Below are positions 1 through 64,000 of a stretch of DNA of 64,000 bases, piece by piece. Location: NCBI RefSeq assembly GCF_000208865.1, contig NC_018396.1, forward strand, positions 3,901,101-3,965,100, written 5' to 3'. Source of the DNA: Neospora caninum Liverpool (taxonomy: Eukaryota; Apicomplexa; Conoidasida; Eucoccidiorida; Sarcocystidae). The notes beneath the pieces are model-generated. The model did not search any database. It saw only the letters and a program-made list of their open reading frames with translations, and had not been told where the DNA came from. The position numbers and the translations under genes are program-made. Positions within the stretch are counted from its first letter, which is position 1. Each line of letters begins with the position of its first letter.

Positions 1-3000
1 GGTTGAAGAGCAGTTAGCCCGGAGCTTCACTGACTCTCGGCAAGACCCCAACCGTCCAGGCGAGCTTTCCTCTTGCACTCCACAATTCAGGCGAGACTCG
101 TTCGCGCCGGTACGTGAGTCCTCTGTCGGAGGTCCTGCCTCTATGCATGTCAGTTTGCCTCCTTCGTTGGTCCTCTGCACATCAAATTCGTGACCCGGTG
201 TGACTGATGCTTCGCCTCGCTCGGCTGGTTCCTCTGTCAGGGCCTCAGGATCACGCGGACGAGTCTTGTTCGGTTCCGCTTGAAACAGAGGTCTCTCATT
301 CAGCGACCCCTCTCCACTGATCAGGCGTCGGGCGTTAACGAGCAGCTTGCGTACCAGAGACGCGGCAGCTGTGACTGGGACATTTTTCGAGTTAGCAAAA
401 AACGAAAGCAGAGCAAAATAAGCAGAGCTGCCATGCGTATCACGCGCTGCCGCAGTTGCGATACGCTGTTGTTCGTCACTACCCAGCAGTCCAGACCCTG
501 CCGCAGCAACGGCGCCTGCAATCCAATGACTTTCACGGGGCGCTGAGAAGCCTTCATGATCCACGGCTGCACATGTATCAGGCCGCTCGTGTGTCGCGTC
601 ATCGCCGGGTGTATCCCGCTCCTCTGGCGTAGCTTCACCTGCCCCAGCTGTCCCGGTTTCGACGGACCACTGTTCGTGGTCTGCGGTGCTGACTGTGCTC
701 GCTGCTGATCCTTGACTTCTTCCATAGTCTCCACGCCCTAGTGGCATACAACTGCCGTGAGGAGAACCGGCGTGCGAAGTACCGTACGCAGCAGGCCGCG
801 TGGTTCCGCTTGTCGCTCCGCGGGGCAATTCACCGTATGCCGCGGTACGCGCAAGCGCCATAAGCTTGTTAGCCACAATACTGCCTACTGCAGGAATCCC
901 TAAAGAGTGCCCCTGACGGCGGGGTTGACTATCGAGTGACGAGGCATGGTGGTCTGCTGTGGCGGATGCATCTTCCTGGAGCGACAAAGCCTCCCAAAGC
1001 CGTGCGAGAGCACCAGGACTCAGATTACCTAAACTTCTCAGCACGGCGGACTGTAAACTACAAACTAGCGCTTTGCCAGAGAAAGGAAATTGTTTCATGG
1101 TCGCACGCTCATTCCCTGTCCAGTGCGCCTGCGCGCCCTCTCCTAACTCTTCATGGTCCTCTTCCTTTGGTTGCTTCTGCTCGCCGGGCACAACTTCCTG
1201 ACTGGTGCCTTTGCTCATTAGATTCACTGTCGGTCCCGAAACTGGCTCGCTTCCTCGCTCGGACTGCCCGTCTGCGCTGTCAGCTGTCGTGCAACCTCTG
1301 CCCATAAGGCACGACGCACGACTCCTCAGTTCGCCACCAACTCTCCGTCGAAACTGGTCCCTTAGCTGTCGCGTGCTTGCTAGCTCAGCAGTACTTTCTT
1401 GTCCCGCAAGAACGTCGCTGCCGTTACTTTCCCACAGCAGACGAAGAAGAGCGGCACCGCGATGCCCGTGCAAACGCGGGAACCACTCTTGGACGAGAGG
1501 GAGCATTCTCTGCAAGAAGTACCACGCTGCAAATCTCAAATCCCGACTGAGTTGATCTGCTGTTGCCGGAGAGTCATGAAGGCGTCCTGTACCTGAAAGC
1601 ATCACCTGGATATTTGCCGACTGGTCTCCACATTCTCTTGCGGATACCGCTGATCGGATGCGGTTACTACACGCCGAGCTGTTCTCCTGGGAGAGGTCGT
1701 TCCCATCTTGCAATGCTGCAGCGGTTTCAGCTGGATATCGTTTCAACTGGACCGACACAGCTGGTGGCGCGTGACCGCCCTGTTCTTTCGTCTCGTCCCG
1801 TCTCTGCTGTCCTGCATCGGATGCTGGATGGCCTCGCTGCAGTTTCTGAAGCAGAGAAATGACAGGGCCAGCCAGGGATGCCGCGGAATCGAGGGGCAAA
1901 CTGGGTGCAGTCGCCAACGTCATCAGCAGCCGGGCCAAGGACTGGCGAATATCAACAGCATCATCTTTGGTATGATGCTGCGTCGCTGCGATATCCCTGT
2001 CCTCAGTTCCATTACTCGCAGTGTGTGACGACAGCGGTAACTGAGCGCTCTTCCCTTTCCCTGACGAGGGCTCAAGCGTCAGAGACATGGGGCGTTGAGA
2101 GGTGGTCCGCTGTCCATCCAAAAGAGCAAGTCGTTCCAAGAGTTCAAGAAAGTAGGATATGCAAAGCTGCTGCAAAGGCAATAGGCGCTCCGCATGGTAC
2201 TCTTCTTCTTTGACGTCGCCTCTGGTGTCGTCCGCAGGAGGGGCATCTGCGGTTACAGGCGACGTCGCCGAACGTGAAACGTGGATGAAAGGTGCTGCGT
2301 CATCATCATTTGTCGGGAGGTGCTTTCCAGTGTGTCCAGTTACTTCCGGTCTTTCTTCGGATACAAGAAGTCTTAGGCCATCGTTCACGTCCGCGGTTCT
2401 GTTTGCATTGAGGCATAACTGTGCGGGCACCTCCGGCGTCATCCCTGTGACGTCCGTTTGTGTACTGGTCTCCATGAATTTGGCATTGTCTCCGTTGTCG
2501 GCCTTCGCCTGGTGTTGCCTCCAACACTTCACGTTCGTCACATATTCGTCCATCCGATGCTGCGAACCCTGAAGCAGATGCAAGACATTAGCCAACACCA
2601 TCGCGTCTTTCGCGAGACTCCGACCAACCGCCAGGCTCTTAGGACCACCGCCAAGAAGGCGCAAAGCCCCTGCTGCGCTAAGCCGGTCTCCCTTCTCGCG
2701 GACAAGAGCACGAACGCGTCTCCAGCTCCATGACTTTAATGCGTCAGTATGCCACTGCTGCGGGGCAGCTTCTGCCTCCACACGTCTGCTACAATCTTGA
2801 CGCTGTATTGGTGGCTCCGGTAGCAGTGCACCTGCAGGCGTAGACCTCAAAGGACAAAATTGGCCCGTTCCTTGTCCCGATAATGAAGCAGATTTTGTTC
2901 CAGCCTCAAGTACTCCGAGGTCACCACTGGCCACCGGGGCAGCCAGACTCGTGTTCCCTATTGGGGATTCGAGGGAGAGCAAATAGCCGGTGAGGGCTGC

Positions 3001-6000
3001 CGCAGCAGGAGACAACAATGTAGCAACTGAGCTGTCCGGAAAGTGGCTGTGAGCCGTTTCGTTTCGGCGATTGGCAGAATGAAACTCGGGACGGGTCGCA
3101 GCGGCAACAGGTTGCCAGCCAATGCAGCCAGACCCAGACGCACCCCCCGCTTCTGGTCCGCCCTGCGCCCGCGCACATCCGACTGTAATCTCCGGCTGAA
3201 GTCTCTCCAACATTCGTAGCCAGGTGGGGGCGGCCGAAGGCACTCCAAGCAACTGAGCAGCGGCGGCACCGGCGTGGGACAACTGCTGCGGCTCCAGCAA
3301 GTCCCAATACGTTCGCCGTCTGTGCATTGTTCCTTGGCTGACAGTTTTGGAATCCAGTGTTTTATTTCCGTCTCCCGTGGCGCTCGCCGTCAACTGTGGA
3401 CTAGCCTCTAGAACTCCCAATAACATGTCGCCGCGGTTGCGACCCGTGCCACTGTCAGACTGGTGCAACTGCCGATCCAGGCGCCGGGTAGTAGATTCGC
3501 CTGCGCCAGTAGGGGGAGACGACGTTTTGGGGGGAAGGAATGAACCGTCCCTGTTTTGGCTGCAAGGACCGGTGATAATGCCTGTGCCTCCCCTGGCTTC
3601 GGTCAAGCGACAGGCTTCGATTGGGCGATTCAGCAGTGCAATAAGCTCAAGAGGAACGTCTTCGACAATACGTCTTGCCCAATGTTTAGCCCGTGGGAGT
3701 TCGGTTGACGACTGCGGCCGTCGCTCCACTACCGGTGAACCAGCGCTCTCTCCGTCTCCTGGGCTGTTACTGTCAGCGGCGACCTCGCCGCACGAGCCAC
3801 ATGTCGCCACCGGTGAATTGGAGACTGGTTCTGGTGCACACGAGTCATTCAACGCGCCCGAGTGTGCCCCCGCCTCGTACGCAGTTGCCAGGAACGCTGC
3901 AACAGCAACATCATCAGGAGCTTCTGCGGATGCTTTGAGGCGCTGGAGAGCCGTCAGGCCGTGAGCCAGATCGGTAGGCAAAAAATGCGGAAGCACACGA
4001 CGTGGAAACGCCGCCTTAAGAAGCGAAGTAAAAAGAGAAGGCGGCTGGAAGGTGAGGCGCTCGCGATGATGTAGAAGAAGGGAAAGCAACGCTGCTCTAG
4101 ATCTGCGCAAGGCTGGCAGGACAGCCGATCCTTCATGAATAGGCATCCGTGCGCTCGGGTCGTCTAGGTGCGTTTCCTCCGGCACTGAAGTGTTTAGTCG
4201 GAAAGCAGAAGCATTTTCCTGACTGGGCTTGCCGTCGTCATGAGCTGTGTCTGAGGGAGAACTTTGGAGAGCAACGGCATTGAGAGCGGTGAGTACCTCT
4301 TCCTTGGCTCCCAGGAGTTGCAGCAACGGAAACAAGCGATTGTACATCGGGTCGCTAATAGTATGCATATTCTCAACAAGCCAGGAAATCAGTGCCGGTC
4401 TTAAATGATATTGGAGAACAGCGTTTATCCTCTCAAATCCAAAGCTTTCATTGCCGCCGTTCTGTCCGTCATTGGCAATACGCGGATACGCGTGCGAACC
4501 TCCGTCGTCCTCGTGGCGAATCGGAGTGTGCGTCTCCGTGGAACACGCAGCTCTCTGGTCGGCTCTGTCCTGTGTGTGACTCCAAAATGTGCCCGGCGCG
4601 TCCCCTGCGTTCTTGTCTTCCGCATCCGCCGCCCTGTCCAGTACCACGTCTGTGGTAGCACTTCCTCCGGTTAGGTTCACCTGAGAAGGTAGCAGCTTCT
4701 GATGCCAGGCAGACAGAAACGAGTGGAGCTCCAAAAGGAGGCTGGGAAACTGCCCATGACTAGGAGAGGCGAACCTGCTTCGGAGCATGACTGCAATCAA
4801 CTCAATCATCGCTTCCAAAGCATCGCTGTAGGTCCTAGTGCTCCGTGGCTCATGAGAATCAGGAGCGCGCGAATAGGAGAGGCTGTCCCATGGCGGCCTC
4901 CACTGCTGACTTCGTTTTTCTGCCTCATTCCTACCGCGCACGGCATCCGCTGTACCACCTGCAAGCTGATCTGGAACAGTCAGATGACGTTCCAAGATGT
5001 AACACGTTGATTTTTCCACCTTCTGTGGTCTACTCATTTGCTGCCTGTCCCTCACGAACCACGCCGCCAGGCTGTCAGTCTCAGGCATTGTTCGGCGAAG
5101 ACGACGGAGCGCGAAAAAGAGCAAGCTCACACGTTTGATCCAGTGATTCACAATTTGCCGCTGTCGACTTGAAGCCTCGATCTCTCCAGCTTCACTCACT
5201 ATTCCCTTTTCTTCAGCTGAAAATCCTGCTTTTTTTTCTTCAGCAGTGTGGATGCTTGTGAGCTCACATGTCACAGCGCGGATTGACCGAGCAACAAACG
5301 CTTCCAGCATACAAAGCAGTTCCTCGCGTCCTGCAGAAGACTGCTGCTGCCGCTGCTCGTCCCCAGGTGGAACGCGCTCTCTGTTGGCTGACAGTCCACG
5401 TTTTGTGGTCACGTTTGAGGAGGCTTCTCGTTCACAGGACGAAGGCCCAACCTTTAGACACTGCTGCTGCTCCTTGATTGTCCAGCAGGGGCTGCTCGGC
5501 TCCATTAGAAACCTTTTCTCTTGCGAGTGCTTCTCCCGGTCTTGTTGCAGAGTCATGAGAGACAGTAGGATAGACTGAACGTGTTTTGTTCTCCATTTAT
5601 GCTTGGGAGGGGGCCAGCAGCTACGACAAAGCATCTGCTCCAGATCGGCTTTTAGGACTTCAGCCGCTTCCGTCTCCGCATCCAAAAAATCACAAGCTTG
5701 ATGTTTGGCATCACTCTTCGCGTCTCCATTCAAAGCTTGTGATGCGTCCCACGAATTGGGACTGGTAGGAACTCTCTTTGAGCACTCCGTCCCCTCCCGC
5801 ACATGACGGCCTCGACTGAGCTCAGTGGCACGCTCAACCGTGTCGGTTCGTCCAGTTAGGCCTGCACTGGGAAACTCGCGTGGGCTAGCGAATTTGTCTA
5901 GTGATTGTTGTTGAAGCATTGCAAGGACTGCCCACACTCGGCTATGCAACTCCCCTTCTCCTCGGTCCTCCTCCCCACAAAATCGCAGCCCGTCAGGAGT

Positions 6001-9000
6001 CGGGAACCCTTCTGACGAAGCCGATGAGCCGGTGGAGGAACACGAGCCAGGGGGGGCCGCAGAAGACGCCTGGCCCGGTACTGGTTCCTCGGCTTTGTGC
6101 TGTTGATGTCCATCTCCGTGCGGTATCCTGTTGTGTCGCATGCAGCGCCGGCGCTGCGCTCGGCGAAGCAACGCGAGTGCGCGCCGCACTGCGCTCAGAA
6201 GCAGTTGCGGCTCCTGCCACCGCAGTATGAGTGCCGCCAGCAGCAGCATGCTCAGAGCTTCTCTGCCTAGCAGGTGCACTTGCGAGTTGATATACCTACG
6301 CACAGTCTCAAGAAACAGCTTTTCTTCCCGATCCAAGGCCACTGGCGCCAGGTATAAGGCAAAGTCTTCGGTCTCACTCGGCAGACTAATATTCCCAGAC
6401 CTCTCCTCATCATCTTCGAATCGTAACGGGTTGTCTTCGCGTGCGTGAAATGCGTTGTTATTCTTCAGTTGCCTCCGGTCGAATTCCTTTTGACGCTTGC
6501 TAGCTATCGTAGCCACTGCCCAGATAGCGTTCGTCAAAGCCTGCGCATTACAATTTGATATTTCCATTCTGAGTCGCCGGAGGACGGCCGCCACAACAGG
6601 GGCTTCATCTGCTGATGGCGAAATCCCTCTTTGTAACGCTCCTGGACTCTCATCCGCCTTCACCGGTTGCGCCACGCTCGATGTCGCGGAGTCCCAATCG
6701 AGCGTGGCAAGAGAGAACAAAGACGTGCTCGCGTCCAACGCGCTCAGCGACGGGGCCAGGTGCAGCAAAAGATGTCGGAAGCCACCATTCAGGCGTGCTT
6801 CACACTCCACCATCCGCTTTCGAAACGCGACCGCAACGGATAGCAGTGAGGATGCTCCGTTCCGTAGCTTTCTGTCCATTTGCTCTGCCTGTGGAGTTGC
6901 CAAGTCCTGAGCAGTGGCAGGTGCAGCCGCGCCACGTGGGTCTGCGATTGCCTGGTAAGGATGGTCAAAAAATCCTTGGGCCTTAATGCTCGCGAGGACC
7001 CGAAGTGCAGACGACAGCTGCGTGCCGTCCAGTTCCCGAGCGGTGGCCAGTTCTGACAGCCTCGAAAAAAGCCTCAAGAGCAGATGTTCCCAAAATGAGA
7101 ATGCACGCGTTGCAGATCCGTCCGTGGTGACACTTGGGTTTGCGGTGTCATCACAGGTCGACGAGAGGGTGTAGTCACTGCTGGATTCGCATACCTTCTC
7201 GACTGATGATGCACGTAACCCCGCCTGCATCCCCCGAGATGAGTCACCTGCAGCTACATGTCCTGCGAGCTCAATCGACGACAAACGCCGAAGCGAGGAC
7301 GCAGCAGACAAACGCTCGAAAAGGCCGAGCTTTTCAAGGGCCCACAGAATGCGCGTTAGCTGGTGATCCATAGAAGGTATTTTGACAAAAATAGTCCCCA
7401 ACAGTCTCCGCATCCTGCCATCGTGCAACCACCGATCTTCGTGACCTTTTCGCGGTCCTACTACAGCTTGCGAATTCACAGTTGTAAGAGTCTCCTTTTC
7501 ACAGATGAGGCCTGGCGGAGAAGGTGCACGTCCATCGTTTCGGCCTCTGTCACCAAGACAGCGTTCCTGCAGAACTGCTAATCGGTGGAGAGCCGAGCTA
7601 AGGGATAGCGAATCGAGGCATAGCGCATCACTCTCAGTGAAGTGGCTGTCAGACGCCTTCGTAGATGGCGACTCACTGGTCGTTCCGGATCCTGACTCCA
7701 TTTGTACCTGTGTCCCTGTGATGCTATCGGACTCCGCTGCCGCTGCATCAATGGCCTGCAGAACCTCTTCGACACTATCAGCCGACTGAATACGCCGTCG
7801 AAAATCTCTACTCAGATTTAGCTCTCTCACCTTCCGGGTAACGTTAGTATCAAAATGAGTTATCCAACCGTCCTCGAATATGTATTCAGATTTACTCTCC
7901 CTCGACCTCGCCACATGCACGCCTTCAATAATTTGCCTCGATTCAGATTCTGTGAAACGGTCGCTTAGCCCTTTCTCAGTACTTGAAGTTAACGATTTCT
8001 GGAGAGATTCACTTTCTGAACCAATGATCGCCTCGATGCGATTCACGAGCAGAGCGGCGGTATCATGCCTGTTTAGGCGAAATAACAATCGCAGCAAAGT
8101 GCCGCTGTTTTCCAAGAGATGCAGGTGCTTCACCTGCAACGATGACGCCCCAGACGGGTGCTTGTTCGAGGTGCTGAGCTTATCAAGGAGGAGGTGAAGT
8201 CGGGCACCAAGCCTCTGCAGGACAGAGTCAACGCCGCAGCAACGCTGTGGACGTTTCAGGTGTCCCAGACCTGACGGCGCATCTTGCTTCCTCTCAGGCC
8301 TTGAGCCGTACTCCGTGCAATTCCTCTCCGCCTCATTCTCTGTGGCAGCAAGTTCTACCTGCCTGGAATCTTCGTTCAGGGCTTCTAAACAAATCCTGCT
8401 TTGCTCCAGAGAGTTAAGACTGAGAAGCAATGTCACAACATTTGGCAAACTGTCAAGGCGAGCCCATTCCCGATCAAGCGCCTGCGTAGCCACCGAAAGA
8501 AAGCGGAACATGTTCTTCGCGAACTGGCCCCGTTTCGATGTGCCCTCCACCATTTCCTTGGCATGCGTTTCCCTGTCGTCCCGCCTGACGGTCCCAGCAT
8601 CATCGTGACTCGATGCACGGGAAGTCCGCACCTGCTGCGTTTCGTGATCCATCCACCTGCATCTTGTCTGACTGCGTGTGGTCTGAATCTCTGTCTCTGA
8701 TGGCAATTCTTTCCGCAGCTTCTTAATATGGTCACGGAATAGGAAACTCGCAGCAGCGAGCAGCTGAGGGAGTTGGGAATGCACTGGCAGAACCCTGTCC
8801 GCAGCCAAAGCGAAGAACGCGGCAAAGCTTTCCAGCAGCCGTTCCCTGTCCGTCTCATGACGGCTCTCTATTTCCTGACTGTCGTTGCCGCTATGCAACT
8901 GCGATTTCAGGACAGAAAGAGGGTTCGTTTCGTCCACGGTTGACGCTGCTGCAGACCCATCCCGGTGGCGTGCAGTCGTGTCGACCACAGCCTCGTTCGC

Positions 9001-12000
9001 ACCAGTCCATTGGGTACGCGGAACCTTCCCAAGAACCATCTTCCTGTTGCTTCCTTCGCCGCCTGCGCACACTTCTAAACCCGCAAGGGGATATCTCTTC
9101 TCGCCTCGTTGTTTCAGCTTCGTCAGTGAATACACCAGCCGCGCCAGGGTCGCCGCGAACTGTGAATCGGCCAATGATTGTCGGCAACCACCACCTCTTA
9201 TGTTACAGAAATGCGAACCCACGTCTCCTCGCCGAGACCGTGATGTTTCCCCCCTAGGATCATGTGCCGCACACCCTGAGGATTTTGGATCCGATTTACC
9301 ACTTTCGCTCGTCTCCTGCGGTCTGACACTCAGACCTATAATGTGGCAGCCTTGACGAAGTAAAGCAGTAACTAGCCTTTCCAAAACCTGACGCGCATTC
9401 GAGAGCGACAGAGAAGACTACGACAGCTTATTCATGAACGGCCCCATCAAATTGCGGCAGCAGCGTGGCTTCAGTCATTCCGAAAGCACACATTTGCACA
9501 CTGAGGTTTCAATGTTTCTATCAGAGTCCACGGTGTTAAAATCCCCCGCACAAATAGCATCGGCGCGCCATTCATGCTCCCCAGGTAGTGTCTGTGTTTT
9601 CCCAGTTGTTAACGACAACGCACTCTGCCCGTGTCGCCTGACCACAGTCAGCAAAAGGCAAGGCATTCTATCCCGTCCCGCCGTCTGCGTTGTAAACGGG
9701 TTACACAATCTCTCAAAGGCTGCGTGGCCCATACCTGTACAAACCGTTCGTGGAATTCCCCGAGGTGCATTCCAGCTGCCGCCCTCGCCACAGCCGCAAT
9801 TGTTTCGACATCGACGCCCAACTCTGGCAGACGCCTCCACGTTCCTTCTTGTCCAGCTTGAGAACGCCGGTTGTGTTCGGCCGAGCCCGGTACGTCTCTT
9901 GTGTTGCCTTCTCGACCTGTGGCTTTACCCTCATCAGCTTGATCGGCTTCACGTAGCTGATCGGAACGTTGGATTTTGTCGTCGTGACTCGTGCGCGATT
10001 CGAAGGGCTTAAGCTTCGAGGCATCCTCTTTGCCAAGGGCGTTTTCCAAACGAGAGGCTGCCGTCCTGAACTTCCTCATCGTCAGTTGCATCAGAGCCGG
10101 GAAAAGTCGCTCTCGCTGAAGAGGCGCGATGGTCTCGCACGCGACCCACAACTGGCCTGGAAAGAGTAGCATGATGACACCTTCGAAGTCCATCCCTAAA
10201 ATGACAGCTGAGAGAGGCGAGCTGGACTCAAGCAGCTGAATACGGTCACGTCGGCAAGCGTCCTCCTCCGGCCGTAAAGCCACCAACACCCGCCAAATCC
10301 GCTGCACTGCAGAACCATTCGCGTAGTGCACGAAGTCAGGGACGGCACCCTCTTGCACTGAATCACCAGCGAATCAAAACTGGAAGGTAGACACACTGGC
10401 ACGTGAACACGTGAACAAGCTGGTCAGAAGTTTCCTTCCTTCTCCCCGTAGCTGCGCGAATCCGTTCGATTGTGCGGTTAACGTAGCAAACAAAGACAAT
10501 TAACGTAGCAAGTGCCACACCACATCAATTCTAATCGCGTCTGTTTTTGTCGTCATGCACATGCAGTGGCAACGTACTCAGTTCAACGTCTTTAAGATGC
10601 TCACGACGCGTCATAGAAAACCCAGGAGCCCTCGCCTTCTCGTCAACCTCCTGATGGGGATCTAGAAAGCCCACAAGAGCACGATCGACAATCACATCGG
10701 CTAGCCGGGCCAGCAGCGTTGCAGAGGGACGGAGGCCAAATCGCGCGAGAGCATGAAGGAGAGCTACTGCGGATGATACGTCCAGTGAACCGACTCTTTG
10801 AGGTAGAAGCGAAAGGATGTCCTGCAAAACCAATTTGCCACAGAAGACCAGAAAAGCACTCAGACACCTCACTGTAGCAACGCGTTATTTACGTACAGAT
10901 CTAACCTCTCAACAGGAGCTGACAGGCATTCAATACACGGCAGTGACTGCTAGGACGACGACGGTATGTTTGCCCCAGTACGCCTGGGAGTCTACGGCAG
11001 TCTACATGCTTGGAAGGGTGGGCGCGTTGGCCGACGTGGGCCCCTACACTGTACGGGAAACAGAGGCAGATCACCTCGGCTGTAGACGACAACTTCGCAG
11101 TTGTTCGAATTGAGCACACAATGGACGTTCTGCTGGGAGGAGGCAACCCCAGTGCATTCTGGCCTAACGATTGAGACAGTGTGACGCTCCATCGGGAGAG
11201 TGACCACAGTCAGCGGGCCTGCTGCTGAGGGTAGACTCCAGCCAATATTCTGCAGTGGAAAGCACTAAGTATTACTATGTTGTCGGCGCCAAACAGAATA
11301 TAGAAACTTCAGCATCTTGAGAGGCTCATTCCCACCGTAGCCAGCCCTCGAAACGCCATCTGGTCCCGAACACCTCAGTCGTGTTAACCGCTCGCACCTT
11401 GAAAATCGGGTGCCTCTTCACCTCTTCCCGCATCCGAATGATCCTCGCTATGTAGGGCACTTTCCGCTGACTTTTTCTCCACTCCGTATCGGTATTGTCA
11501 TCTCGGCCTTCGCACGGAAATGGATGGTACACGTCGTCCGGTTCACCGGGCACTTCTACTCCGGCGTCATTTTTTGACCGCGCGTTCGGGGCCACGCTTG
11601 ACAAGGACGACAGTCGCAAAATGATATTGGCCAGCTCGAGGCCGGACAGCCTGTGCAGATTATGCTTTTGTAAAAGGTTCCACAGATCCTCCAGGTTCCG
11701 GATATCATACAAGCGTCGGACAGTCCATGAGCCATCCGAGTCTCCGGTTGTGTTATCGCGAGATCTGAATCCTCGTGGGGATCTCAAAGTGTCGGATGAA
11801 TCATTAATGCGATCTGATCCTTGCTGGCCATATGTTCCTCGCCGGCTATGTTTCACCTCTCGCTCTCCTACCCAGCGATAGTGTCGCTCGCTGCTGAAGC
11901 GGCCGGCCCAGGGCGCGTTCCAGTTCATGCCTCGTCCACCAGTGACCCGGTCGTTCGCACTGACTCCAGCGCCTCCTTCAGCTTCTGCACTTTCCCTTGT

Positions 12001-13686
12001 CTCGTGGGAAGGATGGCCCTTGTCAACTGGTTCCAGATTGCGATGCGCACGCAAGAAGGTTGGTCTTTCAATGCGAACCATCTCGGATGCAGCATTCCGA
12101 GTACTTCGCTCGGCCTGCTGCCGTGATGCGCCATCCTGCATCATCTCTTCTGGACCGGATACGTCAGTAACTGTCGGAGCGGCAGCCAGGTCTCGCGGCA
12201 CACTCGAGCGATGATCAATAGCATCGCCGAGGGGCATTGTTTTTGACAATCCGAATTCGTTTCTTTCTCTCGGAGGCCTTGTAGTCGACGCGGGGCTCGC
12301 CCGATGATTCTCTTTATGATACGGATGCGCATCAGGGCTCCACAGGCCGCGGGAGTCATTCCCTCTTGCAGAAGGCAGTCGATTCTGTCCACGTCGCTTG
12401 TCTACCGCCCGCGCTGGAAGGAGCGTTTGTCGACCGTCAACTGGGCCGGGCTGCCGCCTCTCTGGAGCTTGCAGGTTTACTGAAGATGGATCTGACAAGG
12501 AAAGGTCACGAACGGGCGCGTCAGCCTCACTGTCCTTGAGCGGTGCATCATTCGCAGACCTCCACGCAAAGTCTAGAGACGACGGTGGCTGCGACGGCTC
12601 GCGAATCGGGACCTCCGTTGTCGGCTGAGACGTTGTAACGTACTCAGAGTCGTTTGCCGTGTCTGCTGACGGGGTGTGTGGACTCTCTGTCTGATGTGGA
12701 GCTCCGCTGGCGGGCAGAGCGCCCACTCCTCGTGACGGGGCTCCACGAACGGGAGTCTCAGATCGATTGGGACCGTGTGTCGCAGCGTTGGCTGTGCCTT
12801 TTGCATGTCTGTGCAGCAATGCCCTGCCCCAGGGGAAGGCCACGTCGGTCCACGTAGCATGTCTCAGATCTTTCGGTTCCACGCTCGCATTTCCTACTCT
12901 CTGGAACCCGACAGCAAACGAGTCCGACTGCCGTAGCCCAAAGGCAGTTTCCCAGATGCGAGAGCTATGCCGCCTGTCGCAGGCGGGGCCTACCGTTTTT
13001 CCTACGAGAGAAAATCGCAGACCACGGCCATATAGTGTATGGCGTCTCGGTGTTGAGCAGTTGTAGCTAGCACGCAGCACCGCTCGCTCCACGGAATTAT
13101 AAGGGGAGTCAACCAACCCACGAATACATGGACGAGGAAAAAGGAAACTCGCGCGTGCGTCGTAGGCCTGAGTTGGGGTGCCGTGAGTGGCAAGAGAATG
13201 TAAGACCGGAAAAAAACGTGCAGCCGACTGCGCGCGTACTGTTGGCTGCAGTCTGCCGTGGTGCATAGTGCCTCTCGTCTGCCCGTTTACCGGCGCGGGC
13301 ATGAACGTGACGGATCCATCATTGGAACCTTTTTGCCTTTGGCCGCGGTATCGCGTCGCTCCATCCGCATGTGGTTCGTTGGCCGGCCCGTCAAAGCCCC
13401 CCCATGCGGAATGCCGCCTGGGGAAGTATGGCAGTGTCCGCGAGGAATAGGCAGGGAGGGGACTTGCGGGAACGGCGTGAAGGCTGCCCTCGTCAGGAGG
13501 GAGTCTTGAGAAGGAGCACCTGTTCCCGCGTGCCGGGGCCGAGGCATCAGTGAGGACCAACACACTACATTCTTGGAGAAGATAAACGAAAGAAATGAGA
13601 CATAGACACGCAGCGACTGACATTGTCAGTCGTACTCTGGTCTGGTGAGAAAAGGTCCCGAGCCTCGTTCTAGTTCTTGCTGCCAC
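1..13686 (-). CDS. Giant organellar helical-repeat (heptatricopeptide/RAP-type) protein, 3' end outside window
   Basis: Four exons are joined by phase-matched GT-AG introns: 13686-11398, 10821-10578, 10357-9735 and 9387 to the left edge. The last exon has no stop in 9,387 bp, so at least 4,181 codons are visible. Residues ~22-50 of the first exon form a hydrophobic leader (MSVAACLCLISFVYLLQE), followed by basic and then long Ser/Pro/Arg-rich sequence. Helical-hairpin repeats begin near the end of exon 1 (LSGLELANIILRLSSL), continue across the first junction (DVSSAVALLHALARFGLRPS, exon 2) and recur in exon 4 (LTNAIWAVATI, LTRILWALEKLGLF, LTALQRLK). This spacing is typical of the heptatricopeptide repeats of apicomplexan RAP proteins, which act in mitochondrial or plastid RNA/ribosome biology. 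The RAP domain itself is not seen and may lie beyond position 1. The frame was checked as free of minus-strand stops row by row over 1-780 and by continuous translation elsewhere. Family assignment is inference from repeat pattern. The start could be the second Met (residue 22). Confidence 0.72.
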
Positions 13687-15329
13687 GCAAGCAAGCGCTC
13701 GCGAGCCTCCGTTCCGCCCCCGGTAGGTGCATTATATTTGAAGTCGGGATTCAGAAGAAAGCAGTGGAACACTACGACGCCAGCTCGAAACACTTTCAGA
13801 CGTAGCTACCGATGATCAAGCACAGCTGAAAAGAGGCAGGCACAGTGTCTCGTTAATGGGAAGATCTGTCCATCAGCGGGGCTTGGGCGCAGCCGAGTGA
13901 TGGTGCAGAGGAACCCCACCATGCGATCAAGAAAACCCGAGGCCCCCCACACTGTCCTTGTCAAGGGCTCGCAGCCTAAGGTTTGAAAGACATTCGCAAA
14001 AGCAGAGTTTCATCTGCAAAACAGACGCCCTGATGCCAGCTTTGCTGCTCTACACGCATGCCAGAGGCCACTCTCCACACATTCCCGTTGATGGGCGGCG
14101 GCGTAGTGCTCCAGTGTGATCTTGCTCGTTTCAGTGCACCGAAAACACTGTCCAATCGATCTTTGTCGATTGGTTTTCCGCGTGACGGATGCAGGTCTCC
14201 AGAAAATGAGTAGTGCTCGCGTCTCGCGGCTCAAAAGCAACCTCCATATAATCCTTTTTCCCGATTAGCGAGGCTTCGGGCCGGCATGTCCTGCTCGATT
14301 GTGGACCGGGTTTGTCTCCCGTGAACTCGGACGTGGCAGAGTCTCTGGCGGCGGAAATTGTTTCAGGTAGACGGAGCAGCCCGAACCTGGGTTCCGTCGA
14401 TGTTGGCCGTTGGCCAGTGGCGGGTGCTTTCACCGCTTGTCTTGCAGAATCGACGCGGGGGAAAGCCACGCGAGAGTGTCTGAAAGGAGGGGCGCCCACG
14501 GACAAGAACTTCGACCTTTCAAAGAGGGGGAGAGATTTACGTCAATACACGAACTACCAAGGCACAGTGCAGAACAGAGGACTCTGTCGGAGTTTGCAGT
14601 AGCCGTACAGCGACTGGGTTCTTCGGGCCCCTCGTCGACGACCCCCCATGGAACAACAGCGCATGCACAGACAATTTTGCGTCGACAGACCATTTTGAGC
14701 AACTTGCGCTTCTGGATTTCTGAACGGAAACCATTCATGAACACGTCTGCGATTGTCAGTCATACGTTGATTACAAGGACGGATTGCTGATGTCTTGGCG
14801 CCCGTCGCGGACCTTCTTACAGCAACCCTCCGGAGTTCGGATACAGCCTATATAACGTTCGACCGTGCGTCGGCCCGGCAGGAACGGAAACTCTGTCGTC
14901 CACATCATTACCGCGTTCCTGTTTTTTGCGTCGTGTTCATTCACCTTCTGCGAGAGCGTCCGTCGTCACAATTTCGTTCGAACTGGAGGGTCGATTTTTC
15001 CGTGTGTGCCCCCCTCCCCCAACGGCAATTCCCTGCCCATGTCCGGACACCTCAGGCTCGTCCCTAGGCTCGCGGTCTCAGACCAGTTCGGAGAACTGTG
15101 GCGTCAGGATGATGGATCATCGCGCGCAGTGAGATTCTGGTGTCCTTCACAGCTTTCACCTCGCCGAATGGTGCACCTAAATACCGTGATCACGGACGGA
15201 CAAGCGACTTGTCCCTGGCATCCTCCGGTGGAAGACAAGTTTTTTTCTTGCTAAATAAACTCGGGTGACGGATGCCAAACTTCGTCGTGCCATAGGAAGT
15301 GTTCCTAGGTCTTCTGCGGGTGATCCTCG
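13687..15329. promoter_or_regulatory. Divergent intergenic region between two organelle-directed genes
   Basis: This 1.64-kb stretch separates the start codons of the minus-strand helical-repeat gene and the plus-strand uL18 gene, so it must hold both promoters and 5' UTRs. Short overlapping frames of up to 125 codons occur on both strands (for example 14131-14505 minus), but none shows a recognisable motif or convincing splice partner. No TATA-like or repeated motif stands out by eye. Confidence 0.5.
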
Positions 15330-18114
15330 ATGCGAACGACTTGCGGGCATGCCAACCGCGCCTCAGCGGGTCTGTGGTCCCTTGTCTCATTGTTTTTGAA
15401 GGGCTTCGTCGGCCTCTGGTTCACTCAAATTGTCCTTTCAGTAGCATCATCTGTGCCTCGCTGTCGAGCTTCCGTTCACCGAACCTGTGGCAATGGTCTG
15501 TTGACAGGCTCCTATCATCAAGGCGCAAACGGCACCTGCAGACCGCGGGTGTTCACGCCGGCTTCAATAGTGCCGACTTCCCGGAGACTGCTTATGTTTC
15601 AGGCTCGTGGTCTCCACCAGAGAGACGGAGTCCACAAAGAACTGGATGCATCGCGTTCTTCCAGTCCCCTGAACTACGGGGGGGATGTCCCTTCCGGTCA
15701 ACAGACGAAAAAAGATGACCGCCTCTCCTGGTGGACCTCTCCCATCCACCGAAACTGGCATGGACGGACGATGCTAGCGGCTCAGGAGGGCATCTCCGTT
15801 CGATCACGGGAGCCTTCTTCGTCTGCCGTTGCACACGATTCGGCGTCTCTGGCAGTTTGGCTGTGCGTTACTCCCTTCACGGGTCTTCGCGCCGGGTCCC
15901 ATCTCGGTTTTCTGGTTCCTGCTGTCGGACAAAGCCTGCCGGCCCGGCAACTTCGCAGTGGCTTCGGACGGCGTGTGCCGCTCCAGGCTCCACTCACTCT
16001 GCCTTCTTCCGAGGGCATCGATCTCTCGTCGGCAGCGCCTTTCTCGGCGCCGGCATCGTGTCCGTTCTGTTCGAAGATTCAGCCCTTCTCTCCTGTGACT
16101 CACGCTCGCTACATCTCCTCTGCATGCCAGCGACGTCCTTCTGCACCGTTTTCTTGTGCGCTTCATGGCGTATCCTCCGCAGTGCCATCCCCGTTCCCAA
16201 CGCCGCCGCCGGGGCCAACCGCACAGTGGCTGCGGCGCTATCAGGGGCCTATTTCGTATCTCGGCCAAGGCAGCCAGGGATTGGCGAGACGGAGGCAGGC
16301 AGGCAGGGGTCGGTCAGAACGTGGTTTGCAGCGATTGGCCGCTGGAAGCGAAAATCCCTCGAAAGAAAGCTTGCTTGGACTGGCAACACACTCGGAGACG
16401 AACCCTGCAGAAAACGAAGAAATATTGGGAAATAGCGAAAATCCAAAGGGCGGTGCTGTCGACGGCCAGCTGTCTGTGCAACCAACTGGGGTCCGCCGTT
16501 CGGACACAATCGAACGAGATAAAGTGCTACTTGGAGAGAAGCGTGCACGCCTTACGATCACTCTGAGCAACAATCAGGTCCACGCATGTGTCGTCGACAA
16601 TCGACTGCAGCGTACCTACGCGTATGCAAACAGCTTTGATCCTTCGCTTCGGATGGAAATCGGCTCTGTGCAGCGAAAACGGGGTAAGCAGGAGATAAAT
16701 GAGAAGGCATCAAGTACGGTATTGGAGAAAGGAGGTTTTCAATCACTGTAACACCCCGGAAGCGCATTTGTCCCCAGGGTAGGCATTGCTTATGTTCTAG
16801 GCGTAATAAATAGAAGGAATACTAGCATAAGAACAGTAAAAATTGTAGACCAAATGTATAGGATGCAGTCAAATATTATGAGATTCACTTCGGCAGTCTC
16901 CTTCCGGATGTTTGTCTGTACAACATTTATCGCCCGATTACGTAGAATCATAGATTTCTATTAGATCGCATGTAAATCTAATAGAATCTCAACCAGTCCA
17001 CCCAACCAGTTAAAGATTTTAGTAGCTGTAGGACTAGCAATCATATTTTTAAACAGTACATGTAGATGCTCATGTGCGACATGTGCAATTCGCAATAGCT
17101 AATTGCCTCCATTCTTTGAGATGGGGGAGAAGGCGAGACAGCATAGGATGTGCTCTTTGGATTCTTCCAAGGATGGAACGGTAGATATTCATTACCCGGC
17201 GATGAAACTGTCTACGTGGTGCGCTAGCTACTTGTGTGCAATATCACATTCCAACGAAGCGCCGACGACATATATCGGCGAGCAACGCAGAAAAGCATCG
17301 GGGGCCGCCTTGGGCTCTTTTTCAAAACTGCCATGTGGGATCTCCTGCTACGTGTGCCAGTATGGAGTAGTGCACGCAGTTGAAGTTTATTTCATGGCGA
17401 CTGAGTCGCATTCAAGACCTCGTGGGGCAACTAAGCTGAAGCGAACCCGTCAGTGAGTGTATTGCGCAGTGGGAATGCCGTTCAAACGCGAGCAAAGGAT
17501 TACAATGTGCTAAAACTGCACCCGTGAAGAGCTGTCGATGTGCCCCCCGCCCTTCATTTTTGTTCCGTGATTCAGGGTGGGCCTCACGTCCCCATGGTGG
17601 AACGATGCGGGCAGCGAGAGCCGTCGGCCGGCTCTTAGCGCAGCGGGCACTTCAGAAAGGCATCAAGAAAGTATTCTTTGACCGCAAAAGCTACCGGTAG
17701 GCGTGTTGGGCTCGAAGGTATTTCCGTGATTGCCTGTTTGCTTCCTGGTTCAAAGGCAACGGATATGCGTGTCACGGCCCCTGCTGTTGCATGCAGTGTT
17801 CGGCTGTCTCGTCGCCATAGACGTATTCGGGGCGTCTACAGTTTTGTGTCATCACCAGTACTCGGCTACTGAAAGTCCATTTGGATAGATATTGGTGCCT
17901 TGGCACATATCACCCGAAAGAGGCTTTCGAAGAAATGGAAGCACAGTGGAAGACGGGTCTCCGTGAGAGGTATCTGCAGAACGATCCGCTCGACTGCTAG
18001 TCAGAATGTCTCTGAGCGCTTCGCGTTATCAATGCCCTGAATTCTTTTCCCAGGTACATCGGACGCGTCAAGGCGTTAGCTGACGGTGCTCGCGAGGGCG
18101 GCTTGGAGCTCTGA
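15330..18114 (+). CDS. Organellar (probably apicoplast) 50S ribosomal protein uL18, long N-terminal extension
   Basis: There are three exons: 15330-16683, 17576-17696 and 18054-18114 (stop TGA). Phases match at both junctions (1, then 2) and give 511 residues. The C-terminal ~107 residues are bacterial-type uL18: the strand region RARLTITLSNNQVHACVVDN near residue 405, the helix VGRLLAQRALQKGIKKVFFD, and the terminal R-Y-I-G-R-V-K-A-L-A-D-G-A-R-E-G-G-L-E-L. In bacteria and plastids uL18 binds 5S rRNA in the large subunit. The ~400 residues before it are Ser/Pro/Arg-rich and unlike any ribosomal domain. They open with a hydrophobic stretch (about residues 15-40) followed by basic sequence, which resembles a bipartite plastid leader. 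A mitochondrial destination is the alternative. The usual bacterial protein is ~120 residues, so most of this product is extension. The gene diverges from the giant repeat gene on its left. Confidence 0.88.
16952..16990. repeat. AT-rich inverted repeat in uL18 intron 1
   Basis: The arms AGATTTCTATTAGA (16953-16966) and TCTAATAGAATCT (16978-16990) are near-perfect reverse complements around an 11-nt loop. The surrounding 16.8-17.1 kb is markedly AT-rich compared with its neighbours. It lies in the first intron of the uL18 gene. Confidence 0.5.
16997..17043. repeat. Dispersed AT-rich element, copy A (possible organellar-DNA insertion)
   Basis: This stretch carries the core AACCAGTTAAAGATTTTAGT followed by AGCTGTAGGACTAGCAAT. 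A diverged copy with the core AACCAGTTGAAGATTTTCGT is present at 63742-63790. The AT-richness and a readable hydrophobic frame would fit a mitochondrial-DNA insertion (NUMT), which are common in coccidian nuclear genomes, but the source was not established. Confidence 0.4.
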
Positions 18115-19547
18115 AAGTGGATTTTCTGTCGGGCATCGGTGGATAGTGGTGTGATGAGCAAACATGGATCCTCTGTAGCTCCTGTTGGCTGAGTGCTGCG
18201 GAGGTTCCAACAACAAGTTCAGCCACACGATCGTTTGCGTTAATTTCAGGCCACACTAACATGGCTCGCCAAAGAGGGAAAATTCGTCGGGGTGTCGGCC
18301 ATGCGAGTGTGCAGTCATGATACTGGTATATCGACTGGCATTCGGTGCTAAAAATCGATGAGAGCCATGCGACTTTGGTTTCGTTAGTTTCACGAGTCAT
18401 TATTCTTTCGGGCCCTTCTCTGTTAACGGGCCGGCCCAGAACGCTGCCGTGGTGGTGTCCCCGAATTCAAGATATGTTGCTCTGCTGGTAGCGCGCTGCA
18501 CGTACAACATTTGCTGCAGCTAAGAATACGACATACAGATACGACAAGGTGTAATTGGGCAAGAATAGCTGCACGGGACGCCTCTACGCGCTGCCCACTT
18601 CATCTTAGAGTGGAGTGAACTTTTTCGCGAATCCATCGGAAGTAAATTCAGAGGCTTTATTCGTGGGAGAACCTACGGTATGATGGCTGAACACCTGGTT
18701 CAACGCCAGGTGATACTTCTGGAAGGCGTGTCTCTGTTGTTTTCGAAGCTTTTCTCCTCCCAGCGGCGTATGATGTACATTCGGGCACTTCGTTACAGAA
18801 AGGGGCACGAGGCGTCTCATCCCACGGGAGACGTCGCCCCGTCATACGAAACCGACACCTGGTATTACCGTTACTGTGGGAGGGGGGAGCGGGAGGAAGC
18901 GCACTGCCGCCGCCAAAGTATCCATCCGCTGGGCCCGCTCTTTTCTCATCGCGTACTGTTCAAATGAAGCCTCGCTGACACTGGAACAGGACCGGCTTTT
19001 TCTCTCTCTGGCATATATTAGCAATGAAAAAAAAATGTCTCATCTGCGTCAGAGCATCTCAATTGTTTAGGTTAGACCGAACCGCGGAAAGAAGGCTGCG
19101 AGGTTCTGTGACACGAGCGACAAGCACACTACTGATCCTCACACGCAGTGACAAATCACTTAGATTGTTTGGTCTTGTAACGCCATGTACACGAATCGAG
19201 GGTGATCTGGTTCGCTGAGGCCAATTAATCTCGAACCTCCCTACGATTAGGTGTGCAAGGTACCAGAAGTGCTCACGTTAGAGCACTTTGTAAGTCTGTG
19301 GTCTGCAGCAACTTCCTCCAAGTCGCTCTGCCTGTCGCGGTGACCTCCGTTTATGATTACAGGGCCTGGTTGGCTGTAAAAGCAACATCAGTCTTCACAA
19401 TTATGGTGGCTATTCAACGAAGTGAGAACATGTCGTACACCTGTGTTTCGTCACCGTCGGACGAACTGTCAGTGGGAGCCGTACTCCGCAGGAGAGCACC
19501 AACTACGGGCAGCAAAACACGGATGAAGTGAGCAGCAAGCGTGTATG
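18115..19547. other. Intergenic stretch, nothing convincing
   Basis: This lies downstream of the uL18 stop. Frames of 60-110 codons occur on both strands with no motif, no long open frame and no clear splice chain. It probably contains the uL18 3' UTR. Confidence 0.4.
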
Positions 19548-19896
19548 CTAAGTAAACAGTACAACATCCGTTCCTGCCTCAGCTGAAGCGACGCGAGTGG
19601 CATAGCACATGTCCACCGAAAGCGAGACGTCGTTTTCCTCCAGCATCTTTTCTCTCAAGGACCCGGTATGTGTGTGCCACACGGTGCCGGGGCGGTGTAG
19701 ATCAACAACGATTGAGAGATTCTTAAAAGTTCCAACTTCAAGGGGAAGCCCAACGGGTGTGACACCGTCTGACTTCCAGAGAGACCCACATGGGCAAATG
19801 AGCTCGACAGCACCCTTCCAGCTTCCGTATACTGTAGCTGTTTTCATCAAAGAGTCGATGCGGTGCATGTTCAAAGACGTCCCTGTGCGTACCCCT
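19548..19896 (-). CDS. Possible terminal exon, unknown product
   Basis: A 108-codon minus frame ends with a stop at 19548. An acceptor-like CACAG precedes it near 19896, so the frame could be the last exon of a small gene. The sequence is mixed and globular-looking, with Cys, Trp and Val-rich segments (VELICPCGSLW, NLSIVVDLH). The opposite strand is also open for ~100 codons across the same bases, which weakens the case. It starts ~75 bp beyond the stop of the coiled-coil gene upstream on the same strand. No family is recognised. Confidence 0.25.
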
Positions 19897-19972
19897 AGCG
19901 TGCTAAGCTGCCGCTAATGGCCCGAAGCTCTACGTTACGCCCATTTTGGGGGTCCGGAACGCAGTTTCACCA

Positions 19973-21847
19973 TTACTGCAAATGCGCCAAGATTTGCACT
20001 CGAAGATCATCATCTGCTGTACACCCTTCTGTATCTCTCAACTTTTTCAGTAATTCTTCTTTTTCCATAAGCTCCTTGCTTAGGGCCTGTTCGCGAACAC
20101 GCACTTCATTCAAAGCTTTTACGGCATCATCCCGTTTCGACCTTGTTTCCCTGACTTCCTTTCTCGATTTATTCCTTGCTTCAGCCGCTACTCGGTTCTG
20201 TCGCAGCAGACGGCTCTCCTCCGAGGTTAGATCGTCTATCTCTCTCTTGAGATCCTCCAGCTCCTCCATCCTCTGCTGGGATGTCGCTTGTAACTGTGAC
20301 AGCGAATCGAGCGCAGCCTGTAGCTGGCCGGCCGTCCTGTTCGCGTCTTGTGTCAAGCGGCCAGTGGCAGGATCTTGGGTGCCATCCAGCACGGCGCGCA
20401 GTTTCGCCTCTTCAGTTTGCAGGTTTTCGAGCTCTGCAGTCAGATCATGCACTTGCCTAAACAGTGAGCTCGCGTAATTCTGTGTTTCGCGGAGACGCGC
20501 TGCTTGCGGATTTTCGGTTTCTGCAGTTGCTCTCTTTATCTCTTCATGCTTATCAGCCAGAACTTCCCGTTCCCTATGAGCGGTTGCCAGCTTCTCTTTT
20601 AGTTTCAGGTATTCCTCTTCGATGCCTTGCATTTCCTCCTTGTGCGGTTCAGTATTTTCCCCCGCTTGCGCACGTGCTATGCTTTCTCTCTTCTCAGCTG
20701 CCAAGCGCACGAGCTCCTCTGCTTGTTGTCGAAGTTGTCGGTAACGGTCTGCTGCCGCGTCTCGATGTTCCTCCAAGTCACGAAGCACTAGCCGTGCATG
20801 CATCAACTTGCGGACACCTGATCCGATCGATGCTCCGGAGTGAGCGAGAATCATCACCATGATTGCATTCCATATCCACCGGGACATAGGTCCTTCGCTA
20901 TCGAGTCCAGCTGGACCAGAGTCTGTCCCTTCCGATAGAACTGATTCTCCCCCTGACTCTTCCACAGTATCTGCATCCCCTGGATGGCCCACTACTTCTT
21001 GCGAGCCGTCAGCGTGTTCACCAGGCTGAACGAATCCAGGTTGCGATGCCGCAGTTCGAGCTCGATCTCCTGCGGAATCAAACGCGAGAGATGTACCGGG
21101 TTCATATCTGACAAAGCGGGAGGCAGCATACAGCACCGCAGCTGCTGCCACTACAGAGACAACGGCGACAAGCACTTTCCTGGAACGCCGCCGACGCTGG
21201 TCGGCATCAACCTGCCGGTCGCCATGGTCCCTGTCTGAAGAGACATCCCTGTCTGAAGAGACATCCCTGTCTGAAGAGACATCCCTGTCTGAAGAGACAT
21301 CCGAACTAGGCACGGCTGTGGAATCGATTGTCGGCTGTTCGTCGCCGCGCAATCTAGCCAGTGCCGACTTCTCTGGGGAAGACCCGGTACGAAGCAAATA
21401 CTGACCATAGAGGATTGACGCCAGCAGCAAAAACCCAGCGGAAAACAGCTTTAAATGGCGGCGCCTCTTGCCTTGGCTCTTCAGTCCGGTTGTATCCCTT
21501 TTCCGTTTTACGCGACTGGTGGAAGCCAAACCTTCCGAAAGATCTTCATGCATTCTTTCCCTGCCAGCAGGGAGTCGGGGTGCGGCCGCCACGGCCGCCC
21601 CAAGATATCCAGAGGCCCCTAAATCTCCAGCTGCCTTAGCAGCGAGACGTCTTTGCTCAACTGACATCTCACTCAGAATCTGCCGCAAAGGTGCACCATG
21701 TTCGGTCTTCCGGCTCGTCGCCTGCCCGTGGCCCCGTTTGCCATGCGCCTCCAGCTGTCCAGTCTGGGTTGAACCAACTGGAGGCAAGCAAAGGGCAAGC
21801 AATATTAAAACGAGCGAAACGAAATTCACGGTACCGCTGCCCCTCAT
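19973..21847 (-). CDS. Secreted coiled-coil protein with three membrane segments (dense-granule-like)
   Basis: This is an intronless frame of 624 residues from the ATG at 21847. The frame stays open upstream to 22057, but this Met directly precedes a strong signal peptide (residues 1-28, VSLVLILLALCLPPVG). A TEXEL-like RRLAA sits at residues 66-70, close after the leader, where the Golgi protease ASP5 cuts exported coccidian proteins. A basic run (RVKRKR, GKRRR) precedes membrane segment 1 (~134-152). Four copies of DVSSDR follow (183-206), then segments 2 (~225-243) and 3 (~325-345). The last ~260 residues are a long Glu/Lys/Arg/Leu coiled coil. The layout fits a secreted protein inserted in, or attached to, a membrane such as the parasitophorous vacuole. 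That role is inference, and no named family is recognised. RRLAA lacks the acidic fifth residue of the best sites. Confidence 0.72.
   Translation of the reverse strand: MRGSGTVNFVSLVLILLALCLPPVGSTQTGQLEAHGKRGHGQATSRKTEHGAPLRQILSEMSVEQRRLAAKAAGDLGASGYLGAAVAAAPRLPAGRERMHEDLSEGLASTSRVKRKRDTTGLKSQGKRRRHLKLFSAGFLLLASILYGQYLLRTGSSPEKSALARLRGDEQPTIDSTAVPSSDVSSDRDVSSDRDVSSDRDVSSDRDHGDRQVDADQRRRRSRKVLVAVVSVVAAAAVLYAASRFVRYEPGTSLAFDSAGDRARTAASQPGFVQPGEHADGSQEVVGHPGDADTVEESGGESVLSEGTDSGPAGLDSEGPMSRWIWNAIMVMILAHSGASIGSGVRKLMHARLVLRDLEEHRDAAADRYRQLRQQAEELVRLAAEKRESIARAQAGENTEPHKEEMQGIEEEYLKLKEKLATAHREREVLADKHEEIKRATAETENPQAARLRETQNYASSLFRQVHDLTAELENLQTEEAKLRAVLDGTQDPATGRLTQDANRTAGQLQAALDSLSQLQATSQQRMEELEDLKREIDDLTSEESRLLRQNRVAAEARNKSRKEVRETRSKRDDAVKALNEVRVREQALSKELMEKEELLKKLRDTEGCTADDDLRVQILAHLQ
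21230..21301. repeat. Four 18-bp tandem repeats inside the coiled-coil gene
   Basis: The unit CATCCCTGTCTGAAGAGA (plus strand) is repeated four times almost perfectly and encodes DVSSDR on the minus strand. It sits between the first and second membrane segments of the encoded protein. Confidence 0.85.
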
Positions 21848-24145
21848 CGAGACTGCGGGGGTTCGATTCACATCACCGAGCTCATGTACTGAAAAAGTTG
21901 ATCGGGAGGGATTCCTAGAGACTCTTCGATTGGAATAGGAGCAAGGATCAGCCGCCATGCATCGGACTAGACACTGTCTCCTTATTTCCTGAAACGGGGC
22001 CGCTGGGGGCTTCCACTGAGAAAGCGGTGCTTCAAAAATGATGATTTCGCACCTCAAGTACGCCAGACACTTCAGCTACATTACCACGAACCGTAGAGAT
22101 GCTGCAAACGAGATACACTGGTGCTGTTTTTCCACAGCGAGACATGGCATGCGGTGGTCGGCAACGACGTTGCACGATCACGGGCGCAGCCGTGAGAAAC
22201 AGAGTTATTCCGCCGGAGCCGGGTTGAGGGGAGGCGCTGACCCGTCAAGCCGTGGGCTCCTGAAAGTCCTTCAGGCATGCGGCGCGACGGTCACCCGAGA
22301 TCCGGAGCCATTTGCGCCGCAGTAACAGCACTCTACCGAGGGGCAGTTCACTTCCGCACTTGCGGACGGTAAAAAAGTGGAAACAGTAAAACACTCAACA
22401 CAGTGCACTTGCACGAGTACAGGGAAAACCTCGTTCCAAAAGCGCGAACACCGCTCACGTGGAACAGCACGAAACTGTGCGTCTGCGCGAAGCGCAAGCT
22501 CACCCCGGTACGTTCGCGAACAATAGGGTTGACCAGTGAACCCCCATGCGTGAAGAAAGGAGGGAAAACGATTTAGCCATGCTCATACTACGTTATCAAC
22601 TTTCCAAATAATAATAATAATACGTGGTGCATGTACTTGCGGTACCTCCTCTTCCGCCCCCCAGACACCTCTTGGTGCCTCACCGCCGATCAGAGAAACA
22701 TCAATCGGCGGGCCAATCGACGATTAATTTACTCAAACACATAGTACCATGTATAGTCAAAAACACTCTCCTCAGCTCTTGGCACCCTGCGTCCACTGTC
22801 CCTCGCCGCAATTTGACGCCCCTGCTCCACCCTAGGTCAGAAGAGTTGGCAAAAATGTTTGGTTGCACGCACGGCATCAGTCTCTCCATCATACACGATG
22901 ATCTACTGGAGACAACACAGACCTAGATAGCGCGCTTGTCAATCCATGGCGGTCGTGAAATATGACATGCCTTCTAAATACAACCCGATCGAAGGCACTG
23001 GCTCGTATCTACGCTGGTTTTAAAGACATCACCAGCCCAAAGTGTCGCATATGCTGCCCGCATCCGCAGCGGGATCTGTCGCTGCTCGTCGCGAATGGCG
23101 CAGTCAAGCAACCTCCCACTTTACGTCTTCCCTCAGGATAGCTCAAAGCGTCTCTCCTGTTATCAAACGACGGAGGAGACAAGCAGGGGCCGTAGAAAGC
23201 GGGCACGAAGGCATCTCTAGCTGTTGAGAGATAGGCCGTGATACCGACACAGCTGAAGGAGCTGGTACGGCGTTTTTGGTCATATTTTTTTGACTTCCCA
23301 TCAGAGTTGCTGTTTCGCTTCTGTTGTCAGACAACTGTTACTGATACATGAGCTTAAGGGCTCTAACTGTACGTGGCGAAAACCAATACCTTCTTTGGTA
23401 CCTGTTTTATAGAGCGCTTCCTCTGCAACAGATGCAATTACAAGCGCCACATGATACTTCCTACTCTCCCCTCCACTATACACAGCACTTGAAAAAAAAA
23501 GGCGTCGTCTCAGGTGTCTAATTGCGAAGACCGGGGGGCCTCTCTGCATTCTGGCCTGCGTTTCCCCTCCAGGTCAACCGCCGCCCGTCCACAAGGAAGG
23601 CCACAGCAGTTCACGGCAGATCTCAAAGCATTCTATCCTGTCGCCATTGACGGGTTACAGTGCCTCCCCGAGTGACTCTATACTGACGCTGCTGAAGAAC
23701 GTATCAAGGTTGTTCTCCTGCTGTGAGCTTCCTCTTTTTCGGAGTTAAGTCGCAACCGAGGTCGACCAAGCATGAGTAATAAATCGAATGTCCGTCTTCT
23801 CACGCGTATGTCAGCGTATTCGACAGAGATGAAGCTGCTTATCAGTCACCTGTCACCAAGAGTTGGGAAAGAGGTCATGGAGGACCATAAAGCGTCGTGA
23901 TCAGGCAAGCTCCTCTTCGTAACAATCCGAAAACTACAGACATGGCCCTCCCATTGCACACACAACTCCCCGCTGTTCGGCAGCGCAGAACTACTCAGCG
24001 ACAGACAGTGAACGGCCGTACGCGAACAGGAACTCGAGTACTGGCAAGAGAAAGCGTGCTATGCATAAGGAATGGCGAATCGCCCAAAATCTGTGGTAGG
24101 AGACAGAGAATTGGTAGCAAGACAGCGGGAAAGCAGCAGTATCCT
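21848..24145. other. Intergenic stretch
   Basis: It holds the promoter and 5' UTR of the coiled-coil gene on its left side and the 3' UTR of the small Cys-rich gene on its right. An ATAATAATAATA run occurs at ~22609. Only short overlapping frames are present and none is convincing as coding. Confidence 0.4.
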
Positions 24146-24876
24146 TTACTTGCGCCCACCAAGCGGGGCAGAGGGACCACCAATGCAGTCCGGTGGTGCG
24201 GGTGTGAACGAGGTGGTAGCAACATACGACAGGTCCATTGACGGGTCATACAAAATTGGGGACTGAATGAAAGCAAATGGCTCCCCTGTTGGACCGACGG
24301 ATGGTGGCGTACCTTGAGACGCGTAACCTGAGGTATTAAACAAGTGTGACACATACAAGCACTGTGGCTGGGGCATTGACCGTCTGCAACATAAAGCGCG
24401 ACAGCACTCTAGAAATTGTGCTGCGATGCTGAACTCCAAAGCTTAGAGTGCCGCAGTACGTGTAACTCGCCATGGCTTAAGCGTCAGCACGTAGTTGCTC
24501 ACAAGGGAGGAGCTAGTCATAGGAAGGAGACCTCACCTGAATAACCCGGTCCTCCTGGCCCGGGTGCCGATGGAGCTCGAGCGCCAAGAGTGGAACCAGA
24601 GACCGGTAGCCGCCTTTGAGAAACTGAAGGACCTCCGAAGAGCTTCGCTTGCAGTTGCGTGATGTACTTGACTAGATCGTTGTTCCGCATTTCAAGTTCA
24701 ACAATTCGACGATCCTTGCTCTCGCACCGCTCACAATAGATATCAAAGCATTCGAAACAACCTGCCTTTCCGCAGATTACCTCCGATTTCGGAATGAATT
24801 TGAAGCCCGGCGGTGGAATCATCAACAAGCTGTCATCGTGCAACGGATCTTTTGCCAAAGGGTTTCTCGGGGCCAT
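24146..24876 (-). CDS. Small Cys-rich, coiled-coil, Pro/Gly-tailed protein, unknown function
   Basis: Two exons, 24876-24537 and 24327-24146, join in phase 1 across a GTGAGG...CAG intron of 209 bp and give 173 residues. The N-terminus carries closely spaced cysteines (CGKAGCFECFDIYCERCE), which suggests a small zinc site. A short charged helix follows that could form a coiled coil (IVELEMRNNDLVKYITQLQ). The second exon is rich in Pro, Gly and Ser, with tyrosines (SPILYDPSMDLSYVATTSF). There is no signal peptide or membrane segment. The ATG at 24876 gives a clean start MAPRNPLAKDPLHDDSLL. No family is recognised. The exon structure and composition are more convincing than most short frames nearby. 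Confidence 0.62.
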
Positions 24877-27800
24877 GATTGCGATCGACTTCTTTGCCCT
24901 GCACTACGGGAACGTCTGAACACGTGGAGGAGAGAAAATCACACATAAAAACCTCCTCCCGCCTTCCAATGTCTCTCCAAGCTGAAGACGATCGTTAGCC
25001 GTCACTATGAGTGATATATCAATGCGCCGCTGAAGAAAAGAAGGGTAGAGTCTTCGTTAACCAGAGTGCTGCCCGCCGCCGCGCCTAAGGTGACCCGGTC
25101 ATCCACAAACTAAGTTGCTGGTTGCTCATTTCGAGAAGAGGCAAGCACAGATATTTCGACAACTGAAAGAAAAGAAAAATTCACTTATTGGAAAACGGAT
25201 TGTTAGCTGTGCCAAAGAAGTGTCAGGAAGCAGTGGAACAAGCCATACCTCTTGCGCCGCACGAGTCCGCACAAAGACGCCGAGCCTGAGTGTCCTGCGC
25301 CTTCCCTCACGGTTGAAATTCAAATACCTTCAGGAGCCGTACCCATGAAAAAAGCGACTTCTGCATGTCTTACTGACGGAAACTCTTTCGTTTCTGTTCG
25401 TCAAGCATATCTTGCATATGTTTTCAAGCCTGAGCTTGCTGGGCAACGGGTGCCAATGCGATTCATGCTGGCCTGGCATGCGGTTGTACAAACGTGCGTC
25501 GCAGCCGTGCCATCCAGCTCAGCGGTATGAGTTGCATGCAAGCTGTCAAACTACGAGAGAAAGTGACATCCGCATCTCAGAGAAGTTGTTGAGGAAAAAA
25601 GCGCGTCTATCCTGATAAGAGGAGTGCTTGAAGCGCAAGAGGCAACTTTTTGATGTGCTGATAGAGCTAACGCTGTGTTAATTTCGAGGTGACAGGTGCT
25701 GCAGCTGATGAACGTTCCGGTGTCGCCACCTCCAGACACGACGGCCGATTATCCCTGCCGAGGCCCCCCAGCTCATTCTCAACTGTTTTGTCCAGCCTTC
25801 GTGCGCTGGACGGTAATAGCATGCTGTCTCGGCTTTAGTCGAGCTCCGTTGATTACGCTTTCCCGAATGCCAGTCACACGCAGCAGGTCCAAGAGTATCG
25901 ATATACAAGCAGCGGCTACAAGAAGGAGTCGCCTGGCTTTCGCTGGCAGATCAGAATCGTTTTTGGTGGGGACGCGTTCCCAGTCTTCCGCAGAAAAGCT
26001 GTAGGGGGTGCTGGGGTCTTGCAACTTTTGCATGAAATGGGCGATCGAGCAGAATGTGGAACAGACTCTCTCGGTGTAGCTCTTCAGGAGGAAGCGGCAG
26101 CGCGATGTCTGACACTATCTTGGGAAGCTGTCGAGATAGGCTCACTCTGCTAGACTCTCCTGCTGCCCATGGCCGCGTTTTTTCCCTCAAGCCAGCGTTC
26201 GTCACAGGTGGTTGCTGGGAATCCTACAGAAGACCAGAATCTTTTTCGGAGAGCTACATGTGGCGTAATATCGTAAAAAAGCCTTTTCCGGTTATGAGAG
26301 GCAGGTTACAGCTTTTCTGAATACTCCGGTGCTAGAACTAGCAAGCAGGGTGCGATGTAGAGGTGGTCCAGTGGCCTTTATGCTTTCCCACGTCGCAGGG
26401 TGTGCGAAAAGAACTTCGAGGCCACAAAAATAGGGGCCCCCGTTTTTGTGGATATACCAATCAGACAGCAGAGCACGGAGAGAGAAAACAGTAGCTCGCC
26501 GTCAGTTCCACAACAGTTTCTCGTAAAGAATTTATCGATTGCTGATCCCAGAAAAAGTTCATGTACATCATTAGTTACTCACGCTACCACTCACCCCCTA
26601 GCCCTGATGTAGCAGGTGTGCCTAATATAGCAACGCTCCACGCCCCGTGAGTTTCACGACTACGATTCGATCACATGCGCTGGTCCCGTCGGACCTTGGA
26701 TGTACAGGGATCTCCACGTAGCGTCGTTCTGTGGTATTCGTCGTCTCCTGCGCGTCCCTAGGCGCTTATGCGTCTTCCAATAGCGGTCTACAGTCCCGCG
26801 TATCGCTGCCGCAAGCACTGTTCACTGCGGTAGCTAGTCGACATACATATCGCACGTCTACGTACTGGAATAATGGGTGCGGTAATAGGTGCATTTTTAT
26901 CTGATAGGCAACGAGCCTCTCGGAGAGGTAGTTTGAGGAGTGTGCCTCGCGCACCGCCTAGTAGAGAACTGTGTGGGCACTTCGTGAGAGGAGAGAGGGA
27001 GCGATTTCTAATCGCCATCCGGTTACATCGCGCCCGTGTCAGCCACTCTGGACAACAGATGCGCTAAGAGCAGCATACTGTAATTGTGGAAAGCATCAAA
27101 AGGATTCATCTGGGCCATCGAAAAGGTTGGCGCTCCGGAACTGGGTTATCACATGCGTCATCCGCCGCCGCTGTGATGTCTACCCGTCCTAACCTGCTTT
27201 AAAAGACTGCGACAAAATCTGGAGCTGATCAAGGAGTAAAACATGAACGTCTGGTGATGCTGACAGTCCTCGGTTCTGGCGGCTTGTGGTTTGCCTAGGA
27301 CATACTGACCTAAGAAGCTCGACCTCCCGCTCGGGTGGTGGGGCATTTCCACATCTTAGTGCCGAACGATAGGCAAAATTTTCGGTCGGGGGTTGTCGAC
27401 ATCGCACTGAAACCGTCCTACTAAGTTGCACAGAGCCTCACCCGCTGTCGGGGAGCACCCCCTCGCCAGATTCTCTTTTCCTGGGTCGATGGGGCTAAGG
27501 TTGTCCCCGACTCAACTTTTCTTCACACTCCACCGAGACCCATCGAAGGAAATTGACACTCAGGCTAAAAACGGGGAGTGCTTGCGAGGCAGACACCAAA
27601 GCATGAATAACCCTGACATACCCGTTGAAAAGCTCCCATATCATTTTCGAATACTGACCCCATCAACAGCACTATCGTGGTCGGGCCTTCCGAGTTGGAC
27701 CATCCCATCCCGTGGTTTTCCAACATTGGAACGCAGTTTTCATCAGGAGGAGCATTTTTGTAACAATTTGAACACATCTATGCGTAACGTCCTTAGAAAT

Positions 27801-28323
27801 ATGTGTAGCGGCTGTTCCTGCAACATCGTTTATCGAGAGATTACGATGAACGACTAAATCGGCACGTATTAAAACTTGACTAATGTCTATGTATAGCTGC
27901 ATAAGGAGGAACTTTTTTCGTCAGTTGTGACTAATTGCGTTAGATTAAAAAAGCCACTTCCTTTGGGGAGCCGGCCCTTAGTCTGCTCTACCTATCATGT
28001 ACGAGAGAAATCGTGCAAGTGCTTAAGAGATGAACAGGAACGAATGCCTACCATCTGCCGCTGCAACCCAAGAAAAGGATCATTGATAATTGACTACAAA
28101 GTCAGGTTCAAACAATTTTCCGCGGAGGCGGATCATAAGCGACTGCACAAACGACGGGCGAGTCACCAGCCCCATCCCATACAACAGGTGCGACCAGAAA
28201 AGCAAGCGCCTACGCAAGCACGCTCTGTGCACCATCGATTACGAAATTTCAACCGCGATAGAAACAACCAAGCAGATTGCAAGCCGACGCACGCTCCACA
28301 CCAAGACACTTGACACCAACAAA
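24877..28323. other. Poorly coding stretch with scattered short frames
   Basis: It is bounded by the start of the Cys-rich gene and the end of the tandem-repeat gene. Apart from the candidate exon at 25779-26117, only short overlapping frames are present (for example 27426-27857 plus, 143 codons, Ser/Arg/His mixed, no motif). No RNA gene or mobile element is recognised. Confidence 0.35.
25779..26117 (-). CDS. Possible exon of a small gene, unknown product
   Basis: A minus frame opens at a GTGTCAG acceptor-like site near 26117 and stays open to a stop at 25779. It encodes a basic, Cys-containing start (RCRFLLKSYTERVC), a polar middle (FSAEDWERVPTKNDSDLPAK) and a hydrophobic stretch that could be a membrane segment (RRLLLVAAACISILLDLL). 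No upstream partner exon was identified and no family is recognised. It is listed because its composition is more protein-like than the surrounding frames. Confidence 0.25.
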
Positions 28324-31300
28324 CTAGCCACGTAGGCCCCGCACCGGCGCCTTACCGCTAGACTCTAAACCAGTCAACAGCAGGAGCGCAATCGGCAAAA
28401 CCGTTTCCAGCTTTGTGCCACCAAGGAGAGGAAGAAACTTAAGGAGAGGCAACAGATCACCTCCTGGGATCTTCTTCAACATATCCAAAACCTTCGGCGC
28501 CACGAGCGCCAAGAGCAACAACTTCTTCATGTTGTCGTCTGCCAATCCTTTGCCGCCAGTAGGCTTCAACAGCAAGGCCTTTGCTGCAAATGCCAACAAG
28601 AGCTTCGGCTTCTTGTCCAACAACATCTTTGCAACTGGAGCCGCCAACTTGAGCGGAACCAGAACAAACTTGAAGAAAGCCTTGGTCATCTCCACACACG
28701 CAATCTTTGATGATACAATACTCTCCAGCTCCATCACCAAACCCAAAAGGGCCTTCAAATGAGCCTCGTCGAAATCAACTGTGTCTGGCGAAACCAGGCC
28801 GTCGACGTTCATAGCCTCTCTCGCTCTCTCCATCATCCTTGCGACGTCGCTGACGAGCCCAGCAGGAACCAACACCGCGTCGACGAATGCAGCTGCAGAG
28901 TCCCCACTCTCCGAGTCCGCACTCGTCCACGCTCCGATGTCCCTCGCCATCGCGACCACCTCCGTTCTCGCCTCCATTCCGTGCCTCAACTCGTTCGCAG
29001 CTTCATCCGCGTCCGCACCAATCTGTTCTTCGACACCAGCTGCCCAGGACTCCACCAGATAATCCACCGTCGACATTTCGTTGCCACTCACTCCAGCCGA
29101 CGTTGCCTCCACGGCGAACGTTCCTGGAAACAACTTCTCGCTCAAGACTGCCTTAAGTAACCCGGCTGCGTCAGCAGCATCCAATGCAGTCATTGCGAGG
29201 AGCGCAATCGGCAAAACCGTTTCCAGCTTTGTGCCACCAAGGAGAGGAAGAAACTTAAGGAGAGGCAACAGATCACCTCCTGGGATCTTCTTCAACATAT
29301 CCAAAGCCTTCGGCGCCACGAGCGCCAAGAGCAACAACTTCTTCATGTTGTCGTCTGCCAATCCTTTGCCGCCAGTAGGCTTCAACAGCAAGGCCTTTGC
29401 TGCAAATGCCAACAAGAGCTTCGGCTTCTTGTCCAACAACATCTTTGCAACTGGAGCCGCCAACTTGAGCGGAACCAGAACAAACTTGAAGAAAGCCTTG
29501 GTCATCTCCACACACGCAATCTTTGATGATACAATACTCTCCAGCTCCATCACCAAACCCAAAAGGGCCTTCAAATGAGCCTCGTCGAAATCAACTGTGT
29601 CTGGCGAAACCAGGCCGTCGACGTTCATAGCCTCTCTCGCTCTCTCCATCATCCTTGCGACGTCGCTGACGAGCCCAGCAGGAACCAACACCGCGTCGAC
29701 GAATGCAGCTGCAGAGTCCCCACTCTCCGAGTCCGCACTCGTCCACGCTCCGATGTCCCTCGCCATCGCGACCACCTCCGTTCTCGCCTCCATTCCGCGC
29801 CTCAACTCGTTCGCAGCTTCATCCGCGTCCGCACCAATCTGTTCTTCGACACCAGCTGCCCAGGACTCCACCAGATAATCCACCGTCGACACTTCGTTGC
29901 CACTCACTCCAGCCGACGTTGCCTCCACGGCGAACGTTCCTGGAAACAACTTCTCGCTCAAGACTGCCTTAAGTAACCCGGCTGCGTCAGCAGCATCCAA
30001 TGCAGTCATTGCGAGGAGCGCAATCGGCAAAACCGTTTCCAGCTTTGTGCCACCAAGGAGAGGAAGAAACTTAAGGAGAGGCAACAGATCACCTCCTGGG
30101 ATCTTCTTCAACATATCCAAAGCCTTCGGCGCCACGAGCGCCAAGAGCAACAACTTCTTCATGTTGTCGTCTGCCAATCCTTTGCCCCCAGTAGGCTTCA
30201 ACAGCAAGGCCTTTGCTGCAAATGCCAACAAGAGCTTCGGCTTCTTGTCCAACAACATCTTTGAAACTGGAGCTGCCAACTTGAGCGGAACCAGAACAAA
30301 CTTGAAGAAAGCCTTGGTCATCTCCACACACGCAATCTTTGATGATACAATACTCTCCAGCTCCATCACCAAACCCAAAAGGGCCTTCAAATGAGCCTCG
30401 TCGAAATCAACTGTGTCTGGCGAAACCAGGCCGTCGACGTTCATAGCCTCTCTCGCTCTCTCCATCATCCTTGCGACGTCGCTGACGAGCCCAGCAGGAA
30501 CCAACACCGCGTCGACGAATGCAGCTGCAGAGTCCCCACTCTCCGAGTCCGCACTCGTCCACGCTCCGATGTCCCTCGCCATCGCGACCACCTCCGTTCT
30601 CGCCTCCATTCCGCGCCTCAACTCGTTCGCAGCTTCATCCGCGTCCGCACCAATCTGTTCTTCGACACCAGCTGCCCAGGACTCCACCAGATAATCCACC
30701 GTCGACATTTCGTTGCCACTCACTCCAGCCGACGTTGCCTCCACGGCGAACGTTCCTGGAAACAACTTCTCGCTCAAGACTGCCTTAAGTAACCCTGCTG
30801 CGTCAGCAGCATCCAATGCAGTCATTGCGAGGAGCGCAATCGGCAAAACCGTTTCCAGCTTTGTGCCACCAAGGAGAGGAAGAAACTTAAGGAGAGGCAA
30901 CAGATCACCTCCTGGGATCTTCTTCAACATATCCAAAGCCTTCGGCGCCACGAGCGCCAAGAGCAACAACTTCTTCATGTTGTCGTCTGCCAATCCTTTG
31001 CCCCCAGTAGGCTTCAACAGCAAGGCCTTTGCTGCAAATGCCAACAAGAGCTTCGGCTTCTTGTCCAACAACATCTTTGCAACTGGAGCCGCCAACTTGA
31101 GCGGAACCAGAACAAACTTGAAGAAAGCCTTGGTCATCTCCACACACGCAATCTTTGATGATACAATACTCTCCAGCTCCATCACCAAACCCAAAAGGGC
31201 CTTCAAATGAGCCTCGTCGAAATCAACTGTGTCTGGCGAAACCAGGCCGTCGACGTTCATAGCCTCTCTCGCTCTCTCCATCATCCTTGCGACGTCGCTG

Positions 31301-32158
31301 ACGAGCCCAGCAGGAACCAACACCGCGTCGACGAATGCAGCTGCAGAGTCCCCACTCTCCGAGTCCGCACTCGTCCACGCTCCGATGTCCCTCGCCATCG
31401 CGACCACCTCCGTTCTCGCCTCCATTCCGCGCCTCAACTCGTTCGCAGCTTCATCCGTGTCCGCACCATGCTCTTCGAGCATCACCGGTAGGTGTGGGCT
31501 GTTTGCGGTGTCATGGTGCGTGGCGGAGGCATTTTGTGTGGTGGGCTTATCCACGGACCCTTGTGTCGTGAGCTGCCGGCGAAGGACCGTTGGATTTGTT
31601 GGGCGGCTCTGTTGTTGGAGGCGGGTAAAATCTGAGGGGCACAGTGACAAGATACAGATTGTTGGTACGCGCTACTTTTGTGGAAATGAGAAGTTCTGCC
31701 TTACCTGGTGTGTAGCCCAGTCTGGGTTGGGTCTCTGGTAGCTTCGATGTTTCTGTTGTATGTAGGTGACGCAGCGATGCGGCGACCTTCCTGACCATCG
31801 CTTCATACGAAAGGTCCCTATTTCCTGATCCAAATGAATTTGATTTGTCAATGTCCTCGTGAAGAACACTGACGATCCTGTTGTGTGATGCCCGCAGGGA
31901 TGCCTCTAACGGATCGTCGAAGTCACCATTCAGACTCTGCAGCCTCGAGGGTGAGCCACGGTCTTGGTCAACAAGAGCGCCCACTGCAGACGAAACCAAG
32001 TCACTGTTGAAAAACTGTGGTTTCAACTGCTCTTCTTCCGATACAAACATCCTAGCAGATTTAACGCCGAATGGCCGGTACGAAATGAAACCGGCCACTC
32101 CGAGTAAAAAGACATACTGAAATATAATATTCCGACAGATTGCAGTCATTGTGTTCAA
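28324..32158 (-). CDS. Secreted protein of four near-identical 272-residue repeats
   Basis: Exon 1 (32158-31705) and exon 2 (31631-28324) join in phase 1 across a 73-bp intron (GTAAGG...CCTCAG) and give 1,253 residues. The first ~35 residues contain a signal peptide (NIIFQYVFLLGVAGFISY). After ~200 residues of leader and linker come four tandem copies of a 272-residue module. Each has an acidic/Ala-rich helical half (ADEAANELRRGMEARTEVVA), then KIACVEMTKAFFKFVLVPLK, then a very Leu/Lys-rich half (KKLLLLALVAPKALDMLKKI, LLPLLKFLPLLGG). The last copy is cut short and ends in a divergent tail. The Leu/Lys-rich parts look like amphipathic or membrane-associating helices. The leader implies export. 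Function and family are not recognised. Apart from the tail, the copies differ by only a few bases, so copy number in the assembly should be treated with care. Confidence 0.8.
28370..31480. repeat. 816-bp tandem repeat, about 3.8 copies
   Basis: Identical landmarks recur every 816 bp: ATGAGCCTCGTCGAAATC at 28759, 29575, 30391 and 31207 (plus strand). Copies differ by isolated single-base changes only (for example CGC/CAC changing Arg to His, Ala/Glu in one copy, ATG/GTG before STVDYL). 816 is divisible by three, so unit gain or loss keeps the reading frame. The leftmost copy is truncated, where the gene's 3' end begins. Confidence 0.97.
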
Positions 32159-35100
32159 TGTTTCTGGCTGCGATTACTACAAATATTGGGATGCAGAGAA
32201 ACAAACGAGATGAAAGAATGAAATGGCATCTTCAGACAGAATTTGGATGCCTCTGGGCTCATGGAGCACCGCAAACGCTCGAGGAGGGCGACGAGCATCG
32301 ACGAGTGGTCCGTCGATTGTACCTTTTTTGTGTTCCAAATTAAAAGCCTACGCTAGCGATGATGATCAACGACGTATTGTTATGGAGGACATTTTTTTCG
32401 TGAGTGCATTCACCGTTACGACGAACAGTTTCCTGAGAGAATAGTAATGAGATCCATTGAGGTCTTTGGCTGCCAGTTGTTGTTCTGACATCAGGAGACC
32501 GCCGCCACTTGGGCAACTCAACTGAAGTTTTGATACCCGCGAGGCCCGTACACAGGAGTGGTGTGTGTGCTCGGAAAGTTTACAACGGGTTTCCGACAAA
32601 TAGTAGGTGGACCCTGCAGCCTCGAGGCTACACTACGGAGAATCTGTTGAGTGGCCCGCGATTATACTGGCGTCTATTATGGGCAGGGCTACTAAAATGG
32701 AACTATGAAGGCGGTCTGCTTGTCTGTCGACACGCTGTGATCGATACTGCCAACTCAGTGAAGCTAGGGAAGACAGTATGCACGCTATTACAAGTGAGAG
32801 GACAGCCCTTGCTCATTTCAACAGACCCATACACTGCAGACGACAAATCGAAAGCTAGGGGTCTGTCGCCTGGACGAATTGATTTCTGTCATCGAGAAGA
32901 ATTCTTTCATGGCCTTGTGTCGCGCCAGCAGTGATAGTGTATCGGGCGGTGCCAGAAGGAGGAGGCCACTGAGAGCGCGGGTTCTGTCCGGTGTCATCTT
33001 GATTTCGGTGAAGTGGGTGGCTTTCGAACTCCTGTTTCTAGTGTTCAATCTGTCGATAGTAGACAGCGATAAATGCTACCAGTAACAAGAACGAACCAGT
33101 TGTATGCAATCAGCTACAACATCAGGTGTCAGTCAGCACGACCCACTGTAGCGATGGTGAGTCGAGTACAGAGACGGGGCAACTCATGACTCGCAATGAC
33201 GACCAGATATTCCCGAAAAGTCGTGTTGATTTTTATGCTTTCTTCTCGGAATCATTCCTTCACTTTTTGAGAGAACAGGCGACCCGTGTATTACCGACGT
33301 CTGTGGTGAGTGTGAAGCAACGGATCAGTTCGGCGCAAGTTTCGCGCCGCAAAGTCATGGAGAACGCATAAAACTGCGAGCTCAACTCAACGGAAGCCGT
33401 AAATTTTTTTGTCGGCAAGTTGTATAGACTGTTCTCTAATGCTTTTGAGGGACAGCATTAAATTTTTACAATCCAACTCCGAACAGACAAGTTGCCTTCC
33501 TGCCAGCTCAATACCGGTTGTTGTTTTGACAGTGAATTCGGCTGTGTCTCGGGAGATCTGTCAGACAAGCTGCTGCACTCCAAAGTCACCAACCAGCAGA
33601 AATTTGCACCCGTCGATTGTGGTCCTTTTTTTGACTGTTTATCGCTAGACAACAGCGAAAGGCATCTCAATAAGGGGTAGTCTCGCGGAAGTTTGCCTCC
33701 CAGTTGTGATGATAACGGACAATACAAGCCAAGGGTTTGCACGCGCTTCCGGTCGCATGTGACATCGCTGTGTACCTAAGAACAGAGGGACGTCCCAGTT
33801 GTTTGACCTTGGCTGTGCGTTCCTACAACTTTTCGTTACTGGAGTTTAGGGAGGATTGAGGCTAGATCCCAAGGTCAAATGGGCCGCGAGCATGGGGTGC
33901 ACTGGCAGCAAGAAAGCATCCAGAGCACCTGCAGGCTGCGAAGGCCAAATCAAGCGAAGAAAAATGAAAGAAAGTGTTCCATCTTACCCCAGGGTGAGAA
34001 CCGGAGGGAGTCTCATGATCCATTATAGTAGGAATGTGTCACATGGACACGTCAGCAGAAACGTCCGGCGATATTGCCAGACAACTGTCATTCACTGATA
34101 TTATCGTTGAAGTCATCGTGTTGCTTCGCAGCATATGGGAGAGGGTACTGGGAAATCGGATCTCGCCCATCGTGATGTGTCTTGTCGGCACAGCTGGATG
34201 GTAAATGACTAGATTTCTTCAAACTGTATCTCTCGCTCCCATGCATTGTTACGCTTTGCACATTTACTGCATTAGTGTCGTATCTAAACAAGCCGTTGTG
34301 AGGGGGCTACATTTGGCAGTGCATAGCATTATCTGCGTGCAGGTGGCCAAGGATGCTGTCCGGCAAGCGCGTCCCACCCGTTTTTTCAATGTCACACAAA
34401 CCTCTGTTGTGTAAGTGAAGGGAAAACTGTCCAGTTCCACCCATTTGTTTTGTGGTTATATGTATGCGGCCTCCGCAGTGTATTCAACCAGACGGAAGAG
34501 GCAGCGACGCATATGTGCGGCTTTCTTTCACGCTGTGAGAAGCTCAGATGTGAACCAGTCATAAAGTTGTCCAGAGGTGATCAGCGGCAAAACCGATACG
34601 GTGTCAATGTACGAAGGCACGGAGCCGTTCGGCTGCGCAGTTGATGTCTTCTCTCTACGAGTGTGAACACGAAGTGCCCTGGTATCCTCCAGCTACGCTG
34701 CGTCTGCCCGTAAATTGTTCCTTCTTCGAGGAAGCACAAGTGAGCCTGTTATTTCTACTCCGGCGAAAGCTTCCTGGCACAGTGCCAGAAAATGCTCCTA
34801 ATTTGCTTCTGTGACAACTCTGTTGCATGGCCTCATGCAGGGCAACCATCGCAGTTGACAGAAAATCCATCATACGAGCATACATGGAACCAGATGGAGG
34901 AGACGCCCCGACACAGGGAATTGAAGTAGAGTGCGAAGCTGACGTTGATCATTATGTGTTGTACGACAATCTGGAACCAGGTTTGTCATCAGTTGTTTTT
35001 GGTGTATGAAGTCGCTGTCTTTTCCCCCAGTTCCTGGCTAACAGTCAGCTCTGGCTGAACATCTCCCTCGTTTTCAGTGGTAGCTCACAGCTAGGGTTAG

Positions 35101-37877
35101 GTGCGAGTTGACACGGTTCCGGGGTGTCTTAGGTGACTTCAACAGCGCCACCGTCTTCAGTTGGCGGATGACCGTGATACACAAACTTTTCAGCATTTTG
35201 ACGTAGTTGTGTCTTGATAGTTACCGACTTCTCTGTTAAAATACAGCATGAGTTAGCATTGGTGACGGTGAAACAAGGACTGTATTCCTACTAATCCTCA
35301 ACTATGAATATCCACTCTCTATCTCCCTGGATGAATTATGGCTGTTGTGGGAACATGTTCACGGGCATAGTCCTGTCGTGTTCTACGGCTTCTCACAGAG
35401 TTCATACTTATTCCCTCTGGCGTACCCTGAGACGACGTCCCATGCGCTACGGTATGCAGCCATTGTCATTCTGCATTTGTGGCACGCAGGGACGCTCTAT
35501 CGGTTGAAGTTGTTCTACGTTGCCCCAGAGAGTCGCCACTTAGGCAACATGCTGACTGCAATGCTACAAGGCACCCCTACACACTCCAAGGATACTGACG
35601 CCATGCAGGGTACAGCCCTTGGAGTGAGACGCAGCTGGACAGCGAGGGTGCACCAGAGCGACGTCTCTGGGAGACGGAAGACGATTCAAGGCGTGGAGGT
35701 ATATCCTGGAATGAAGCATGTTGCAATGCTCCCAAATTATGCACACAAAGCAGAAGTGCGCACGCTCCGTGCGGAAAGGGCGTCCTACCACTTGGTCAAT
35801 CAACCTCCCTCGAGTTTCTGGCAATATATCTAGGAGTCAAACGCGACAACGAGAGTCACAGGGAAGAAGCAGAAACTCTTTGAGAGAGGGGGACGAGTTT
35901 CAAGGTTGCCAGGCAGGGTGGCGTTGCCGCGCAATCCCTGAAGTGAGCCAGAACACCTCTTTGACTTGATGTAGCTGCACGTCACGACACAGATGATACA
36001 CTGCTTCTCACGCTTTCTTACTTGCCACCGCAAGCTTATTTTTTAACGGGAAACACCTGTAGTTAGCTGTGTTCAAAAACAATTATGGTGCCTTTACATT
36101 GTTGATCAGCGGTGTGAGCTGGAGCCTGGGCCTCCAGTGGTTATACCATCTTTGTGGTGCCCACAGGGTTATTAGCAGTCACTGATATAGAAGCACGTTG
36201 CAAAGACGCGAGGATCGTGCAGGTGATCCATTAAAGATTTCTCGAGGAGGAATTATTTTTCACAAGTTTTTTGGGACCTTTGTTCTGTAGCTTACTTAAG
36301 GGTGGAGCGTGACAGGAACTGCGTTTGATTTCAACATGCTAATGAAACTATCCTGCAGAATAGAGAAACGAGAGTGGGTTTCGAGCCAGACGGGAAGGGT
36401 ACAATGTAGTGGTGAAGTTAAAGCCGCTGGCGGGAAATCCGTGGTCAACCGAAAGGCACCTTCTGTGGAAAAGGTTTCTTTGGTTCCAGGGGAGATTCAT
36501 TTTAGAAAGGCCGGATACCGCAGACGAGAAATTTCGTTCATGGCGTGGAAAAGTACTAAATACTTGTGTGTGTCTCTGGCAGCAGGTGGTAGAAAACAGG
36601 ATCTGCCACTAGACATAACTACCGCTGAAAATATTTGTTGGAAGAGGAAGCAATAGGTACACCGCAACCACAGTGCTTTCCGGAAAATTCGTGGCCATCG
36701 ACCGGTTTGTGGTGACCGCAAACTAGTCGGGCGCAAAATTCAATAGTTGTACGTGTTCAAGCTGAGTGCTGTCCCTGGGCAGAGATACGTTTTGTCTGGC
36801 ATTGAGCATAATCAACAATGAGGTGGCTTCCAGCGCGTTGGAAGCCGGTACAGCGCAGCTTTGTGCTCGTGAGGGGTGGGCGATTGTCAAAGCAACTAAA
36901 TTCAGATCATGTCCCTCCTCTTTGGATGGGAGCATGTGTGACTGGTATTTGACTGGCTCAGTGTGGAATCAAGACAGCTTTACAAACATTTGCAAACCCT
37001 ACCGTGGAGTGTCTATCACACGTGGGGTAGTAGAGACCACCGTTGTCAGGATCATGCCGCCTGCAAACCGAGCTGCAGACTGCACACTGCTTCTGCCCAT
37101 GCCTGGATACTATATGGAACATGACAGGTGTAACAGCTTACTTTGAAGCAGCCGAAGCGCATTCCGATAGCGTTCACTGACCGAGAAGAAAAGTAAAGGG
37201 CGACAGCACCACACCCAGAGATTTCAGAATTTCCTATGTTGGTAGCAGTTTCGACCACTTGTACTTCAGTGGATCATGTGACCTCGCGAACGGGGACGAA
37301 GACGATGGCAGTGGGCACGTTGCCATTGCAAGCCCGTGCTTCTTGCCGAAGCCGCTGGGAACAAGGGCGACTTCGCCGCCTGATAGTCTGACAGGCTGCC
37401 TTCGATGATGCAGTTGGTCCGCTCTATTTGAATAGTCTGTCTAGAAGAGCGTGCTCGTTGAGCCACATAGCGATGCCTCCGGTAATGTACTTTTTACAAC
37501 ACTGCACTGTACAGGCCTAAGAAAAACAAATGCTTGAGACGGGACCCGACCACCATTATCAACACCACGAGTTTAACCTCTGATCCCAGGAACTTCCAGG
37601 CACAAGATGGAACTATCGCAAAGCCAAACATCGGTGAGAGAGAAGCAGACTGTTTAGCCACACCATCCCAACAGGGGAATAATGGGAATAAAAATACACC
37701 CGTAAGACCTGCACAGTTTCCCCTCGGCTCCGGAAAAGTTCAGGGGTCCTCAACAACTCGAAGTCACCGCTTACACCGCCTCCCTCTCCCTGGAAGCAGA
37801 CTGCGTCATATGGTCTCGCTGCTTGTACCGTCCCATCGGTTGTGAACGCACCCTGAGAGCACTGTCATCTACGTACC
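32159..37877. other. Unresolved stretch with candidate exons
   Basis: It lies between the start of the tandem-repeat gene and the end of SHMT. Several plus-strand pieces look like exons but could not be linked in phase. They are ATG at 34645 to a GTGAGC donor at ~34740 (starts MSSLYECEHEVPWYPPAT); ~34827-34979 (IEVECEADVDHYVLYDNLEP, then GTTTGT); ~35310-35833 (162-codon frame); and 36309-37146 (two frames of ~120 codons). A small gene for a basic protein with one hydrophobic segment at 32909-33085 (plus) is also possible. No family is recognised in any of them. Confidence 0.3.
34645..34740 (+). CDS. Possible first coding exon of an unidentified plus-strand gene
   Basis: An ATG opens a 32-codon frame of protein-like composition, rich in Pro, Glu, Cys and aromatic residues (MSSLYECEHEVPWYPPAT and VNCSFFEEAQ), and ends exactly at a good donor CAA|GTGAGC. 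The next nearby exon-like block (34851-34979) needs a different phase, so the chain is not proven. The small-exon style matches the EFCAB10-like gene further right. Confidence 0.28.
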
Positions 37878-40800
37878 TCAGATGTCGGTTTGGCCTGGCA
37901 TTGGAAAACTCCGAGACCATTTTGCGATTTCTTGTTTAATTTCGAGTAAATGGGGATGCTCGGGAACGCCCTTTTTGAAATCCACAAGTTTCTTGCCGTA
38001 CTTTGCTGAAAGGAAGCAACAAACAATCAGCACAGAACAACATCAGGTTCGACGGTGATATTGGGCTTCCGTGCGTGAGAAACAAAATGCGATTGTGAGC
38101 TTCAAGATACAAACAGACGAAAGATAACGCAGCGTCAGCCGTTGCCTGGTCTCTGCAGCGGCCCCAAATTCGCTCCTGCACAGAGTGAATCCATATATTA
38201 CGCCTAGAACAAAGCCAATGTGGAATAGCTTTGATGTCGCAGGGTGTTGAAATCCAACCTTTTGCTTTCCACTCATCTGTTTTCTTGTTCCCTCACTTTG
38301 GATCTCCTGGGCAATAACGACAATTTCATGAAGCCAGTCAGCAATTCGTTCGAAGTCGTTCTCCTTGAATCCTCTAGTCGTCAGAGCCGGGGATCCAATT
38401 CGTACGCCAGAGGGATTCGCCGCTGACGTGTCACCAGGGACAGTGTTCTTGTTGAGCGTAATGCTTGCTTCGTCGCAGCAGAGTTGCATTTTCGTGCCAG
38501 TGATTCCATCTGGACGGAGGTCCATAAGAAGGAGGTGGTTGTCGGTCCCGTCTGTCGTCAATCGGTGGCCGTGATGTTGAAGACGCGCAGCCAAAGCCCT
38601 AGAGTTTCGAATAACTTGAGATGCATATGTCGCCCAAGACGGAGACATCACCTGATTGACAGCAGGCACCAGCAATCGCATACGCAACCCCTTGTATCAC
38701 GCAGGTGAACTTGGCACTCAGCACGGTATGTTTTTCGGTTCCCTCAGCGATACCACTGATCCAAAAAGAGCAGCAGCAAAAGTAAATTTACGTGGAGTTA
38801 GACACATTTGCCCTCCTGAAACTCGGACTGTCCTACCTAAATGTCACAGCTTCAACTGACTTGAAACACACGTGCGGTGTCCCTGAAAAGCATATGTGCG
38901 TTGTTCAGAGAAATGTTACGAGAACGGCGGAGACAGTAACCGTAATCAACGATCTTATCGCGTAGACTGCTGTTGACCTGTCCAGTGTAGGACGCGTCCT
39001 GCCATGTATGCTTCACACGCCCGCGTACTCGATTGGATGTCCGACTTAGTTACGGGATGGGTCGAGATTTGCCACAGCATTCTGAAAGGAACCCGTGAAA
39101 TTTGTGTCCACGCTAACGCACCTCCTTCAGCTGGCACGCGAGAGCTGCGATCTGGTGGTTGTGCGGGCCTCCTTGGAGAGAAGGGAAAACGCCAGAATTA
39201 ATGAGTCCCTCGCCGTCCGGAACTCTCCTCTTGTTCACGAAAATCATTCCACTTCGAGGGCCGCTGTGAACATATTTCAGGATCATCCAGCAGCCATCGT
39301 CCGCAGCCGGATTAAACTCTTTAGGAGCGTCAAAACATGTCAAGTGCCCGACATTTGGTGCCTTCAAAGTTGATATCAGTACCTCACGATGCTGTGTGGA
39401 GACAGCTCAGGCACCGCTGACAAACACGTTGGCTGGCGCTGTCACTCTCCGTCTACGATGCTAGTATCCAGACTGCGGATGCTGCTTCTGTTCGACGGCT
39501 ACGGCTTCTCGTTTTGAAGCCATCAGCCTTACCGCAGGGTTTTGTGCGTGGTCGTTGTGACGATATCGCAATACTGGAAGGGAGAAGTCAGGAGCCTCGC
39601 AGCAATCAATCCACTGGTATGTGCCATGTCACACATTAGCATTGCACCGGCGGCATCCGCGATCTCCCTGAATTTCGCGTAGTCCAGATCTCTGCAACCA
39701 GGAGGAAAAGCGATAAGGCAACAGCGTCTGTTCGTGTCGCAAATATAATCGTCGACGATGAGGAAAATTGGAAGCCCCGGACATACCAGAGGACCTAAGC
39801 ACTCAGCCGCTGACCAAACAGATAAGGCACAGCACCAGGTTCTCGGCATGTTATCACGCACACCCACTCCCCAATTCGCGTTTCGCTGGCATCTCTCGTT
39901 AGAACTGGAAACAGCACGTACCTTGGATACGCTGAGTGGCCGCAGATAATCAGCTTCGGTCTGAACACTAGGGCTCGCTTCCGCAGCTCTTCGTAGTCTA
40001 TCAAACCGGTTGTTTCATCCACTCCATATGGGAGGGATTCGAAAAAAATTGACGTTGCACTGATGCGTTTCTTCGCAGTGTAGAAACCATGCGTCAGATG
40101 CCCTCCTGAGTCACGAGGACAGAGCACACTCTCGCACAGAATGCACAAATCACCTGTGTGACTGAAACTGTGAAGAGTACCTCGACTTGACCACTCCAAA
40201 TAGAAGAATACATCCTCCCGTTGTGTTATGGAGCGCCCGTCGTCCAATTCGTGCAAAGGATTCTGTCTGGCATGCCTTTTCTGTTTCCGTTTTTATCGTT
40301 CATCTACGACCATGAGGAAACCGGTAGTCACGCCATTTTCACATGTCCCTTACCCGACGGCAGATCAAGTCCCATGATTCGATCATGCGGCTGAAGCAGC
40401 CCAACGAAGACGGCCATGTTAGCGGGACTGCCACTGTACGGTTGAACATTCACGGCCCACTCCTCCGCATCCAGGCCGAAGGCAGCCAACGCACGACGCT
40501 GACATAGAGATTCGATGCGATCTATAACTTCGTTTCCTCCATAGTAGCGTGCGCCAGGGTACCCCTCGCTATACTTGTTCGTCAAGCAGGATCCCAGGCA
40601 TTCCATCACAGCCTGTGACGTAAAATTCTGCAGAGCACACCAAATCGGAGAAAATACACAACTTCTAAAACTATGTCATTGGCCGCTAATACAACCTCGC
40701 AAAGTGATGTGGGCACTACCTGAACTATTGCTGCAGCAGTCAGCACCCGTCTCCGGGCTCACCGGGGTGGTGGGAGGAAACAGCGACGCGTTCTTTCCCA

Positions 40801-41897
40801 GGCACCCGCAGTCGCCAGTCAGCTACCACACGGGCCACTGGAATCGCTGAAAATGTGCCCCTACGCAGAACTGCTAACCAGATACGTCTACCCATCTTTT
40901 CAGCTTCACCATCAGATGTCCTCTCACTTCAGATGCGATGAGTTCGAGACCTGAGACCTGTCGTTCCTTTTCCTGTTGAAGAAGCTCATAGAGTTCGGGG
41001 TCCTGCGTAGCGAGTGCTCGAGGCTTCATGTCCGTCGTTCGGGAACCTACTTCCCCGTGCTTTGGATCACCACGGGGAGTCGCAGACTGAAGCATCGTGA
41101 CGTCTGCCTCGTCCTGCTCGCCCCCCACGGCGGCAGTGAAGCCCGACAAATCCCTATTCACTGGGGGCACGGGTTGCTGCAGAATCCATCATACGCCGAC
41201 GGCTCATCAATGATATAGAGCTGTCCTCCGTCCGCGCGCGTCACTACGGGGCAATGACGGCAACACATTGGCTGTTAAGGGTCAGAGACGACTTAGCACT
41301 GGGTGCGTGTGTTAGTAGGCACCAGAAAACCTACGTGCCACAACAGCTGTGAACATCCGGATGCGGAAAGCCTACGGCATCCTGGGTCAACAACGGTTTC
41401 CACGAACGCTGCACAAGGGTAACAGTCCCCACTGTGGCCCCGCCAATGGTCGAGTTGCTGTGTCCCCAAAAGCAAGTCTTGTGCGGCCATGAGACTCGAA
41501 TGTACAGCGGGCGGGGCCTCGCGATCCCAGTGTCCACTAAGCGTCCTGACCCACGTTTACGGTAGCTGCTTGCGGCTGCCCTCGGATTCTGACTTACCGG
41601 CGACATCTTGAAAGGATCAAACGTCGCAGAAAAGTATGCCGGAGGGCGACCAGGAAGAGAGGGAGAGTTACTGGTGGGATGGCAACCGAAGCCTGCGTCG
41701 CTGCTTGGAACAATGCTACTCCCGACGGACTTTCGAAAGGCAAGAAAAGACACCCGGGTGTGTGTGAGGAGAGGGAGGGTGGCACAGACGGTTTCCGACA
41801 ACTCTCTTGTCTTGTGGAGGGGGGCGGTTCTGCGACGAGACAGGAGGAGCAAACGGCAAAGAAATGGGGGTGAGAAGAATGGTCCCGAGGTATTCAT
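37878..41897 (-). CDS. SHMT: Serine hydroxymethyltransferase, N-terminally extended
   Basis: Eight exons have consistent phases: 41897-41598, 41176-40928, 40627-40354, 40105-39922, 39691-39533, 39263-39122, 38651-38259 and 38000-37878, giving ~607 residues. SHMT is a PLP enzyme that interconverts serine plus tetrahydrofolate with glycine plus 5,10-methylene-THF, feeding thymidylate synthesis. Hallmarks in order are [53 protein letters not shown] (across a junction), [11 protein letters not shown], the PLP-lysine motif [47 protein letters not shown] and [18 protein letters not shown]. The enzyme core is complete. About 140 residues precede it. The first exon opens [20 protein letters not shown], an organelle-type leader, and a second in-frame ATG (41606) lies three codons before the exon 1 donor. 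An internal start in exon 2 could make a cytosolic form. Confidence 0.95.
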
Positions 41898-42202
41898 AGG
41901 GTGAAAGAAGGCGACCGGAAGGATAATAAACTTCTCTTCCGATTTCCTGATTCACCGTTCGAAAATCAAGACCATTTCAAACGTGACCTTCCGGACAATC
42001 GACAAACCGGGGAAATTGCGAGAGGTTTTTGTCTCCGCTGCGACAAATAGTGTAGCGTGCGCCTGCACATGAACAAAGAATACCCAGTCAGTAGCTGTGG
42101 AGGATTGCTAACCAGGGCAACATGCCAAGACAGAGGCATCCCTACACAGAAAAAACAAAGATGTAGACGGCAACACGTGTGGAACGGCGACGCGTCTGGT
42201 TC

Positions 42203-44172
42203 CTACGCCGGTGTGGAGACGAGTCGGTGGCTGGCAGGGTAGGACGGTGGATCGGCCAAATTCCCCCGGAGCATGCCCTCATGCAGCCACTGTTCAAAGG
42301 CCCAGTTATATGCGTCGTTGATCGAGACAGCCGGAAAGTATGTGTAACCTGAATTTTCGTATGGGACTACGGCCGGATAATGGACACGCAATTGCGGTTC
42401 CCTTCCTCGGCACTCGCACACCGGATAGCGTGCCAGATGGACCACGGCGTATAGTTGAAATCAACAATAGGGGGTGGCCGCGTGAAAAGCTAGGGGTGAT
42501 GGGAGACGCACACCAGGGCGGTTAAACCAGGGACGCTTACACAAAAGATTTAAAATCTTTAGATCCACCACAGAAAGGCTTAACGAAAACGTCTGTTTTC
42601 AGCTATGCCTGGATGTGCCGACTTTTTTAAACACCTGAATGAGAGCTACTCTACAGGGTCGTGCCCGGCTGGCTTCTCGCAGGTGACGAAACGTTGAAAG
42701 AGCAGTGATCCGCGAGGCGGTTGGTCCAAGGGGTTCGGAAGTGTATCAGCCGTGTAAACGTGCGAAGATGACGGAAGCCTTCATTCGCAGTGATCCCCCG
42801 CTGTGTACCGAGCAGCCATAGAAGAAACAAATCCAAGAGGTCTATGTGTGTAGCTTGAGACGTCCTGTTCTCGTTTAGGTATCGTAGGCGAGCCGTCGTT
42901 ATTTTACTAGAGTCTCTGCGGTAACAAGGGACTTGAGTGAAGCCTTTCTAGAATGTGGTGTGTCAAAAGCCATGTTGCGGTGGCCACGATCTACAAGTGA
43001 CAGCTTTTGTAGTGTGTCTGCAAAGTCTAAGACAACGCACTCCTGTTTTAGGCACTCGCTGAGCAAAGTAGAACTTCGGTTATTCCCCGGTTGAAGTCGG
43101 TCGTTACGTGAGCTCTAGCGGCCAAACACAAGAGGTATCTACGCTTGTAATGGTAGGATGTATTTTTCTTTACCGGTGAACAGTGAGGCCGTCACGAATG
43201 CTTTCGAAGAATTGAAAAAGACTCTCAAAGTTTGCTCATGAGTGTTCGACAACTTTGTGGTCCATGTGTGTGTCGATAGCATGTAATGCGTGTGGCCCTG
43301 CATTACTTTGAAACTGCCAAATTGCATGGAATATGCCAAAGTCGTAAAATCATGTGCCGTACACGAAGCTCGATACACCGATTATTCGTGCCCCGTGAGC
43401 GAAGCGATGTATTTGCACTGGGGAAAACCCGGTTGGCTACGGCTGTCCAAACGCGTCTCCCCAAACCGGTGGGTGTGAAGAAGCTGCTGCAGCGACAGGC
43501 AAGAGGTGTACATCAGATTCACCCTGTTACAACACATTCCGAGTCCAATTGCAAGACCAGCAAGTGGTTTGCCGCTAGCTCATACTTACTCGAGGTACGT
43601 ATTCGTTCAAGTTTTTCCGGAGTGGGTTAGTGCCTGGCCGTTTATACAGTTCTCTCCCGACTTTTCGTAGATCGTATCAGAAGACGCAACGTAACAAGTA
43701 ATTACCCGATTTCAAACTCCTTACGTGCATACACCTGATCCAGGTTCCCCTTCCCCGAGGTGGTCGAACAAAGGATCCGTATCATCCAAGCGTCTCAGTT
43801 CATCGGACTGGATACCCTTGGACTCCCGCCTGGCTGAACCAAGGCATCTGAATCCCGAGGCAGCCAGCACTTTTTTTCGGGCATGTATTCGATGAACCGC
43901 ATCAGGCCTCTTGAACTTGACTAGTAATACATGCTTGTGTCGTCAAGAGATCTACAGCACTAGGTGAGAGCTTTCACTGGCTCATGATCACTGTTCTGCA
44001 AGTAGCTCCGACAATGCAAACGAAACACGGACATATCCCAAGTTACCACAGGCAAAACAGTGCATTATTCTGCGGAAGCCTTAGGCGCAAATCTAACCTC
44101 GCACACAATCTTCGGTCGCACGGCGGTCAGCCTCTTCACGCAGTCAGCCAAGTAAGACAGAGAGTCTAGCAT
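42203..44172 (-). CDS. Partly resolved multi-exon gene, unknown conserved-looking small protein
   Basis: The N-terminal exon is ATG 44172 to a GAG|GTTAGA donor at ~44098, encoding MLDSLSYLADCVKRLTAVRP and five more residues. It joins in phase 0 to an exon at ~43930-43741 that begins FKRPDAVHRIHARKK and ends LRRLDDTDPLFDHLGEGEPG before a GTGTAT donor. The terminal exon ends with a stop at 42203 and encodes YTYFPAVSINDAYNWAFEQW, then LHEGMLRGNLADPP. The intermediate exons are uncertain. Candidates are ~43310-43170 (FFNSSKAFVTASLFT) and 42797-42655 (FRHLRTFTRLIHFRTPWTNR). No signal peptide or family is recognised. The protein-like exon ends and matched phase of the first junction support a real gene head-to-head with the EFCAB10-like gene. 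The exon order in the middle is a guess. Confidence 0.45.
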
Positions 44173-44729
44173 GAGACGGGTCTCTCAATGACGCAGTGAA
44201 GCGTGCTTTCAGATGAAGCAAGCCGTGTTTCTCTTTGTGTTGTTCTAGAGATGGGGACACGGAGGTCCTATATGTTCGCCAAACCACTGGCAAATACCAA
44301 TGAGTCAATGTCGTCATCAGCGTTACGGTGCTAGCCTGCTTAGTAACAATGGTAGAAAACAAAAAAGTGGGCGATGCTGTCAGAATAGCTTCGCAGTTTC
44401 TTGTGCCGGCAAACCACGTGACCCTTACAATCGCAGTGCTGCAACCAGTTTTCTCGTCTTTGCTCCAGCGGTGTCCTCTACCGCGTTCCCCAACTGGCGA
44501 CGCCAGTGGAAACTGCCACCGGCTGAAGTCTTGCATGCAGAACTATACAATCACATCAGCGTTCGAGTTGATTAAGTTCGGCGGCTCAATCATATTCGAG
44601 CTGCTGCATATCAGGCAGCATTAACGAGATGCAAAGATTGTCCTACCGGGCCGAAGAGGCATATTCGATGCCATCAGCCGCTGGTGCCTCGACCACAGTC
44701 AAGATCCGCTTGCGACCTACTTTTCTTGT

Positions 44730-44746
44730 GGGGGGGGGGGGGGGGG
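44730..44746 (+). repeat. Poly-G tract
   Basis: A run of 17 G lies in the region between the 42.2-44.2 kb gene and the EFCAB10-like gene. Similar runs of 15 G at 59079-59093 and 11 G at 63548-63558 lie in intron 1 and downstream of the aspartyl-protease-like gene. Lengths of such runs are prone to sequencing error. Confidence 0.9.
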
Positions 44747-45405
44747 AAACCTTCTCCCCGATTTTCGACGACGCAATCGACAAGTCGTCGCAGTAAGCTG
44801 GTGACCAACTGGCTGAAGATTACTGATTCATTCTACCGCCCGTTTTCGGAGAACATCTGTCTCGTCTCGTCCATCGAATTTTGCAGTCAACTACTCCCCG
44901 CCATCTTGTTTCTGCCGGAGCAGACTGATGTAGAGATTCTGGGTCTTCCATGTGTAAGCAAAGTAACCAACACTTGGGGACACCAAAACTTTCCGTCTAA
45001 TGATAGCACAATAAAGATCTGGTATCTGTTTTTCATATCATAGGAAACGCGTCGTGAGTACAGAAGAACCCTACTATCTTAGGTAACGGGACCGAGAAAT
45101 TGGTACATGATAGCAGCGGCATCCATCAGCAACCTGTTCAGAAATCCTGCGTCACCGTGGAGTCTAATTCTCTAGTCCTCCAGACACCTACTAGTTTTGT
45201 TCCAGCAGCCCCTCAGGTATTTGAACTCGAGCTCCAGAAAAACCTTCACTGTCGTCAGGTGAGAAGGTTTGGAGTGGTTTCCTTCATCGGGAATTCCTGG
45301 TCTCCGCAAGAAGTACCGTGTTTGAATGTGGGCGCCGCCGTTTGTTTCGGCCGGACGACGAAGAAACAAACATATTTCAGCCGAACCGGTGAATTTTCTC
45401 CGAAA

Positions 45406-47502
45406 ATGGAAGACGTTAGCGTAGGTGAGGATAAACGGTGTACGAAGCGCACATGCCAAGTGCAAATCTTTCACAAAGCCACAGACACTTTCTGCTACAG
45501 AACAGCATTATCGTAGGTCCTCTCAGTAAGAGAGTTTGCTGGACGGATGCCTAGGACAACCGAAACGTCCGATACGTTCCAATACCAAGTCAAGTGCAGA
45601 GTGATTAATTGAGCTCACCCATATATATCCTACCCCTTTCTTGAATTTGATCCTGAGTGTTTCAATGCAGAAGCCCTTCAGGTGGCGGAGAAGTATGTCG
45701 CCAGACATCGCATCGACGAGCTTCTTAGAGTGCGTCATCTACTGCAGCCAGATCCCGTTAGAAATAGAATCTTCCGGCAATAAATCACCTGTTCATAATG
45801 ATCGCAGACGTTCACGTTCTGGTGTAGATGCCCGTCTGGCGACATAATGGTCTTTCCTAATACACTACGGTTTGAAGAACTGCTCCACCTGATCAGACAT
45901 CCGGTGTGTAGAGACCATATGTATATTCATGTTGCAGAGGAGACAGGACACCACTGGCAGCCTGCCGACCTCTGGGAACTCCGCGCTATTGCAGAGGAGA
46001 CAGGGCACCACTGGCCGCCTGCCGACCTCTGGGAACTCCGCGCTATCACTATTTGGGTACATGATAGAGGAAAAGGACAACCCGTTCACCGCCAGTAGAC
46101 AATGTGACGGAAATAATAAACTGCCATCTGCAGTGGACAGTACAACGCAGGGCATATGCGAGGCTGAGGTGCAAATGTTTCTCAACATACCTTAATCGTA
46201 CAGTTCGATTCGATCATCCGAAAAGCAAACGACTCTGCTCGGACGCCCATAGCGGCCTAGCAAATCAGTGCTGCGGCAAACATTGTGTAGCCAGTCTATA
46301 ACGATATGTAGGCGCCTGTGCAGATTTTCTAAAATACAACTTGCACTGCCTCTTTGACGCAGTTTTCACAATTTCCCCCTCGGTGGTGCTGTCCTGGAAC
46401 AAAGGGGAGATACGCGTATGACTGCTGGCAGAAGCGGGCAGTCAATTTCTATACACATAATTTTGTGTTACATTTGCATGACATCCAGGATATATACGCA
46501 TCTCTCTGTTTTTACAAACCAATAAACGTGCGTCAGTTTCTCCTGGAGGAACTGCAGCGCCGCCAGGCGCAGGTGAGGCACTTCATCTCGCAGTTGATAG
46601 TTCTGCCATATTTCTGGGAGCTCGACGCGGGAGAGGCACGGCCACAACCAAATCACTAGCGCGCAGAAATTTTAGGCGTTTCCTAAATATTTCCTCCCCA
46701 GTGGCTGAAATGTACTTCGAAGCCCTAGGCTTGTGCGGCAGGGCGCCTAATGGATGCCCCCCCGATTTAGGATTCCTGTTCTGACCTGGTAGAGATTAGC
46801 ATATCCACCCTTTGTTCATAAAACTCTTGCAGACAGAACACGAGGGATGGCGGGATCATAGTCCTTTTTTCAGAAAATTCCGTATGCGTCTCACTCACCG
46901 AGACCTTGAGCGTGGTTAAACTCGTTTTCCTGTGGCAAATGCCCCGCAACCAGACACGTTCTCAACAAAAGTAAACGGTTGCGAACCTGGTGACGGAGGA
47001 CATTATACGCGACTTAATCCAAAGTACTAGTTTGTTTCCCGTGAATCTGCAGGGTCCAGCTGCGGGGATGTTTACAACAAAAGAAATCGACGCAGTTTTT
47101 GAACTGTGCGACACCGACAAGGACGGAAAGATCTCCAACGAAGACTGTAGAGCAGGTAAAGATTTCGGGGGCGATTTTTGGTACCCTCTTGCCTCGTGAG
47201 CTCTTCTTCCACATTGTTTCATTTGCTGCCACAACACAGCGTGGCAAAGTCAGTCAGGTTCCTTGGTGTTGTGTTGACACGGCAGCCGCTTTTCTCTGAC
47301 CCACCTCCGCCTACGGCGGGAAAAAGGAACCTATGGACTGATGTCGCTCCTCCTGCGGCTGAATCGGTAACTAACGACGAGTCCTCCTCTTGTGCGCCCA
47401 GGGCTCCAGTATGTCCTACTCTCGTTAAACAACTATGAGGAGGCTAAAAACGCCATTATTCCAGATACAGTCACAAGGCCTCAGTTCCTTGACCTCGCGT
47501 AA
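45406..47502 (+). CDS. EFCAB10-like protein: RIIa/DPY30-type dimerisation helix pair plus EF-hand
   Basis: Five exons are 45406-45424, 45671-45729, 46489-46572, 47053-47155 and 47402-47502 (TAA). All four junctions match in phase (1, 0, 0, 1), giving 121 residues. The N-terminal half (ALQVAEKYVARHRIDELL, then YKPINVRQFLLEELQRRQAQ) has the layout of an RIIa/DPY30 dimerisation-docking helix pair, ending in the typical K-P-x-x-x-R-x-F-L motif. A canonical calcium loop DTDKDGKISNED follows, and a second degenerate hand ends the protein. This order and length match EFCAB10, a small protein usually linked to cilia or flagella. In a coccidian, a basal/apical complex or flagellar (microgamete) role is possible but is inference. 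The start ATG lies in a 19-nt coding segment before a GTGAGG donor, which no simple ORF scan would find. Confidence 0.82.
45932..46045. repeat. 57-bp tandem duplication in intron 2 of the EFCAB10-like gene
   Basis: Two copies of a 57-bp unit start at 45932 and 45989 and differ at only a few bases (for example GACAGGACACC versus GACAGGGCACC). The unit is divisible by three and keeps an 83-codon plus frame open (19-residue repeat with HHWQPADLWELRAI). It lies between two exons that splice in phase, so it is most likely intronic. Confidence 0.85.
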
Positions 47503-49042
47503 GAAACATGGACGGGCTCTCGACAATGGCGGTCCCCAAGGGAAACAGAATTGCCGACAGTTGTCGGATCTGCTGAAAGATAAATGATTTAGACCCGCCT
47601 CTCAGCTCTGGTTGGCCGTGTACTGGGGGTTGCGACTAGGAGCCCCAATTGAAAAACCGATTTCCCAGTCCCCACAATTTTGCTTAACAACATCCTTTTT
47701 GCTTGGGTGCGTCGAAGTCATCTGCCGACTAAGCTAGAAACATATCAGTGCGACACGACACAAGCTGCAGCAGGCAACAGACATCAGATGAGCCAGCGGA
47801 ATGCTTGTGCTGTGCGTGAGGAAGAAGGGTATGTTCTTTAGGAGGAAACGCATCCCGGGAGGCACGAACTTTTGCCTTGTAGACCTAGAGAGACTTGCAT
47901 TGCGGTTGCACTGTGAATAACCCGCGGGTGGACTTTCCTTTCGTAGGAAATCACTAGTCCAGCTTCATACCGGCACAAGCGAGAATGAATGATGTACAGC
48001 CGACGACTCCATCACTGCCACCAAAGTGAAGCGAAGAGATGATGCAACAGGACGACTGATGGTGTGTGCAAAGCCATGACACACGGCGACTCATGATAGG
48101 GAGCAGCCAAAGATGCGTTTTTTGGCTGACCGCTGCGTCTGTTTCGAAGTGGGAAACAACTCTGTTGCGACTGAGGGAGCTTTCGTTGGACGCCAGCTGA
48201 TTGACCCGGGGTCGCCTCAGCACAGCCATGAACATCGCAAGGTGACAAAAACCCGTTTGTGGAGAGAAACTAAGCCTATGGACAGTGAGGTCGGGCAGAG
48301 CACTCTGGACCCGACCGGCGGTCCGCCTCAGCGGAGCGGCGTGGAAGCCGCGAGTACCCGCACGAAAGTCGCTCATATTTCTGAAGAAGCGTGAACAAGT
48401 GTCGGATAGCCCATTCCTACGGATTTCACAGGTGCACACTCTGCGCGAAACAATTCCCACCCTGGTGGCTCTTCCTCGAGTTGTGTGCCGCTTCCGACTG
48501 GCCTCGAGGCCGCACCCGAATCTATCGTTTACGAACACACGTTGCATTCGGTTCGGTTTGTTGAACCAAGTGGAATTCCACTGTTCCGCTCACACGAACA
48601 GAAACATGGCTCGACAACTTGGCCAGAGACTTGTCAGCATCTACGTGACCGTTCCATCACAACAGCGTTTCCACGCACCCGTAGGATTGCCGGAATGGCA
48701 TCCAAATCAGGCGTATTGCTCTTGTGAGGTTGCTCGGCTCACAGGCAACCAGGCACAGCGTGCAGCTGCTGGAGGCCTGATCCGACAAGAGAGACACGCG
48801 AGCGTGTTCCGCGAATTCTTGACGAAGATGTGCGTCTGTACAGCCTAACTCAACAAAGCTCCCCATCGCAAACTGAGGCAGCTGTGTTCTTTTCCACTCT
48901 ACTGTTTCGACACTTTGTGACCATGAACGAGCACGTCGCATTTGCCCGCCAACCATGCCACTCCTGGCAAATGGCCACGTCAGCACTTTGTGAAACCATT
49001 TCTGTTTCCTAGACTCAATCACAACGGTCAATCATGGATCGG
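47503..49042. other. Intergenic stretch with overlapping opposite frames
   Basis: It lies between two convergent genes. Opposite frames of 197 codons (47954-48547 minus) and 187 codons (48285-48848 plus) overlap here. Both are Arg/Ser/His-rich with no motif or clear splice partner, so neither is called as a gene. UTR sequence from both sides is expected. Confidence 0.4.
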
Positions 49043-52000
49043 CTAATGGAAGCCATTGGCCGTGTCTCCGCACTCGCTACCAACACTGCTAAGTTCCAGC
49101 AAGGCATCCGCAGGCAGTTCACGGGCGGCGGGCCGCTTTGCTCTCCACTGTAGAATGCCTTCACTCCCGAAGCTGATAGGAGACAAACTGTGCAAATGCG
49201 AGACACTGGCTGACCGAAACGCAGGCGCCACCGAAGTAGCTGAAAGAGACACTGCTGCTGGGGCTGAAGTCGCCGGAGTGGCGCTGCACAGATCCCCGCT
49301 AGAGTGGCTTTGCCTACTCTTCCCTTTCTCAGTCGTGGTATTCAAGAAGCCGGCTGGACCAGAGCCTACATGCGTACCACTCAACTGACCGCCTGCTTCT
49401 CGCACATGATGCTCTTGTTCTCCGGCACCCCTCACACAGCCGGGTTGGAGACAATCGACCGGTAGCGTCTGACAGCGAAGTTGCTTAGAGAGAGGTAGGT
49501 TTGCTCCTATCCACGGTGTTTGTGGCGGTTGCTGGTGCTCCATGCGATCAGCACGAAACGCGCCGGCTGCGAGCGAGACAGCGGACGCCCCAGCAGAGAC
49601 TCCCGGCAGCTGGCGGGGATGTGACGAGTAGTGGACGATGTCAGCCGTCCTTTCTGGATGACGCGTGAGAACAGCGTCGGGGAAGGGGCTACCGCAGTGC
49701 ACCGACTGCACTCGTTTGTGAGAAAAGGCAGCGGGTTGGTGCACTGACGCACAACCGTGAAACTCGCCGTCGCGGCTCCCAGTTTCTGGTGCTATTTGCG
49801 GTGTGTGCACGAGAGACAGTGTGCCAGGAGTCGCCCTTGCAGCGTGCTGGAGACACTGAAAGGATGCATGGGCCAGCTGCGGTTTCTGGTCCCCATGGTC
49901 ACCTGCCTCACCTAGCTGCCGCAGGATCGGTGAGTCACTGGTATAGCTCCCGGTACCTGCAACAGAGGCCAGAAGATACACAGGGGGGGCAGTTGAGGCA
50001 GAACATACTGATGAGACCCCTGAAGAAGAGGAAGAAACCGGTGGGGCGAAGCCCGTCGTAGTGCCTGTTGAGCGAGGCCGCCCACGAGCCGCAGTCGCTT
50101 GCGAGAGCAGCGAGCACCGCCTGCCTCCGTGAGGGCTTCTGCCCTCGCACTGAATGCCACTGACGGCGGTTGTCTGCTTTGCCGCTGCTTCTTCTGGCCT
50201 TTGACACTCTCCCCAAGGATGCCGCGCAGCCCCTGACCCGACACTCAAACCAATGGCCTTTCTGTCTCTTTTCACGCCATTCACGCAGCTGAGAAAGGGC
50301 AACCTGTTGTGAACGAGAAACAGCCCCCCGCGAGCTGCCGACGCCAGATGCGGATCCTCCGTCAGCATTTGCTGCAGCTGTGGCGACAGAGTCAAGAGCA
50401 CAGAGCCGGTAGAGTCCCTGTGACCTGACAAGCCGGGGGCAGTCTCGAAGGCAGGCGCGTCGAATGGCGTGGGCTGAGCTCGCGCCGCCACCTGGGCAGT
50501 ATCCAACACACGCGAGGAGTGGGGCCACGCAGTCGAAGCTCCAGGACCACAGACACCTTCCCACTGCGCCTGGATTGCTACTAGCTCTCCTGACACGTGC
50601 AAAGGGCTGGCGTGATCCTGTCCCGTTTTCGCTTTATCCTGCTTTTCTGGACTTGGACTGCATTCCGTATTTTGTGTGTTGCCGGTTTCCGGCGGCGCTC
50701 GACCCAGCTCTGATGCTTCCTGCCCTGAAACGCGTCCGCCTGTCCGCTCGGCGGAGCCAAACAGTGAAACATCAGACGGAAACTTGCTCGTCTGGTCGCG
50801 ATCAGTGCCTGTTTTCCTTTTCTCTCTCTCCTGTGCAAGTAACTCGTCGACTTGCCCCAGACGCAATTCGAAGGCCGTCAAAGGCTGCGTTGCATGGGGC
50901 TTTACTGGCGACCCGGTCCCCAATTCCGGCCCCAAACTCTCCTTTTCAGGGGGCACACAGCGGGTTTCCTCGGCTCCCTTTCCTTCGTCACGAAGAACGT
51001 GTCTAACTGGTAGTCCGACCTGGTAACAAGAGAAAAGGCAAGCAGGACAGGGAAAGAGAGCAAGGAGAGCACGACTCGAAAACCGCTTTGCCTTAAACGC
51101 TGCTGACCTACGACCTCCACTGTAAGTGCCTGGCACTACGCTTTGCTTGTCCAGCAAGAGAAACATGACACAAAGATGCCATGACATTCCGCGTTTGAGG
51201 ATCAGTGGCCCATCTGCAGACCTCAGCAGCGGGCATTCCTTCACATGGTGAAGCAAGGCCAGCACACATGACATGGGATCGCACGCTACTTGACAGAATA
51301 CTAGACCGCAGAAAGGACCCGTGGCGGCAGCCAGGTGATCAAGAAGGGACGTGGTCCTCGATGTTCAGAAGCGGTGAGCCAGTAGAGAAAGAGGGGCATC
51401 TCTGCGCCGTCCCTAAAGCCAAGAGCGAAAAAGATTTCGGTCACGCAACCTGCCTGGCCCTACGTTCTTGGCACGGAGAAGCGCCATAGCCTCGTCGACA
51501 CGTTCCAGCGCTCGAGATAGCAGGGACTGAAGAACGTCCACCTCTTTTTCCTTCTCGAGGAGATCCGCATTTAGGGCTGCAACCTCGTTTGCTCTGGCCA
51601 TCTCGACCTCTCTCACGCGAGCACGCGCCGTTCGAAGGTCTCGCGCTAAACCTTGCAAGAGGTCTCGGCTCTCCATTTCCAGACAGGCACGTTGGACCCG
51701 CTGTCTGTACAGCGCGCGTTGCAAGGACACGCATGTCGGGCAGTTCGGATGCGTTTTCGTCTCCGGTGTCGTCGGAGACGCAGGTCGACGGGTGGGGGAC
51801 TGAGACCAGAAACGCGTGTCTCGGCCACTCTGACGCTCCTCGCTCGACCTGGAACTCAGCTTGAGTCTCCGCAAAACGGAAGACAGCACGTCATCTTGTT
51901 CAAGTCTCCTTCCGCCTTCCGTGGTTTCGACCGAGCTGTCGGGACATCCGACAGGTCCGAGATCTGAACACCGCCAAACTTCCTCGAGATGCTGCTCTCT

Positions 52001-52282
52001 TCGCGTTCTCACGGGCCGAGAAGAAGGGGAACCACTCTCTCTCTCCGCGTTTCCTCTTCCGCCACCGTCGACACCCTTCCCCTTACCTCTCCCATCGTCC
52101 ACAGTTGTGGACCCCTGACTCGTCTCAGCCGCGGCGCCAGTCTGACGTGCGCAGAAAATCTGCCGTGTACCAAACTTGCCGAGGTCCCGCTGGACTTGCA
52201 GCTTCAAGTGCTCAAGGGCTTCTAGGCAGCGAGTTTCCTCGCCAGCGGCCAAGTCGGCTGCCATGAGGAGCGGAAGAAGCAT
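49043..52282 (-). CDS. Coiled-coil N-terminus with long low-complexity tail, unknown function
   Basis: Two exons, 52282-51464 and 51019-49043, join in phase 0 across a 444-bp intron (AAC|GTAGGG...TACCAG|GTC) and give ~931 residues. Exon 1 begins MLLPLLMAADLAAGEETRCL (the Met at residue 7 is an alternative start). It has a Gly/Arg/Ser-rich middle, then CPTCVSLQRALYRQRVQR and a ~75-residue coiled coil rich in Glu, Arg and Leu (NADLLEKEKEVDVLQSLLSR). Exon 2 is a long Ser/Pro/Gln/Ala-rich region with one early charged helix (AFELRLGQVDELLAQEREKR). No signal peptide, membrane segment or enzyme motif is seen. The layout suits a cytoskeletal or scaffold protein, but that is only suggested by composition. 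Confidence 0.7.
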
Positions 52283-55200
52283 CGGTTTGACAGACGTAGC
52301 AAAACTCCCAATAGGTGTGTATGCCCCTGTGGGGCAAGACGACCCAACGCCCAGAGGCCGTCACATAGTCTTTCTAAAATGGGATTCCTAGGTTTCTACA
52401 AACTGCCTTTTTCTGGTGAGTATATGCTACGAGTAGAGTCTCGATTTGCCAGCAGTGCCGCATGCGCAGTGGCAGATCCACACAGGCAAGCCTAGCTTAA
52501 TGCAATTCCCCCCCTCAGCCACATACGAAAAAGCAGTCCGCGATGGGTTCTGATACAAAGTGTTGACAGAAGAGGGACACGATATCGCTAGTATACCCTT
52601 GCCGGGTCGGGATACACTCGAAAAGAAGCCCTCGATGATAAAGGCCAGGGCGGCACGAGAGTGAGGAAAGGCAACTTTCCAAACGCCTGGTCGGACTACG
52701 AATATGCAGACGGGCAACAGGGAAAGGTTTCGTGTCCTTGGGCCGTGTTTCGGGCAAAGTCGTATGGAGCGCTTCCGCCCCTTCGATGCGAAAACAGCCT
52801 TGACAAGTCACCTCCGGCTCGAGATCCCGTACAGACAAGGAAGAGACGAGCGAACGGCGAGAGAATCCCCTTCGCGTCGCCCAGATCCTCCTGTGGTGTC
52901 TCAGACGTGTCTTTATCGGCAAGACCTGCGGCCAACCAGGTGAATAGTGCATGCTAAAAAACGATCGCTTGCGGTGGATGCCACAATGCAGAGACTGCAC
53001 ACCCCGCCAGGATCAGGACGGCGGCCGAACAAAATACCCACAAACGAGAGCACACTCGCTAACACGAAAGGGAAAGCTGAAGAACGCAAATAGTGATTGT
53101 GGCGACGACAAGCTCGGCGAGCCGTAAAGTGTAGATACACATAAGCAAGATGCCGGGAACGGCAGATGGTATGACACTGCACGAGGCACGAAACTCTCAG
53201 GAGAAGTCGTTTTGACGTAGGGAACAGAAACCGGGAGGACATATCATGTTGAATTGAAAGATGGAGGAAAATCTGAGGAGCAGGATGAGAAGTTGCAAAC
53301 GATCAGGCAATCTCGACGCGGAAGAGAGATTTGTCCTAGGCTCCACTGATGTGCATTCGGAATTTTGTTTCCTTGCTGAATTACGAAAGGCACGACATAA
53401 ACACCGAGATCAGTAGATACATTCTAGCAGAGATCGGAAAGGAACGCAATGCATGTGTGTGAGGGAGACAAAAGACCAGAAATCGAGCGACAAAGACTAT
53501 GAAGGACACACGACGCGGCGCAAAGCGACACCCGGCCCCCTTGCCTTGCATGCACCCTCCAGGCGGGAGGCAACGGTCGCGGTGTTCTGCCTCCTTCGTT
53601 GGAGTCAATTTCCCTTTGTGTAGCGATTACCTGTGTTTAGGTCGGCCGCACGCCGCTGCAAAAGAAAAAAGTAGGAAAGAGGCAGTTCGATTTCCCCTAT
53701 GCTTACATTTGGTCTACGGAAGTACCATCACCCCATTCGGGTCGGCATCTCATCCCAAGACAAGAGAGGATGCAGTTGACTCCAGAGCAGGCGCAGGGAC
53801 ACGTGTAGATTGGGACCATTTGAAGCATTCGTAACTCAGTGAACATGCATCCGGAAAAGCTTCCAAAAGGACAATCAATCACTCAGATGCTCCAGTGCCC
53901 GACCGTTTCTCTGTGGCGCTAGCACCACGAGATGCACTCGGCCAGCACACTTGTCGCAATTGTTCTTTGGTTTTGACAAGGTCTTGTTGCACATTAAATT
54001 GAACGCAGGGACACAGTCCTTCTCTCTCGTTCTTCTGGGTTTGGCTATCTTTCGACTACACGGGTTTTCACGAATCACGATCGGAGCCGTTGTAGTTAGC
54101 ACCATCCTCAATTGCTCATTTCTGAGCCAGGGGGGCGTCGAGGGTACACAAAGGATTCAAATCATCGGGGGCAAAACTATGGAGCTGTGCAGTCGGCATG
54201 CTTTCGTTCGGTCTATTCATTTGCTACTCTAACTGCGTTGCCGTCTCCGCTCCCTAGCGCGTTCCGCCTGTCTACTTGAGAAGCGCACGCAGGACGTGAT
54301 GCCACTGGGTCGGAGAAGAACGTCTGCGCGACACCCTGCAGACTGTATCTCTCTTTGCACAAAATGACGTACACACAAATTGGACGCAACGTTAAAGTGT
54401 CTCTTTGTGTCGCCCTCCCTGTCGTAAAAGGGCAAAGTGAAGTTCCGCCAAGCCTACCCCCTGCGAGCGCGGTTGTGGATCATTCGAGACCTCCGTTTTC
54501 TGCCACGTTCCAGCTCCCCGTGATTCCTCCGGCTCATGGCCACACGCGAGAATATCCTCGTAAGAATCACCCTTCCTCAAGGGAGCGATGATCGGGGCTG
54601 GCGATGAAAGAACCACATCCCAGAGGAACCGCACGGATGTGTCACACGGACGCTTTTACACTAAGAGAAAGGATACGGCTCACTAATGAATCAACGCTTT
54701 CACGTGAACAGAAAGTAATTGAATTTTCCTAGTTTCTACACGGCCTTCCGTCGCTTTTTCTGCGAGGTAAGATTACATTAAATATGGTCTTGCCAGCAGA
54801 CACTGTGTGTCAAGGAGCGAGCGACGCACCTACTACTGGGAAGAACGCGGCATTGTCAGAGACGGCCAGTGTCGGATCTCTGTCGAGAAGGTGCGATCAT
54901 TTGCTTCAACACACTAACAGGTCCGTCTAAAGTTCCACTGTAGGCGTAGCTGCCCCCGAAAGAATCCAACAAACAGCTGTCGGTTGTGTGTGTCATGCTT
55001 AGTGCGTTCGAGGCCTGACTTGTCAGCCCAACGTATCCCTACAAAACCGAAAACACGCGTTTCTCCTCAGTCCCTCTACGCGGCAACGCGGCGCTCGCCG
55101 AAAAAAATACGATGCACGATGAAGAGGCGGTAAATGTGCCGTTGTATCCTTGCACTTGTCAGCACGGAGTTGGCTGTCGAATCTTCGATTATCTGCCTTT

Positions 55201-57001
55201 ACTCCCGCAGCTGATGCGTTACCGTGCACTTCGAAGCTACACCGGAGAAGCGGCGCTGGTTTGTGTGTTTCAAACGGATTGAACTCGCGAGACAGAGAGC
55301 CCCGTGGAAACTGTGGCAAACGAATTGACTTTCTCGACTTCACCCGTGTGACTGACGAACGGACTGATTCACCGGTCATTTGTCTTCTTTGCTATGTCGA
55401 GCAAGACTGCGAGTGACTATCCGTTGACTGTGAGAGAATGTGTCGGGGCGAAACAATCAAACGTGGGAGTGCATGAAGGAGGGAACTGACAGAGAACAGG
55501 CAACAAAGAAGCTCTGAAGTTCCTTAGCATAGAGCCATGTCACAGGTAAACTCTCCGTCATCGACGATAATGAAAGTGGATAACTTCTTCGTGGTTGTCC
55601 ACTTTACAGGGGATCACTCCAGTTTTCTAATCAAATAAGAAGAGAATTCAAGTGGTATCTGTGATGATCTGGATCGATGCTGGCTACGGAACGAAACACT
55701 CCGAAAGACAACATGCGTTACCAGCGCATGCAGCGAAGAGACGCTGTGGTCGGTATTGGCAGGTCGGATGCAAATTCACTGTCGCTGGTTGCCGTGAGAA
55801 CTCGTAGCAAAAACGAGGAAAACCGATGCGCGGAGAAGGCCTTTGAGGGTACAAACTTGGCGAATTTCATTTTCGCCAAGGCCTGCGTGTTTTTCGTTTT
55901 TCCCTTGTGGAAACGATCGCGCGTTTCCTCCTCGCTTTTCTCTTGCCCATTCCTGCCCCGGTGTACCTCACACAAGCAAGCTGAAAAATGCCCAATTCTA
56001 CGATAGATGAGTCAACGGGACTACGCAGGCCACACCACGAGGACAGAACAGCATTTCTTTTTTGTGGAACCACACGTCTGCTAGTGGACAGGCTCGTTTT
56101 TGCTTCGGCGAGTCGTTTTTCGCTGTCTCTCCGCTCGGACGGCGTTCTTGTCTCGGGCCGCTTCCCCGGCGACAGCGTTCATCCAGTTGCTAAAACGGTG
56201 CCAGGCAAACAAGAATCCGATCCGTGTATTCCGTACAGACGCACACCAGGAAGGAGACTGAAGAGTGAATGTCAGGATATTCGTACATCTTCTTTGCTCC
56301 CCGACTGTCTTCGCCACATGCCCGTCTGTTCTTTGTCCATGTGAAATGTTTCTTCCGAGAGGCACACATCGGCACACGCGCCTGTCTCACTCTTTCTTTC
56401 TTTCTGTATCGGACGAGCGGTGTAAAACTCTGGCGACACAATTGCCTCAGCGGCAGCAGGTCGGAGCTAAGTTCCTCCGTTTCTCTGGCGTTAAAACGCG
56501 TGTCCAGCGCTGTGCTTAGAACTCCAACAAGTGTGCCTTCCCCCACGTTAACGTTTAGGCATATTTCTTTCGCACTGTGGACCTCTACAACGCCGTCCTC
56601 TGAGCTTGGTCCTCGCATGTTTTTGCTTCTGTCTCCTTACAGATTTCCGTGCTGCCCGACGACCGTTGAGTTGGTTCACAACATCTTCCTTATTGGCACA
56701 CAAACCGACTAGCACATGTGTGTCCATACGCTTTCTCTGCCAAGAGGTGCTCTGAAGAAGAACCTCGGAGTGTAAGCCGGTTCCTGGTTTTCGTTCAACA
56801 CATTCTAACATTTCCCCCGTTTCCTTTCCTTTAACGTCTTATGCATTAGAGCCCCGCCAAAGGCGCACGCGGAAGACGTCGAGGAAATGCTGCCGCCTCT
56901 CCGTGTGTAGAGCCGGATAAGGCGGTGTACGTACACCTGAAAAGGGCGCGGCTGTGGAGTCTTCGTTAGCAGGCCCCGGGAACAGATAGGCAGGAGTACA
57001 A
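52283..57001. other. Long intergenic region between divergent genes
   Basis: It separates the start of the coiled-coil gene (minus) from the aspartyl-protease-like gene (plus). Only short frames of 60-160 codons on both strands are present (for example 52515-53000 minus and 55677-56006 plus), without motifs. It includes a palindromic TGCATGC at 53547-53553, a motif known from coccidian promoters, here ~1.3 kb upstream of the minus gene. No RNA gene or mobile element is recognised in 4.7 kb. Confidence 0.35.
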
Positions 57002-60000
57002 ATGGTTTCCTTTTCTCCGCCCGTATCCGTCTCCACACCGGAGATGGGGAGTCCGGGCTGTTCTTCGCCACATCGCACATCGCATCGTCCACTGCGACCG
57101 AGTTTTTCTGCGCTATTGACTCCAGCGGAATTACACCTTTTGTGGGCACACGAGAAGACACCTAGAGACCTTCGAGAAAACGAACGAAAGAGAAGAGAGC
57201 GAGACAGGGAGGAAGGGACGAGGGGCGAGGGACGGTTGACGGCCACTAAGAGAGGCACAGGACGCAAACGGACAGAGGCGACAGCGAGCGAGGGAAGAGA
57301 ACCGAGGGGAGGGCAGGAGGGGAGACAGGAAGGTGGGAAGGTGGTCAAAGATTTGACGGGAGACGCGAGATTACAGAGGAGCGAGCAGGCGAAGAGACAT
57401 GCCGAGACACTGCACGTACCAGTGGCTGCCAAATCGCGCACTGGATTTTCTTCTCCGCGAGAAGAAAGATGTCTCGACGCCTGTGCAGCAAGATGCTTGA
57501 GAGGAAGGCAGAGAGGAGAGAACGACACGGAAGAGCCGAAGATGCGTTCGCAGCTGTTCCCCGGCACCTCCGAAGGCCGGCGAGTTCAGACATGTAGACG
57601 AATCACGCGAGGGAGGGAGACATGTTTTCTTCCACGAGTCTGTCTGTTTGTTTCCGTCTGCTCACTCGTTTGCCTTCTCGGCAGTTCAGCAGAGGCGATA
57701 CCGCAGGAAAGCCTGGGAGCCGCGCCTCCAGGCCAGGCTGCCTTCGCCTCCCACACTCGAGGCAGCGAACATGGAGCGTCTTCGCCTGTTCAACGGGTGC
57801 CTTCTCGCCGTCCTCCTTCCTTTTCCCCACCTTCCCCGGCCTCCGCTGTTTCTCAAGAGCCTCGTCTCTCTGAGTCGTCCGCTGTCTCTGCTGATTCTGT
57901 CCCTTCGTCTCTGCCTTCTCGCTCTTCGTCCACGCTGTCTCCGGCGCCTTCTTCTTCCGGCGTGTGGGCTTCGCTCCAGTCCTCTCATCGAATCCCCGTC
58001 CAGATGGTGGGAGCGCGCGCCGCCGTCAAGTCGATCTCAGTCGGCAACCAGACTCTCCTTCTCGCTTTAGACACGCAGACAGAAGGGGTGCGCCTCTTTC
58101 TGTCCAATTCCACTGCGTGCACGCAGCCCCCCAGTCTCCCGCGCTCGGCCTCAAGCAGCCCACTGGGTGCCAAGGCGAGCGACCGAAAGCTGCTGTCCGA
58201 GTCGACAAAGCGGGTCGAGTCCTCCGCGGCGGCGCCTGCCGGGAGAGCCCGAGAGCGGGACGGAGAGGCTGCCGCCCACGCGACACGGGGCCCGGAAGGA
58301 GACTTTGTAAAGATCCTCTTCAAAACACTGCCATTTCTGCGGAGCCGAGGGAAGACGCGGAACTCCCGAGTCAAGGGCGGACAGAAACGCGAGTGCTACG
58401 ATCCCCGACGCTCCGGCCTCGCAGCCTGGTGCCTCAACCGCCGACAGGCCTGCAACTTTCTAAGCGACGCCCCTTTCCAGTGCCGCGCGGAGACTGACGC
58501 CGACGTAGCGCAAGCAGCCCCGTAAGCGTACAGAGGAAACAGCACGGAAAGAACCACTTGATGCCGTTGCACGGGCGGGAAACATTCCCAAACACAAAAG
58601 ACAGCAGCGTAGCGACGAAAAAGCGAGGCAAGAGGATGGAAGAGAAAGAGGACGAGGAAGGAAGCGAAAGAAAGAGGGCGAGGAAGGGAACAAAATGAGA
58701 CAGATGCCACACAAGCGGTGAGGACGAACACCAACCCGGGGCCCGGGATCGAGGCAAAGCAGAAAGCACGAGAGTGGGCGAAAGACACAGAGACTCGCGG
58801 CGAAGAACAAAACACAACGAGGAAACAAGAGAGTGCGCCCGGGGGAGTATGCGCGAAGCGATGGGGGGGTGGGCAGAGACGGAAGGACAGGGAAGAGCAG
58901 AGCCGAGGAGGACGGAGAAGACCAGGAAGCGAGGAAGAGAGACGAGAGTGCAAGAGGAGAGCGAGGGCACACGAGAGCGTGGAAAGATGGAGTTGTGGAC
59001 CTGAACTGTTGTTGAAGAGGATTCCCGAGAGGGAAGACCCCCCCTGTGGGTCGCGGTTTGAGAGCAGGCGTCTCGACAGGGGGGGGGGGGGGGAAAGAGT
59101 CGTCGTATCTGGGGTTTTTCTCGGAGTTTTGACTCTCGACATGTTCCCACCAACCCTTCGCGTCCTGCCTGGTGCCTGAGTCGTCCGCGCCGTTCTTCTC
59201 TCCCAATGCGTTGTTGCGGTCGCGTCATTTCTTTCCTCCCTTCGCTTCAGCTTCTCTCAGCACTCGGACGGCGTGCGCGTCGCCGAGCTGCGTCTCGAAG
59301 GCCTCGACCTGCTTCGCCTCGACCTCGCCACGCCCGCAGATTCGCCCGCTCCGCCGGCGTTTGGGGAGTCAGCGGCCGAGCCCGAAGGCAGGAAACCGCC
59401 GCAAGTTCCGAGCGGCGCGGAGCGGAGAGTGGAAGCTGCGTCGGAGCAGAGTCGCGCGCCCATCCACGAGGCGAGCATCTTTCCAGTCAAGCTCGTGGCT
59501 GACAGGAAGTCTGCGTTTTACGATCCCTACCCTGGGCTCGACGGCGTGTGGGGCATTGCAGGTGAGAAGGCGGCGAAGGCGAGCGAGAGCAGAGAGAACC
59601 AAAGCTTGGAGAGAAAGGGGGAACAGGCGGCTCGGGCGAGAACGCGGCTGTGTGTGGGGGATTCGAAGAATAGAGAAAACCGAAAGAAGGGACGTGGAAG
59701 AAGACGCGCCCGCACAGAGCCGAGTCGGCGTCGTTGCGAGTTTCGTTTTCGAAAGGACGAGAAGCTGCGGCGCGTTTTCTCGGGCGTCGCGTTTGCGTGT
59801 TGGAAAAGGGCGAAACTCCCCTTTGTCTGGGGTCTCCCCTGGGGGTTTTTGGAGAGAAAACGGATTCCGCGTTTTCTCTGCTGTCTCTGCAGGCCCCGAG
59901 TTTTGTTGCCGCAATGCGTCGCTCTGGAGTTCAACGCTTCACGCCCTCAATGTGACGTCGTATGCTTTCGACCTGAACTTTCCTGCTTCCAACACCACCT

Positions 60001-62356
60001 TTTCCTCGTCGGCCGCACAGGCCGTTCCGCGGAGGGGCGGGGAACGCGGCGGCATGTCTTGGGGGAGCTCACCTGCGCGCTCGGCTCCCCCGGCCTCCGT
60101 GCCTCTCTCCTTTCTCCACTTGGGCGTTCTGGAAGAAGACCGAACGGAAGTGGGCGGCTCCGCCCCCGGCGCAGACGCAGGCGGGAAGCTCAAAGGCTTC
60201 GCGACTTACGACGAAGCGGGAAGGTGGACCGGACCAGCGTGGACAGCAGAAGAGCGAGGCGAAGCAAAGACCGACGGCGAGAACGAAACAGAGAAAACCG
60301 AGAGCGCCGGAGAGAGAGAGGGGAGAGAGGAGGGACTCAGGGGTGTCGCCGGACAGGGGGAGACGTTCGAAAGGAAGCGCGAGGCGCCGGAGCAGAGAGA
60401 CGAGAAGGGAGGTGAAGCGTCAGGGAACAAGAAACTCGACAAGAGAATCGGAGGGGAAGATATCATTTGGGGCCAGCGAATTCAAACGGGCAATGTGTGG
60501 GCGGACTCCGTCGCACACTTTGTCTCCTACGACTGGCAGCTCTGCGGGCACAGCCTGATGGACAACTCGCACATGAAGGATTGGATGGTGACCGTCGACC
60601 TCAGGTCAGTGCATGTTGACGAGCGAGGCGCGGTCACATTGTTCTCTGATGGGGGGATTGCATGCCTCTCGCGCATCTGCCCACAGCTCGGACTCCGCCC
60701 TTTGATCTCGCTCGGGAAGAGATCCGGCAAGAGCCATCGCACGGTATGTACCTGGTTTCTTTGTCACGTGCCGCGAGAGCTTCAGTCGGCACAAGTCCAA
60801 AAAGTGTCGGCCCTCTGCTCTCTCTCAGCCTGGTCGCACCACACATCTGCGCGTGCCTCTCTGCAGTCCTCTCTCTGTTTCTCTCGGCGGCTTTCACTTT
60901 TCTGTGTCAACTTCGTCCTCGCGTCGTCTGACGCGTTTCGCGCGTTGCCGCCTCCGCTGCGCCTGTCTCTTGCAGCTCCGAGTGTCTAGTCGTCCCTCGG
61001 CCTCTGTGGCTGAGCATGCGGGCGTGGATGAGGCCCGCACTGAACGAGACGAGTCCGCTGTGTACGCTGGACGACGACTTCTCTTCCTTCGTGCCTGCAC
61101 ACGCCCTCGCCGCTTCGGTCGCAGCTGAGGGGAGCGTCTTTCGGCGGATGTGCCCGCTTCGAGGCGGGAGAGCGCACCCAAAAGAAAGTCGCGAGGCTGC
61201 GGCGAGGCCGCCGCTCCCAGTTCTCTCCTTCTCGCTGCGCGACACCACCGGCGTCGTCTTCGACCGCGGGGACTCGCCGCAGGTGCAAACGGAGACACCT
61301 GCCCCCCGCGTGGAGCTGCCGCTCGAACAGCTGGCCGTGTCGAGTCCCGAGGCGGGACCCGGCGAGGCTCTGTGCGTCGTTCCGCAGCCCCACAGTCTCC
61401 TGTCTAGAGAGGGACGAACGGTGCGCCTCGGCACGCGAGGTGAGGCTGGCCACGCAAAAAGAGTGGCGGGGAAGACCACTCAGCGCGAAAGAGCCACACG
61501 AAAAGAAAGAGGAGTTGGGGGGGGACCGACTGCGGGGCGCACTGTCGAGAAGAGGCGGGGGAAGACGTGGCGCGCGAGCAGCGGGGGTATGGGTGCAGAG
61601 AAGCGTGGAAGGGGCGAACGGACTGCTTCAGGAGACAGAAGACCCCGGGGAGGGGGCGGGGGGGGAGCGACACACACTGAACGCGCTGGACTGCGCCGAA
61701 AATCGGTACCTCGGGTTTCCGCAGTTCGCTGTCTGGTCTTTTTCCTGGGCGTCCTTTCAGCCGTCGCCGCGTTCCACTTCATTGTGGACCAGAAGGGTTG
61801 GCGTGTGGGGCTCCTCCCTAAAACGCTTCCGCTGCCTTCCTCCAACGAAGCGTGCGCAGCCCAGGCGGCGTGCAGGTGCGTTCTTCATTTTGAGAGAACG
61901 AAACGAAAAGACGCGGGAGACAATGTGGGAAAAGGGAGAGAAAGGGGAGTGGAAATGCGGGAAACGGAGAAAGGACGAGAGACGAAAGGGAGGAGAACTC
62001 GGGAGAGAAGATCAGAGCGATCGGCGAATGCGCATAGGACCGCGAGAAGAGTCATTCCTACAGAGGAAGGCGCAAGAAACGTGGAAAACCGGAGACGCAT
62101 ATGCGAGACACAGCGTCCAGAAGGCCACGAAGTCCCGACCAGGAACAGACCGGGAGGACGCAAGAGCGAACGGAGAGAGACCAGTAACGAGGCAGAGGGA
62201 AGATTCGGGAGAGAACGTGTGGGGGAAGCGAATAGGAGAAAACGCGTGGGGGAAGCGGATAACAGAGAAGACTGACCTGGCTGAGACAACCAGTAGTGGA
62301 GGAACAGCGTAGAGCTTTTTCTCAGTCGAAGGAGAAGATCGGCGGATACATATCTA

Positions 62357-62395
<39 letters not shown>

Positions 62396-63421
62396 ATATA
62401 TATATATATATATGTACATCTATTTGTATAGGTAGATACGAATGGATCGTTTGTGGCATTTACAGTGTAGCTACAAATTGAGAAGTTTGAACGTGTGCTC
62501 TTATCCCTCCGCAAACAGCAAGGGACGCATGGGATCTGATGTCGGTTTGCCTCCAAGCGCTGAAGAGGTTTTGTACGGGTGCAAATGAGACCAGAGAGGG
62601 TGGAAACGGACCTGAAGAAAAGGCCACGAACAGAGGCCACTACGAAAGTGACGAACTCTGGACATTGTCTCTCTTTTGTTTCAGGGGGGAACAGACGTAT
62701 GTTTCGTCGACGAACGAGTGCGTGGACCCTCTATGCAGCGAGAGGCTGCTTTTTTCTTTGAACGACGAAACCAAGTGAGGCGAGAGACACAGCAAACTGT
62801 CTGGTGCGGCTGCTCGGTCCAGGGCCGGGTTTTTGTGTGTGTGGCCTCTCTGTTTTCTCTCGCTTCAATCTTGCTTCTTCGTGCTGTTCCCCGACGTCTG
62901 TCCGCGTGTGTGTGTATAGGCTCTGTGTTTTCGTCTCTTCTTCCTGCTTTTCGTTTCGCTTTCGCGCCTTCTGGCCGTTCCTCCCTACCCCCGCTCTCGT
63001 TTTATGTCTCGTCCTTCCTCTCCCTGCCTCTCCCTGTCTCGCTGGGTCTCTCTTAGCCACCATTTCTCGGCGTCTCTTTTCCTCCCCGCTTCTCTCTTTC
63101 TTCGTCGGCTTTCTCACGTCTCCGCTTGTCTCTCTTTATTCGCACCGCGCCTTCTAAAGCGGCCTGGACGTCTGTCCCGTGTTCGTTTCGCAAGTTTGCT
63201 TCCTCCTCCGCCGCCTTGGGCGTGGCCCACATTGCGTTCTTGACAGTTTCACGCTCACTGCAAGCGCGCGTGGCGCCTGTCTCTTTTCCTTCAGAATCTG
63301 CGAACTCTCCCCCACAGTCGTCCCTGCGGCCGTTACAGTTGTGCTGCTCCTCCTCGGGCTCGAGACGGCTGTTGTCTGCTTTCAGTGGGCGAATGTGTTG
63401 AAGGCGCGAACACTCACGTGA
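57002..63421 (+). CDS. Aspartyl-protease-fold type I membrane protein with altered catalytic motifs (pseudoprotease)
   Basis: Seven exons are 57002-58521, 59251-59561, 59893-60604, 60976-61439, 61725-61875, 62685-62774 and 63295-63421. Phases match throughout. The preferred start is ATG 57542 (944 residues), because it places a hydrophobic leader at ~33-52 (CLFVSVCSLVCLLGSSAEA). Upstream codons from 57002 are Arg/Glu-rich. The pepsin-family pattern runs in order: first motif LLLALDTQTEG (D177, DTQ instead of DTG), CYDPRRSG with spaced cysteines, SDGVRVAELRLEGLDLL, DGVWGIAG (the DGIxGLG motif), LHLGVLEED, second motif PLCTLDDDFSSF (residues 700-702 are DDD where DTG/DSG is expected), VLSFSLRD, then FHFIVDQKGWRVGL (the final strand). 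A C-terminal membrane helix (~910-932) and a short tail follow. Large Glu/Arg/Ser-rich loops are inserted. The fold is clear by motif order. Loss of both catalytic glycines argues against normal protease activity. Confidence 0.85.
59079..59093 (+). repeat. Poly-G tract in intron 1 of the aspartyl-protease-like gene
   Basis: A run of 15 G lies in a purine-rich intron sequence. It is useful as a length-polymorphism or sequencing-error site and has no coding effect as annotated. Confidence 0.9.
62352..62413 (+). repeat. TATC/TA microsatellite in intron 5 of the aspartyl-protease-like gene
   Basis: About ten TATC units run directly into a (TA)n tract and end in TATGTACATC. The tract is entirely intronic between exons 5 and 6. 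Confidence 0.95.
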
Positions 63422-64000
63422 CTGTGTGCGCCAGAGGCGCGAAATTCACTAGGAAGAAAGCCCAGAGAAGTGCTGGAGTCCGAGAAGAAACAGTGCAGGG
63501 AAACGGGATAGAAAACGCCAAGGATCGGAAACGGCACCGAGCGACGCGGGGGGGGGGGTTTGTCCCTCCGTAGGTTGCGATCCGCTCGACCTTTCCCTCT
63601 CTCTTTGGGGAGCAGAAATGGAGCGACGGTCTCAATTCTGGTTTGCCGCGATCTCCGGTTCCTCCCTCTCGAGGTCTGCCTTCGTTTCGCAATCTTCCTG
63701 ACTGCCGTATCCGGCGTGGACTATCGAGTGAAACAGTGTGCTCCACCGCGCCTAACCAGTTGAAGATTTTCGTACCTGTCGGAATAGCAATAAGAATTGT
63801 CATAGCTTTTTGCCGCGCCTTTCCTCACCCGCTGTGCTGCCGCTTGAGTGTCCTAAGCGCCTTTTTTGCCGAGCAGCCGGTCCCCTGCGGTTCCTGCCTC
63901 ACGTGCTGCGTGCGCTGGGGGGACGGAGAGAGAAGAAACAGGGGAGACAGTGGAATTTGCATGCGTCGACGTCGCAATAAACACACGACCAAAGACATCT
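63422..64000. other. 3' flank of the aspartyl-protease-like gene
   Basis: It contains an 11-G run at 63548-63558, the second copy of the dispersed AT-rich element at 63742-63790, and a TGCATGC at 63958-63964. No convincing coding frame is present. The right edge may enter the next gene's promoter. Confidence 0.4.
63742..63790. repeat. Dispersed AT-rich element, copy B
   Basis: The core AACCAGTTGAAGATTTTCGT followed by ACCTGTCGGAATAGCAAT matches copy A at 16997-17043 with several substitutions. It is preceded in both copies by TCCACC. Two diverged copies 47 kb apart suggest separate insertions of the same source sequence, possibly mitochondrial DNA. Confidence 0.4.

Follow-up and report, generated by a model that had tools for sequence, protein, structure and literature searches.

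The window, the whole 64,000-nucleotide stretch of DNA analysed here, corresponds to C12:3901101-3965100 of the 57.5-Mb, 14-contig genome of Neospora caninum Liverpool. On its minus strand, an 816-bp unit is repeated head-to-tail from position 31455, in three full copies and a fourth cut to about 626 bp. The gene that carries these copies has the following parts.

31705..32149, minus strand: predicted exon 1, with the ATG at 32149, a hydrophobic N-terminus (signal peptide or anchor) and a linker (from the open reading frame and alignment to T. gondii)
31632..31704, minus strand: predicted 73-bp intron (GTAAGG...CCCCTCAG), which joins two frames, with gapless alignment across the junction
28324..31631, minus strand: exon 2, with a short linker, all modules and the stop (from the open reading frame)
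30640..31455, minus strand: module 1, 272 aa (repeat and copy comparison)
29824..30639, minus strand: module 2, 272 aa (repeat and copy comparison)
29008..29823, minus strand: module 3, 272 aa (repeat and copy comparison)
28382..29007, minus strand: module 4, partial, 626 bp in common with modules 1-3 (copy comparison)
28324..28381, minus strand: unique C-terminal tail and stop, 58 bp (sequence)

Copies of the unit are 99.20-99.75% identical in pairs: copies 1-3 differ at 2-4 of 816 bases per pair, and copy 4, over the 626 bases it has in common with them, departs at 2-5. Synonymous differences fall at unit positions 366, 453 and 660, and non-synonymous ones at 26, 376, 518 and 748, in agreement with the few single-base differences, including synonymous ones, reported in a first-pass annotation of this DNA. 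Four copies of such length and identity cannot have arisen by chance. The same annotation described four almost identical 272-residue modules; their near-identity and 816-bp spacing stand, but only three are full, and the homology of module 4 to modules 1-3 ends after about 209 of 272 residues, beyond which it has a C-terminus of its own.

Elsewhere in the window, a perfect 18-bp tandem repeat (21228-21302, 4.2 copies) lies within a 700-residue open frame (22075-19973, minus strand) that has no Pfam match at E <= 0.01. An open frame at 15324-16748 gives a sub-threshold match to ribosomal L18p (E 0.00026, 21.8 bits, cut-off 27.8), and a 57-bp unit occurs twice at 45932-46046 with 96% matches.

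All modules lie inside the stop-to-stop frame 28324-31671. Just upstream, the open reading frame 31547-32158 has a hydrophobic stretch at its start, and a GTAAGG donor at 31704 together with a CAG acceptor ending at 31632 joins the two frames in frame. The predicted joined protein has 1,250 residues and a hydrophobic N-terminus (best 19-residue Kyte-Doolittle mean 1.74). The coding range had initially been given as one frame starting with TTG at 32158; it is instead made of two frames and the predicted intron, with ATG 32149, directly preceded by an in-frame stop, as the likely start. The predicted join agrees with the T. gondii ortholog TGME49_234165, whose residues 1-77 align gaplessly to residues 118-194 of the joined protein, a segment that spans the exon junction (40% identity, BLASTP E 2e-13). 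This alignment scores 116, whereas the best of 1000 shuffles reached 53.

The recorded models of the array genes seem to miss the start. The first residue of the N. caninum model of the window gene (P0002, 1,052 aa) is residue 199 of the predicted protein, that of the TGME49_234165 model matches residue 118, and in NCLIV_049320, a second N. caninum array described below, the model takes up the long open frame only from residue 76. A scan of NCLIV_049320 for GT donors with at least 4/6 consensus bases and CAG/TAG acceptors found one in-frame join, with a predicted 70-bp intron, and the predicted first exon again adds a hydrophobic N-terminus. Both recorded N. caninum array models therefore lack the predicted first exon, and the Toxoplasma model begins partway through the matching part. 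No signal peptide was seen in the T. gondii and Besnoitia array models as recorded, which apparently start late. Hydrophobic N-termini are also found in the dispersed N. caninum paralog described below, in its T. gondii, Besnoitia and Cystoisospora orthologs, and in the Cystoisospora array protein. Secretion, as proposed in the first-pass annotation, is thus borne out as a prediction from the hydrophobic N-terminus. A secreted family with no domain annotation and with start-less models would escape screens based on signal peptides.

The contrast between an acidic and a Leu/Lys-rich half of the module, noticed at the outset, was recovered in the composition: residues 1-100 have a net charge of -12, and residues 101-235 (135 residues) contain 26% Leu and 15% Lys with a net charge of +10. 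Three parts can be delimited in module 1.

31246..31419, minus strand: unit a (module residues 13-70), which recurs every 816 bp
31036..31209, minus strand: unit b (module residues 83-140), which holds the module's single Cys (KIACV)
30751..31155, minus strand: Leu/Lys-rich half (module residues 101-235, overlapping unit b), defined by composition; the structural model has low confidence beyond about residue 150

Units a and b are 58 residues each and have the common plan A..F....L.P..L...VA. HHalign comparison of their alignments gave a score of 30.5 and a probability of 63%, with 0/200 column-shuffles as high. The blocks had been picked by the shared motif, hence the test was repeated with that motif removed, giving a score of 18.6 (shuffle maximum 11.3, 0/100 as high) and a probability of only 7%. 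The two units thus appear to be related, by a signal that is weaker but still stands without the motif. An AlphaFold2 model of a single module, based on a 10-row alignment, is all-helical with a mean pLDDT of 55 (none of the 272 residues reaches 90, and 114 fall under 50). Its ten-residue blocks 1-15 (module residues 1-150) have pLDDT 50-77, about 66 on average; blocks after residue 150 are at 52 or less and are not readable as structure. In this model, units a and b would have three helices each, the third helix of unit b being split in two. The one cysteine per module is at the same place in the Neospora, Toxoplasma and Cystoisospora arrays and in NCLIV_049320. In Cystoisospora, an LKKLLLL..VAPKAL-like segment of the Leu/Lys half is found three times with a 36-residue spacing (P0008 residues 493-600), and the family therefore contains repeats within repeats. 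Because the best 19-residue Kyte-Doolittle mean within modules is 1.71 and charged residues break the hydrophobic stretches, we think that the Leu/Lys-rich half is likelier to bind surfaces amphipathically than to insert into membranes.

When the module was searched against the N. caninum genome, the best-scoring candidates included 13 matches at three loci: four in the window gene, eight in NCLIV_049320 (one being its C-terminal extra unit) and one in a gene on C13. The same three loci accounted for the 13 and 17 matches that two further family queries yielded among their best-scoring candidates. Two of the three loci lie outside the window.

C12:3871529-3877780, same strand as the window gene: NCLIV_049320, the second array, about 51 kb away (genome search matches at 3871.6-3877.5 kb)
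C13:1985.0-1986.7 kb (L013 5688-4039): the dispersed paralog (genome search match)

NCLIV_049320 has the predicted two-exon build with a small intron and the module plan of the window gene. It differs in its seven units of 807 bp, in an extra a-type unit at its C-terminus, in an RRLRR motif, and in its modules, which are 52.8-54.5% identical to those of the window. The dispersed paralog and its orthologs, including TGME49_311710, have a secretory-type N-terminus, and their units a and b are related to the array's; they differ in having no tandem array, four degenerate units (a-d) instead, and an RRLRG motif in 4/5 orthologs, the record of the fifth starting downstream of that site. A frame near the paralog on C13 ends in HDEL, and is presumably an HSP70/BiP gene.

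Protein searches covered 5.8 billion sequences and scored the best 7,984-7,995 candidates within length limits, a procedure by which relatives without shared words would be missed. Among the candidates scored, the array recovered seven proteins (itself, one from T. gondii, four from Besnoitia besnoiti and one from Cystoisospora suis) and NCLIV_049320 recovered itself only, with no Toxoplasma counterpart returned within the length limits. A profile search with the dispersed gene recovered six: two N. caninum models, T. gondii 311710, Besnoitia and Cystoisospora proteins, and one from a source labelled lgn. The latter, P0015, on an 18.8-kb contig, is by eye nearest to the Cystoisospora ortholog. 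The module, which had been suggested as a query for related genera, therefore has relatives in Toxoplasma, Besnoitia and Cystoisospora; all named organisms among the candidates scored are coccidia, and the named family proteins are annotated only as hypothetical or uncharacterised.

The earlier view that no known family is recognisable also holds: no Pfam family matched a single module at E <= 1, and no solved structure was found for it. The whole protein reached 29.5 bits (cut-off 27) with PF02767, the central domain of DNA polymerase III beta. This membership was rejected, given that 0 stretches pass alone and that a single module has no Pfam match at all, and the precomputed labels PF02767 and PF21683 (records P0002 and P0003) look like false positives summed over repeats. 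These searches point to a family that is uncharacterised and of which the N. caninum genome yielded three loci. A secreted coccidian repeat protein is a known kind of thing; the module itself is not described in anything that we found.

Tandem arrays of the same module are present in T. gondii (TGME49_234165, four copies, the last cut at the same point) and in Besnoitia (BESB_086060/086080/086090/086100), and the partial Cystoisospora record CSUI_010076 contains one whole module. Compared over 165 core residues, the modules share 98.8-100% identity in the window gene (6 pairs), 99.4-100% in the T. gondii array (6 pairs) and 94.5-100% in NCLIV_049320 (21 pairs), against 84.8-86.1% between the Neospora window modules and those of Toxoplasma (16 pairs). 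No difference separates T. gondii modules 1-3 along 270 residues, and one residue in 208 sets them apart from module 4. In Besnoitia, where three copies running off protein ends were left out, the 10 usable copies are 69.8-100% identical to one another (45 pairs) and 59.5-75.8% identical to those of Neospora (40 pairs); in our view the low values probably reflect mis-splicing in the gene models, seen as odd 230-248-residue spacings. A maximum-likelihood tree (23 rows, 15 different) took in 3/13 Besnoitia copies, two apparently mis-spliced copies and proteins P0006 and P0007 being also left out. In this tree, each array falls to one side of a branch, with support of 95/91 for NCLIV_049320, 66/81 for the window gene and 81/75 for T. 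gondii; the Besnoitia rows are identical. The moderate support for the window-gene and T. gondii groups is due to the few residues that vary. Four of 12 inner branches are starred, and a long-branch warning applies where NCLIV_049320 joins the dispersed paralog.

Because identity is higher within than between species and modules group by species in the tree, concerted evolution, with Neospora and Toxoplasma modules probably homogenised separately, is well supported, in line with the recent amplification or ongoing gene conversion first proposed. Both arrays have four copies, their module starts coincide within a few residues (by eye), and they end at the same position, with TG replacing TA just before the end. 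The simplest reading would be an ancestral array whose bodies were homogenised separately in each species, because independent amplification must pick the same number and ends twice. With the same copy number and ends and separately homogenised bodies, the arrays would be a clear case of intragenic concerted evolution. Copy number differs among arrays, as expected if gain or loss of copies is a route to size variation: 4 in the window gene, 4 in T. gondii, 7 in NCLIV_049320 and at least 13 in Besnoitia, where 13 module anchors are spread over four gene models, each placed on an 11,712-base contig and some apparently mis-spliced. An array is likely in Cystoisospora too, since the last 12 residues of its record repeat the sequence that precedes its one whole module.

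The consensus of ASP5, a Golgi protease, is given as RRLxx (PMC4764566). The dispersed paralog has RRLRG some way after its hydrophobic start, kept in four genera, and NCLIV_049320 has RRLRR; RRL arises in 6-12% of shuffling trials. In the window protein the corresponding sequence is RRQLT, and RRL is absent from the first 260 residues; it was not assigned to the ASP5-processed (TEXEL) proteins. Regarding stage, TGME49_311710 is reported to be sporozoite-specific, and its mRNA to rise when AIP1, a stabiliser of the AP2XII-5-MORC complex, is depleted (PMC11831446). The literature yielded no sporozoite-specific or AIP1 statement for the array gene, nor localisation data under the family locus tags. 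Oocyst/sporozoite expression of the window gene is a guess, made because a Toxoplasma family member is reported to be sporozoite-specific. Little is known about the proteins of coccidian oocysts and sporozoites, stages through which infection spreads.

Taken together, we favour, with a probability of about 0.4, a secreted amphipathic helical protein whose four module copies would coat lipid or membrane surfaces; such binding is judged likeliest because of the helical plan and the Leu/Lys-rich half. The hydrophobic N-terminus would route the protein through the secretory pathway, to dense granules or to a store in the oocyst or sporozoite. Its amphipathic helices and those rich in Leu and Lys would bind lipid or membrane surfaces as apolipoprotein or some GRA helices do, tandem copies would raise avidity and reach, and unequal crossing-over or gene conversion would keep the copies alike and let their number change. 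In Toxoplasma, amphipathic helices of dense granule proteins (GRA2 and the like) bind membranes of the vacuole network (PMC6442604). Against this reading count the weak model (pLDDT 55), the 7% probability of the a-b comparison without the motif, a sporozoite datum that is the paralog's, a window protein without RRLxx, and recorded T. gondii and Besnoitia models without a signal peptide. In addition, no lipid-binding family was found for the module, and the Leu/Lys-rich helices may equally form a buried core. More tentative is the wider proposal of a new secreted family of tissue-cyst coccidia, acting at the oocyst/sporozoite stage, whose three-helix amphipathic units, together with the Leu/Lys-rich helices, would coat lipid or membrane surfaces with a strength set by the number of homogenised modules.

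We rank second, as unlikely, a structural or matrix protein whose long helical rods pack or cross-link, for example in the oocyst or sporocyst wall or the vacuole matrix, where the one Cys per module would form interchain disulfides. We give still less credit to a repeat antigen, in which near-identical surface or secreted modules divert antibody responses and copy number is a variable trait. The long near-identical repeats of a probably secreted protein and the variation in copy number (from four to at least 13) fit this idea, but Leu-rich hydrophobic sequence makes a poor exposed epitope, and the modules are patterned helices kept at about 85% identity between Neospora and Toxoplasma, unlike decoy repeats of low complexity.

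Slightly less probable again is a Cys-less saposin-like lipid-transfer family, in which a saposin domain gave rise to the N-terminal unit of the dispersed paralog and all family members extract or present lipids. Among 177,635 distinct PDB sequences, two unfocused family profiles ranked saposin C entries first (E 0.036-0.053), and a profile focused on the matched stretch, picked after the first match, gave E 0.0016-0.0019, the next other protein being at 0.38. Pairwise scores were above the shuffle maxima in five dispersed-paralog orthologs (68-74; maxima 44-49) and in the Cystoisospora array protein (50; maximum 48). However, the window protein scored 31 (115/1000 shuffles as high), the T. 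gondii array 23 (731/1000) and NCLIV_049320 29 (239/1000); the match is limited to 40 residues of a single protein, none of the 6 family members is matched by a Pfam saposin model, and comparison of the paralog's N-terminal unit with units a-d revealed no relationship (11 to 29 of 60 shuffles scored as high). Saposin-like proteins have six conserved cysteines in three disulfides; the matched paralog stretch has 0, and the window protein one per module.

Finally, an assembly artefact hiding another copy number, or a single copy, is very improbable: near-identical 816-bp repeats are easily miscounted, but each copy has its own differences, T. gondii independently has four modules with the last cut at the same place, and arrays also occur in Besnoitia and NCLIV_049320.

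As to known systems, saposin C resembles the 40-residue stretch of the dispersed paralog's N-terminal unit and differs in that this stretch is devoid of cysteines and that the resemblance is absent from the window protein; it would be a lead rather than a classification. To our knowledge, GRA2 has no such 272-residue tandem modules. The preferred reading, that of helices coating lipid or membrane surfaces, finds its likeness in GRA2-like dense granule proteins, which are likewise secreted coccidian proteins with membrane-binding helices, a likeness at the level of description.
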